Shown: positions 1 through 64,000 of the stretch, one piece after another
Layout of the letters: every line of letters begins with the position of its first letter
Numbering within the stretch: the stretch's first letter is position 1
NCBI RefSeq assembly: GCF_035083965.1
Contig: NC_089724.1
Coordinates: 8,472,501 to 8,536,500, forward strand
DNA length: 64,000 nt
Reading direction: 5' to 3'
From: Branchiostoma lanceolatum
Taxonomy: Eukaryota > Chordata > Leptocardii > Amphioxiformes > Branchiostomatidae
Position numbers and translations under genes: made by a program
The notes under the pieces: model-generated
Databases searched by the model: none
Told to the model about the DNA's origin: nothing
What the model saw: only the letters and a program-made list of their open reading frames with translations

Positions 1-86
1 ATTATTCTGGATTTTTTAAAAACGACGTATACTTTCTGAATGTTTTCGATATTTCAATCTTTCCAAAAGAAATGGCACATATTTTC

Positions 87-284
<198 letters not shown>

Positions 285-299
285 ACATCTCTGTTTCCT

Positions 300-2342
300 T
301 TTGTTCTTAAAGTTTGTTTACATCATTTTTACCCCTTTAAATCATTGTTACATTGTCACGTGAAGAAGATCTGGCCAGACATACAAGCGAAAACATGTGT
401 TACATGTCTCTTTATTTTGTACCATGATAGTCGGCAAGTGTCTGGCCTTTATTTAAACACAGGGATGTTTTGTGGCCTTAGGCCCCCTTTTGTGTTGCGT
501 CGCCCTCAATCAAAGACGACGCCGTAACCAAGCAACACGACGGGCCTGTTTCTTTAGCAGGTGTCATTTTACTAAACACGATCCCAGGCACATTTAGATT
601 CTTTCGCGCCTCGTCAAGCATGACTCGCTGTGAACGGAGTCCTTTTCTGGACTTTTTGTGGGGTCATTACATTTCACTGGTGCAGTAGCAGGCGAGGTCG
701 TAGCCTGACAAGGTGGCCGAGGTTGCTATCGCCATCGACACTAGGTGAGAGAGCACTGGGTTTGGTTCCAACGTATACGTAAGAATAGAGGTAAGCATGG
801 TGTTGTCAATTCTGTTGTAGGGAGCCTTAGCTCAATGTTAACGGGGGGTGCCCAACCATCGGACGTTTTTTTACGCGCTGGAACTCACGGCGCTCCATTG
901 CTGGTTGCCAGAGAGTGGTCAGGTTTTAATGAATGAATTTTGAACACATTCATCTAAAGACCATACTTGGACAAGAAATGTATTCACACTGTTCATGGGC
1001 CCTTCATGCTCCGCGTTACATGCGGAAGACGCTGTGAGACATTTTCACGAATGTACCTTCTGATTTAGTGCTACGCCAGATAGTGTGCCTAACTTAGTAC
1101 GCTTTGGTAATTTTGCTCTCTTCGGAAGTTGGTGATGAAGTTAGGGAAATGTAAATAAGGCTTGAAGTCTGCTATATTCTAGCTTTCTTTTGACCGGAAA
1201 ATTTTGACTGTGTGCACTTCTAACGTCATGTGAGAAGGGCTATATCTAGCGCATCCCAGCTCATGTTCCCACGGGAAATAGGCTACTACGCGGCCCGACG
1301 TACGTATTGAATGCGGCCCGACTTACGAAATCATTACGAAAAAACGACACCGCTTACATCAACAATACTCCGTCTACTTATTGGAAAACATCTTCGCCAT
1401 CTCTGTATTCAGTTTCCTTTTCATAGACGGTACCAATCACATGTTAGAGCGTAACAAAGCTGTGCGTTGAATCGTCCCGCCACCATCGCGGTCCAAAAAA
1501 ATGGCGGGAAAACAACGTCGTCAGACGACAGCAATGTTTACGTTGTTTTTCTTTGGTCGGTTTTCTTCTCAACAAACACTTAAAGACCCAAATTTTTAGT
1601 GTTTTATGAAATTATTTTTCTTATGTGTATGATAGCTGTGTGACTTATGTATCTGCTTGGCACAGGTCGTATATTTAGGTGCCGGGCCGTCTAGCTACGC
1701 AGTGACCCTCTGCTCAGCGTTGCCATCATTATTGTCAAAATACTACTTTTCGACAAAACAAGAAATGAATATGTACACATATGTTTTGAATGTAAATGAC
1801 AATTATGTGCATGAACTTGGGTTATTTACCTTCCTTATCAGCATAGTCATTGGACACAAACACGGCGTACTTATGCAAAATAAGATCAGTAAAAAATCCG
1901 TGCGATGTTCGGGCGCGTGCGAGGTTCGGGCGACCCCCGTTACATGAGGTAGCATTGAGGATAACGTAACAGCTCCAAACTTGGACTTAAAAATGATATT
2001 CACCGAAGTAGTATTGCGATAACTAGCAATAGCTTTGAAGATAACATACGCTTAGAATACAGACATCTTTCAGTGCGATACACCTGTAAGACAGTGCAGT
2101 GCTTCAGGTTAAAATCGCACGTTGATATACATGTGTATAGTAAAAAGCTGGACGCACGTACTCTGATAATAAGTGTTCCCCAGGGGGTCACAAATTAAAC
2201 ATGATTACAGGGAGAACACACCGGCGAGCACAGTATCGTATGTGTTGTACTCCCGCTACACTTGAGTAAACACGGTAGAATAACAAACACTCGCCGGCGT
2301 TACCATTCGCGACCTGCCTGGGGCAACACACGGGAACAGGTA
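300..2342. other. Intergenic stretch, no gene recognised
   Basis: Only short open frames are present (for example 745-936 and 1657-1947). None shows a recognisable domain, and I found no convincing pair of splice sites joining them. This is probably the upstream flank of the VWA-BRCT gene. Confidence 0.5.
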
Positions 2343-2554
2343 CTGTAAATGCAGAAATGTTCGCCCTGGTTTTACGTTCGCGGTATTCGCGGCGACTGTT
2401 TCACCGCGAATTTAAAACCACCGCGAACATTTTTGTCCAATACAGTAGCAGTATGTGACTATAGCACTGCCGCGAAATTTAAACCACCGCGAACACTCCG
2501 TTTTCCCCCCACGCGAAATAAAAACCACGTGAACTTGAATACATTTACCATGTG
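2343..2554. repeat. MITE-like element, family A, copy 1
   Basis: It begins with CTGTAAATGCAGAAATG, the same 17 bases that open the copy at 26257. The interior is made of repeated motifs of the form ACCGCGAA and TTCGCGG. The right end is degraded: only a CATTTACC-like remnant of the inverted terminus remains. No coding capacity is seen. Confidence 0.75.
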
Positions 2555-2828
2555 AAAACGCCTTGTTATGCCACTTACCGAGTATCACGTTATTTTTTCT
2601 TGTATCCACGCCGATACATGTATATTTGTACAGGATTACGATTCGTTCTCCTTTTTTTGGAGAGGGGCATATTATGCACACTTGTAAGTGTAGGATACAA
2701 TGTGAGTAATAAATCGCATGTAAATTTCATCGCCTTTCATTTCATAAGAATATATTAACGTGACTTTCCGAGAGAATTCATACAATATGTATTTTAATTC
2801 TCAGTTCCTAGAATTCAAAATCCTCAAG

Positions 2829-3235
2829 ATGGCGGACACAGGAAACGAGAAGGAACCCCTTCAGCTGACTTACTACTGCTTTCAGGCGACTAAGAAGGTT
2901 TGTACTTGACAACGTAATCTTTTGAATTGAGTTGGGTTGAATGACACTATAACGTCATGGTGTACACATTTCGGTGTTTACACTGCATGTAAGTATTTTC
3001 AGTGGCTCCAATAGGAATAATATTTGTCATTTCTGCTTCTGTCAGAATCCTCCACAAATGAAGGTTCTGCTGGAGCTGACCGCAGACGAGAAACGTCTGG
3101 AGGCGTCAGGTCGTCAGAGGACGCCTTTACGTTTCGTTGCGGTGATCGACGAAAGCTACAGTATGGACGAAAGGTGATACAGAGCTTTCACCTCCACCCC
3201 ACCTCTCTCAAACACACACACAGACAGACAGACAG

Positions 3236-3267
<32 letters not shown>

Positions 3268-6200
3268 ATACACACACATACACACACACACACACACACA
3301 CATACATACACACATACACACATTGAAAACACGACAAGCCTTACGTAACGTTGTTTGAAGAACGTCGAGGGAGTAAAGTGCTCTAGGAAATGATTCCGAG
3401 GGATCTCGAGGTAGAAAATCATTTTTGCCATGATACCAATTACTTTCTTTGTCATGGAGGTCTGTGGAGGTATTGCTGACTGAGACCAAAACTTGACATA
3501 ATACACTGTATAACAGCAATATCAATATATTATCCTATATGCAGGGCAATATTTCACGTGGAACTTTCACTATGAAGGAGGGTGTGGTGATTGGATTATA
3601 TTTTATAGTCATACATGGCTAATACAATATCGGGTATTGTCCGTCTGATCATGAAAGGACTTAAAAAGTTCAACCCTTCATATCAAGACAATGGTAATAG
3701 AAAGGAGCTAGACAATGCACATGTACCCTAGTGGCAGTGACAACATGAATAAACATTTTGAAATGAATGAATGATGACATAAGTTAATCTCCAAGCAGAT
3801 CTACACCGGGCGCGGAAATCGTATATACTGATTGGATCTTCTCTGGCTAGCATATACGATTTTCGCGCCCGGTGCAGATCTGCTTGGAGATAACACATAA
3901 TTATTGTACACATATACCCACAGGGTTCAGTACAGGTCACGACAGAAAATGTCACAGTTTGCAAATCCATAACGTTATATACAATGACAAACTAGCACTA
4001 GTCTAATGATTACATGAATTTGGCTTCTTCTCGCCTCTTAGTAATGGTGTAAATATAGGTACCTATAGCTATGTGCTTTAAAATCAAAGTTTTGTCTAAA
4101 CCGTTAAAAATATGAAATTTTCTGTGTTGCTAAGGTGTATGAAATGGGGAAACCTATATCGCATTAGTTTATGAAGCTCAGCTCTCCCTTCGTTGTATAA
4201 ACTACATTCTACGACAAAGTGCTTCTCATCTACTATCCTACTTCGATTACAATGACTACATATTCGCAAACTTGTTTTTTTTTTATTCAATGACAGAATT
4301 GGACACGACAGACTGACTTTGATCGAGCGTATGCAGATCTTCGCCGAACTGATGTCGAGGGACTTTAAAGACGAGGACCAGATGGGGATTGTCACGTTTG
4401 CTGATGACGCCATGGTCGTTCTGCCCATGACAAGGATGGATTCCCGTGGACGGGTGAGGCATTATATTTCTAATCCAAGAACAAAACCTTCGTGACACGA
4501 TGCGACATTGTATGGGAAGACGACATATATCTTAGTTTCTTTGTGGAGCAAATTAAGAGACATATATAATCACATAGCGCTGTAGTTGTATGAAGAATCA
4601 ATAACATAGGAACTGTGAAACACGTTTTAGAAATGGTCCGTTTGTGTGAGTTTTGAAAACATATTCTTCAGCCAACTAAATGTTATTCTTGATCGTACAG
4701 CTAGCGAAGCACCATGTGCCTTAATCTGATATAATTCTTTTACAATCCCATGTACGTTAGGTGAGCAAATCATATCCGGAAACTTCTTCAATTCAAACGA
4801 TTTGCAGTGGGACAGTTATAACGTTATCAATCTTTTAGAGAACACTGCAAAACATGAAGACCATTTAACATCTCTTTCTCTAGGCCTCTGCCCTCGAAAA
4901 GATCCAAAACATCTCAACGCGTGGGCAGACAAACCTGAGTGATGGGATTTTGACGGCCATCAGTATGTTCAAGGGAAGCAGTGGGTAAGATAAATTAGTA
5001 CTTATCCTTGCTATATATGTAAGCAATGGGTAACCCATGGGAAAAGACGAGAAATTGATATTTGACGACATTCAGCTGGTGTACGTATTAAGTATCTTGC
5101 AATATGCCAGTGGCGACGAATAAGTGTGTAAGTAAGTCCGCTATCAAGGCCGAATGCTAAGACCTCCAATTATCTAATCGTTTGGAATCGCTGTTTTTTC
5201 TCTGTATTCTGCCAGAACTTATTTCCTCTTTGCTCCTTTAAAATGACCGTCTATTTTTCTCGACAGGTCCCACTTCCACAATGGCATCATCCTGTTCACA
5301 GACGGACAGGCTAACCAGGGGATCACTGACGCCGCGGAACTAGTTCGGGAGTACAACAACAAAATAGCGGGTCTTGGGGAGGGCATCTGTCTCCCCATCT
5401 CCACATTCACCATCGGCGACTACCGTCCCAAGCTGCTCTGCGAGGTGGCTCAGAATTTGGGCAGTGACGCGTTTTTCTGGCTCAGTGACGACACGGATTT
5501 TGAGGTGGACATGATGATTCCCATCTTCCTCCGCGAGACGTGCCTCGTTTCCAACATCCGCATCGCACTGCGCACGCTCAACGGAGTGACCTTTGACATT
5601 CTGAAAATGTTCAGTCCTTTTATGGTGTCATGCGCAGAAATCACTGACAACAAGACGGCAGCTAAGTACTTCATCCACGACATATCTGCAGACATGTTGA
5701 AGCACATTCCTTGCTCCTTGCTTCTCCCAAAAGACTACAAGAAGACGTTGCAGGACAAAGACGTTATGGAGGTACACATCACGTACCAAGACTTAGAAAA
5801 TGTCGAGAGAGAGATTTGCACTAAGATTCCATTCAAATCAACATCTCTGGGAGAAATCATGAAAAACGACAGAAATGAAATCACAGAAAGGAAGAGTAAG
5901 AGTGCTGGTGTACCTACAAAAGAGAACAATCATGGCAATCGGCACTATAGCGGCCCTCCCACGCGTATTAGAATGGATAGAAGCTCCAAACGTCTTCGCG
6001 AACCGACACAGGCACAAATGTACGTTGTGGCCTACGCAGATTCAAACCGCCAGTCTGAGATGAACGTCGTTCAAAGAGCTCAGCAGGCGATTGTGAAAAC
6101 AGCACAAGAGGATTGCAGGATGGTCACTGTGGGCACCATTAACAAGGCGGCAGAGTTCGTGGACTATCGCGACTACTCCTACTCGCTGCGTTTGGTAAAC

Positions 6201-8526
6201 GGTGGCATAGACGAGATCAAGCGCATCAAGAGCGAAGTTCGAACGATTGCTGACGAAGATTCCCGAACGATAGTCGGCAATTTCGCGGCGACGATGATTG
6301 ATAGCCTCGGCTATTGCGTCACCCTACTCGAAGACCCCAAGGAGAGCGACTGGGCCAGGATGAAGGCCATGGAGTCCTCCCTAGCGAACGAGTCGCCAAC
6401 TGCAGGCGGCGTGTTTGGTGGAGACAAAAGGCCGTACCTTCCACCGAGAGTTGAGAGAAGCATACAGAAGTACAGAGCTGTAAGGAAAATATAATATTTG
6501 CATTGGAAGGCGGGGAGGAAAATAAAGATATCCTTATCATAATGCCAAACAAGAAAAGACAAGAATAATGATACAACATGTATGTAACATTACAAAGATT
6601 TAATCTATTAAAGACAAGGCTTCGTTTTAAGGGCAATAAAGAATAACTGCATTTATGGGAAGATTTTAACTTCTTTTCTTCCGTACAGATTGTGAACCTA
6701 CGAAAAGGCCCCAAGTCTCCCGAGACCGTGAAGAAACTTTGCGGAGACGCTAAAAGGAACACAAAGGCCGTCCTTACAACGAGGTTAGTTCATTTCTATA
6801 GATGGGGATACTGTATCTTGTATATACTCCTGGGAAATAAAATGTTGAAGGATTGTTTATTCTGAAAGTCCTGCTTTTGCATTGTGGGTAAAATCATCCA
6901 TGTAGATTGTTCATGCTTAAAAAATAAGCTATCTCAAAATGCACACTCGCAGGTGAAGATGAAAGTACAAGAACGCCGATGAGAAGAACTTGGTTTATTG
7001 TAGTTGCTTTCCTTTTGTTTCCAGAATTTTCAAGAATAGGAACTTCACTCTTTCTGACAAGCTAATTGCGGATGGCAACAAGATGGGGTCTAAAGAAACG
7101 ATAAAGGAGCTGCTCATCAAACATGGTGGCACACCCGGTAAGACCAGTGACACTGCGCATGCGTGTTATTATGGTTTTCCACTGTCTTCGATTTTCGCAT
7201 AACCAACAATGTGTGACATGTTAGGATTATCTCAGTAACTTGTGATGCCATATCATGGCTTTACCAATATTACTTTTCTGTTTATTTTTTTGTTTGTGTT
7301 TTTGTCTATTTAACCAGGGGAAATCACGTCGCCAACTGCCCTGAACCGAAAGCAGTGGAAAATGAAATACATTTTATATGCGAATGTCCCGAATTTGAAA
7401 CCGAAAGAAACATGCAGATTATTCACGAAAGTATCCGAAATCTCCAAAAACTTTTCTAAATTAAGAAATACACAGAAACTCATATTCCTTTTAAAATCTT
7501 CCAACCCACTCATCATTGAAAGTGTGGGACTTTTTATTTTCCACTGCTTTCAGAGAAGAAATCAAACCCCGCATTAGTACCGTATATATAGAAACTTACT
7601 GTAAAATAGCAATATAGAATGATTTCGTATTCATGTACACCTTTGTTTTACCTTACATTAGTATTTCGACATTGTTGTCAACATGCAATTAGCCCACGGG
7701 CATGAATTTGCAATAAACTATTATATTGATACAAAACCAAAATAACCTGAAAAACCTAAACATAATATCAAATTACAAAATAAGTGCGTTTATTTGTTAA
7801 TGACAATGCTAAACGGCGGCCATGTTGAATTCTCCACAGTTCCTTTCATGTACGATTCTGTTCTGCTCTGCACCAAAGAGGAATACGAGAAGAACACGGC
7901 TAAGGTCAGGGACGCAAAAGCAAACAAGGTAGGAATGACGACACAGGTTCCCTAGTGTTCCTCATCCACCACCATTGTTTAGATATTTGGCCAGCCAGAA
8001 CACAAAGAATGTAACTGTGTTAACCAGTCTTCGTGACGTTATCACCGAAAAAACATATATGACTTTACTATCCATGACTTTTATTAAATGAAAACTCCTT
8101 TTCTATTCAATCTAATTCTTTTAATTCAATTCCTTATCTAAATACTAGTCTTGCAGACACACAAATTGTAACCTGGATGGCGTTGATATTTACAATTGAT
8201 AATACGGAGACTTAACACATGTAAACATATGTATAAAGTAATTATCCAGAGTTATGGGTAAAAATTTACAAACATATAGAAATATACATGTAAATAGAAA
8301 TATAAGGATTTCAAATACAAGGCCGCACACGTATTATCAATTGCTACAGTATCAGAATTGTCATCACAACAAAAATAACGTGATGTTGATCGATATTACT
8401 ACTGTAACGACAGTAGTCTAAAATGATATCCCTTTTTTTCAGACCCCTGTACTGTTCGAAGAGTTCATATATGACTCAATCAGGGCCAAGAAAATGATGG
8501 ACATTGAAGGTTACAGATTCGCCTGA
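2829..8526 (+). CDS. VWA-domain protein with C-terminal BRCT domain
   Basis: Nine exons join in phase to 682 codons: 2829-2897, 3046-3173, 4297-4453, 4884-4984, 5267-6479, 6689-6783, 7025-7137, 7840-7928, 8443-8526 (TGA). The N-terminal VWA domain (about aa 50-230) has a complete MIDAS: DESYS at the first strand, a Thr in GQTNLSDG, and the Asp of LFTDGQ. VWA domains of this kind bind a divalent metal and a protein ligand. The middle (about aa 230-585) is not a domain I recognise. The last three exons (about aa 590-682) read as a BRCT domain, with HGGTPV, LLCTKEEYEKNTAKV and VLFEEFIYDSI; the usual Trp of the final helix appears replaced. BRCT domains mediate phosphoprotein or DNA-damage contacts, so a nuclear role is possible. 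There is no signal peptide, so it is not a secreted matrix VWA protein. The start is the first ATG, in MADTGNEK. Splice joins are inferred without transcript support. Confidence 0.85.
3214..3321. repeat. AC dinucleotide microsatellite
   Basis: A run of CA repeats with ACAT interruptions, in intron 2 of the VWA-BRCT gene, shortly after the exon 2 donor at 3174. Confidence 0.97.
3788..3890. repeat. Short foldback MITE with 40-bp arms
   Basis: Two arms of about 40 bases, 3788-3827 and 3851-3890, are reverse complements with about three mismatches and enclose a 23-base loop. The termini read TCTCCAAGCAGATC and GATCTGCTTGGAGA. The flanking TAA on both sides may be a target-site duplication. It lies in intron 2 of the VWA-BRCT gene. 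Confidence 0.9.
4130..4285 (-). pseudogene. Non-LTR retrotransposon RT-tail fragment
   Basis: The minus-strand frame reads LRICSHCNRSRIVDEKHFVVEC, followed by LYNEGRAEL. This is the C-x2-C...E-HF...C pattern common at the C-terminus of LINE reverse transcriptases. No catalytic part of the RT is present. It sits in intron 2 of the VWA-BRCT gene, in antisense, just upstream of the exon 3 acceptor. Confidence 0.7.
7322..7475 (+). pseudogene. Second RT-tail fragment, sense strand
   Basis: The plus-strand frame reads ANCPEPKAVENEIHFICECP and then EFETERN before a stop. The CPE..ENEIHF..ECP pattern is the zinc-knuckle-like tail of LINE RTs. It lies in intron 7 of the VWA-BRCT gene. It is the remains of a different insertion from the one in intron 2, because it is on the other strand and its sequence differs. 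Confidence 0.65.
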
Positions 8527-9431
8527 CGACTGATACATGAACTGCAACGCGCAAATGTGACAAATAGCGAAATGTCGTTGCTACATGAACTTTCAGCTGT
8601 CACGGTCGATGGTCTATTTGCCTTTGATAAGCTATCTGCACAACTTTAGTAATCCTGAAAATGTCCTGTAGTCAATCCTGTACAGCAGACACGAGAAGCA
8701 AGCATGGTAACACCAGTCCCTTACTGTCTTTGTTGCCTGTGTCTTGTATTAGCTTTTATCGTATGCAAACCATTGTATTCACAAATAGTTGTTAAAAACT
8801 AGTTTCTGGTATTACAATTGTGACTCTGGTTTGAACACGTGGTCTATATGTGGGGAAAACTCTAAATTATGTATCGCATGTTGCTTTTACTAGTACTCTC
8901 CGATAGCTGGTAAATACAAAACGCCCTGTCATTTTGAGGCAGGTCCAAAATTTTAGCTACATAGCTCAAGCTGCAGCATGTTGTTCGTGCACAGTGCCAC
9001 AAATGAAGATGCTACAGACGGGTGTTCCAATCCGAAACGTTTATCGGTAACTGAAAATCAAGAAATACAGGCCAAAATTTGAATTGATTATAAGTAAATT
9101 GGTACCACTTATACGTTTCCAGTAATCATATATCATGACCTTATTTCCTGTCATAACTGGAAATCTCACCCATTTAGTCGCACATATCCTTACACAACAT
9201 CCATGACGGTTTCGAAAACGCTGTTTAACGATAGTTTTAACCAAAGTTTAACTTTGTAGTCAGGGTGTATGATATCATTATTCCTAGTTATGACTATATG
9301 ACCTATTTGATACGCTAATGTCCTTGCTTCTGTTTTTAAGAAGCTCATTTTTTCAGGCAATATTCAACGAAAGGTCACGTCCTTTGCATCGTATTTGTAT
9401 ACAGTTTACATAAGTGGACCAAGTGACTAAA
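8527..9431. other. Convergent intergenic spacer
   Basis: This lies between the stop codons of the VWA-BRCT gene (+) and the NOS gene (-) and should contain both 3' UTRs. I saw no clear AATAAA on either strand and no gene. Confidence 0.5.
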
Positions 9432-12400
9432 CTATCTGAGACATGAATAGTGTTGCCAAAATGGCGCGGCTCTAACCTGTACACCGAAAGTATGACCGGA
9501 AGTACGCAACGTCCCCTTGCGCGCTGCACCCTGGGCCTCACGTGTCTTCGGGAACACGCCGAAGATGTCCTCATGGTAGCGGTTGCTGTCCTGAGAGAAT
9601 AAAACAAAATATTGAAGAGAAAAAAAACTCTGATGTATATCATCTAACACGTTATTTCTAGCTGCTCTGTATTTGCATGTATGTTGTATGAACCTTATAT
9701 CTAGAAAACAAAATCTTTAAAAAAAATATAGTTTAGATGTCACTTGGACGCAATGCCAGCCCCCGGCCGGGCATAGCAGGGAGTGTTGTTCAGTACAATG
9801 TAGAGGTAGTATGATGTATTATCTAAAAGATTCAAAAGACATGAGTGTGCACATATGTAGTTAATAACTGCTAAACCAATAAATAAATAAACAATTTTGT
9901 TCATTTCAAAGCAATGGGTTTGGAATTTCTTATCGCTGTTTCAGGTTTTTCGAACCGTCGAACGTAACCATTTTTGTAAAACCTTCATGTTGTTGATGAA
10001 GTCCTCTGCCCTGGCGACAGACATCCCACCGTGCTCCACCAGGATTCGCTGAACGGTCTCGCCGACGTCAGTGGCCATGGTGACGTCACCACACACGTAG
10101 ATGTGTCCGCCATCCTTCAGAACCAGGTCCAGCACCTTCCCGGGGATTCGCTCGCGAAGGATGTCTTGGACGTAGGTCTTGAATGAAAATAACACCAAGA
10201 ATGAGTTCTTCAATACATCAGGAAGTCAACCAATGCGATAGATTTTGATGTACAATGTACACTATTTCATCTGATATTGAGTTAGTCGGTTGTAGATGGC
10301 GCAGTTGAAATTTGTAGCAAGGTGTAATGCATGTGAGCACTGAGGCGTCAGTATCTACTAGATACGACTAAGATCTATTCGAGCTAAGTTACGCCTTTAT
10401 GTGAATATTATGACTAACCAAATATCAGTATAATGGACTGTAATTATTGTTTTAAGGAACTGTACGTTATTTTTGTTCTCTACCGTCAGTTTGTATGCCT
10501 ATTTTATATTTTATTTGTGATGTGTAGATATGAATGTGTAGACCACAGGGAGAATAGCCTCTTGTGGATCTATCAAAACTCAAACTCATATCAGTTTATC
10601 ATCCTCCGTACCTTATATGTCCCGGGTTCCCTGGACAGGGCTGTGTAGATGTCTGTCAGGGCTCCGTCTCTCCTTGCCTGTGCCGTCTCCTCCTTGTAGA
10701 TGTGATCCACCCTGGACTGTCTGCAGCCGAACACCAGGGTCATGTCACCTGGAGGATGTCTGGACGTGACACCTGCCAGGACAGGCACATCAGCTGTTAG
10801 ATACATGTACTGAATACTGACCTCACTTTACACATGGTGTCCCTTCTCCTTATTAAGGTTTTATATGTTTTACAATTTTGAACCAAACTATTTGAAATTT
10901 ATGTCATTATAAGACATACGGCACACGTGCCATTGCCGTCCCCTTACCAGCCTTGATGTCCACCTGCCTCTGCTGCCAGAAGCTCCTGAGAGGGGCGATG
11001 CCAGTCCCGGGACCTACCATCAGGACAGGGAGGGAGGGGTCCTCAGGAAGGTGGAAATTCTTGGCCCTGAAAAGAACAGATTTGAGAAGAAGACGTTAAG
11101 AATGAATATGGAAGCTGTCGAAGATATCTTCTTTCAAATTTAACAAATTTATGCACTGTTTTATATATTTTAACCTATAGTTTAAACTTTTGAGTTCACA
11201 GATTGAAATTAAAACTGAAAGCAGATTACGTCCGAATGTAGCAAGGCACGGACTCGTTGATCTTGATGGTGTTGAGCCAGTTGGAACACACACCGCTGTG
11301 CTCAGGACCCTGACCACCTGAAAAATAAAAATATACCTATACCTGGTAAATCAAACTTCGTTCAGATATCAATCTAGACTATGTGATACACCAATCATCA
11401 CGAAGCTATCATCATTTGTCACTTTGTTATTGAATGCAGGAAGGCATTTACGGAAACGTGGATCTCGCCCGGGTACTGTATGATTTGTGGGGAGGAGCTA
11501 ATGCACTAGTAGGTTAATATATCGTATCAAGGAGGTTGATCATACATAGTAGACTCACCACGTGTCCTGTACTTGACCACGGCTACAGTAGCGTGGATCT
11601 GGCCCGGGTACATGTGTGGGGAGGAGCTGATGGAGTAGGGTTAGTGTATGATATATAGACTCACCACGCGTCCTGTACTTGACCACGGCTACAGTAGCGT
11701 GGATCTGGCCCGGGTACATGTGTGGGGAGGAGCTGATGGAGTAGGGTTAGTGTATGATATATAGACTCACCACGCGTCCTGTACTTGACCACGGCTACAG
11801 TAGCGTGGATCTGGCCCGGGTACATGTGTGGGGAGGAGCTGATGGAGTAGGGTTAGTGTATGATATATAGACTCACCACGCGTCCTGTACTTGACCACGG
11901 CTACAGTAGCGTGGATCTGGCCCGGGTACATGTGTTGGGAGGAGCTGATGGAGTAGTAGCGCTGCTGCAGGACCGGCAGCTGACTGAGCAGCAGGGCGGG
12001 CGGGACCTGCAGGGACGAGTAGTGCTGCAGCACCTCGGGCAGAGTCGGGGCCGCCTCAAACTTCCAGTCCTCGTACCTCAGTCCTCCCTGTAGCGGCAAA
12101 TAAGTGGGACTTTACTTTAGCTTGTCCGATGCCAGTCCCATATTACGTGGAAACTTTGAGATGCTGAAAACTGACAAATATCATGGTGTACATGTATCAT
12201 ATCTGAAATAGCAAATAACAATCGGTAATTGAAAAACGAACCTTGCCCAAAGCCTCGAGTTCAGCTCTCTCCCTGCTTGACGTCGCGTGCATCGCCAGGT
12301 AGAAGAGCAGCTGCGGTGATGGTGGGGTGGTGACGTCAAGATAACGGGATAGTGCCGTGCGCAAAGAACATGGCGGCAGTCGGTCCTGGGGTGTCCATGT

Positions 12401-15400
12401 TTTGATAAAACCTTTCGAACAAAAAAAGCTGATTTTATAGCACTTTTAAGTATGTGAATTTTGCAATTAACTGGGTATGTTAAGTCATTAGGGTTGATAT
12501 AACGTCGAATAAGACTGATTGGAATATGCAAATAAAATTGTAATGTGTTACCAGCTCCAGATTTCTTCTCTTGTAGAGCTTCTATCTGAATGACGGTGTC
12601 GGGGTTTGCTCCCTTCTCCACTCTGTCCAGAATCGCCTGCACTAGTCGGTCCTCATTAGCTGGGAAGACGGCCACGTGATCCCCGGGAACATACTTCAGC
12701 TCCTGGGCTCCGTGAGTTTCCAACTGCACCAGGCAGGTCTGCCGGCTTGGACACATTAACTGAACATTGGATTGGTCCTACTTTTGTAGAAAAGAATTTG
12801 CTGAACTTTGAAATATATACATGTCTTGACACATAATTGTATCAAAATTTCAAATGCTGGAAGATACTGTTCAAAGTAATTGCATTTGTCGTATCACAAT
12901 AGCTACCAATACACTATCTTTCTTTTTTCCATACCTGGACTCCGGAGCTTGTAGCTGAGTTCTGGAGATGACTGTACTGGACACAACTTTTCTGCGATGC
13001 AGCTTGGATAGACCTGACAAGGATTCAGTGACACATATGGTATGTCAGAATACAGCCCATACAGTTTTATCTATCTATTTTGTAAAATTGATGAAGGCTT
13101 CGAGTGATTATTCATTTTCAGAGTTCAAACAGAAATGTAATGAACTAAACATGAGTGACTCAGGTAAATGTGAGAAAAGCAAAGAAGTGACAAATCAAAG
13201 CTTACCCTCCAGGATGTCAGTCTCCGGCAGTCCCTTGGTCTGTAGGACACGGAACTTCCCCGGCGCCCAGCTGAAGTCACTCCCGAGAAGGGCTGCCTTA
13301 ACGTCCTCCATGTCGACGTCATGGCCAACATCAAACCTTTCACACGCAGACTGATCAGAAATCAATCAATCAATCAATTAATCAATCAATTAATCAGTAA
13401 ATCAATCAATCGATCACCAGGAAAGTATCGGACATCGCCGGGATTATATTTGTAGCTGTCTAAAGACTTTTTTCACGTTTAAATGTATCAGTTAACTGTA
13501 ATTTTCTTCTTTAAAACCTGAATGATTTTTCTACCATAAACTTAATCTTGATACAGTGTCCTACAGACAACAGAAGCCACTGATCTTTAACGTTTAAGAT
13601 CTTTAGAATGAGTACCTTAAAGGCGCCCTTGACTCGGGCCCAGAAGGACTCCTCCTGTCGACAGGATTACTAGTTCTACAGTTTTGAAAAGACCTACTGC
13701 TCTAGACTAAGGAAACTATCTGAAGTTCAAGTATCATCTTAAAAATAAGAACCTTAAAGGCGCCCTTGACCCAGACCCGGAAGGACTCCTCCTGTCCACA
13801 CAGCTCGTCTCCTTCACCCACAGGATGGATCCGTTCCGCTCCCAGCGACTCAAACAGCGTGTCGATGGCGTGGCCGAAGGCGCAGTAGTTCTCAAGGTAC
13901 GCACTGGATCCCAGGGCAAACACTGTGTATCTACAAAGAATGAAGAAGTTAATGATTATATATGTAAATCTGGTAGACAATTGTTGATTCCGTATTCAGA
14001 TCCTTCCAAAATTGGATCACTTGTTCCTTAGGCAAGGGATTGACACCACTAATGCTTTGGTCCTAATTGGGGGGGGGGGGGGGTCCCGGCCGGATCCCGA
14101 AGCTACAGATTTGTACCTCGCGGTGCTCGCACGCTTAGCTCAAGGCGTCTATTTTCTACCGGGTCCCGCGCTCAGTTTAAGCCTGAATTGAATCCCGACC
14201 GAAGAATACAGCAACCATATATAGTCAAAAGATCAATGGATAACGTTTTCAATCTTCTTTTATTGACCAAATAAAACACTGGTATGTACACAGCAACCGC
14301 CACGTCTATTTGAGATTCTCAAGACGATATGTTCGGTCTTAGTAGCCACATGCCTACCTCACACTGCCGAGCGCCCCGCCGTCCCGGAGCTGCCGCAGCA
14401 GTTTCTGCTGACGTCGGTAGGAGGCCCTGGAGATGCTGCTCACCCTCCGGACACTGCCGCTGGAGTAAGTAATTAGCGGCATGTGGTCAGCTTTGTAAAA
14501 GCATGTGTGCATTTTCGCCATCTACATCGTCATTTTTCATAGTGGCTATTGAAACTTATATACTTTACATTGACTTGCAACAGTTGTTGTAAGACAAACA
14601 AACTTACAGCTTTATATTGCTGGGTGGGTGTCTCATGTGGAGTAACGCTTGGCCGAATGCCTAGATAAACAGAATTACTAATTGTGAATGGGTTAGAAAA
14701 GCAGCCCATTCAAGCATTGGTGAGTGTCATCATGTCTCTCCACAACTGTGACATATGGATATATTGCAAAAATCAATTTCAATTTTATCAGCATAATTAA
14801 CAAAGTCAATAAGTTCATGAAAATCGCCCTAAGTTAGCTTCGAGTTTTTTCTGACTTCTCCGTTGTCCGGCGGGTCTCCGTTCCCGAAGGTACTGGTGAC
14901 GACGATGACGAGTTCCTCCTTCTCTAGGTTTGTTATGTCGTACTCATCCATACACATCATCTGCAAGAATAAGGTGATGTTTTCAGTGATTTATTTATTT
15001 TTTATTTTTATTTCTGTATTCTTTTACCAGGGTAGCTCCCTCAGTGGCTTCGCACTGATTTTCAGGGAGGCCCTAGATACACATATACAAACATACAAAC
15101 AATACACTGATATATACATAACATTTGTGCGTCATAACAAAATCATATCCGTACTCATAGTCCATATCGTGCCAGGTCGTAAGGATTGAAGGTCAGAGGT
15201 CACACAATTCTTTTGCACAGAGTTTTGAAAGATTGTTTGGATGAAGTGTTTTTGACATATACCGGTAATGTATTCCAATTTTCTGCCCCCCTGTATGCAA
15301 ATGTCCGTTTCCCCGATTCCAATTTAACCTTTGGCAGACGTAAGGTGAGATTTGAACTGTGACGTGTTGTGTAAGTGTGAGACTCAGACGTTCTGCTAAA

Positions 15401-18400
15401 GGAGCTTAGGTACTCTGGTAGCAGATTATGCAATGACTTGTGCACAGTTTGCAACAGGTGCATCCTACGACGCGAAGCTAGGTCTTTCCAACCAAGAGCG
15501 GAAATGTGTTCGCCGTCGACATGAGATCTAAATGACAGTCCAAGTATCAATCTTACAACACGATTTTGGTACTTTTGTAGCTTATCGGACAAAACTTTCC
15601 CACAATTTCCCCACACCACATCACAATAATCAAGTTTTGGCAGAATTAAACAGTTGTACAACATGGCCAGTGTATTTTGTGGCAAAATGGCGACAAGACG
15701 TCGGAGAACACCCATCCTTGCAGAGACGGCATTGGTCATTTTCTCCACGTGAAATTGCTATGTCAAGCATGCGTCTAGCCAGACACCCAGATACTTGAAA
15801 GAAGGTACAACTTCAATGTAGATTCCAGATAGATATGTAGTTAGTTGTTCCTTTCCTAGTTGCAGCCTTTTAGAAGTGCCAAAGAGCATCGCGATAGTGC
15901 AGCCGAACTTTATGCACTGCTTGAACGCTACCGGATACCTGACAAATAAGTCACATGTGCTAAAACTGTCAATAGATTCTAACACTGAAATTCCGCCTAC
16001 CTTTGCGTCAAAGGCGTGTTGGAATATCCCGAGTGTAGAAGATGCGAATGATTCCGACTTGCCGGTTTCTGTGGCGTACAGGATGGTGGTCTTCACTCGC
16101 TTGCTGAGAGCTTTCTTCATCAGCACGGCAGCGAACTTTACAGCCCTGATGGAAGAAAGACAACAGATACATGTCTTTCTGTCAAGTGTAAAAAAACTAA
16201 GCTACTCAGGCATAGTGTTTTTGAAAAATAATAAATTTCAACCTTCCTTTCGAAAAGATACGCCTTTTCCCCAAACGAAATCACAACGATCATGCTTTAA
16301 GTTAGTTTAGCAAAGAATGGGGATCCTACCAGTACAACCAACAACTTCCACGTTTATTTGAGTAGTGGATAGCTACACATGAAACTCACAGAGCCACCTC
16401 CTTCAGACGGTACTTCCTTTTTGGGTTTTCATCGTAGGCGTACTTCAGAAGAACTGGTTGCTTCGGCTTCTTTCTCCAGAGGTGTACCAGCCAGGCGTCC
16501 TCCTGATACAAAAAAGAACAACTTTACTCTAGACTTTTATTTACCTCTTTTACTTCTATCTAAGGCTTCAATTAACATAAACAATGTCTCGGAAGAGGAT
16601 ACACTTGTTATGTTTACCTGATATTCAAAAGACGGTCTCACATGGTAGTTCACCATCTCTTGATGGAAAACTTCGGTGAGAGACGCTGACATTGGGGGCA
16701 CGATCCACACCCAATCAGAAGGGCAACCTCCGCGCAGGCGCTGTTCGTTCTCCAGGTGTTTTATGAAGTTTTCTGAGGCCGTGTGGTGATCTATGATTGT
16801 CACGTTGTTGCTCTACCAACATAACGGAAAGTTGCGATGGAATCATTAATCTGATTATTACTTTAACACCCATTAGGAATTTTGCAGATCAAAATCAACC
16901 TCAACTTAAATTGTTAAGTAAGCATAATCTATAAATGGGTACCTTGACGTGTTATGTCAGGTAAATGATTCATATTATTTATGAAAAGTATTGCAATATA
17001 ATGTTTTTTGATGATCTTTTCATCATCATTTCACCATAATTGCCATCAATGATGCACACGGTAACTTAAAGACTGCAGTACCTGGAAGCTGTGCAAGATG
17101 GCGATGTTCACCTCGACGAGAACAGCGTCTTTCCAGAGGGAGGAGTTTCTTGCAATGTCCAGACCCATCCTCTTTCCTACAGCCTTTTAGTAGAACCGGC
17201 AGTTATCAAATAACATCACGAATGATCACAACGCGTTTTGCAATTCCTAAATCAGCTGTGAAAAGGAAATCAGCATGCAAAAATTTCTCTTTAGCTAGAA
17301 TCTAGTGCTAATTGGTTCAACAAAGAACAGTTCCTGACCGCAACCGATCTCAACGAAGCACTCCCCAACTAAGATTAAAAGGAATTAAAGATGATTATCA
17401 TAAAAGTATACGTCGATGAAGTGTAGACATCCAGGCAATTTAATACGCAAGGTAATAGATACTCAACTGAATAACATTTGTTAACGGTCGAAGATAGAAA
17501 AGATCGAAGAATTATTGCATATATATATATCTTTTCAAAATCTGATGCTGTCTTGAATTCTTACGTCTGTGATGTTGAGCCTGTTCTCGTCACACAGGTC
17601 CCTGCCCACCTCCGTCCCCATGTACCAGCCGCTGAAGGGAGCCGCTGAAAACTCCAGACCGCCGCAGTCAAACAACATGTTGGACACGGCAGGGAGACAG
17701 TACCACTTGATGCCCAACTCTTCAAACCAGTCGTACCTATGGGGAAAGGACACTGTTAGTTATAGAGTCAGAGTAGAAATGGCATGATTGCCCCAAAGTT
17801 TGGACTCACTTGGGATGTGTGATGTTGACCTCCATCACGATGTCCTTCGGAAGATCGAACCACTCCGGGTCCTCCCCGTTAGCAGACAGAACCATGGGCA
17901 GCAGGTCGAACCGTGTGCCCTCCCCCTTCCAGCCCAGAGCCTGGCATACCTGGGAACAAATCAAACAAGAGACTGGTGATCCTAAGGTCCACAAATTTAC
18001 ATTTCTGTCCTCATTTGTTTTAACCTTCTCCCTGATGCCTAACTCTGTAACCAATAGGGAATAAGGTGCCAAACGGCTAGTTCAGTGTGCTACAGGTGAA
18101 TTAGAGAAGGCTACCTTGACGTGGTGGGGAGGCTTGTGAGCCTCAAGGATCCTGTGGGCTATACCGGCGGGGGCTTAAGCCCCTGGCAGGTCTAACCATG
18201 CCGGGCAGGCTACGGGTGAGAGGTCAGACGAAAGGCAGTACAACAGTCGGAGACGGATACTCCAACCAAAAAAGCTGCACCTGCTGGGGCCGTCTTACAC
18301 GTGGCAGTTTCTGCACCTGTGGGACTACGTGCGTCAGTCGGCGAGAGGGTGGAGAAGGTTCTAGTGCACACCCCTTGTTCACCTTAAAAATTCAATGTGC

Positions 18401-21400
18401 CGGTCAGGCACACAGGTCGCCAAAACAAGCAATGGCGCCACTCTTTACCTAACGTTGTACAAAGTCCTGTGGCGATGGAGAAGTGGCAACGGGAACAAGC
18501 AGAGGATGCTGCCGGGAGTTCTTAGCACACGACTCTGCACACAGGCGGCTGTGGGGTGATGGTCGTCCAACTGTAGACAGTGGTAGCTGCAGTGTTCGTA
18601 TCCTCCCACAGCGACAGAGCAGCCTTTTCTAGGGACAGCACTGCTCTCCCCGGAAGGGGAAGGGGAGATAAAAGGATCCCTAAAGAAAGCCTACCACACA
18701 GCGCCCCTGGCAGGAGGCCGTGCCTGCATGGGCATCCAGTCCTGCGGCCGAGGAAACAGGAGAAACAAGATAAGGAAGCCCCTGACTCTGGGGGCATGGA
18801 ATGTGAGGACTCTGCTAGACAGAGGAAACAGACCAGAGCGACGCACCGCACTCATTGCCAGGCTGTTGGGCCAGTACCAGATTGACATAGCAGCTCTGAG
18901 TGAGACCAGATTCGCTGGAGAAACTCAACTGGAGGAGATAGGCGGAGGCTACACCTTTTACTGCATCGGGAAGCCTCAAGATGCCTCGAGGACGTCTGGC
19001 GTTGGATTTGCTATTCGCACGGAGCTTGCGAGAAAGCTCGACAACCTACCGTGTGGGATCAATGACCGATTGATGACCTTACGTCTCAAACTTGCAAAGG
19101 ACTGCTTTGCCACCATCATTAGCGCGTACGCACCTACTATGACAAACCCAGATGATATCAAGGAAGCCTTCTATGAGGATCTCAACCGTGTCCTCTCGGA
19201 GGTGAACAGCAAGGACAAGATCATCCTCCTTGGAGATTTTAATGCACGAGTTGGAACAGATGTGTCCTCCTGGCCGAACGTCTTAGGACACCATGGCACC
19301 GGAAAGTGCAACTCCAATGGACTGATGTTGTTATCGATGTGTGCTCAACACAGACTGTCCATCACCAACACAATATTTCAGCAAGCGGACAAGTACAAAA
19401 ACACATGGATGCACCCTAGATCAAGACAGTGGCATATGCTAGATTACGTTATAGTGCGCCAAAAAGATAGAGGTGATGTGCATAGCACACGCTGCATGAG
19501 AGGAGCCGACTGTTGGTCCGATCATCGCCTACTCCGTAGCAAGATGGACCTTAACCTTGCTTTGAAAAGGAAGACGGCTAGAGAAAAGCCCCTGCGGAAA
19601 CTGAACATTGCTCAGGTCAGCATCAAGCAGGAAGCACTGCAGCAAAATCTTCAGAAATCACTGTCCAACATCGAGCAGGAGCAAGACAACCTGGAAAAGA
19701 AATGGAGGGCCTTCCGAGAGGCCGTCTACAGCGCTGCAGCTGACACCCTTGGTTTTGTAAAGAGGAAGCACCAAGACTGGTTTGATGAGAATGAAGAAGG
19801 CATTCAGAAGCTCATCGACAAGGTACATAAAGCACACAATGATCACCTTCATGACAAGACCAACAGCAGGACAAAACAGGATTACCAGCAGGCAAGGCAA
19901 CTTCTCCAGCAGAAGCTGCGGAAGATGAAGAATAACTGGTGGGAAAGAAAGGCTGAGGAGCTGCAAGCGGCAGCCGACAACCACGACATGAAGACACTTC
20001 ATGGAGGCCTGAGAGCCGTTTACGGACCCAAGGCATCTGGCTCAGCCCCAGTAAGATCTTCTGACCAGTCCACCTTGCTCACCCAGAAAACCGACATCCT
20101 TGCTCGATGGGCAGAACATTTCAACCATGTGCTGAACAGAGAATCAACCATCTCCGAAGAGGCAATCGCGTATTTGCCACAATTACCAACAAAGGACTCA
20201 ATGGCGGACCCCCCAACCACTGCTGAGGTTGTTAAGGCCTTGAGGCAAACAACACCCGGAAAGGCACCAGGAGCAGATGGGATTCCTGCTGATATCTACA
20301 AGAACGGAGGCGACGTGCTTCTAGCGAAACTGACGTCCCTGTTCAATTCCATCTGGGAAGCAGGAGAAGTCCCACAAGACTTTAAGGATGCATCCATAGT
20401 GCATATCTACAAGAGGAAAGGGGACAAAACATCCTGTGACAATCACCGCGGAATATCGCTCCTGTGTATCGCTGGGAAAATACTTGCCAGAGTTATCCTC
20501 AACCGGCTCATCACGAACATTGCAGAGACTGTCGTTCCTGAATCCCAGTGTGGGTTTCGAGCTGGAAGGGGCACCAGTGACATGGTTTTCGCTCTTCGTC
20601 AGGTACAGGAGAAATGTCGCGAGCAAAATCAGGAGCTTCACCTGGCCTTTGTGGATCTAACCAAGGCGTTTGATACCGTGAACCGGGAAGGCTTGTGGAA
20701 GATCTTGCAAAAGTTTGGCTGTCCAGACAAGCTTATAGCACTGATTGCCTCCTTCCACAAAGGCATGCAAGCCAGAGTCCAGGAGAACGGAGATGCCTCA
20801 GATCCCTTTGAAGTGTCCAATGGAGTAAAACAGGGCTGCGTCCTTGCACCTACCTTGTTCTCCATCCTGTTCGCAGCAATGCTCCTTGATGCCTTCAGCA
20901 GTTGTGAAAGAGGGGTGTACATCCAGTTCCGCTCTGATGGAAAACTCTTCAACCTGCGAAGACTCCAAGCCAAGACCAAAGTGTTCGAGGCCATCCTACG
21001 TGAGTTCCTCTTTGCAGACGATTGCGCACTGGGCGCACACTCCCATGAGGACCTGCAGTACATAATGGATCGCTTTGCAACTGCCTGTGGACGGTTCGGA
21101 CTCACGATCAGCCTAGGTAAGACTGAAGCCATGTTCCAGCCCTTACCATCACAGGCTGCCAACGTGCCACCACCTCCTCCCATCGTCATCAACAACACAG
21201 AAATCAAGACTGTGGGAAAGTTCTGCTACCTGGGTAGCACCATCACAAGCAGTGGATCTCTTGACGCAGAGGTGATGCAGCGCATTGGAAAAGCAAGTGT
21301 AGCCTTTGGCCGTCTCACGAAGAGACTGTGGCACGACCACGGCATCCGCCTCTCCACCAAGATTTCTGTGTACAAAGCCGTTGTACTGAGTGCACTTCTC

Positions 21401-24056
21401 TACTGCTGCGAGACCTGGACAACCTACCGCCGGCACATCCAACTACTGGAGCAGTTTCATCAGCGATGTCTCCGGAAAATCTGCAGCATCAAATGGCAGG
21501 ACAGAGTGTCCAACCTTCAGGTCCTAAAGAAGTGTGGCCTCCCTAGCATTGAATGCCTGATCATCAAGTGCCAGCTAAGATGGACAGGACACATTGTCCG
21601 CATGGAAGACAGCAGAATTCCCAAGATGCTACTATATGGGCAACTAAAAGAAGGGCACCGCAACCAGGGCAGACCCCTCAAAAGGTACAGAGACAATCTG
21701 AAGACAAGCCTTAAGAGCTGCAACATCAACGTTGACTGCTGGGAAGCCATTGCCCAAGACAGAGCGCTGTGGAGAAAACAGTGCGCGTTAGGAATTAGGA
21801 CATTCGAGGCCAACAGAGCTGCTGCTATTCAGGAGAAGAAGGAGAAGAGGAAACAGCGCTCCACACCAGACTGTTCCTTTCCGTGCAGCATCTGTGGCCG
21901 TTCATGTGCGTCACGAATTGGTCTTCATTCCCACATGAGGACCCACCTTGGCAAATGACGTGTGAGCCTACTCATCTGTCGTACCGACAGGAGAATCCAT
22001 CATCATCATCAAGACAAGGAAAATGAAACAAAAATATTTTCCGTTACTGTCTGACCTCTGTGAATTCTAGGTTGATGGGATCGCCGAGGATGGACCTGTC
22101 AGGCAGCTGATAGGCGGCATATTTCAGGAACTGTCCGTTCCACACCTTGTAGTCATGGCGACCGTCCGTGCGTGGCGGGAAAACAGTAATGGCCGACCTG
22201 GGGTTAAAGACAAATTTGAGAAAACCTAATTGAAGTAGATAAATATACCCAATTTAATGACATCAACATGCATTTTTCATGGAGGTGATAGCTGGAAACA
22301 GCCGTCATTAAGGGTACTCAAACAGTATCTCATAGTCTAACATCTTTCTATTCGAAAGGAAGACGATCGGCGAGTGTTGTAACTATCGGAAAGTATTGTT
22401 GATAGATAAGCTTTTGTTACCTGATATTCCCACCGTTGGTGGACCATTTGATGTGTCTGCAGATGGCTGCGAACATTTCTCGTGCTGTTCTGACGTCACG
22501 AGCGTCAAACACCTTCGAAAAATCCAAACAGTTCTGTTATATACTCCCTTTTCAACACTTTCAACTCACTAGATCTCATCTTATCAAAATTATCTCCCTA
22601 ATACTTTGTTTTCGAACGTTGGCATCTTGTTTAACGCGGAAAATGAAAATGGGTATCTCACCTGCAGTTTAGACCACTGGATACGTCCTATACACCTGGA
22701 TGAATTTCTCCACGCCATCTTGGCGCCATACACAAGCTCGTCGTACGTCATGTGATACACACTTTTCTCCTCCACCTGTTCCTGGACATCTTTCCAGCGT
22801 CTGTCACGCTCACCAGCATCCGAACTGTTGGAGATGACATAGCTAGTTGCAAACTCACGTTGGTAAAAACAAATCAGCTATCGAAAGATAAATGAGCTAA
22901 ATCAATGATTTCATTGTAAAGAGCAATTAGCACAAACCTCTTCAAGGAGGCAAAGTATTCGAAGATGAACTTCTTTGCTTGTTCGAGGACTTCTTCCTTC
23001 GGTCGGAAGTAGCCGGGTGCTGTGAACGGTCGTGGTCGCATCAGTGAACCGAGACATCTGCCGTCATTGCACGGGTTCACCTGGAGCAGAAAAATCAACT
23101 ATAAAGTGAAATATTCAATTTTCAATAAAATGCATTGTATTAATTCTATTTTTCTACTTGATGATGGTGTGGCAAAAATATACAGTCTTGGATAGTAGTT
23201 AGCCGATCTCATACGCTGAATTCTTCTCAGCGATCGCGAGGTTTCATTAACTAATCAATTAGATCATTCACGTTTCATGAAATTATAAGCAGCACACTAG
23301 CTAGCTAGTATTATAATTGTACTGTTAAACCTGCTGTTATAACTTGATGGCTCGTATGACAACAGGTGTGAATTGCATATTGACAACTAGTAGAGTCCTT
23401 ACACAGTTTCCTTTCACACTAAGGGTGTCGTGCATCGTCCATTCTTTTAGCCAGTTCCTCAGACGTACTGGTCTGCTGGTGGATGTCGGTACAACCATAC
23501 ACGTAGCTGCTTTCGATACAGTGACCGGGCATCCGTTTGCCACAGTACCATTCGTGGCAGTCTTGATTACGTCGTTCTGTTTCGTAACGGTCTTCTGCAA
23601 GGAGATGTCGCCTTGATTGTCGTGTTTCGGAATGGCTCGTCTGCTGAAAGTGTGGCCTCTCATGCGCTGTATGAGGAGGGTCAGTGCGCCGATGGGCCCG
23701 TTAGGCCTGGTGACTCGCACAGTTTTGGTCTCCCCGGTGCTCAGACGGATGGTCTCCAGGTAGGTGTGGAACCACTTCGGTCCGCGGAGGACGAGCTCGA
23801 CCGGCTTCCCCGGCTCGATGTCCCTGATGACCTTGGTCGCCTCCTGGTACTGGTACTCGATGTCTTGCCCGTTTACAGCGACGATGGTGTCCCCGGGCTG
23901 CACCATCCCGGTCTGGTCAACAGGCCCGCCTCGGATCACCTCCTCAATCACTACTTTTTCATGTTCTGCAGCACGGGGCTTGAGTGATATTCCAAGGCCA
24001 TCGGCTGTATCTTTTATCATCAGTTTAACGACGATGATGTTTTGCCGACACTCCAT
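9432..24056 (-). CDS. NOS: Nitric oxide synthase, PDZ-containing (neuronal type)
   Basis: This enzyme makes NO and citrulline from arginine, O2 and NADPH. Twenty-four exons join in phase to 1342 aa: 24056-23403, 23080-22938, 22824-22662, 22512-22421, 22197-22056, 17949-17810, 17736-17565, 17183-17082, 16812-16618, 16502-16390, 16145-16001, 14960-14856, 14521-14358, 13930-13753, 13350-13206, 13013-12935, 12745-12552, 12411-12242, 12087-11877, 11317-11230, 11066-10948, 10772-10612, 10177-9983, 9590-9432. Exon 1 encodes a PDZ domain ([23 protein letters not shown]), as in nNOS. The oxygenase domain has the zinc Cys pair CNDGRC, the heme Cys in [10 protein letters not shown] and the substrate Glu in [11 protein letters not shown] basic calmodulin-site segment ([20 protein letters not shown]) spans exons 10-11. 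FMN motifs are YATETGKSE and [18 protein letters not shown] motifs are [16 protein letters not shown] and [12 protein letters not shown]. The C-terminus RYHEDIFGV is conserved. The start ATG has a GCCATGG context. Exon 13's acceptor has a weak pyrimidine tract and is the least certain. Confidence 0.95.
11447..11876. repeat. 106-bp tandem repeat derived from NOS exon 19 end
   Basis: Three near-identical 106-base units start at 11553, 11659 and 11765. A fourth in register at 11871 is the genuine 3' end of NOS exon 19. A degraded unit precedes them at about 11447-11552. Each unit copies the last ~70 bases of the exon, including the splice donor (CGCGTG|GTGAGT on the minus strand), plus the start of the intron. 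The extra copies are downstream of the real donor in transcription order. Confidence 0.95.
13359..13414. repeat. AATC tetranucleotide microsatellite
   Basis: A short run of AATC repeats with TTAATC variants, immediately beside the acceptor of NOS exon 15 (intron side). Confidence 0.9.
13610..13666 (-). pseudogene. Partial duplicate of NOS exon 14 end
   Basis: About 55 bases closely match 13743-13799, the 3' end of NOS exon 14 with its donor. Shared runs include CCTTAAAGGCGCCCTTGAC and GGACTCCTCCTGTC. It lies about 130 bases further into the intron and has no acceptor of its own, so it is an exon fragment rather than an alternative exon. Confidence 0.85.
14049..14205. repeat. Truncated copy of the MITE at 43535
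   Basis: The sequence from TAATGCTTTGGTCC through CCCGGCCGGATCCC, CGCACGCTTAGCTCA and ACCGGGTCCCGCG parallels the element at 43535-43756. It includes a run of 15 G near 14069. It lies in the intron between NOS exons 13 and 14. The right terminus is not preserved. Confidence 0.7.
14988..15965 (-). mobile_element. 5'-truncated CR1/L2-like LINE in NOS intron
   Basis: The minus strand carries the C-terminal part of a non-LTR reverse transcriptase. [14 protein letters not shown] and FKYLGVWLD at about 15950-15760 are followed, with a frame break, by the thumb and tail at 15748-15200 ([28 protein letters not shown]). After the stop comes a 3' UTR with GGGCCTCCCTGAAAATCAG and GCTACCCTGGTAAA, ending in an A-rich AAATAAATAAA tail near 14990. 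The EN domain and the RT catalytic core are missing. The element is in the same orientation as NOS and fills nearly the whole intron between exons 11 and 12. Its tail ends only about 25 bases before the exon 12 acceptor. Confidence 0.85.
18019..18093 (+). repeat. Short dispersed repeat, family B, copy 1
   Basis: About 75 bases of the form AACCTTCTCCCTGATGCC...CTCTGTAACCAATAGGGAA...GTGCCAAACGGCTA...CAGTGTGCTA. Related copies occur at 31688-31761 (same strand) and 33035-33110 (opposite strand). It directly abuts the 5' side of the full-length LINE. I found no coding potential and no clear terminal repeats. Confidence 0.75.
18108..22012 (+). mobile_element. Apparently full-length non-LTR retrotransposon
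   Basis: This 3.9-kb element is inserted antisense in NOS intron 5. It has a 5' UTR of about 600 bases starting near CTACCTTGACGTGGTGG, one long uninterrupted ORF, and a short 3' region ending in a CATCATCATCATCA tail. No certain target-site duplication could be picked out. The 3' end lies about 45 bases from the NOS exon 5 donor. The domain order (AP-endonuclease, RT, C-terminal C2H2 finger) suits RTE- or Nimb/I-related clades; I cannot settle which. Confidence 0.9.
18728..21958 (+). CDS. LINE ORF: AP-endonuclease, reverse transcriptase, C2H2 finger
   Basis: The ORF has 1076 codons without a stop or frameshift. An AP-endonuclease (about aa 17-245) has [38 protein letters not shown] and SDHRLL. 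Its role is to nick target DNA. The reverse transcriptase (about aa 500-800) has [38 protein letters not shown] and the catalytic FADDCAL, and copies the RNA at the nick. The thumb region ([31 protein letters not shown]) follows. The C-terminus ends in a C2H2 finger, [21 protein letters not shown]. The ATG at 18728 follows a stop; the frame just before it carries no obvious domain. Intactness suggests a recent insertion. Confidence 0.93.
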   Translation: MGIQSCGRGNRRNKIRKPLTLGAWNVRTLLDRGNRPERRTALIARLLGQYQIDIAALSETRFAGETQLEEIGGGYTFYCIGKPQDASRTSGVGFAIRTELARKLDNLPCGINDRLMTLRLKLAKDCFATIISAYAPTMTNPDDIKEAFYEDLNRVLSEVNSKDKIILLGDFNARVGTDVSSWPNVLGHHGTGKCNSNGLMLLSMCAQHRLSITNTIFQQADKYKNTWMHPRSRQWHMLDYVIVRQKDRGDVHSTRCMRGADCWSDHRLLRSKMDLNLALKRKTAREKPLRKLNIAQVSIKQEALQQNLQKSLSNIEQEQDNLEKKWRAFREAVYSAAADTLGFVKRKHQDWFDENEEGIQKLIDKVHKAHNDHLHDKTNSRTKQDYQQARQLLQQKLRKMKNNWWERKAEELQAAADNHDMKTLHGGLRAVYGPKASGSAPVRSSDQSTLLTQKTDILARWAEHFNHVLNRESTISEEAIAYLPQLPTKDSMADPPTTAEVVKALRQTTPGKAPGADGIPADIYKNGGDVLLAKLTSLFNSIWEAGEVPQDFKDASIVHIYKRKGDKTSCDNHRGISLLCIAGKILARVILNRLITNIAETVVPESQCGFRAGRGTSDMVFALRQVQEKCREQNQELHLAFVDLTKAFDTVNREGLWKILQKFGCPDKLIALIASFHKGMQARVQENGDASDPFEVSNGVKQGCVLAPTLFSILFAAMLLDAFSSCERGVYIQFRSDGKLFNLRRLQAKTKVFEAILREFLFADDCALGAHSHEDLQYIMDRFATACGRFGLTISLGKTEAMFQPLPSQAANVPPPPPIVINNTEIKTVGKFCYLGSTITSSGSLDAEVMQRIGKASVAFGRLTKRLWHDHGIRLSTKISVYKAVVLSALLYCCETWTTYRRHIQLLEQFHQRCLRKICSIKWQDRVSNLQVLKKCGLPSIECLIIKCQLRWTGHIVRMEDSRIPKMLLYGQLKEGHRNQGRPLKRYRDNLKTSLKSCNINVDCWEAIAQDRALWRKQCALGIRTFEANRAAAIQEKKEKRKQRSTPDCSFPCSICGRSCASRIGLHSHMRTHLGK

Positions 24057-24086
24057 GGCTTGGCTGCTGAATTTTGTTTACCTAGC

Positions 24087-24113
24087 ACAGACATCATCAT
24101 CATCATCATCATC
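24087..24113. repeat. ATC trinucleotide run in NOS 5' flank
   Basis: A short run of ATC repeats 30-60 bases upstream of the NOS start codon, in the probable 5' UTR or the intron preceding exon 1. It resembles the CATCAT tail of the LINE at 22012 but has no LINE sequence attached. Confidence 0.6.
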
Positions 24114-26256
24114 GCTCATCCGGATTTACTCCGGTGAGAAACATTCAATTGTTAATCAATACAATCAATCTGTTGCACAGATATCGACAGAAGACTATGC
24201 TTACACATTGGTTAATAACATTCGTCCTTGAATCTTTTCTTAATCTTGCATTGATTTTGTTTGTCTAAATATTAATGAGAAGGATGTGTTATGCATAGAA
24301 CTCAGCAATACTGAACAAGCAGCCACCGGGACAGATTTGTGGCTTGGGGGCCCGACTTACACCTCCTGCGGACACCGGTGCGAATGGGGCCGCAGAATAA
24401 GGGGGTTTCTAGCCAAAAATAGCTACCATGCAACCATCCAGGAAGGGAGAAAGAGCAGTTGGCCACAGAAATATGGGAGGGTAATATCAGAAGACTGAAA
24501 AGACATTGCACCAAGTGAAACATTAAGACGAAAAGAAAACCGGTGGAGAAACCAAAACCTCTGGGGTGCCCCAATGGTCAAATAGTTAGACTAAGAGATA
24601 GATGAGATAAGAGATAAGGTCGATGAATAGGTAAACTGTAAACGATGATTTGTAAAGTCACGTAAATTATACGGCCGGAAAGGGGCGTAAATTGGGAGGG
24701 CATAAAGGCGACTTGTTCGACTTCAGTGCTGATGTCAAGAGTTGATTTTTGTTCTAAAACTAAGAATGCAGTTCAAGACGAACGTAATTACTAGTCGGGC
24801 ACAGAAATCCCGGTCTGTACCAATCTGTTTCTGAATCTGTGTCTGTAAATATCACGGTAGAGCCGGTATGACCTTTCTTTCAGAAAGCAGGCTCCAGAAA
24901 CCATTACTATAGTGCGGGACACACATGGGGAAACACTGTTCCTATGTGCAGAAGTCTATACGTATAACATACCATTTGCTTGCGCAATTCACCGGAAAAT
25001 ATAAACACGAACTTCAAAGGATTTCATGCCTATGGATGGTTACACATTTCGCAGTTACATAAATCACATGGATTGCTTCAATCAAGGACATATAATGTCC
25101 TTGCTTCAACCAGAGCCGAGGAAGATATAGAAAATACGATAGCTGTAAAGAATAAATCATGAAAGGTATGGTTAACAGCTAGGAAACAATTGTACTTCAC
25201 CAGTTATTGGAGAACATAGACAAATACAGGAGGGTACTCACAACAATGACTTGTCACTTGGTTCGCCGCCCACTGCTACTGAGTGTTGTTCACTGAATGT
25301 CAAATCTCGCCCGAGGGTGGTTAGCTTTCTTACCTTCCCCGAGAAGGCTGTTTACGTCAGCGTTCGTGTGTGTGTTCTTCCGGCTGTGAACACGATAACC
25401 CAAGAATGCCTTGCCTGGATGCCGATTGTTCTGGACATGCTATGGTCATGATTTTTTAGTGGTAGATAGCTCTTGGGAGGGAGAGTATGTTGTGTAGGTT
25501 TTGGCCCTCTAGCGGCTTGAACTTCAGGAGCCGATTTTATTTCAAACTTTGAAAGAGAATAACTCTAGAAGGTTTTGACGCATCGTCCTAATTTTGGGTA
25601 TGTACATAGCTTGAGTGATGATGTGCATTATCATATACTAATTATGCAAATCAAGATATAATTTGCATAATTGATAAGGAAAGTTTATGTCACATCAAGT
25701 TAATGTGTGCTTATGTTGCCTTTGATATAAATTGACGGAAATAAAGGACACACCTTGTGACAATTATATTAATCGATCCTATTCTTAGCCTGTGTTTATA
25801 AAATCTCTCGCTGGCGGAGGTTAATGACCCCCTCTCCGAGTAGGGGGTTGTATCCGTCGGGCAGGTCACTAGGAGCTCGATTTAGTCAGGCTGGCTAGTC
25901 CTATTCTCATACATTTCATCAATTAAGTTACGGATGTAATATCAAATGCATTGTTTTTAACATAAAATATTTTATCAGAATGAAACTTTATACGTCATGT
26001 TTTTGTCATGAATACTGGATCTCCAAAGTGGTCTATACGTTGGAACGGTTGGAGCGTTGTTCTGGACTCTAGTTTGAAATATCAGACAATGGCGCTGGAA
26101 AAAAACACCAACCAACTGTAGATTTGAACACGCCTGGCGCCTGGTATCCTAGCTGCATTCACCCTATACACTCAGGTTAAGAAAGGCATGACATCATGGA
26201 GAATGTGGTAGAACCAGTGAACTATGTATAAATCTATTGACTGAAACAGGCTGTTT
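24114..26256. other. NOS upstream region, no gene recognised
   Basis: This should contain the NOS promoter and any non-coding 5' exons. I saw no convincing TATA box or further coding exon. Short open frames (for example 24302-24574) show no family resemblance. A dispersed repeat listed separately lies at 25370-25560. Confidence 0.4.
25370..25560 (+). repeat. Dispersed repeat linked to GT tract, copy 1
   Basis: Contains GTGTGTGTG, then GAACACGATAACCCAAGAATGCC, then TTGTTCTGGACATGCTATGG and a TAGATAGCTCTTGGGAGGGAGAG stretch. The same order occurs at 45395-45860, and the 5' part also occurs at 26760-26935. No ends are defined. Confidence 0.65.
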
Positions 26257-26445
26257 CTGTAAATGCAGAAATGAGTTTTTCGCGGTAAGGAGAAAACGGT
26301 GTGTTCGCGGTAGTTTTGAGTTCACGTCTGAAACAAGAATAGCGCTGCAGTCACACAATGGAACGGCTTGTCGCAGTGGTTCTAAGTTCACGGTGAAGAA
26401 TTCACCGCGAAAACAAAACAAACGCGAACATTTCTGCATTTACAG
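26257..26445. repeat. MITE-like element, family A, copy 2, complete
   Basis: The element is 189 bases long with perfect 17-base terminal inverted repeats: CTGTAAATGCAGAAATG at the left and CATTTCTGCATTTACAG at the right. The interior has TTCGCGGTA and TTCACCGCGAA motifs shared with the copy at 2343. It has no ORF and is therefore non-autonomous. Confidence 0.9.
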
Positions 26446-26761
26446 TAGTTCTGGTCACCCCAATTATTTCGACCAAGCGACCGACCTGCTCTGATGGGGT
26501 AAAACGTTAATGGCTTGATCAACGAGTGCGATAAGGTCGACCTCTGACACCAATCATTCCACATCATCTCACCATGATTACGCTAATTTGTTTTGGGCGT
26601 GTTCTGTACATTAGGTGCACAAGGACCTTGGGTTCGTCTGAGGTCGAGGAGACATGAATATCGGTTATCTATAAATACGTTTACATGTAGGACGTTATAG
26701 TTAATGTCTATTAACATTTAAAGGAATATGCTATATGTAATTACCTTCGCCAAAAGCACGT

Positions 26762-26852
26762 ATATGTGTGTGTATGTATGTGTGTGTGCGTGTGCGCGCA
26801 CGTGTGTGTGCGCGTGTGTGTGCGCGTGTGTGTATGTGCGTGTTAATAAACA

Positions 26853-26915
<63 letters not shown>

Positions 26916-26935
26916 ATGAACACGACAACTCAATT
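26762..26935 (+). repeat. GT microsatellite with linked repeat, copy 2
   Basis: A GT-rich tract with GCGC interruptions (26762-26916) is followed directly by CATGAACACGACAACTCAA. That motif also follows the GT tract at 45398 and, in diverged form, the one at 25370. Confidence 0.9.
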
Positions 26936-27177
26936 TTGTATAAATGAGGAAAGTTTATAAATCCGCTATATACATGATAATTATAAGACTCTCTAACATA
27001 CCTAACACCTGTCAGTTGACACACGGGACAAATATGCTCCTGCTAGCAGGGCTTGCCCCAGAGGCCCTACAGCTAGCGGTCGGTGTGCAGTGTCACTAAT
27101 GTGGATAGATACAGTAGCTTATGAATAGATATTGTTATGTGTGCTGTAATGTGAGTCACAACCAATCCATCAAGAAG

Positions 27178-27183
27178 TTTATT
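27178..27183 (-). terminator. Polyadenylation signal of polycystin-like gene
   Basis: AATAAA on the minus strand, about 40 bases past the stop codon at 27222. The spacing is short but plausible. Confidence 0.6.
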
Positions 27184-27221
27184 CAATCCTCCAATGAGAC
27201 ATTTTCTTAGTTACAATGGCT

Positions 27222-29730
27222 CTATGAGGTTCCGAATGACGTTCTGATCGGGTCAGACTCAACACCATCGTTTGTACGCTTCTCTGCCTGGCCATGACAC
27301 CAACCAGACAGGCGGACCCTGGCCCTATTCAAGATATACGTCACAATTTCTCTGTCCTCGGGGGTCACAAATGTCTCTTTCTCAACAAAGAAAGCGTCCA
27401 TCATGACAGTCGCGAAGAAATTCAGGAGGACGAAATTCATGATGAGAACGAAACTGATGAAAAAGATGGTCCCCAACGTTGGAAACATGACGTAATCGTC
27501 CAGTTGGTACGAACCAATCACAAAGTCTGTTACGGTTAGGAATGCGTTGTAGATGGTGGAGTAAGACTCGACGTAGCCGCCGAAAGAGATATTACCCAGC
27601 ATACCGTAGGAAAACATGAGGACTAAAATGACGCCTCCGTGTGACAACATGGGGCTTATAACTCTTCCGAAAGTCTTCTGCATCAAATAGAGACTGTTGT
27701 TTCCCCTCAGTAACTTACAGCATCGACAACAGCCAATGAAGGCCAAGATAGACACCACGATTAGCTGGGTTCTATCCACAAGGACAACTGGAGCGATGTT
27801 GAGAAACGAGGAGTTGTTTTCGCGATAGTTTTTCAGAGTATTTTCAGTCAAAATCATTCGTGCAACAAAAGCAGCGACTGCTATCAGAGACAAAATTACA
27901 ACCATCAGGTCTAAAACCTTCCATACGTCTTTGAAATATTCAATCCTATCTTTAAGAATGCCACGTACAGCGTAATAGATGAAGTAGGCCAGGAAAATGA
28001 CGTAAGCAATCTGAAAGGTCAAAAGCACAAGGTCAGTGGTTTGGTTGTAAAGATGGAGGCGCAAGACTGGTAGATCGAACTGGACTCTAGCTCTTCCAAT
28101 TGCTGGGGTTTCGACAAGTACGGAAACCACATTGAACAAGTCCACGTTAGCATTGTACAGAGTGAAATCCACAAAAACGGCTCTTGTCTGTCTATCTATC
28201 CAGCTCATGTTACGGAGTTCGCTCAAGTGGTGGTTATGATCGGGAGGTCTTGGATCAATGTCTATCACGTATCCACCACTGTCGTAGCGGTATAGCGACC
28301 AAATACTGTCTGTTTGTCTGTAGATCCAAGGGCCTGAGGTGTTCGTTAGGTTTGGCACTCCCGTCCATCCAGGATGGTAGTGACCTTTGACCGCACTACC
28401 ACGTGTGTAGTCCTCCGCGCACAGGTCAAAGTACAAGGACAGCAATCTGGCGCTGGAGACTCTTCCGCCGTGAAACACACACGTATCTAATGGTGAAAGA
28501 GGAATTCAATCAGTAAATATAAAGACAGAGAAGTGTCAATACTACACCGTGATCTATTCATGTTGGCATTACTGCACTCCAAGTATGTTTTATTAAACTT
28601 TCTTGTGATTTACTTTTCCACCTGTGCAGCAAGTAAGGAATTTCTGTCATAAAAGATTCCACATTCGAACGATTGTTCATTACTAACGAAGATTGGATGG
28701 TTTCTGGTAGGATAGTTTTTATCACACACCATATGCATAACCTTACATCGTAACGTCACAACATATACCTATTGCATGTAATCCAGTGGAAATGTGGTCC
28801 CTACTACATATACGCTGAGCAGCCAATCATCCAAGCAAAACTGCAATCTGATATGACCTAGTTATGAAATGTGAACTAGACTTTAGAAGATCATATTATA
28901 CAATACTTCGAATCGTTTTGAGACGCTGGCTATTGTTGTTTCCAGATGAGTTTATGTGTTGAAATACCCACCTAACGGGACCCGTACTTGGCGCATTCTC
29001 ACTGCCCCAACAAGAACAGACTGACCGTCGGCAGTGTATCCGTCCGCGGACACTTTCGGGAACACCTCATTCTCCATCCAATAATACACATCGAGGCTGA
29101 CATTAATCTGTATAAAACCAAATTGATAAACACTATTTCTATGATGAACTCTTGGTCTATGTAACTTATATGTTTGATGTTGAAGGAGACGTTGATAGAG
29201 CAGTACGTTCTAGAACCGCAAGGGAGCGCTATAAGGGATTGAGAAGGTGAAAGAACGTCACAGCAATGTGAGATACAACAAATCAAGAGCAAGCAAGAAC
29301 GTTACGAGTAGAAACAAAAATGGCAAGGAACACCGAAATGTACACGGGCGACTGATGACAAAATTAAGAAATAATGCCTTTTAATTGATTGCTTTCTTGT
29401 TTGAATTGTTGGGCTTGACATGTTTTTCAAATCTAGGTAAGCTATTACAATGAAGATATGCTATCCCTCTTCATTCAAAATAATTTACCTTGTCCAGCTT
29501 AGACAGAAATGTATTTTCCACGCTGTTGCTGAGATGATAGGCGTCTGGCACGGCCATGGTGTGCGCTATTCCAAGCACCAACAGCACGAAGATCATGTAC
29601 CTCCCCGTCTCGAGGACTAGGTTGTACAGTCCAGCCTCCTTCAGTGTTAGTCTACCAATGTCCACGTCTTTGCGGGGAGGAATTCCGACTTCTGCTTTCT
29701 CTTCTTTGGGAAAGTGTGCTTCCGCACGGG
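27222..29730 (-). CDS. Polycystin-family channel, C-terminal part (5' incomplete)
   Basis: Three exons join in phase to about 547 codons: 29730-29489, 29107-28972, 28486-27222 (stop TAG). They encode a first membrane segment (GRYMIFVLLVLGIAHTM), then the extracellular polycystin domain. This includes RQVRVPLDTC and a W..YRYDSGGYVIDI region, with NxS/NxT sites. Five further segments follow: LLTFQIAYVIFLAYFIYYAV, VLDLMVVILSLIAVAAFVA, LIVVSILAFIGCC, GGVILVLMFSYGMLG, and IFFISFVLIMNFVLLNFF after a pore loop (AFLTVTDFVIGSYQ). Polycystin-1-like proteins end in this module and act in cation channels or receptor complexes. The first exon opens mid-protein with phase 2, so at least one upstream exon exists; I found none up to 32.5 kb. 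No EF hand or coiled coil follows the last segment, unlike PKD2. It resembles PKD1-like/REJ relatives more than PKD2. Confidence 0.85.
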
Positions 29731-31289
29731 CTAGGAAAGCATGAAGAAACGTAATTTTATACTTCAAAGCAGTGCATTTTTTTTAATGTTAATTCTAACG
29801 CATAACGCTGTACACACAGGCAAGTAATTTCATAATTTTGGCATCTCTGTGTTTGATATGCAGTTCTTCCTCCTTGTACTTTCAACGCTGATAACTTAAA
29901 CATACATTTGTCATGCTTTATTTTAACAAATGGGAAAGGATTTGATACAGAACTTCATACAAACCCCACAAGCTTCCACTTTCCAAAAGCTTTCCCAAAA
30001 ACAACAAAACTTATGACACCACTCGAAACCAGCCCTCAAGGGCTCTTTTTCAAACAAGATACGTCTCGAACACTTTCCGTTTACCTCTTTGGGCCTTTCT
30101 GGCCCTCCTCATTCCTTTGGGAACAAACATGGTTACGGTGGGATGCTGCTGTTGGGGCCTATAGAGTGTTACTGTTCGGGACCAAAGTAACAGTACTGTG
30201 GTCAGAACTTGGGATGGATAATGCAGAAACAGTTGTGTCGTAACAATAGAACATTCGAATTGATTGTTCTATATAGAACAATGGAACACCCTCTGACCTC
30301 ACGTGACCTTTGATTGGTTAGTAAGGTCAGATAAGACTAGTAACGTTATAAGCCCACTACACGGGCACTGCATATTAGATAGCCCAATATTGGACATATA
30401 GTTGTATTGATGAGTTCAGCTGGATCAGGAGATATAGTCCATGGACCAGGACCGTTTTTGTGCCACCAAGAGGGACCAGTGCTACCATTGAGTTTTGAAT
30501 CTGCTTCCTTGTTGTTCACTCTGCCTTGTGCAGTTTTGAAAGGGTCATTATTTAGCACTTTTATACTTGTCCTAACATAACGTTACCGTAATTAAAGCTG
30601 CCAATGCCAAGTAGTGCATGGGAGGTAAAGAATCTGATGCGGTTGCGTAGCCTCGCGAATTTCGCGCAGAGTTTCAGGGAATATTTCTGCTGCTTCTCAC
30701 TACAAGACGAACTCCTAATCGAATTAATCACCGTAAAGCATGTAAAGGGCACACCTGTTCATTATCTCATATCCGGACTTCCGAGAAAATGATGATAGCT
30801 CATCAAAAGCAAGTATGACTGCAGAGAACACGTCAAACATGCTGAAATCGCTTCCTTGTTGGCATCAAACAATTTCACACTCAGCGTCATTTTTGCTTAC
30901 TTTTGATTAGGCAGATATGAGATGTTAAAGTGGAAGGCACATAGCAATAATGGTACTGAAGGGCTACTAATAATTCATAAGTGTAGTCTTGTCAACAAAA
31001 GGTAGAATAAAACAGGTCTGGTGTTTGATCTTTCTGATCTGTTTTTATACCGCAAAAAACGGGACTTTTGCTAAAGGTCTCTTCACTCCAAAGCTTTTTT
31101 TCCAGCCCGTAAACATTCGTCTGAAAATGGCTGTCTTTTCTCTAAAGAGAGCACAACAACTCTGACGGAAACGGCTATACAATGTGCTATTTCATGTCGC
31201 TATCTTCAGCCCTTTCTCTGAGAATGCCACATAACCTTGCCCTCCAAGCGTATATGTTGTATGTTAAGGGTAGTCACATAGCCTTAAGC

Positions 31290-31560
31290 TTTTTGAGGCC
31301 GTAGGGTTGTTATCCGCTGTGTGTACGGTATTGGCATGGGGGTCGAAGCCCATTCGTCTCCTTCGACCTTCCCAACCGAAGCCAGGCACATCTTACTTGT
31401 ACCCATCTTTACACCTGGGCGAAGTGAGGAAAGTCGTGTACAGTGCTTTTCTCAAGGACACAACGTCTCCAGCTAGGAACGCTAGGAATCAAACCCATGA
31501 CATCTGGGTTTTGTGTCCGCTAGTCTTGACACTCGCCCATTTGACGCCACACGTCTGACG
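31290..31560 (-). repeat. SINE-like element with tRNA-related head
   Basis: On the minus strand a tRNA-like head near 31555-31475 has a B-box-like GGTTTGATTCC. It is followed by a body with TCCTTGAGAAAAGCACTGT, CGACTTTCCTCACTTCGCCC and AGGTGTAAAGATGGGTAC. These phrases resemble a conserved SINE central domain seen in several invertebrate genomes, recalled rather than searched. No coding potential. Confidence 0.65.
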
Positions 31561-31687
31561 TCATTTGACGTTGCGCTTATCAGCGTGGCGCTTTGTATAT
31601 CTTTTAAGTATCGTGTTTACGGAGAAAAAAAAGCAAACGCCACTGGAAATACGTGCAAAACAGAACGAAGCCTTAATAAATCTCTTT

Positions 31688-31761
31688 GTAACCTTCCCCC
31701 TGCTTCCTAACTCTGTAACCAAGAGGGAATTGCGTACCAAGCTGCTACTCAGTGTGCTAAC
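31688..31761 (+). repeat. Short dispersed repeat, family B, copy 2
   Basis: Matches 18019-18093 in the same orientation: CCTTCCCCCTGCTTCC, AACTCTGTAACCAAGAGGGA, CAGTGTGCTAA. Confidence 0.75.
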
Positions 31762-32533
31762 GGTTACTTATTAACGTCACCATATGACCGACCGGACGTA
31801 GGTGTGTGCGTACTTCCTGGGACATGCAATATCTATACCGGAAATACGTCTAATCTAAACCAAGATCACACGTATATTCATCGTTTCTAACGTAAACGCT
31901 TATCATTTAATTAGCTTCATTGTGACAGGCACATTAGCATTGTGCAGAGCTCACCAAAAATTAGCACAAGACACTAAAATTTAGAGAGCTATGACATTTG
32001 AAAAAAAAAGTAAGTTCAATAACCTTGACCCCTTGACGAAGGGTAGCAAATAATTTAAGATTGACCAAGTCATCATTAGTTTGCAGGCAAAATTGGTAAA
32101 GGAACTGTCATACAATTACCTTTATGACTATACAATGTCGCTATAATAACGATTTTTTCAAACAAAGTGGAAAAGACATTGCTATACTTTTCCCTTCTTT
32201 GTCTGGCATCAAGTCAGAAAAGGATACCATAAAACGATCATATACTATTGAGGTAGCCCTACGCACAACAAAAAGCAAACAGTTGATAACCTTGTTTGTT
32301 TCAGTCAAGCAGGGACACGACCTGACTTGGAAATCTAGGCACGGTGGACACGCGGCGTTTCTTATCTAACGTTAATAATAGTCAATAAGTAAACATGCAG
32401 TGACATCAGAGGTGTTTAGAATTTTGCTGACAATAAGGAAGCGGTCATAAAGAAAGAACAATTTCCTTCTTCATAATGACGTGGATATTCTTTGAAGTCC
32501 GGATATGAAGTAAAACAGGTGCGGCCTGTACAG

Positions 32534-32541
32534 GTATAAAG
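32534..32541 (+). promoter_or_regulatory. TATA-like box of first olfactomedin gene
   Basis: The sequence GTATAAAG lies about 125 bases before the donor of a probable non-coding first exon. The following 30 bases would place a start site near 32560. Confidence 0.55.
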
Positions 32542-32559
32542 GTCCGGTCCTACAGTGAG

Positions 32560-32663
32560 AAGAAACAGAGCTGTCCAGAGGATTTCAGAGAGAATTCGAA
32601 GTTCATACAACGCCGTCCACTTCAGTCTTCAGGCTCGCTACGAAGCCATTCAGACCAGCCGAG
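32560..32663 (+). other. Probable non-coding first exon of olfactomedin gene 1
   Basis: The stretch ends at a good donor, GCCGAG|GTAACG. The next acceptor (CTATAG) sits immediately before the ATG at 32795, so a 5' UTR exon here is the simplest reading. The left edge is estimated from the TATA-like box. Confidence 0.5.
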
Positions 32664-32794
32664 GTAACGTACGGTTTATCTGTGCAATAGATTTCTGGTT
32701 GTGATGGTTGTGATGGTTCTTTTTTTCACTTTTTGATAGAAAAGGCTTCACACACTAATACTGACATGAATTTATTCTACTTTTCTTTCTATAG

Positions 32795-34121
32795 ATGTTT
32801 GTGAAATCTAGTTTCGCCGCCATCTTCGTCGCCGTCACTTTGGCGTCGTCACATTCAGGTGAGTTACATTGGATGTTCCCATGATGTACAATATTGTGGA
32901 AGATGTTATACCTCTTTTCAATCATAGCTAAACGTTGAAGTTTATTTCGTGTTTTTTACGTTGCAGATACCCCCATCCAACAATGATATATTCCGACCCA
33001 TTACATAGAAACAAGCAAATAAACATGCATTAACCTTAGCACACTAAAGTAGCTGTTTGGCACCCGATTCTCTATCAGTTACAAAGTTAGGCAGCAGGGA
33101 GAAGGTTAAAGAAACATCGAAAAAGAATAGCGTAGAAAATGACATTGTGACTATGTTTCCAAGCTTTTAATGCTCAGCGACACAGGGTCACTCACCAGAT
33201 TCCGTGCCACTATGACTTTACTCATTGATGTTTTATATTGAACCTGTTGTAGGCACATCCCTGGCCTGTGAGGGTCCGGTAACGTCTTTCTCCGGAAAAC
33301 AGACGATTCGAGACGACCTCGGCACCGACGGCGCTCTCCTGCGAGACCAGGACACCTCGTCCCACAACGCCGACAAAGTCTGGTACCTGCCCAGGTACAT
33401 CGGGAACACCATCGAGGAGTACCGCACGATGGACGACTTCGCTGCGGGGAAGGTCCTGACCACCTACCGCCTGCCTGGGTCGACAGGGAGCGGGGGGATG
33501 GCGTGGTGGGGACAGGGTCATGTCGTCTACAACAACGCCCTCTACTTCCAACGATTCCCCGACTGCCTGTCGTATAGTTATGACTGTAGTAACGAGAAGG
33601 CGCAGATAGTTAGGTACGACTTTAGTCTCAGGGCCTTTACCTCACTACAGGCGCTCCCGACCGCCCAGCTCTCCCACTGGGCCGCGGGCCCATCTTACGT
33701 CTACCTGGCCATCGATGCGGGTAGTGTGTGGGCTATCGGCCTTAACAACGGTGTATTCCAGCTAACTAAGCTAAACGCACACGATCTCAGTGTAGAAGAG
33801 ATCATAGACACAGAATTCGCCGACCCGTCTTCAAACATGCCTCCGTTTATTTCATGTGGGAAATTCTATAGCACTGTACCCGACCGCGCAGTTCAATACG
33901 GCCCATTGGCCTCCCGAACCACACTTATTTTCGATCTAGCCACTAAGCAGAAAGACACGTCGACGCGAGCCTGGTATTGCTTGCCCACTGAAGCTCGACG
34001 CTACTTCTCGATCAATTCTCGCGAGAACAAAGTGTACACAGTCGAGTCGAATGCTTTGGTCAGCTATGACGTAACCTTCGGCGGATCATATTTAGCTGAC
34101 CCTGCTACATGTGCTATTTAA
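32795..34121 (+). CDS. Small secreted olfactomedin-domain protein 1
   Basis: Two coding exons, 32795-32858 and 33253-34121, join in phase to 310 aa. The first encodes a signal peptide (MFVKSSFAAIFVAVTLASS). The second is a single olfactomedin domain beginning LACEGPVTSFSG and containing VWYLPRYIGNTIEEYRTM, MAWWGQGHVVYNNALYF and YDFSLRAF. It ends YDVTFGGSYLADPATC. OLF domains form beta-propellers used in extracellular protein-protein contacts. There is no coiled coil or linker, so this is nearly a bare OLF domain, shorter than typical noelin or myocilin relatives. The OLF exon is very similar to 38750-39615. AATAAA at 34137 is a likely poly(A) signal. Confidence 0.92.
33035..33110 (-). repeat. 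Short dispersed repeat, family B, copy 3
   Basis: Reverse complement of the repeats at 18019 and 31688: TTAGCACACTAAAGTAGCTG, TTGGCACCCGATTCTCTATC, AGGCAGCAGGGAGAAGGTTA. It lies in the intron of olfactomedin gene 1. Confidence 0.75.
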
Positions 34122-34136
34122 TGTGTGTTCATGATG

Positions 34137-34142
34137 AATAAA
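34137..34142 (+). terminator. Polyadenylation signal of olfactomedin gene 1
   Basis: AATAAA 16 bases after the TAA stop. A second AATAAA follows at about 34171. Confidence 0.6.
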
Positions 34143-34764
34143 AATGATATTCTAACACAATAAGCAGTAATCAATAAACATTAGCTCTGTGGAATTTCGT
34201 TCAATAACGTTCATACGGCAACCGAAATTGTTCGATGATACCTTACCTTCTTAAGAATGTATATTTTTGTACTTATAAGATACAATGCAAGATGTACACG
34301 TACAATCACAACACATTTTCTAACGGAAAGCAACGCCATGTGAAGCTCTTATAACAGAAAAGATGGTCTTGTCAAGTTCAAAATACATTCTTTGTCTTTA
34401 AAAAGTTTGTGTGATGTTGAATTAATGAGTTCGTGGTATCATCTGTATTTTTTGTATTCACTCGAACAAAGATCAGGTATTGAAATACAATATGAATCCG
34501 TAAGGTGGCGCTTTTGCATGGTAGCAAACGCCGCACCGTTCTAATAAAGGGATGACAACAAATTTACTTGCCCTCGTTGCCGGCCATGATAAGACCCACT
34601 AAAGTTAGGTCCAATAAAAGTACTTACCTTAACTTCAATCTTAAAAACTCTTCTCCACCAGGAAGTCACAAGGGTATTCTTGATAAACATGCAAAGAAAA
34701 CAGAGGGTTGTACAGCTCAAACTCGCAGAAACGCCACCCGGAAGCAAACAGACCCTATCTCTGA

Positions 34765-35646
34765 AGCCCAGGTTACACATAGCCGAACATGGCTCCCGAA
34801 CGCCAGCCGACTCGGTTCGGCGATAGTTCGGGAGCAGTCTGACAAGAATTAGGCCACGCCTATCTTTGGCGCCGAACATGCGCCGAATCTGCCACGAACA
34901 TGCGCCGAACATATCCCAACCATCTCCTAACCAATACACGGTTTACCACCAACCAAGCCCCGAATGCTTCTAACCTATTCCCAACCCTCCCGACCTCTAG
35001 CCGAATCTCTCCTGATTAATTCCCGACCGGTTGCCAACCCTCTCACGAATTGAAATGGACATATTCAGCGCCTTTCAAAAGAGGGGTCATTTTCATATTT
35101 TATCAAAATAATCCATTCTTCTATGTTATTAACACCACCAAGAGATCGAATTCGGATAACGGTTAGCTTAAATACGGCTTCAGCTTTTTTCTCTGTTTTT
35201 GGTCGTGTGAAGGTCGGGGGTGATTGGTCCACGTTCTAGTAGTAGTCAGTTTGGTTGGGAATGAGTTAGCAGTGATTTGTCTACTTCCTTATTGTGTGTT
35301 ATATGTAGGTTGGAAACTAGTTTGGAGTAAGTCAGCAGTGGTTCTTGCGCGGTTAAGGTCCTAATTTTGCTGCTGACTTACTCCCGAACACAAACCGAGC
35401 ACAAGCCGACCGCACCGAACACCAGCCGAACACCAGCCGATCCATTCCAGACCCTCCGTTCAGAGCCGAATGTTTTGAAATTTTCAAAACATTCGGCTGG
35501 CACAGCCGAACAGCAGCCGACTCAGCCGAACGCCAGCCGACTCAGCCGAACACCAGCCGACCGAGCTCCTGAATCATTCCCGAATCACTCAAACCATGGT
35601 CGGGGGAGAGTCGGGAGGCCATGTTCGGCTATGTGTAACCTGGGCT
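34765..35646. mobile_element. Large MITE with CAGCCGA minisatellite core
   Basis: About 880 bases bounded by inverted repeats of nearly 30 bases: GCCCAGGTTACACATAGCCG at the left and CGGCTATGTGTAACCTGGGC at the right, each continuing into GAACATGG or its complement. Inside, toward the right end, are tandem variants of CAGCCGAACACCAGCCGA. No transposase frame is present. Confidence 0.9.
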
Positions 35647-35730
35647 TGACCTAGTTCCCGGCCATACCCATCCGCATGACCCAACAACTCACATATGTTC
35701 TTACGCCACCTAAACTGATGAACTTAATTT

Positions 35731-36650
35731 TTAACCCTATCTAGACCGGGCTTTTTTGAGACTTCTTGGACCGGGGGGGGGCTCTTTCGACCCCCCCGTC
35801 ATAACTTCCGAACGGTAAGCTCTATCATCACCAAATTTGCAGGGAGTGATGTTCACGTGAAGTTTTATAATTCCTGTAATTTTGGTGACGTTATGACGTA
35901 ATATGACGTAATTATGACGTCATCGATGTGATTTTATTGGCTAAATAGGGAATTACCATAATTTCTAAAAATATTAGACAAAATAGTGCGTATTATTGAT
36001 TCAAAGGTATGCCAAGACATTTGACGTCAGTTGTGACTAAGTTGACGTCAAAATGACGTCGGAGAATGACGTCATGTGTTGTTAGCGACCCCCTTGGATC
36101 CGCCATGTTGGATCGGCCATTTTGAAATTGTTAAAAGTACATTTTTTCCATGTATGATCCCAAATAACAATCAAAATAGACTAAAAACATTAATCTGAAT
36201 GTTCCTGGTTAAGAAAATTCCAGGTTGTGACGAATTTAAAGGCGAAAAAGCCTGTTTATACCGAAAATAATGATTTTGTCCGCCATCTTGGATTTTGAGC
36301 GATGACGTAATCAAATTAGCATAATTTATGAATATATAATCATGGCAGATACATTAAATCACATGTGATGTTATACATGTAGGAAACTAGTGTGGTTTAG
36401 CAAGAAAACATTGGAAACAACTATGTTTTTATCGAAATTAGTGAAATTTGCATAAAATGCCTCTTCAGAAACCCGTTGCCATGGCAACACGAAAAATGCT
36501 AAAGTTATACTTTTATCATAATATTGTTGCCAACTAAATTTTAGGAAAAGTCACCAAGTTTGGTTGTCCTACCATACGTCGTTTGGCAGTTATACGATGT
36601 CAAAGTTGGCGCGGGCACTTTTAGCCCCCCCCCGGTCTAGATAGGGTTAA
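35731..36650. mobile_element. piggyBac-like MITE with TTAA target site
   Basis: A 920-base element with 16-base perfect terminal inverted repeats, CCCTATCTAGACCGGG and its complement, each flanked by TTAA. The TTAA target site and a CCCT-type terminus are hallmarks of the piggyBac superfamily. The interior carries several TGACGTCA-type motifs (35890-36075) but no transposase ORF, so it would depend on a transposase elsewhere. Confidence 0.9.
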
Positions 36651-36792
36651 CAATTTTCAACTAAAATGGGAAAGCTAAGACCCTACCTGTTCCTTCTAAC
36701 CAAAAAAGTCTCCAGATTGGGCAAAAAATTTCAAGGAAAAGAAAGGTTTCAAAGATTTTAAGTAGGGACTACAAACAAAGTCTTTGGTATGA

Positions 36793-36848
36793 CTCACGAT
36801 CTCCCGTTTGCAAAGCGAACACTCTACCCATTAGGAAATTGCACCGGT
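36793..36848 (-). repeat. tRNA-like fragment (tRNA-derived repeat)
   Basis: On the minus strand AATGGGTAGAGTGTTCGC resembles an A-box region, and CTTTGCAAAC looks like an anticodon arm with a TGC loop. The B-box side (GATCGTGAGTCATACC) is degraded, so it is unlikely to be a working tRNA gene and more likely part of a SINE. Confidence 0.45.
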
Positions 36849-37021
36849 TGTGGTGTTTGGATTGAGAAAAATTTTATAAGCAGAACCAGAACACTCTCCT
36901 CTGGAGTTGACTTACCCTTTAAGTCTACCTTATGATTAGGGGCTGATTGGTTCAAACCATTAATCTACATTATGGTAGCTTCTGAAACGTGTTAAAATTG
37001 TTTTCTCCTTGGACATACAAT

Positions 37022-37160
37022 CGGTAGCATAGCATTTCCTCTTGAAGACAATGACCTCAAACAGTAATATAGCATTTCCTCTTGAAGCATTTCCTCATAC
37101 CTCATAGCATTTCCTCATACCTCATAGCATTTCCTCTTGAAGACAATGACCTCAAACAGC
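37022..37160. repeat. Tandem repeat upstream of olfactomedin gene 2
   Basis: Variable repeats of AGCATTTCCTCTTGAAGACA with ATGACCTCAAACAG and ATACCTCATAGCATTTCCTC spacers, four to five partial copies. It lies about 280 bases upstream of the ATG at 37434, possibly in the promoter region. Confidence 0.8.
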
Positions 37161-37433
37161 AAGCATCTAACGGGTCCATGCAGACTACACCGATGTTTAC
37201 AAGTGAAATGCAAACACCATTAGTTTAGAGAGCCTAAACTAAACAGTGTTGAATAACGCTGCAAGTTGTGCGTGAAAGACTTCCTTGTGGACACAATGAC
37301 TAGGTCAGGTGCAATGACACGTACGTGGCAGGTGTAAGAGTGGTTCACACGGGAAACTTCGTTGTGGATATACGCAACTACATGTAGAGCAGTCACTGCA
37401 TTTTCTTTACCACCAAGAAACAGTTTTGACGCA

Positions 37434-39615
37434 ATGGCGCACGGTGTTCCCCGTGCGTTAACGGTCGTTATGACGTTTGTGTTCCTGTGCTCTGCTCAGC
37501 CGACGGTCAACTTTAAACCACCGCCAGACGACAAATGTGTGTGTAATGTCAACTGTGGGGACAACAGCGCACTGAAATCAGGGCTGGATCAGCTGAGAAT
37601 CGCCGTCAACCAACTTTCAGAGAAAATGGATAGGTCTGCAGGTGAGCCAGCTCATCTTAGAGACATTTACTTTTTACTGTATTTATATGAAAAGTAACGA
37701 CGCTAAGAATTAATGTTTACTCTGAACTAGAGAGCGGGTTTACTACATGTTACAATCAGGTAGTAAAATTAATTTGATTTTTTTTTTAATTTTTATGGTG
37801 GTTTCTTTGACAGAACCCACACAACAGGATGAGGTGCTGCAGCCGACGACAGAGAGTGTCTCAAACTTTACAACTCGACCAGTTGCCATGACGACAACAA
37901 TAACACCGTCGCAAGGTACGTTTGTATTAAAGGTTATGGGTACCTCGGTTCGGCATCTGATAATGTCACTCTAAGCTTGCGTTGCAAACGTCTCCGCAGC
38001 TTTGAGAAGAGGTGCCTATTGTTGCTAAACTAAAAAAATATTCTTCTCGAGCCCGAATTTAGCCATGTATTACTCTCACAAACATGTATTTTGTATATGC
38101 GTCGATGAAGGAGATTAGATATGGAAATAACTAGTATATCTATTATCATGCATGGATCTTGAACCAAATTCGTTGCGTCCGTGCTTGCATGGCCATGCTT
38201 GCATAGTCATGCTTGCATAGTCATGCTTGCATAGTTATGCTTGCATGATCATGCTTGATGCTTGCGCGCTCTTGCGGCGCTCTTAGTTTGGGCGCTCTTA
38301 GGGCCCTGTTACACTTGTGCGTATATTCAAGTGCGCATGATTTGCGCAGTAGGTTCAAGGAAAGTTTGCGGGGAAGGAATTGTTTTCTGCGTCGACCCAC
38401 CGATGTGCAGCCTAGTTATCGAACCAAGGAAATGACTTCTTGGGCTGAAAACTCAATCTTGACCAAAAACATGTTGATCCGCAACTCATGCGGACGCGCA
38501 AGTGTGAAAGGGGCTTTACAGCGCTAAACTGCGCTCGCTGCGCGCTCTCACGGCGCTCAGCGTGCCCATAACAAACCTTTCAAACACAATTTTCATACAA
38601 GTTAACACAAAGTTAACAAATCCTGTTATGTCATTGTGACTTTTTTTTCTCACTTTCATGATCAATGCCAAAAGAATCGTAAGGAAGCTTGTTTATAGGT
38701 CGCAACTAATGATTTGCTCACGGAAACTATTGCATTGAATCTTTTGTAGGCCCATCCCTGGCCTGTGAGGGTCCGGTAACGTCTTTCTCTGGTAGACAGA
38801 CGATCAGAGACGACCTCGGCACCCACGGCGCTCTCCTTCGCGATCATTCCTTCTCACCGGACAACGCCGACAAAGTCTGGTACCTTCCGACACCTTCCGG
38901 GAACACCATCGAGGAGTACCGCACGATGGGCGACTTTGCTGCGGGGAAGGTCCTGACCACATACCGCCTGCCCGGGTCGGCAGGCAGCGGTGGAATGGCG
39001 TGGTGGGGACAGGGCCATGTAGTCTACAACAACGCCCTCTACTTCCAACGATTCCCCGACTGCCTGTCGTATAGATATGACTGTAGCAACGAAAAGGCGC
39101 AGATAGTCAGGTACGACTTTAGTCTCAGGGCTTTTACGGCGCTCCAAGCGCTTCCTACCGCTCAGCTGTCTCACTGGGCCGCGGGCCCGTCTTACGTCTA
39201 CCTCGCCGTCGATGCGGGTAGTGTGTTGGCTATCGGTGTTAGCAATGATACATTCCAGCTGACTAAGCTTAACGCAAACGACCTTAGTGTAGAAGAGGTC
39301 ATAGATACAGAATTCACAGACACGTCTTCAAACATGCCTCCGTTTATTGCTTGTGGGAAATTTTATAGTACTATACCTTATCGCATTTTTCAACTCGGCC
39401 CACCCTCCCAAACCAATCTTATTCTCGATCTAACCACTAAGCAAAAAGACACTTCTACAAGAGCATGCTATTGCTTAGCTAGTGTAGGTCGACGCTATTT
39501 CTCGATCAATTCTCGCGAGAACAAAGTGTACACCGTCGAGTCCAATGCTTTGGTCAGCTATGACGTAACCTTCGGCGGATCATATTTATCTGAGACCGCT
39601 ACATGTGATGTTTAA
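37434..39615 (+). CDS. Secreted olfactomedin-domain protein 2 with stalk
   Basis: Three exons, 37434-37641, 37814-37915 and 38750-39615, join in phase to 391 aa. Exon 1 has a signal peptide (ALTVVMTFVFLCSAQP), then a Cys-rich and heptad-like stretch (CVCNVNCGDN, SGLDQLRIAVNQLSEKM) that could oligomerise. Exon 2 is a Thr/Ser-rich linker (TTRPVAMTTTITPSQ), probably O-glycosylated. Exon 3 is the OLF domain, near-identical in many stretches to that of gene 1, including DTSTRA and RRYFSINSRENKVYTVESNA. The signal-coil-linker-OLF layout is typical of noelin-like proteins. I chose the ATG at 37434 over the in-frame ATG at 37362 because it places the hydrophobic segment at the N-terminus. Confidence 0.9.
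38170..38262. repeat. 14-bp tandem repeat in olfactomedin gene 2 intron
   Basis: About six units of TGCTTGCATAGTCA with single-base variants. Confidence 0.9.
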
Positions 39616-39617
39616 GG

Positions 39618-40050
39618 TGTGTACGCAATTAAACATATTCTAACACCTACGTACATGTTCTGCTTAATGTCTGTTCACAATTAATAATATTCTAGCACCT
39701 ACATGTACATGTTCTGTTTAATGTGTGTTCACAATCAATCATGTTCTAGCACCTACATGTTCATGTTCTGTTTAATTGTGTTCACAATCAATCATGTTCT
39801 AGCACCTACATGTACATGTTCTGTTTAATTGTGTTCACAATCAATCATGTTCTAGCACCTACATGTACATGTTCTGTTTAATTGTGTTCACAATCAATCA
39901 TGTTCTAGCACCTACATGTTCATGTTCTGTTTAATTGTGTTCACAATCAATCATGTTCTAGCACCTACATGTACATGTTCTGTTTAATTGTGTTCACAAT
40001 CAATCATGTTCTAGCACCTACATGTTCATGTTCTGTTTAATGTGTGTTCA
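39618..40050. repeat. 53-bp tandem repeat in olfactomedin gene 2 3' region
   Basis: About eight units, each with TTCTAGCACCTACATGTACA, TGTTCTGTTTAATTGTG and TTCACAATCAATCATG. The array begins just after the stop codon and would fall in the 3' UTR if the poly(A) signal at 40293 is used. Gene 1 has only a unit-like remnant at this position. Confidence 0.92.
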
Positions 40051-40292
40051 CAATTACTACTAGTAATCATATTATAACACCATAACAAGCAATAGCTCTG
40101 TGAATTTTTGTTCAATAACATTCATGTTTGTTTCATACAGCAACCGGAATTGGTTAATAATTATTTCTTATCTTCATTAGAATGTTATAATGTTTTACAT
40201 AGATGATTAAGTATACAAAGATGATAGTACTGATATATGATATGATTTAGTTTAGTATATTATTTGAATGTATGATTTCCTTTTGAAATACT

Positions 40293-40298
40293 AATAAA
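40293..40298 (+). terminator. Candidate poly(A) signal of olfactomedin gene 2
   Basis: AATAAA in CTAATAAAGAAG, downstream of the 53-bp array. Another AATAAA lies at about 40440. Which one is used is unknown. Confidence 0.4.
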
Positions 40299-40579
40299 GA
40301 AGGGAAAAAAGAAAGATGAATCATATACCTAATGAAAGATGTACAACACAACTGTATGACTGAAAGGAAGCAATGCCATGTGAAGCTCTTATAGCAGAAA
40401 AGATGGTCTTGTCAATTTCAAAATACATCTTTGTCTGCAAATAAAGCTTCTATGATATAAAATGAATGAGTTGATTGTATCTTCTGTGTTTCTGGTATTC
40501 ACTCGCAAAGCTCAGGTAATGAAGTATACTATGGATCCGTAAGGTGGCGCTTTTACTACATTGGCAACGCCGCGCCGTT

Positions 40580-40766
40580 CTAATACGGGGTACGGCAGCA
40601 GCAGTAGTTGGGCCCGCAGTGGTTGGCCCGCCACGAACACCCCTGCACACGCTGGTAATGGTACGTCTTGGTATAGTCCATCTCGGACGTCCGGATGAAG
40701 TGGAGTTGGAAGGCGTCAAAGCAGAAAACGTGTGGGCTGAAATAAAACACGATCTAATCATTATAG

Positions 40767-40813
<47 letters not shown>

Positions 40814-40921
40814 TGTGTGCGTGTGTGTGCGTGTGCGTGTGTGTGAGTGCGTGTGTGTGTGTGTGTGTGTGCATGTGTGTGTGTGCGTGTGTGTGCGTGC
40901 GTGCGTGCGTGCGTGTGTGTG

Positions 40922-40953
<32 letters not shown>

Positions 40954-40990
40954 TGTGTGTGCGTGTGTGTGTGCGTGTGTGCGTACGTGC

Positions 40991-41045
<55 letters not shown>

Positions 41046-41786
41046 TGTGTGTGGTTATAGACGGGAGAGAGAATTGGATACCGAGCGATTGAGATGGAAG
41101 AGGAGGAAAGAACTAAACAGTACGCAATGATAGAGCCGAGGATAGCCTGGGAAATACACCATCGGGAGCTCCCAGATATCTCAACGGCACTGGGAGTGGT
41201 GCCCACCCGCCCAGACAGATTAGCTGGGTTTACGGGCTTGGCTTGAGTAGTTTGCTGCGAAGAGGTGATAACTCTATATGCCGGCTAAGAAGACAGGCTG
41301 ACAGAAGCGATTCAATATAGCAGACTGGGCCCGGTAAAACAGCCCTAAGCCGACCCGTAGAGACTGGTGACCAGGCTGAGCAGAGGAGAGAATGCGCCAG
41401 GGATGAAGGACTACGTTTATGCACGGGGTGGGGATGGGTGGGGGTGCTCCGAGGGGTGGAGGTTAATGATAGATAAAGGGGGTCAGGTGGGGGTAGGGAA
41501 AAGAAAAATGTAACCACAATACAAAGTACAACGTCATTTACCGTCGGCTGGAGGTCTGGTCCAACAGGGTGCGCTGGTGTTCCTGACAGACCTGGTCGCA
41601 GGTCATCCCGTCCCCGGTAGCGGAGCAGTCCCGCGGCACCGCCCAGATGTAGGCGGACTCGGCCCCGATCACTCCCGAGCACGCCGCCTGGGCGATCACC
41701 TGGGAGTAGTCCGGCCTCGGCACGGCGCTAGCGGTGGTCGACCCCGCCGTGAACGAGAAGATACCAAGGAGACCGAGTAGTACCAT
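40580..41786 (-). CDS. Small secreted Cys-rich protein
   Basis: Two exons, 41786-41542 and 40736-40580 (TAG), join in phase to 133 aa. The N-terminus is a signal peptide ([21 protein letters not shown]). The mature part has about twelve Cys, arranged C...C...TCDQVC...FCFDAF...[14 protein letters not shown] near the C-terminus. I recognise this HCGPNYCCC-type ending only as a pattern in uncharacterised secreted invertebrate proteins and assign no function. The donor (GACG|GTAAAT) and acceptor (TTTCAG) are standard. It converges on olfactomedin gene 2. Confidence 0.8.
40769..41053. repeat. GT microsatellite
   Basis: A GT tract with GTGC and GTAC interruptions, in the intron of the small Cys-rich gene. 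Confidence 0.98.
41140..41379 (-). repeat. MITE-like element, family C, copy 1
   Basis: The reverse complement matches the element at 61948-62205: CCTGGTCACCAGTCTCTAC, CCCAGTCTGCTA, CTGGGCGGGTGGGC, GGGAGCTCCCGATGGT. It lies in the intron of the small Cys-rich gene. Both termini are less regular than in copy 2. Confidence 0.8.
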
Positions 41787-41789
41787 GTT

Positions 41790-42850
41790 TGCCTTTTTTT
41801 TCAACGGGTCCGCTTTGGTCAAATGGTACCTCAACCGGAGTTGACTCAAATTTTGGCTTTTCGGAGGCACGTATGACATTAGGGATGGAGTAGCTACCAG
41901 CTCCTACTAAGGGGTGCAACTGCTGTGACAACGTCAGTAAATTACGTGTCCTGGGGATATTTCTTACCAAACCTGTCTTCAAAGCTAACTACTACATGAA
42001 CAGGACTTGCGATTGTCTTCTGTCTAGTTCTTTTAGACTTTTCCATGGTCCTTTTCCTTATTTTTCACATTTCGAGTATCCTTCCCTTCAAACATTAAAT
42101 GTTCGGCCCCATTGCTCTTTCCCGTTAAGGGCAACCCTCCGACGCCCTGTAGCCCTAAACCTTGAATAGCATCAACAGATGTATTTCCCTCCTCGGGCAT
42201 CTTTCCAGCTAGTACTAATGGACGAAGTCTGCCGTCATTAATCATTTTGGTTATACAAACAAAGTTGACTGCAACTACATTGTAAATGGACGATGTACAA
42301 ATTGTCGTGTGCAATGGGGAATGGTGCAAATACCCAATATATATATATTTAATAGTGGGGTTATGTGGAAAAACAGCCATACTCCCTATATATAAGATCT
42401 GTTTGTCACTTGTCTTAGTGTCCTATGATGTGTAAAAAGACCCCCCCCCCAAAAAAAAATGCAGTAGGAAATGCATTTTTTGTTTATTTCAGAAAAGCAA
42501 AGTTCGTTCCTCAAAATCCTGTTTCAGTTTTGTGGCATGTATGCACCGCTATAAAAACTTGGAAAACATATGATGTGTTAATGATAAAACGTGTGATATT
42601 CATCACTGTCCGCTGGAACACTTAAAGTAAATACCCGTAAAATGTTTTCCACTGTAGGTGCCAAATTTACCAAATGGCACATTTTTCTTCCCTTACGCAC
42701 ACGTTTCAGTAAGGCATCTGGTAATCATCAGATGATTCCACGTTAGTCATGCCAAGTCTCTGCCATAATAAGGAACAAAAATAAGCTCTGGCTTCTATTT
42801 GATGCTTAGATGTGTGTACTTAATGAAGTCGTAATGTCATCGAGTTTATA
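41790..42850. other. Intergenic, no gene recognised
   Basis: This is the upstream flank of the small Cys-rich gene. Short frames (42033-42380 minus, 42425-42625 plus) have no recognisable features. There is a C10/A9 homopolymer pair near 42441-42460. Confidence 0.45.
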
Positions 42851-42856
42851 AAGAGA

Positions 42857-42959
42857 CACGCACGCACAAGCACACATATACTCGCACGCGCGCCGCACAC
42901 TAGTCACACACACACCACACACACACGTACATGCATACACACACACACTCATACATACA

Positions 42960-43007
<48 letters not shown>

Positions 43008-43130
43008 CACACACACAGAATAACAGAGAGAAAGAGAGAGAGAGAAAGAGAAAGAGAAAGAAAAGAAGAAAAGGGGAAAGAATGACAGAGAAAAGAAAGA
43101 CAGAGCGAGACAGAGAGGGGGGTGATCCGG
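42857..43130. repeat. AC microsatellite followed by GA-rich tract
   Basis: AC repeats with CGC interruptions (42857-43016) run into a purine tract of AGAGA and GAAAG (43017-43130). Confidence 0.97.
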
Positions 43131-43263
43131 AGGGAGGGTAAGAGACGAGGTATTAACGGTGAATTTTTTTTTCTTACATACTGGCCAATATATTTCGTAG
43201 CTGCAGAATAAGAGCAATTCTTCATAGCGTCAAATGATAACACAATAAAACTGATTCAACTCT

Positions 43264-43269
43264 TTTATT
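43264..43269 (-). terminator. Candidate poly(A) signal of CBM14-EGF gene
   Basis: AATAAA on the minus strand, about 590 bases past the stop at 43855. The intervening 3' UTR would contain a MITE. Confidence 0.35.
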
Positions 43270-43534
43270 GGAGTCTAATCATTTCCATTTCTGAATTGCT
43301 GCCAGCCATCTACGAGACAGTGCAAATATGGTGACCACCGCTCCCAAGAAAACGCTGCGTCTTAAAAACGGCTGCCTCTAGTGCGACCGTACATCGTTAC
43401 TATGGACTGTGTCTTCGGACTCCTTGTTTCAAATATAGCCTGAGAGGGCTAATGTCAGGTTCACTAAATAAAATAGTCTATCACGCGAGTCCGTTTAAGT
43501 TAAGCACAGAACTTGAAGGCACAGCACGCGCCTA

Positions 43535-43756
43535 ATGCTTAGGTCCCAATTGCGCCGGTGCCCGTAGTCCTGGCCGGGCCCAGAAGCCCGAAATTTGTCC
43601 CGGTGGAGTGCCTGGTACGGAAGGCGAGACTTCACAGTGTTCGCACGATTAGCTCACGGGGTCTGTGTGTTACCGGGTCCCGCGTTCATTTCAAGTCCGA
43701 GTTAAAATGATTTCTGTTCCCGGCCGGGCCCGTTTTTCCAATAGGGACCTAAGCAT
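43535..43756. repeat. MITE with ATGCTTAGGTCCC termini
   Basis: A 222-base element with 13-base perfect inverted ends, ATGCTTAGGTCCC and GGGACCTAAGCAT. The GC-rich interior has GGCCGGGCCC and ACCGGGTCCCGCG. A truncated relative lies at 14049. It sits just past the stop codon of the CBM14-EGF gene. Confidence 0.9.
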
Positions 43757-43854
43757 AAGACGTCAACTTTGAATCAAGTCTACAAATTTTACTGCTGTGA
43801 TCACTGGAAACACATGACGTCATCAGTGGGTGGCCTTCATCGGGGTTGAGGTCC

Positions 43855-45395
43855 TCACAGCATCCCCATGAAGTGGAAGGCCTCCGTGGCACGGTAGTAG
43901 GTGCCTGGTGGACATAGACGGACATTATATACACCATTAGAAAAACCTGCACAATGTGGATTTATGGAACAAATGAAATCGATTTCGTAACACCCCATTT
44001 CCACTAGAGGCTGCGAGCACACCGCGACCACTTGACGGCCAAAGATTTGACAGGTCGCTCTGGGAATTTGATAGGTAAAGAACGAATTTTCATAAAGTTT
44101 TGGGTGTTTTTACAGGTTTGCGATAGCAAAACCTATCCTGTTTTTTGTCTATAAATCATACTTTTACATTTTGAATCATATTCCAATTAAAAAACTAAGG
44201 GTAACACATATTTAATTTGGGTCTCTGTATGGTGGCCCTGTGATCACCCCCTAGTGGTAAGGGGGCCTAAGAAATCAATTTACTTAGAACTTCTGATATT
44301 ACAATTGGGCTATCGACACTTACCGAGGCCGTACTTGGGGCAGCAGGTGCCGTCCTGCATGCGGATGGGCCCGAGCAGGTGCCAGACCCGCTGGCCGCTC
44401 CTGTTCTGCCGCTCGGCGTAGTCCAGCACGGAGAAGAAGACGTGCTGAAGGGCCAGCCCGTTCTCGGAGTTGATGTCCTGGCCGGTCTCAGTCATGTACC
44501 GCAGGGCCTGGAACGCGTGCACGCGGTCTAGCTCCACACGATCTACGTCAGGGAGTGAATCGTCCAAGCACACGGTTAGACATTTCCAGTCCTGCATAAA
44601 TTGAACGCTTAGTCTAGATAGTCAGTCACTATAAATATATACGAAAACCAAAAAAGGTCCTCTGAGAATGTACCAGAATGCATGCAACATTCGGGACACT
44701 AATGTAGGTCTGCATTGCAAGGCAAACTTTGATTCTAATTCTGGATCAGTAAGTCAACCATGATGTTTCTGACTTCAGGAGAGTAGATTCTGCCACAGTC
44801 TTACTAATCTAACCCGTAACCTTGAAGTGGCTTTCGGGTGTTTTTCCGAGATGACAATTGAACAGGTAATTCATTGCCAGGAATATGGTCTCTGGCTTTG
44901 CACTGAGAAAACACGTTAAAAAGAGGTTCCTTACCGTGCAGGTAGGTCGGGGCCCCAGCGAACCCGGTGAAGTAGGGAGGGTAGCAGAAGACGTCGGCGC
45001 AGTAACTCGTGTTTCCGGTGAGCTGTCTGATCCCGGTCCCGTCCAGCCACTTCAGAGACCAGGTGTCCGGACAGGTGAATAAGGACGGCGGGTCCTGGCA
45101 ACCTTTGGACGGGGAGGTTTACGTCATTGAGGCAAGATTTATACACACGTTGTCGGAGTCGACTCGGAGCTTTGGGCTGTTCAAGTGGAGATTTCCTACT
45201 AGAAAACGCTATTTGAGTGGCAAAGGGTTCCTCTTGCACAGTCCTGAGTCGACCCAGAGTCGACTCAACAATGCGTGTGTAAATCGGGCCTAAACCTTAG
45301 TAGATTACTGGGATGTGCCTGGAGCACATACGCGTTCAATAACATATGACAAGACGTGCACTGTTACCATTGCCAAGAAAGTTGTTTCCTGTGGC

Positions 45396-45484
<89 letters not shown>

Positions 45485-48400
45485 TGTGTGTGTGTGTGTG
45501 TTTTGTGTGTTTCTGTGTGTCTGCGTGTGTGTGTGTCTTTGTGCGTGTGTGTATGTGTGTTCCTGTGTGTGTGTGTGTCTGTCTGTGTGTGTAAGATTCT
45601 GTGTGTCTTTGTTTTTTAACACGACAACTCAAGAATGCCTTTGAAGATTGTCTTAACATTTTGTATGTGGTTAGAACTTAAAGAGACCTCGAAATGATTA
45701 GAAATTGTGCCCCCAGTGGCTCGTTAAGATATATCGTGTTCTGGACATGCTGTGGTCGAGAGTTTTTAGTAGCTATTTGGGCCGAGAGTAAGTGATGTAG
45801 GTATAGCTCCTCCCAACGGCATTTCTTGAACTGCAGGGTGAGGCTATGTTTCAGAAGAAGAGTAAGGGGTTGACTGATCGTCATGGTTTGTGTTTGTTAT
45901 GTTATGTTACCCTGTATCTTCACCTATACGTACTTATCCTATTTGTACGAGTTTTTGAGTAAAACGAAAATTGCTTACCGAATTGACAGAAGTCGCCTGT
46001 CCATCCGGGCTGACACGTACAGATGTAACCGTCTTGCGTTTCCCCACAGACGCCGCCATTCAGACATGGATTACTCATGCAGCTGGCTGAAACTGAACAT
46101 GCGTGAGGCGCTGTGATGTATTGTCAGTGAAAAGTGACATAGGGTCAACGATATCAAGGAAAGAGGATAGATGTGACGCCAGTCAACATCTACTTTCAAA
46201 TTGCGAGATAGCCCTGGACTGGATGAGAATGTGATATGAATATGAATTAAATTAATTAATCAATTAATTAATTAACCAATTCATTAATGTTGTCTCTCTT
46301 TCTTTTCTACTTTCGTTGAGAGGGTAAATGAAAGCATACTGGGGTTCTTCGAAGCTGGCTTTTGAATTCTCATTCGCGTAGCATAAAACATCAGCGAATA
46401 AGTGGTGAAAGTCATTATTTAGATTAACAGTTAAGTAATTCTTTTCTTTCTACAAATGTGTTCCAACGTGTTTTTACCAGGAAAATTTGGGAGAACCTAG
46501 GGTATGGATCAGGCAGAGCCATGCATGAGTGTACGCCTATAATTTTTATTTAGTGGTTTGGCTTTCAGCACGCACTATCCTGTGGCTGTTACAAAGGGCT
46601 TGCCCCGCTGACAAAGACAAGACTTTATACAATGGAATTTTGATAAGGACAGCATAGCGAGCTTTAACATTATTCTAAGTACATGCTCATAAAAGCTATT
46701 TTATATTACATATTATATGAATAAAAATAACGTTAGTGTACGCTAGTTTCGGATCTTACGTTCGCAGTTCTTCCCGCTCCAGCCGAAGGGACAGACGCAG
46801 ATGAAGCCGCTATCCATCTTCATACAGTTGCCGCCGTTCTGACAGGGGTTGTTCTCACAAGCGTCTACTTCTGCGCCAGTGGATATTATGATAGGATTAG
46901 GTGTCGTTATTTTTACGTCACATTATGAAATAGAGTATAATTATTCGCTTAAGCCACTATCTGACAGGACCCGTGACACGTTGGCGACCTCGCTGCAACG
47001 ACCAGGCGATTCGACAGACCACTCAATGAATTTCTAGCGTGGGTGCCAGCCTCCGTATTAATCGCTGGCTCAATAGTTTTTTTCTTGTTAGCAAGCTCAA
47101 TCTTTTCACTTGCTAGCAAGTGAAAAAAATGAGCCAGCAGTTACTACGGGGAATGGCACCAAGGCTACGAATGTCAGCGACAAAAACGAAGCTTTTAACG
47201 CTTTGTGTGTTTTGTTGTCTTTTTAGTCATACTTTGTGAGTTTTGCAAGAAATTTCCATTATAAATTCTAGGGTAACACAAGTCCATATTAGGACGCAGC
47301 GAGGGTGCCAACGTGTCGCGGGTCCAGTGAGATAGGGGCTTTAGACCCTGAGATATATTGAATGAGAAATGCGAACGCTGAAAAGTCTAGAGGCTCGTTT
47401 GTTGGTGGCTGATATTGATTAATAAAGCAAAACTGTTAACCACGATGATAATCGTATTTCAAATACACAAGAACTAGAAATATTTACCCTTATCCTGACA
47501 GATGACGCCGTGCCATCCCTCAGGACACATGCAGGTGTAACTGTTCTGGGCCACCATGCAGAGGCCGCCGTTCTGACATGGGAAGCTCGCACAGGGGTCT
47601 GGTTCTGAAGGTAGAAAAAAAGTAGTTCCAAAATCATCGATATCATTCAAACCAGACTGTGTGTCTTTATTTAGAAACAAATATCAGCAACAAAGCAAAA
47701 GCATATGTTTAATCCACACTATGGATTCTGACATCAACTGTTAAGTTGATAGCCATAAGAATAAAACCTCATCATTAAATTTAATGACTATTTTGTACAT
47801 TACTCCACAAAAGCCAACACCTTATTGAATGTGCCGCATTGTTTAGCAACGAGGATAGGCCTGATTGGTTGTGAGGCATATTTCAGAAACCAAGGACAGG
47901 AATTATAGATTGTGAGACATTGGTCTGCACCAAGGACAGGAATTATAGATTGTGAGACATTGGTCAGCACCAATGACAAGAGTGATTAATTGTGAGGTAT
48001 CGGTCAGCACCAAGGACAGGAATAATTTATTGTGATTTATGATTCAGAACCAAGGACAGGGCTGTTTGTGTATGTGGAGGTTGTTTAGCATGAAAGTTTG
48101 GCCTGTTAGATTGTGAGAAAGATGTTCAGTGTCAAGGAAAGAGAGACGCACAAATGCAAATATCTATGCTAAATGAAAGCCTACCATCGCAAGCGTTTCC
48201 CTGCCAGCCAGGCAGACATGCGCACTTGTAACCTATGTCGTCATCGGTGCAGACGCCGCCGTTTTGACATGGACTACTCCAACAGTGATCAGGCTCTGAA
48301 ACAGACAGTGCATTAATATTGATATGCCTCACAACCTGTACAGCATTCTTATCTTTAACACTGATTTAATCATTCATTATTCATTATGATTTTATTAATG

Positions 48401-51400
48401 CAATTGTAATCAAGTTGTCACAGTTAAGATGAATTGCTTGTATTACAAGTTGATATTGTAGCAAATTAACAACAAAGGTACCATGGTAGAGACGTTCTCC
48501 TACTCGAAAGCTTCACCAGCGCCTCATACCATTTACCTCGGGGAGGCTATGTTAAATTGGGCTGAGGTTCTCACTCATTGTGGCCGACAGCTGGATAGTG
48601 GCCAAAAGTAGGAACGTCAGCCCAGTTTAGCATGCTTATTGTGTAGTTTTAGTCCTAAAACATCTTGTGATGAGTTTTTTTTATAACCTCAGCCCGGTTT
48701 AGCTGAGCCAACCCTAGCCTCTTCAGCGGCCTTACACGAGCGCTGGCGTTTATTGTTGGGGGGAGGACTGATTCGCGATTTTCAACATTAGGCCAGTTTC
48801 TTATGCCGGAAAGGTCGTTTCTTCGCCCGCAACGCTCGTGGAAGGCTACGAAGGAGGCTAAGCCAAGCCCACCCCGACCCCCCAAAGTATAGGCCACGGA
48901 CGAGGCTCTGCGCAGGAAAATGGATAAGTATGATAACGTTTCTAACCATTACAGTCCTTCCCTTGCCATCCAGGTAGACAGGTGCACATATAGCCATCCA
49001 AGACTTCACTGCAAGTCCCACCGTTCAAACATGGATTATTCATACACTGAAAGTGTCAATGACAAAAAATCAATCGATTATTTTGAATGTGGTTGATATT
49101 TTTATTACGAGAGAGAATTAAGTGGAAACAAAAGAAGCCGTCTGTAGGCTCAAAGTGGTAAAGCAAAAAACACCCTCCATCTTAAGTTTGTAATTCCACT
49201 TTTCCCATTTCAACAATTGCTAATATTATCAATGTGCAAGCATTTAGGTGAAAACTTTTTACACCTGATGAACAAGCATGTTTTACTCTTAAACATGATA
49301 TCAATTAATTTTATGATAATTAATTTCTAATTTTTTCTTCCTGCAGGAAGCCCTGCAGATTCTGCAGGAATTCCTGCAGAAAGAATTAATCCTGCAGGAA
49401 TTTCTGCAGGAAATGCAATTTTTCCTGCAGGGAGGAACACAAATTCCTGCAGGAAGAATTATTCCTGCAGGAGAACATGATTTTCCTGCAGGGGAGATAC
49501 ATGCATTCCTGCAGGAAAAATTATTCCTGCAGGAGAACATGATTTCCTGCAGGAATTCCTACAGGGAGAAACTTACAGGAAATCAGGGTTCTCCTGCAGG
49601 AAAATGTTATCCTGCAGGAATTCCTGCAGAAATAATTTTTCCTGCAGGTTTCTCTGCAGGAATAATTCAGAAGAAATCTGATTTCATGCAGGAGGGACAT
49701 CATATTTACAGACATTTTAGAAGGCTCATAAAGAAGCCATTGTGTAAATCTGCTCAGCAAGTTGAAGGTAGTCCTCAAGCTCAGAAAAGAAACTCGTAGA
49801 GCTGAGGGAGCGGAAGAAGATTGGAAAAGACTGAATGCAGCTGCAGGACGTCTCCACGACTGTTACAGTAGATGCAGAAACCAGTAAATGATGATCATGT
49901 GTATGTGGAAACCCTGTCTTTTTATTTCACAGAATTACTGTTTACAAACCAGGCATTATTTAAGGCTCTGTGTAGGGTAGATATTTTTTTATGTTCAGTT
50001 TGCATTTGCAGAAGTTAAACATATTTCATATTGTTTTGCTGTGTTTTCTTCTTTTTCCCTTCCAAACAAGGTCAACGACCTTGACCAGACGGCTGTCACC
50101 ATGGTTACTGGTAAAGTAGCAGATACCCAGTGGTGTTCGATTACATTATGAACAAAGTGCTGGATGGGGCTGGTCACCATACATATGAATATGTTTGAGT
50201 AAGAATAAACAGAGTAGTAGTTTGTGAGCTATAGCCAAGTGTATGGTGGACCAGGTGAACATTATGTATTTGCTTGTTACCTTTCTAGTCATGACTTATT
50301 TCCGGTAACGTTAACGTAACTTCTGATAAACCAGTGTCACTTCCTTTTATACATCCTCCCCGGACTAGACTGAATACAAAAGAAACCAAGAAATTAACCT
50401 GTCATAAACCTATCATCACAGAACGCTTCAAATAGAAGCTTTGAACCTATAACAATAAGACTTAAATGTTGAGTATATTGGACCAGCCTGTTGTGTTATC
50501 ACCTCGTACTTCCTAACACTGATTTGCGCCACATGCAAGTTCTTTGCTAAACAGGTTCTTGCAAAATGATGTGAACGTGAAGATTGGATATCACCTTATC
50601 TACTGCAGAAACTACGAAACGTGAATTAAAAGCCGGTACCACATAACGTTAATGCCAGGTATGATTATCAAAACGTTTCTCAAAAATATTGGTACCCAAA
50701 AAAATCTTTAAAAAACAGCATGAAAAAAAACACGAAAAAATCCGAAAGCTAAAACCTGCTATTGTCGGCAAACGTTAACAATGTCCACCATTTGGTTGTG
50801 GGGGGCGGCAACTTCTTCTCACTGTATGAGGAACACTTCATTTCACTGAAATGAGAGCAAGTAACAAAAAGGACGGGAAAGGGACCTATATTGGCGGCGG
50901 GAAATACTATTAAGGTTTTAGTATACTATTCTGTGTGCAGCTGCTTGTTTGCATGGGGCATAAAAACGTACCCAGAAATGACCTACAGTAGTGGTTTACA
51001 CGTCCTGACTTTGGAAAACATTTTGGTGTTGTGAAGTAACGTCCCACCGGTACAGCCAAATGACTGGAGGTAACCCCCAGTGGTAATGCCATTCTTAACC
51101 CTGATTGGTTGCAGCTGCCGTTGTTAGGCCGTCCCACAAGATAGAAGGCGGTACTGCCACACCCCGCGCACGTGAACAGGGCATGACCGCTCCGAGCTTG
51201 AGTATGCTACATTTCAGCTTGAGTATGCTACATTTCAGCAAGTTGGGAATCCTTGCTGGCATTATTAGTAATGTAAGACAAAGAAGTAAATGTTGTGCAT
51301 TTCTTTCTTTTTTGTACGACGTTGATGGTTTGTGTTCAACGTTGGCCGACACCAAGCTTTAAATATAATAGTTAATTGTTTAAAGGGAGAAATTAATCGG

Positions 51401-54400
51401 CGGCCATGTGATCGTAGCACAGTCTTTCAAATCATGGACCAGGAGGCCTTCTAGTTTGAACGTGGAGAAAAAGAAGTTAGCCTGACCAACTCACGCTCCT
51501 TCCGACCCGCCCGACAGACTGCCCCCTGAAAACTTGATATCAAAACCCATAAGTTGGCAAAACTGGTCTTCCAAATATGGTTAATATACGTCAACGTCAT
51601 GAGCCGTCCCTCGAAAGTACGGCTCTGCCTGGAGAAGGTTGTTATGTGTCTGTCAGTCTCTACGCAGTCATGGACGCCTTTGATCTGCAAAGTTTTGCCG
51701 GCGATGGGCATGGTCAACCTGCTAAAGTGTGATCTCTTTCTTTCCCCCATCTTTTGCGTTTGAAAAAATTGTGGCACGATGTTCATATTGTTCCAGATAT
51801 TTTCTGGGCCGGGATTTTAGAACCGAAGTTGTGATCCTGTACGCACCAAACCCGTCTTCCACTTGCGGTCATTTTTAGGTTTTCACTCGAGTGAAAGTAA
51901 CGCCGTAACACCCTTTTTTCCCTGGGTGCCTTAGGTCAGAAAAAAATATGTTATCGCCATCGCCGGCAAAACTTTGCAGATCAAAGGCTTCCATGACTGC
52001 GTAGAGACTGACAGACACATAACAACCTTCTCCAGGCAGAGCCGGCTTTGCTGTTTTTTAAAGATTTTTTTGAGTACCAATATTTTTGAGAAACGTTTTG
52101 ATAATCATACCTGGCATTAACGTTATGTGGTACCGGCTTTTAATTCACGTTTCGTAGTTTCTGCAGTAGATAAGGTGATATCCAATCTTCACGTTCACAT
52201 CATTTTGCAAGAACCTGTTTAGCAAAGAACTTGCATGTGGCGCAAATCAGTGTTAGGAAGTACGAGGTGATAACACAACAGGCTGGTCCAATATACTCAA
52301 CATTTAAGTCTTATTGTTATAGGTTCAAAGCTTCTATTTGAAGCGTTCTGTGATGATAGGTTTATGACAGGTTAATTTCTTGGTTTCTTTTGTATTCAGT
52401 CTAGTCCGGGGAGGATGTATAAAAGGAAGTGACACTGGTTTATCAGAAGTTACGTTAACGTTACCGGAAATAAGTCATGACTAGAAAGGTAACAAGCAAA
52501 TACATAATGTTCACCTGGTCCACCATACACTTGGCTATAGCTCACAAACTACTACTCTGTTTATTCTTACTCAAACATATTCATATGTATGGTGACCAGC
52601 CCCATCCAGCACTTTGTTCATAATGTAATCGAACACCACTGGGTATCTGCTACTTTACCAGTAACCATGGTGACAGCCGTCTGGTCAAGGTCGTTGACCT
52701 TGTTTGGAAGGGAAAAAGAAGAAAACACAGCAAAACAATATGAAATATGTTTAACTTCTGCAAATGCAAACTGAACAACAACAAAAATACCTACTCTACA
52801 CACAGAGCCTTAAATAATGCCTGGTTTGTAAACAGTAATTATGTGAAATAAAAAGAAAGGGTTTCCACATACACATGATCATCATTTACTGGTTTCTGCA
52901 TCTACTGTAACAGTGGTGGAGACGTCCTGCAGCTGCATTCAGTCTTTTCCAATCTTCTTCCGCTCCCTCAGCTCTACGAGTTTCTTTTCTGAGCTTGAGG
53001 ACTACCTTCAACTTGCTGAGCAGATTTACACAATGGCTTCTTTATGAGCCTTCTAAAATGTCTGTAAATATGATGTCCCTCCTGCATGAAATCAGATTTC
53101 TTCTGAATTATTCCTGCAGAGAAACCTGCAGGCAAAATTATTTCTGCAGGAATTCCTGCAGGATAACGTTTTCCTGCAGGAGAACCCTGATTTCCTGTAA
53201 GTTTCTCCCTGTAGGAATTCCTGCAGGAAATCATGTTCTCCTGCAGGAATAATTCTTCCTGCAGGAATGCATGTATCTCCCCTGCAGGAAAATCATGTTC
53301 TCCTGCAGGAATAATTCTTCCTGCAGGAATTTGTGTTCCTCCCTGCAGGAAAAATTGTATTTCCTGCAGAAATTCCTGCAGGATTAATTCTTTCTGCAGG
53401 AATTCCTGCAGAATCTGCAGGGCTTCCTGCAGGAAGAAAAAATTAGAAATTAATTATCATAAAATTAATTGATGTCATGTTTAAGAGTAAAACATGCTTG
53501 TTCATCAGGTGTAAAAAGTTTTCACCTAAATGCTTGCACATTGATAATATTAGCAATTGTTGAAATGGGAAAAGTGGAATTACAAACTTAAGATGGAGGG
53601 TGTTAAAAGGAGCTAGACACCCCCTACCAGTATCTAAAAAAGTTCAAAGACATGAAATGAAAACAAACTAAAGGAAAGAAGGATATCTTGTGAGATTGGG
53701 AATGAAATTGAGATGAATGTACTACTAATATAGAAACGTGGATAGATTGAACTAATATTTCTAGCAGACAGGCTCAGAATTTGTTCTATTGAAAAAGTGG
53801 ATAGATCAGCAAATTCTTACGATTTTTTTCCCCTGGCTGGGTGCACAGGATACTTTGGCCTTGTGATTGCACATTTTCTTCGCCTGGTCCCAGTACAGTC
53901 CATCCGGGCACTTCAGTGTGAAGGCGCGCCCTGCCAGACACAGGTGATAGGTGGCGCAGTCTGCCGTGTCCCCGTAGAATTTCCCCTCCGGCAGATTGGA
54001 ACAGTCGAAGGCTGCCAAGTAAAATAGGTTACATGTTGTTTCGCTACATTGTCAGTTCGCCACATGGCAAGTCGTTTCGCCACAAGTTGTTTCGCTAAAT
54101 TGTCAGTTTGCTAGCTACATGGCAAGTCGTTTCGCCGCAAGTTGTTTCGCTAAATTGTCAGTTCGCTACATGGCAAGTCGTTTCGCGCACAATTCGCTAC
54201 ATGACACAAGTTGTTTCGCTAACTTGTCAGTTCGCTACATGGCAAGTCGTTTCGCCACAAGTTGTTTCGCTAAATTGTCAGTTCGCTATATGGCACAAGT
54301 CGTTTCGCTACATGGCACAAGTTGTTTCGCTAAATTGTCAGTTCGCTACACATGGCAAGTTCTTTCGCTACATGGCACAGGTTGCTTCTCTACATGGCAC

Positions 54401-57400
54401 AACTTGTTTCGCTAAATTGTCAGTTTGCTACATGACACAAGTTGTTTCGCTAAATTGTCAGTTCGCTACACATGACAAGTCGTTTCGCTACATGGCACAG
54501 GTTGCTTCTCTACATGGCACAAGTTGTTTCGCTAAGTTGTCAGTTCGCTACACATGGCAAGTTCTTTCGCTACATGGCACAGGTTGCTTCTCTACATGGC
54601 ACAACTTGTTTCGCTAAATTGTCAGTTCGCTACATGACACAAGATGTTTCGCTAAATTGTCAGTTCGCTACACATGACAAGTTGTTTCGCTACATGGCAC
54701 AAGTTGCTTCTCTACATGGCACAAGTTGTTTCGCTAAATTGTCAGTTCGCTATATGGCACAAGTCGTTTCGCTACATGACACAAGTTGTTTCGCTAAATT
54801 GCCAGTTCGCTACACATGGCAAGTTGTTTTGCTACATGGCACAAGATGTTTCGCTACATGACACAAGCCGTTTCGCTACATTTGAATGTTATTTCCCTAG
54901 ATAGACAAATACGATTACAAATCGTATTCCTGCAATCATGTTCGTATTTGTAACGTAACATGACCTAATTACGTGCGGGAGAAGTTAACGTCCGGTGTGG
55001 GTCATGTCCACATGTCGAGGTGTATTATGCCAAAGCCTGTTCTCATGAGCAATAAAGAACGTCATAAATATGATCCTTAGCCATCTCTCTCTTTTATACA
55101 AAACAATGAAAAAGGTGTCCGTCCAGCGACATAACAGAATAAACTCCTTAACCAGTAACAACAAGTTGCACCGAATCGTCGTGCATTGTCGAGTTTTAGA
55201 AAGGTTTGATACAACCTAGCGACCCCCGGACTGGAGGTTAATTTCTGCACGGCAAAACATTATAGCCATGTGTTTATCACGTGGACGCCACGTGCCGCGC
55301 ATCTCGTTGAAATTTACAGATCAAAATTGTTTTGTTCCATCGCGTCAAGCAAGTGGCGGGTCAAACATAATGACTTTACTATCATTTGTCTGTAGACCAC
55401 TTTGGATAGTTACTGTGCATTTTTTAATGGTCTATGTTCTTCAAGCATAGCGCCAGAAGGGAAAAGGCTGAGGTGTACGATAATGGGTTACGCTAGCACA
55501 ATTTTACATCATATACATCACTATAGATACATGCTCGCACGGCGTTAAACAGGCGGAGAAAAACTTACAGGCCATGCATTTTCTTTTAGAATAGCTGATA
55601 TTTCTGCCCATGGGTTTAACATTTGGCTCTGTCCACGCGGTTTTGAGATAAGTACGTTTTGAATAAATTGGACGTTAACTGGTCACGTTACGTTAGATGT
55701 CAATGAAAGAAATCATGACATCTGTCTTAGTTAGCTATTCGTATGTCACGACAGAGCAAATGTTACTAGCGTACCTTGCTATTCCCATGTACTTGTTGAA
55801 TGAAGCTCGTTTGTTCTTTCAGACCCTACAGTGCCTAGTCTTACATAGGGCAGCAAGTTTCCTTGCTGTTTCAGTGGCAGGGTATATTGTTTTTGCTAGC
55901 CCTTCCCCATGCTCGTGGCAACTTCTTGAACATCTGACCCCCATCTTTACGTCCCTTCCGAAAGACGGTGCAGCCCCAACCGAGATGTCCTGACTCCGTG
56001 ATTTGAGCCGGGGTCTCCCAGCTTCCAACTAATTGGAATAAAGATCTCAACTTTGAGTTTTCTACCAGTTGAGCCATAGGGGCATCATTACTTGCCCTTT
56101 CTGAATAGAGAGACGAACAATTAAAAAGTAACATATATTTCTAAAAAAATGCGTAGATAAAATATTACGAAAGTTCATTCACCCCAAAAGCAGACCTAAG
56201 AGACTAATAAGTCTGGTGTGTCATGGTGTGTGTTCTAAAAGGTAATAACCAAACACCACCCTGTAAGCTAACAACGTTATGCAAACATGCTATTTGTGGA
56301 TGACTAAATGTGATCACAACGTCATTCGTTATAGGTGAAGGCCGCAAAGCCAGGGTTGACGACAAAGTAACACAGCACATCGCCGCATTCCAACAAAAGA
56401 AAACATTATCATCAATCACTCATTATCAGTATCTTATCTTAATTGAAATATCCCTCTGACGTAGAAAACGGATTTTAGAGTCAAAATCGTTCAGCAACAA
56501 CAGTATGGCACCCTGACCCAAATTTTCTGCTATGTTTACGCAGCTTGCCGTGATTCGGTCGCCAGGATGACGAATTTGCAGCTGTGCTCAGTGCACACCA
56601 CCCACTGGGCAACGAAAACCTGTTTCTGTCATTCTTTTGTACTTAATTGGCTATTCAATCTTTTCTGTAGTGGCATGTGTAGTCCTCTGTATCAAGATAG
56701 GTCAGGTTTTATTTGCATCTGGAGTATTTGCTGCTTGTGATGATTCTGTCACTGTTTAACAGCAATTATAACATACCAGAAGAAACAAGGAGTTGTCGTG
56801 TAGCTGTTGTTAATCACTCCGAATCAAATGCAGTAAAGGATATGACGTCATAACAAATCAACCCTTGTATGTGATAAATTTCACGTAGAGGATTTTATCT
56901 TTTATAGAAATTAATAAAAGTACTTGAAAAAATGTTTCTGGCAATGTTGTTGTTCCCTTCCGCTAAACTCGTTTTGCATTTTTTAGACTTAGGGAAAGTT
57001 TGATGAACTTCAGTTTTAATTAAGGGAGGTATCAAACAATGGCATTCTTGACTGTCGGTGATCCTTGATTGATGAACTTGCGGCATTGTACCACTAAATA
57101 CGCAATTCTCCATCATGTTGACTTAACGCTGTCGTAAAAGAAGTTTCGCAACCACACGCATTATCTAAACCAATCAATCGTAAGCTTCTTACGCGTGGCA
57201 AAATTCCATCCGACAGTTATGTACGAAGAATCAACGCGTTTGAAATGAACTGTTATCGCAGACTGCTACGAGTCCACTGGACATCACACACCACAAACAA
57301 AGAAGTCAAGAAACGCATCCACACTCTGCAAGGCCCACTTGACAGTTTCTTGTCCTTAGTTAAGAAGAAAAAACTGCAGTGGTTCGGGCATGTGTCTAGG

Positions 57401-58328
57401 GCGAAAGGCACACTTTCACACACAATTCTTCAGGGAAAAGCGGAGGGTGCACGGCCGCGAGTGAGTGAGTTATGTACACAATGTGCCTAGAGATATTTCA
57501 CAGTTTTGGAAACAAGCTCTTTGTTTTGTTTGTGTGATATCGCAGTTGACGATAGTCTATTAACTAGAAACAATAGCATTACGGAAACTCACAAGAAAAA
57601 AAAGAGAGAGTGTCTGTGAAAAACAGAGGCAAAGCTGTGATTGGTCCGAGGACATTTCATTTTGATTGAGACTGATAGGAATCTGTCAAGTTCACCAATT
57701 TTCATCTGAATTATGATATCAATAAATTGTGTTCACTTTTTCACCAATATGGTGAAATGGAGTTTACTTTCAAGTTCAAGTTTACGTTTTTGTTCACCAC
57801 ATAATCAAACAGTTGTGTTCCTGCCAAACATATAGTCTGCATTGTTTCTGGTGACCTGTGTGTATTTCAGCGAGGAATCCGCATAGCATTAAACTGTTTT
57901 GGGCATGCACGCCAAAAACACAAGTTTTCTTCTTAAAGTTGATAGGTACGGTGTCTGGCAGCGCAGAAGTGTACTTCAGGGCGTATCCCCGCCCTTTTCA
58001 AGACATTCATAACGATACGTAATGGACGAATCCGACGTATGGACATTACTCTTTTTTTAGATGTGTGACCTGGGCTTCATTCGATACAAAAGTAAAGTCC
58101 TCCTCAAACGTAGGACTGACCGGTGGCCAAAGATCGCCCCAAACTTATGATCCATAAATAGAATTGTTGACAATTGTAACAATTGACCAAAGCTAACAAA
58201 GCTGGACTCCAGGCCACAAGAACAAGACACCGAAGATCAAAGTGCATGAGCGTACCTGACGTGTCTTCGATGACGCGGCCGGGCACCACCGCGAAGGTTA
58301 CGACGAGCAGGAGAATCGAGTACAACAT
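43855..58328 (-). CDS. Secreted CBM14 + five EGF domains + novel C-terminal domain
   Basis: Coding exons: 58328-58256 (signal peptide [17 protein letters not shown]), 54011-53821 (six-Cys chitin-binding peritrophin-A domain, [12 protein letters not shown] to NHKAKVSC), five EGF exons 49046-48947, 48295-48185, 47604-47488, 46870-46760 and 46086-45979, then 45102-44935, 44591-44324 and 43904-43855 (TGA). Each EGF has six Cys in the C..NPC.NGG.C...C.C..GW.G..C pattern. The last four are phase-1 symmetrical exons, suited to shuffling. The C-terminal part ([45 protein letters not shown]) is not a family I know. Exons join in phase except between 44935 and 44591, where one more exon of length 2 mod 3 is needed. 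A 26-base candidate at 44830-44805 fits, giving about 440 aa. Likely role: extracellular, binding chitin-like polysaccharide. Confidence 0.85.
45395..45860 (+). repeat. GT microsatellite with linked repeat, copy 3
   Basis: A long GT tract (45398-45594), then AACACGACAACTCAAGAATG, then GTTCTGGACATGCTGTGG and ATTTCTTGAACTGCAGG. The order matches 25370-25560. It is in an intron of the CBM14-EGF gene. Confidence 0.9.
46949..47342. mobile_element. MITE with ~50-bp inverted termini
   Basis: The left end (AAGCCACTATCTGACAGGAC, CCGTGACACGTTGGCGACC, CTCGCTGC) is mirrored at the right by GCAGCGAGGGTGCC, AACGTGTCGCGGGTCCAGTG and AGATAGGGGCTT. A second nested inverted repeat (GCTGGCTCA...TGAGCCAGC, about 47062-47139) surrounds the palindrome CACTTGCTAGCAAGTG. 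It is in an intron of the CBM14-EGF gene. Confidence 0.85.
47885..48075. repeat. ~45-bp tandem repeat
   Basis: Four to five diverged units with ACCAAGGACAGGAATTATAG and ATTGTGAGACATTGGTC. It lies between two EGF exons. Confidence 0.9.
48716..48862. repeat. Probable MITE with TAGCCTC termini
   Basis: The left arm (TAGCCTCTTCAGCGGCC, TTACACGAGCG) and the right arm (CGCTCGTGGAAGGC, TACGAAGGAGGCTA) are imperfect reverse complements over about 35 bases. The AGGCTATGTTAAA sequence at 48546 may belong to a neighbouring element. Confidence 0.55.
49340..49680. repeat. CCTGCAGG palindrome array, left arm
   Basis: Irregularly spaced copies of TTCCTGCAGGAA and close variants, about twelve exact CCTGCAGG octamers. 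The spacing varies from 6 to over 40 bases, so it is not a simple tandem repeat. The matching array is at 53110-53435 in the right arm. Confidence 0.95.
53110..53435. repeat. CCTGCAGG palindrome array, right arm
   Basis: Mirror image of 49340-49680 with a few substitutions, for example CTGCAGGCAAAATT in place of the expected CTGCAGGAAAAATT. Confidence 0.95.
54033..54895. repeat. Satellite-like array of TTTCGCTA units
   Basis: About 860 bases built from interchangeable modules: GTTTCGCTAAATTGTCAG, TTCGCTACATGGCACAAG and TTGCTTCTCTACATGGCACA. A higher-order unit of about 130 bases is partly visible. The long plus-strand open frames here are repeat products. It starts about 20 bases from the CBM14 exon acceptor. 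Confidence 0.95.
55820..56085 (-). repeat. tRNA-derived SINE
   Basis: The minus strand begins near 56085 with GCCCCTATGGCTCAACTGG (A-box-like) and continues to CCCGGCTCAAATCACGG (B-box-like). A body follows with GCACCGTCTTTCGGAAGGGA and CGTAAAGATGGGGGTC. The head and CTTTCGGAAGGGACG phrase are typical of deuterostome tRNA-SINEs. The inner CATAGGGCAGC region may be the tail. Confidence 0.7.
56090..57225. other. Intron of CBM14-EGF gene, nothing recognised
   Basis: I saw no exon, repeat or RNA gene that I can support in this part of the first coding intron. Confidence 0.4.
57226..57475 (+). pseudogene. LINE reverse transcriptase C-terminal fragment
   Basis: The frame reads [43 protein letters not shown] and [12 protein letters not shown], ending at a stop. 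This is the conserved C-terminal segment of RTE-like LINE polyproteins. The catalytic RT region is absent. Confidence 0.8.
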
Positions 58329-58397
58329 GGTCACGGCTGGGGGGAAAAGCGAACGCATTAGAATCAAATAATGATGTATACTTTAACCTTCATTTAA

Positions 58398-58612
58398 CAT
58401 GAATCCGCCTGCTTACATAGATTCGCCGCTTTGAAAAACAGTGGGTTTCAGAGATTTCTAGTGTATGCACAGTTTAGATATACAGGAGTGCATCATACTG
58501 GGGGACGTTGGGTTGGAGATCTGTCTGGACGTATCTTTTCGGCTGCAGGGTGGCGGAATTATGTAACCTGGTACCATGGTGGAATTATGTGAGTAGATGT
58601 TACAAGTATAAC
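58398..58612 (+). repeat. MITE-like element, family D, copy 1
   Basis: Shares GTGCACAGTTTAGATATACA-type, GGAGTGCATCATACT and GGGGACGTTGGGTTGGAGAT phrases with 63450-63662 in the same orientation. The left AATCCGCC...TTACATA and right GGTGGCGGAATTATGTAACC are roughly inverted. It lies just upstream of the signal-peptide exon. Confidence 0.8.
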
Positions 58613-59035
58613 GATACATAGTGAATGTATTGAGCCAAAAATGAAGAAGACGAATAAAGAAGAAGAAGAAGAAAAGCCGAAGCCCAACTCCTCCGGGCAT
58701 TGAAGACGTCTTTTTACAGAACAAAACTGTATGTTTGAATTTAAGGTTGAAAGAAAACTTACATCGATAAGTTTAGTTACGTTGCTAGTCGTTAGCAATG
58801 CGAATGACGATAAATTTCGCACTGAAACAGTTGCAATGAGATGGATTCAAGGATGCAATCTTTTTTTTGGACGTGAACGAAAAAAAGCTGAATCTAGAAT
58901 CTTATAAAAGAAATAAAATCGTAGATTTAGAACAAAAGCTACTTCATTGCAAGACAGACTTTCAGAATGAAACTATCAAAATGACCATAAAAGAAAGGCA
59001 CTGATTCAAAGTCGTTTAGAGTAATGCTGATTTAC

Positions 59036-59115
59036 CTTTGGTTTAGAGTCACTGAGGTCTTGTCCTTGTCACTGTTGAAAACGTCGTTGCTTCTCTGGGC
59101 CCGGAGATGGCGAAG
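59036..59115 (-). other. Probable 5' UTR exon of CBM14-EGF gene
   Basis: The minus strand after the TATA box runs to a good donor, CCAAAG|GTAAAT. The matching acceptor (TTTCCCCCCAG) lies about ten bases before the ATG at 58328. The 5' edge is estimated. Confidence 0.6.
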
Positions 59116-59141
59116 TAAGGCGGATGGATGAAGGGCGCGGC

Positions 59142-59149
59142 ATTTATAG
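59142..59149 (-). promoter_or_regulatory. TATA box of CBM14-EGF gene
   Basis: CCTATAAATGCC on the minus strand, about 30 bases ahead of the inferred start of the 5' UTR exon and followed by GC-rich sequence. Confidence 0.65.
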
Positions 59150-59359
59150 GCTGCTATAACCCACAATACAACGTACCAAGTTTGCCCTGAAGTCACTACG
59201 TTTCTTAGGAACAAGACAATGTAGGAATTTCCCATTTTTACTAGAAATTTGCACAATCTATTAATCAACGTGTCTCGGACATACTCGATAGGCAGCTTTA
59301 ATGCCGCCGGTTGCCTTTTTAAAGCTTTACTTGGCGAAAGAGTACAATGGCGTAACAAA

Positions 59360-61240
59360 GACTACATAGTTTATAACCCTCTCATTTCATCTTTTTGACA
59401 TCAGTCCCGCACACACATACGGAAAAGTTAATTTGTGTAAGCATGTTTCAAGAAGAGAGAAGAGATTTAGATGGAATGTAACAGAATGTTCCTTTTCTTG
59501 TACTTCAAATACATGTATGTTACCAAATACATTTAGCCAATGCTAGGCATGAATAATAAAGTTCATTGTCGTAAAGTAATGAATTTATTCTATATTACTC
59601 AGCAGAAGTAACGGTGATTTTTAGAATCCTTAGTTAAACAAAAATAGCTGAACCGTTATTTAAACCTGGCCGCAGCTAAAGGAAACACCACAGTACACTC
59701 CAAGAACTCAATTTCGATTGCCTTCAATTTTCTTTAACACTGTTTATTAACATTGATTACAATATCAAAATAACAAGATAGCTTCACTGAATCTGAGTAT
59801 TCTGCGTCAGAACAAGTGTCTTACGAGACAAGAAAAAAAACGAAACCAAGAGCTTAGGAGGTTCGAAAAAAGTATCACCAGAAGGAGGGGAAAGAAATGG
59901 TTGACACAAGGAGGGGAAACTAACTAAGCCACGGAAGCATTTCACACCACGCCCTCTAATTCTCTTTGATCCGGTTGTCGCTCCTTACAAGCCTATCTTT
60001 ATTCTGTGATGTTGTCCACGTGCATGACTGCAATACCTTTAGTACATCTCACACGATTAGAAATCAATAAATCATGACTCTATTTGCACATTCTCCAGCC
60101 AAAAAACGTTTTCTTGGCAACGATTTCAAGCTGTAAACTTCAACATGTGGTTCAGGCATGCGCAGTTGCAGCACGGACGCAGGTGTCTTCAGTATAACGT
60201 GCACCAACCAATCAGATGATAGTTGACCTCTCGGTTATTAGAGTGTACTTGCCGCTGATTGGCTGGTTCAATATTGCGTTGTCATCCTACCGTCATTGAC
60301 AGAAACATCCAGAGCAATGCCACACCTAGACTTTTGCAAAGAATAATAATGTGTGTTCAAAATGTTTTACATGTAAAATTCGGACTCCATGCAGTAAGTA
60401 ATAGACGTTGATGGGGAAAACTTTACCTTAGTATTGTGATTAATTTTTCTCATATCCGGTGCAGGGTTGGGTGTCTTATGCCTCTGTAACACTTGATGGG
60501 ATGGGGGAGGGGGGCAACAAAGATGAACTGTTCATTCTCTTTGGTATAGAAAGGGTACCAAGGACCTAGACCTTCTAACGCTGCTAAAGTGACTCTGTTG
60601 CTCTAAGTAGCCTTGTCGTTATGTAGTTTATATAGAAAATTACGTACAAACAGACATAGTCGGTGTCACTTTTACTTTCAGGACTTGTCAAGCGGAAAAT
60701 GACAATGTCCTAATGAACCCATTTACGGTGTTAAGAGATTAAGTCGACTCATTGACTTTGAATTGACGGAAGAAATGACATATGATGACAGGTTATGTAC
60801 GACCAGAGATACATGTACATCATTGTACATGTTGTACGCTAATATACTTCAATGTAAAGGTATTTGCTTACAAATGCTATCAGGTCGTATCTATACTAGA
60901 GTTGCTGAATGATAATATAGATTGTTTAGATATGTTGAATACCACATACAATTCTAATTCAACAGAGGAGTACGAAAGGGCCAAGTCATGGACTTTTGGG
61001 CGGAGCTTAAATAAGAGATGGACAGACATCATTTTGAATTTTGTGCTTTGTTCAAACTCACTCCTGATGTTTTTGTAATTTTCCTAATTTTCGCAAATTT
61101 TCGCAAAAAGTGCCATAATCAGTACCTTCGTGGGTTTCCGTCAATTTGTGATTTTTTTTGTGTCTATTGGAGTGAAAACCGCTCCAAAGCTTGTCACGAA
61201 CACCCTGCGCTTTCTCACGGTGGGCATTTTGTGCAAAGTT
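59360..61240. other. Intergenic, no gene recognised
   Basis: This spacer lies between the promoter of the CBM14-EGF gene and the small elements upstream of the globin gene. I found no coding exon or RNA gene. Confidence 0.4.
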
Positions 61241-61277
61241 CGGTAAAAATCTCGAGGGTTTGTATGTAACAAGATAC

Positions 61278-61380
61278 GCCAAAAATAGTTACTCAATCAA
61301 GTGGATAATTTTTGTTGATGCTGTGTGAAACGTCTGACTGTTTTGAATTTTATCCAGTTGCTTGAGTAACTATTTTTGGC
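61278..61380. repeat. Short MITE with GCCAAAAATAGTTACT termini
   Basis: Arms of about 30 bases, GCCAAAAATAGTTACTCAAT at the left and TTGAGTAACTATTTTTGGC at the right. It is bracketed by a 17-base direct repeat AAATCTCGAGGGTTTGT at 61247-61263 and 61381-61397. The left direct repeat is separated from the element by 14 bases. Confidence 0.8.
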
Positions 61381-61705
61381 AAATCTCGAGGGTTTGTTGA
61401 AGAATAAAATACATGGATATATATTTTTTTTCAGGGATGTTAATCTTATCCTACCCAGCACTTGCAAAACTTCAACCACGTAAAAATTTCGTTGCCAAAA
61501 TGTCGTTACCAACTTAAATGTGAAATCCTTTTGATATAGATAGGAATAACATTATCGATAGACCCTTACACCTACCAGATTTTGTCCTGTTTCGATGACT
61601 CAAGGCGATGCTACATTTTCGTAAATTCTCTTGTTATCATATTGACGCTGACAAGTCCATTTCCCATGATAGTGTTACAGTACTTACACCCTTCATTAAA
61701 AACTA

Positions 61706-61872
61706 CAGTCAAACCTGCCTAGGCGACCACCTCTTCAGCGCGACCACCTGGCCATGGCGACCGCTTTTTCTCGGTCCCGAAAATTGTTGTGAGTGGAATC
61801 CTCTTCATGGCGACCACCTGTCCATCGCGACCGTTTTTGCACCCGGGTGGTCGCGTTGGGCAGGTTTGACTG
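61706..61872. repeat. pogo/Tigger-like MITE with TA target site
   Basis: A 167-base element starting CAGTCAAACCTGCC and ending GGCAGGTTTGACTG, flanked by TA on both sides. The CAGT terminus and TA duplication fit the Tc1/mariner-pogo superfamily. The interior repeats GCGACCACCT motifs. Confidence 0.88.
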
Positions 61873-61947
61873 TAATACGAAATTCAAAGCAACAGAAAAG
61901 GACAAAAATTGGTGTTATAAATCCAACGTGCAGGTTTATTACGCATG

Positions 61948-62205
61948 CAAGGGTAACCTGGTCACCAGTCTCTACTGGTAGGGGTGTATTACCGCGCCCA
62001 GTCTGCTAAGCATTGGCCTGTTTCTGCCAGCCTGTCTTTGCAAGCCAATCGAGTTATCGCCGACCCTACATCGGGAGCGAACTAAGCCCATAAAACCACC
62101 CCCATCCACCGTGTGCGCTAATCTGCCTGGGCGGGCGGGCGTCACTCCCAGCGCCATAGAGATACCGGGGAGCTCCCGATGGTATGGTTACCCGGCTAAT
62201 GCAAG
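61948..62205 (+). repeat. MITE-like element, family C, copy 2
   Basis: Starts AGGGTAACCTGGTCACC and ends GGTATGGTTACCC, with a short inverted terminus GGGTAACC. The interior matches 41140-41379 in reverse. It ends about 170 bases upstream of the globin ATG. Confidence 0.85.
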
Positions 62206-62337
62206 GGTTAACAATGACTTGTGCAAAATCAGGTCTGAAGTAAAACTCGGCCACCTCCAACGACCAGTCCTAACATTAACATAACTGCCGCATGACGCAA
62301 TTGAATAACAGGCTGATATCCCTTGCACCCCGTGAGA

Positions 62338-62344
62338 TGAGTCA
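62338..62344 (+). promoter_or_regulatory. AP-1/MARE-like site upstream of globin
   Basis: TGAGTCA 31 bases before the globin ATG. It matches the consensus for bZIP factors, which regulate many globins, but it could equally lie in the 5' UTR by chance. Confidence 0.3.
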
Positions 62345-62374
62345 GTTGGGCCTTCCTACAGAGACAACGTGAAC

Positions 62375-62817
62375 ATGTCGACTGACCGGAGCGCTGTCGT
62401 GTCCCTGTCGGAGGGAGAGAAGGCCATCATCCGCCGGACTTGGACCGTCGCATCGAAGGACATGGCGGGGAACGGAGCCAACATCCTACTGAAGTCAGTC
62501 TTTATTACATGCTTTTTTTTCCGGTTTGTTTGTTTCTGTACCTATCGGTGGACAAATGCTGATACACTCTTTTGACTGAACATAACTTCATCCATATGTG
62601 ATATTGGATCACTTCTATATTTGCAACACACAATTTGTACATGTAACCGAATATCATATTTTTTAATAATAATTTTCTTTCCATTCCCAGGATGTTCGAG
62701 ATTAATCCGGACACGAAGAAAGTATTCGCCCAATTCCGGGACATTCCGGACAACCAACTCCGGAGCACGCCCCGATTCCGTGCCCATGTGACCCGGGTTA
62801 TGGCATCCATCAGTACG
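62375..62817 (+). CDS. Globin, first two exons (gene continues beyond window)
   Basis: Exons 62375-62493 and 62691-62817 join in phase to 82 codons: MSTDRSAVVSLSEGEKA, then W of the A helix, LLK|MFEINPDTKKVFAQF, and FRAHVTRVMASIST. FAQF supplies the CD1 Phe, and the His of FRAHVTRVM is the distal E7 His of heme globins. The first intron splits a codon at the position corresponding to B12.2, the ancestral globin intron. A second donor (ACG|GTAGGT) falls in the E helix, an extra intron compared with vertebrate haemoglobins. The proximal His (F8) and later helices are not in the window. There is no signal peptide or N-terminal extension, so it is probably cytosolic and O2-binding. Confidence 0.9.
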
Positions 62818-64000
62818 GTAGGTGCAGTAGTATACATGATATTCTGTTGTCGACGTGCGTTAAGGCCATTTTGATTTGATTACATGGGTGACATGTTCGC
62901 GCGCATCAATTTTCGTCCGTTACAAAAAAGAATCTTAAATCTTGCAAAGCAGCTGCAAAATGAGAAAGTATATTTTGTAGATTGAAAAAGAAAAACGGAA
63001 AACAGACTACTAATGTCGTAGAATGACAAAATCAAAGAAGATGTGAAAGAACGAAAATTAAGGCTCAATCTTTTATTAGGTATACCATACTCTGTGTTTA
63101 TTTTTGTCCACCCTTCCTGACCACTTAGATTTGATCATGAAGGCAACTTTTTTTTTCATTCACACGCTCGCATCAGTTTTGAGGGTCACCAGACAATATC
63201 ATCCTTATAATCAAATCAATATGGCCTTACGGTTGTGTTTGTTAAAATCCATGATTTTCGTTGAAATATCAAAAGACATATATAGTACCCTTCTGCCATG
63301 ACCACACCCGCATGCTTAACTTACATTTTCTTTCAAGAAGCGAAAAAAAGAAAGCGGATCGTCGACATTTCTCACTTTTACGTTGTTAGATATTTCGTTA
63401 TCTCAGTATAATCTTAGTTGATTCTTAAAGAAGAACTAACCCCCATTAACCTTAATCCGCCGGGTTACATAAATCCGCCACTTTGAAAAATAGTCGATTT
63501 GAGAGATCTCTAATGAAGGTGTGCACAGTTTAGATATACAGGAGTGCATTATACTAGGGGACGTTGGGTTGGAGATCTGCTTGGACGTATCTTTGGACAT
63601 ATATCTTTTCAGGGTGGCGGAATTATGTACCCTGGTGGAATTATGTTAGTAGATGTTACATGTACGTGAGCTTTGCCGTATGAAATTGTTTGTTCTGGAC
63701 ATCCGCGACAGCAGTCAATTATCTTTATGTTTAGAAATATCACTTAGGTGAAGTGGTGAAGTCAAAATAAGCTCATGTGTGTTATTTGTTCTTTCACTTT
63801 TTGTTAAAGTGGTGCGATTACTAAACTTTTCGAGCCAGACCATCATCCATAAGACAAAAGGGATTCACACACACAAAAAGAAGTCTATCGTTCCAATTCA
63901 CTAATCACTGCGCCATTGTGTCTGTCCTTGTAGGATAGGTCACAGAACAGACATAACAAAAGAATCCAGAGCTAGTTTGAGTTAGGCCCCTGTCACACAT
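62818..64000. other. Globin intron 2 (no further exon seen)
   Basis: No F-helix or later globin exon is recognisable before the window ends. A family D MITE lies at 63450-63662. Confidence 0.55.
63450..63662 (+). repeat. MITE-like element, family D, copy 2
   Basis: The left end AATCCGCCGGGTTACATAAA and right end GGGTGGCGGAATTATGTACC are imperfect inverted repeats. The body (CACAGTTTAGATATACAGGA, GGGGACGTTGGGTTGGAGAT) matches 58398-58612. Confidence 0.82.

Follow-up and report, generated by a model that had tools for sequence, protein, structure and literature searches.

A 4.4-kb palindrome carrying arrays of self-complementary sites in an apparent intron of Branchiostoma lanceolatum is probably a foldback-like transposon

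The stretch of Branchiostoma lanceolatum DNA that was analysed here (64 kb; hereafter the window) contains an inverted repeat of 4436 bp at 49169-53604, bounded by the ends AACACCCTCC...GGAGGGTGTT, which is probably a non-autonomous, foldback-like DNA transposon with long terminal inverted repeats, presumably once mobile, that was inserted into an intron of an animal gene. The original prediction had likened this locus to foldback transposons, and the likeness was borne out for the anatomy; the element has abrupt common ends, long arms that bear repeats, flanks without inverted similarity to each other, and an apparent position within a single intron, and the transposon reading fits these features.

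The locus had been predicted to be a 4.4-kb palindrome with arms of 1.56 kb that are near-perfect reverse complements, and its coordinates were found to be exact, with main arms of 1552 and 1556 nt that are 98.97% identical by BLAST over 1556 alignment columns (Table 1). The prediction of the arm extent was correct for these main parts, but it missed an inward continuation of 88 bp beyond an 899-bp break; the two 88-nt segments pair with 1 mismatch, and the full arms measure approximately 1.64 kb once this continuation is counted. As in foldback elements, long inverted arms form most of the structure and each arm includes a repeat domain, here made of palindromic sites and not of a regular tandem unit. 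The layout of each arm is an end of approximately 170 nt, followed by the repeat domain and an inner domain of approximately 1 kb, and the middle of the element has no Pfam domain. Among the 25 longest of 515 inverted pairs in the window, the first two were the arms of this element, and the other 23 joined low-complexity tracts. The 899-bp asymmetry is best read as a one-sided insertion or deletion, which would represent a later reshaping of the element.

Table 1. Positions of the palindrome, its arrays and the neighbouring features in the window
Feature	Position	Strand	Remarks
Left arm, main part	49169-50720	+	1552 nt
Right arm, main part	52049-53604	-	1556 nt, reverse complement of left arm
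Left arm, inner continuation	51620-51707	+	88 nt
Right arm, inner continuation	51957-52044	-	88 nt
One-sided segment, left only	50721-51619		899 bp; 4 bp at the matching right position
Central loop	51708-51956		249 nt
Left palindromic array	49340-49659		18 CTGCAG cores, 12 full CCTGCAGG
Right palindromic array	53114-53433		Mirror copy of left; 18 cores, 12 full octamers
Candidate 4-bp target-site duplication AAAA, left copy	49165-49168		Weak
Candidate 4-bp target-site duplication AAAA, right copy	53605-53608		Weak
Host exon, CBM_14 domain	53821-54011	-	Pfam; phase-0 end before GTAAGA donor, boundaries by reading
Host exon part, EGF domain	48957-49046	-	Pfam; phase-0 start after TTTCAG, boundary by reading

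Alignment of the arms revealed 13 substitutions (7 transitions and 6 transversions) and two indels, both of 2 bp in the BLAST alignment; the BLAST identity implies 16 differing columns, and the substitution count shifts by one with the alignment. These differences are unevenly distributed, with 12 of the 13 substitutions in the outer 823 bp of the arm and a single one in the 729 further in. At its longest, the gap between events measures 705 bp (P 0.0018 for 15 uniformly placed events), and when the events at 800-823 were merged into one, the gap was 716 bp (P 0.022). Such uneven divergence fits patchy gene conversion or homogenisation of the arms and a later growth or duplication of the inner part alike, and a recent birth of the palindrome or gene conversion between its arms, as had been proposed from the low divergence, is plausible.

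The octamer CCTGCAGG is present 25 times in the window, and 24 of these copies are inside the element, 12 in each arm, which matches the predicted dozen or so self-complementary sites per arm. The window has 14 triple clusters of the octamer, compared to none in 100 dinucleotide shuffles. The CTGCAG cores of the left array span 49341 to 49659, and the array contains two internal duplications (49359/49609, with 7 mismatches in 54, and 49430/49492, with 6 mismatches in 54), which partly account for the pattern of spacing. This spacing had been described as irregular, and irregular it is, but it is not formless; 16 of the 17 distances between cores measure 9-23 bp, the single distance of 47 bp contains a CTGCAG site with one mismatch, and the 18 cores tend to keep to one phase of 10.4 bp (R 0.70), near the helical repeat of DNA. 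All 18 cores lie no more than 2.9 bp from the mean phase, and both of the hexamers that differ from CTGCAG by one mismatch (2/2) fall within 1.3 bp of it. Against permuted or redrawn spacings, the phasing gave P 0.007 in the band of 10-11 bp and P 0.008-0.012 for any period of 8-30 bp, and with the internal duplications tied in the null these values were 0.023 and 0.064, respectively. It should be noted that the idea for the phasing test came from the very sites that it measured, and that the right array, being a copy, does not constitute an independent test. The 10.4-bp phasing is suggestive of, though not conclusive for, protein-binding sites placed along one face of the helix. As a separate observation, the 17 core spacings tend to be divisible by 3 (mean resultant 0.655), in a set where the spacings are interdependent through the internal duplications.

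A different origin of the array, which is compatible with a transposon, is possible if somewhat doubtful; hairpin-forming CTGCAG units may have been multiplied by slippage or unequal exchange, so that the array is a by-product. The internal duplications are in keeping with such a process, as is the very stable fold of the array as a single strand (DNA z -16.2; RNA z -18.4), which was matched by 0 of 100 shuffles in each case, while the adjoining 331 nt folded as DNA gave z 0.14. The stability of this fold is, however, probably due in large part to the palindromes themselves, because the tested spacers contribute little to it. Ten of the 17 spacers, a set that excludes one spacer of 41 nt and six no longer than 6 nt, were tested for pairing; of their 47 inner pairs, 22 were complementary, compared to a shuffle mean of 16.9 (P 0.064), and no significant spacer self-complementarity was found in these 10. 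This lack of support for a hairpin design of the spacers counts against a by-product, as do the 10.4-bp phasing and the absence of mismatches from the CTGCAG cores in the two duplicate pairs (0 of 13 mismatches), although the latter count is biased by the choice of cores as exact matches.

On both sides of the element, Pfam analysis identified domains encoded on the minus strand, namely CBM_14 to the right and EGF domains to the left. Based on their order, strand and phase, the element apparently lies inside one intron of a minus-strand CBM_14/EGF gene; the coordinates of the EGF exon were derived from domain residue numbers, and the match of exon phases has, by itself, a fair chance of being an accident. 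The putative intron measures 4774 nt with the element and 338 nt without it, and this length together with the in-phase exons is as expected for an insertion into a small intron. Elsewhere, the window also holds olfactomedin and polycystin domains, in split genes.

At the borders of the element, the inverted homology stops sharply at AACACCCTCC, and no inverted similarity was found between the 400-bp flanks, which scored 10 in comparison to a mean of 10.4 and a maximum of 14 for 100 shuffles. The flanks share 4 bp only, the sequence AAAA, a length for which there was no prior prediction; among pairs of random sites, 0.65% have four or more such flanking bases in common, as do 1.1% of pairs of local sites, and AAAA is weak evidence of a target duplication. 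Neither a target duplication of 7 or 8 bp, as for Galileo and the P superfamily, nor one of 8-10 bp, as for MULEs, was found in these flanks. The end AACACCCTCC is present only at the two ends of the element and nowhere else in the 64-kb window, and no further copy of the element was found in the window among the BLAST matches listed. Searches of other collections were likewise without a match, with an 18-base end in 0 viral contigs, 26 bases of the end in 0 prokaryote contigs, a stricter triple CCTGCAGG pattern in 0 viral contigs, and no match by blastn to phages and plasmids; these viral, phage, plasmid and prokaryote collections carry no weight as to the copy number in the host. A 19-mer, CCTGCAGGAATTCCTGCAG, was detected in 1 viral contig, which lacked an array and was judged unrelated. 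The triple CCTGCAGG pattern was found in at least 119 stretches of prokaryote contigs, and the densest of the 120 loci listed (the viral one included) had 9 sites in 330 bp, compared to 12 in the window. The two densest loci (L115 and L071), which were the 2 inspected of the 119 prokaryote loci listed, resemble tandem coding repeats and were judged unrelated as well.

In the region from 49169 to 52048, a Pfam search of six frames, with stops read as X, identified no domain, and hence no trace of a P-type or a MULE transposase or of a remnant of either, both of which may be absent from a non-autonomous copy. Likewise, no Pfam match was found in the six frames of the one-sided 899-bp segment or in the four frames inside the element from a set of ten chosen frames, and an Rfam search of the whole window at gathering thresholds yielded 0 matches. 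An open frame of 159 codons at 49320-49799 was rejected as a gene, since it has no Pfam match and all of its between-arm substitutions (4/4) change a residue.

The FB elements of Drosophila and the TU elements of sea urchin have short direct tandem repeats and target duplications of 8-9 bp, and, going by this general description alone, the palindrome is similar to them in that a repeat domain lies inside long inverted arms. Its inverted repeats are longer than 100 bp, as expected of a Mutator-like (MULE) foldback. Foldback elements of Drosophila and sea urchin are also mentioned in the report on Tetris of Drosophila virilis, an apparently non-autonomous element with no apparent coding capacity in the middle, whose arms reach 1735 bp and are divided into flanking, repeat and inner domains (PMC4079207). 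The present element is comparable in the three domains of its long arms and in a middle without apparent coding, and this parallel in arm anatomy was counted in favour of a transposon; however, according to the same text, Tetris has tandem repeat units of approximately 220 bp, duplications of 8-10 bp and several copies, whereas here there are short palindromic sites at varied spacing, a duplication of at most 4 bp and one known copy (PMC4079207). In Galileo, a member of the P superfamily, footprints and gel shifts have shown that the THAP domain of the transposase binds two sites within the long-arm direct repeats, and the authors suggest that multiple binding sites may supply specificity (PMC3688188). 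Galileo arms have grown by repeats, by recruited internal sequence and by inserted elements, and the 899-bp asymmetry is readily compared with such modes of growth (PMC3573991, PMC4168063). The amphioxus palindrome shares with Galileo, as described in these sources, the long and internally repetitive arms, but it differs in the perfect palindrome at the core of its sites, and neither the duplications of 7 or 8 bp nor the transposase sequence found in Galileo copies was detected (PMC3688188, PMC3573991, PMC4168063). Muta1, a MULE of Aedes aegypti that is termed a type 2 Foldback, is similar in having a terminal motif (a 10-bp imperfect palindrome) together with a subterminal array (9 copies of 12 bp); dissimilar from the present element, its arms measure 145 bp, its direct repeats are regular with spacers of 3-4 bp, and it has duplications of 8-9 bp and its own transposase, neither of which was found here (PMC5225508). 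Since duplications of 7-10 bp are lacking, the element was assigned to neither P nor Mutator. A search of open-licence PubMed Central papers identified no relevant work on foldback elements of amphioxus or Branchiostoma, and nothing relevant on CCTGCAGG with inverted repeats or on palindromic repeats in terminal inverted repeats.

It is unlikely that the palindrome is instead a local inverted duplication, in which template switching or break repair gave rise to an inverted copy of intron sequence bearing a CCTGCAGG array, and which was never mobile. The inner stretch free of mismatches and the one-sided difference of 899 bp would fit a palindrome that grew stepwise, and the target duplication is not convincing and a second copy is not known; however, the flanks alone form a complete-looking intron of 338 nt, such that the arm would have to be added as prior extra sequence, which is one more assumption, and the order of end, array and inner domain, mirrored to the last base, would be a coincidence. 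Long palindromes are often misassembled, and the assembly could, on that ground, have joined two haplotypes or added an inverted duplicate of one arm, but an artefact of this kind is very improbable here, because the arms differ by their 13 substitutions, the two indels and the 899-bp one-sided segment, and because flanks that are unlike each other carry phase-matching exons on one strand, which makes a simple assembly fold-over unlikely.

With regard to how a foldback-like transposon of this structure might function, a transposase made elsewhere would recognise the outermost ends, and the subterminal palindromic array would aid it by providing secondary binding sites. Each CCTGCAGG would bind a dimeric DNA-binding domain, for which a palindromic core is suited, on one face of the helix, and the two mirror arrays would increase both the recognition and the pairing of the ends; afterwards, one side would have been rearranged, leaving the 899-bp difference, and the arms partly homogenised. 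The helical phasing provides modest and indirect grounds for regarding the array sites as candidate transposase-binding sites, and the arm repeats perhaps bind transposase in a manner like the THAP sites of Galileo. Far more speculative, and improbable as a whole, is the proposal of a transposon family whose ends are recognised via arrays of perfect palindromes on one face, with approximately 320 bp per arm coated by a dimeric transposase or host factor, and whose array could be used as an exon. Many of the array sites (TTCCTGCAG/G) resemble a 3' splice acceptor core on both strands, and in the sense of the host gene an open stretch of approximately 150 codons begins at the outermost of these sites (first exon base 53426), in the same phase 0 as the upstream exon. 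As a matter of speculation, an array used as an exon could make an insertion into an intron less harmful.

Inversions and deletions could arise from a long intronic palindrome. The element resembles foldback elements in form and may do so in its workings as well, and its array of palindromic sites at varied spacing makes it an unusual example within this known kind. There is so far only a partial answer to the question of why repeats fill the kilobase arms of some DNA transposons, and, if the proposed function is true, the phased palindromic sites of this amphioxus element would be a compact second case beside Galileo, and one that is directly testable.

Within the apparent minus-strand CBM_14/EGF host gene, the putative splice acceptor presents what we take to be, by consensus, a good-looking 3' acceptor, and approximately 150 codons are open in phase 0 after it. 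The periods of the minisatellite-like array are mixed (22, 60, 82, 120, and 202 bp). The octamer CCTGCAGG of the foldback-like element was also dense in two prokaryote contigs, with nine copies in 330 bp in L115 (6480-6920) and seven in 330 bp in L071 (1-480); these loci have the appearance of tandem coding repeats and were judged unrelated to the element.

Features annotated in the window
Feature	Position	Strand	Remark
Non-LTR retrotransposon	18587-21958	+	stop-free frame, 1123 codons; endonuclease and reverse transcriptase matches
Polycystin-family channel frame	27225-28505	-	427 codons
Similar frame, first	33216-34121	+	likeness judged by eye
Similar frame, second	38713-39615	+	likeness judged by eye
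Putative 3' splice acceptor, TTTCTAATTTTTTCTTCCTGCAG/G	53426-53455	-	host's sense
Minisatellite-like array, TTCGCTACATGGCACAAG-type units	54031-54881		adjoins CBM_14 exon

A C-terminal C2H2 finger match in the retrotransposon frame was weak and fell under Pfam's cut-off. The domain scan covered the first of the two similar frames and returned an olfactomedin domain match; the two frames are probably a gene pair.
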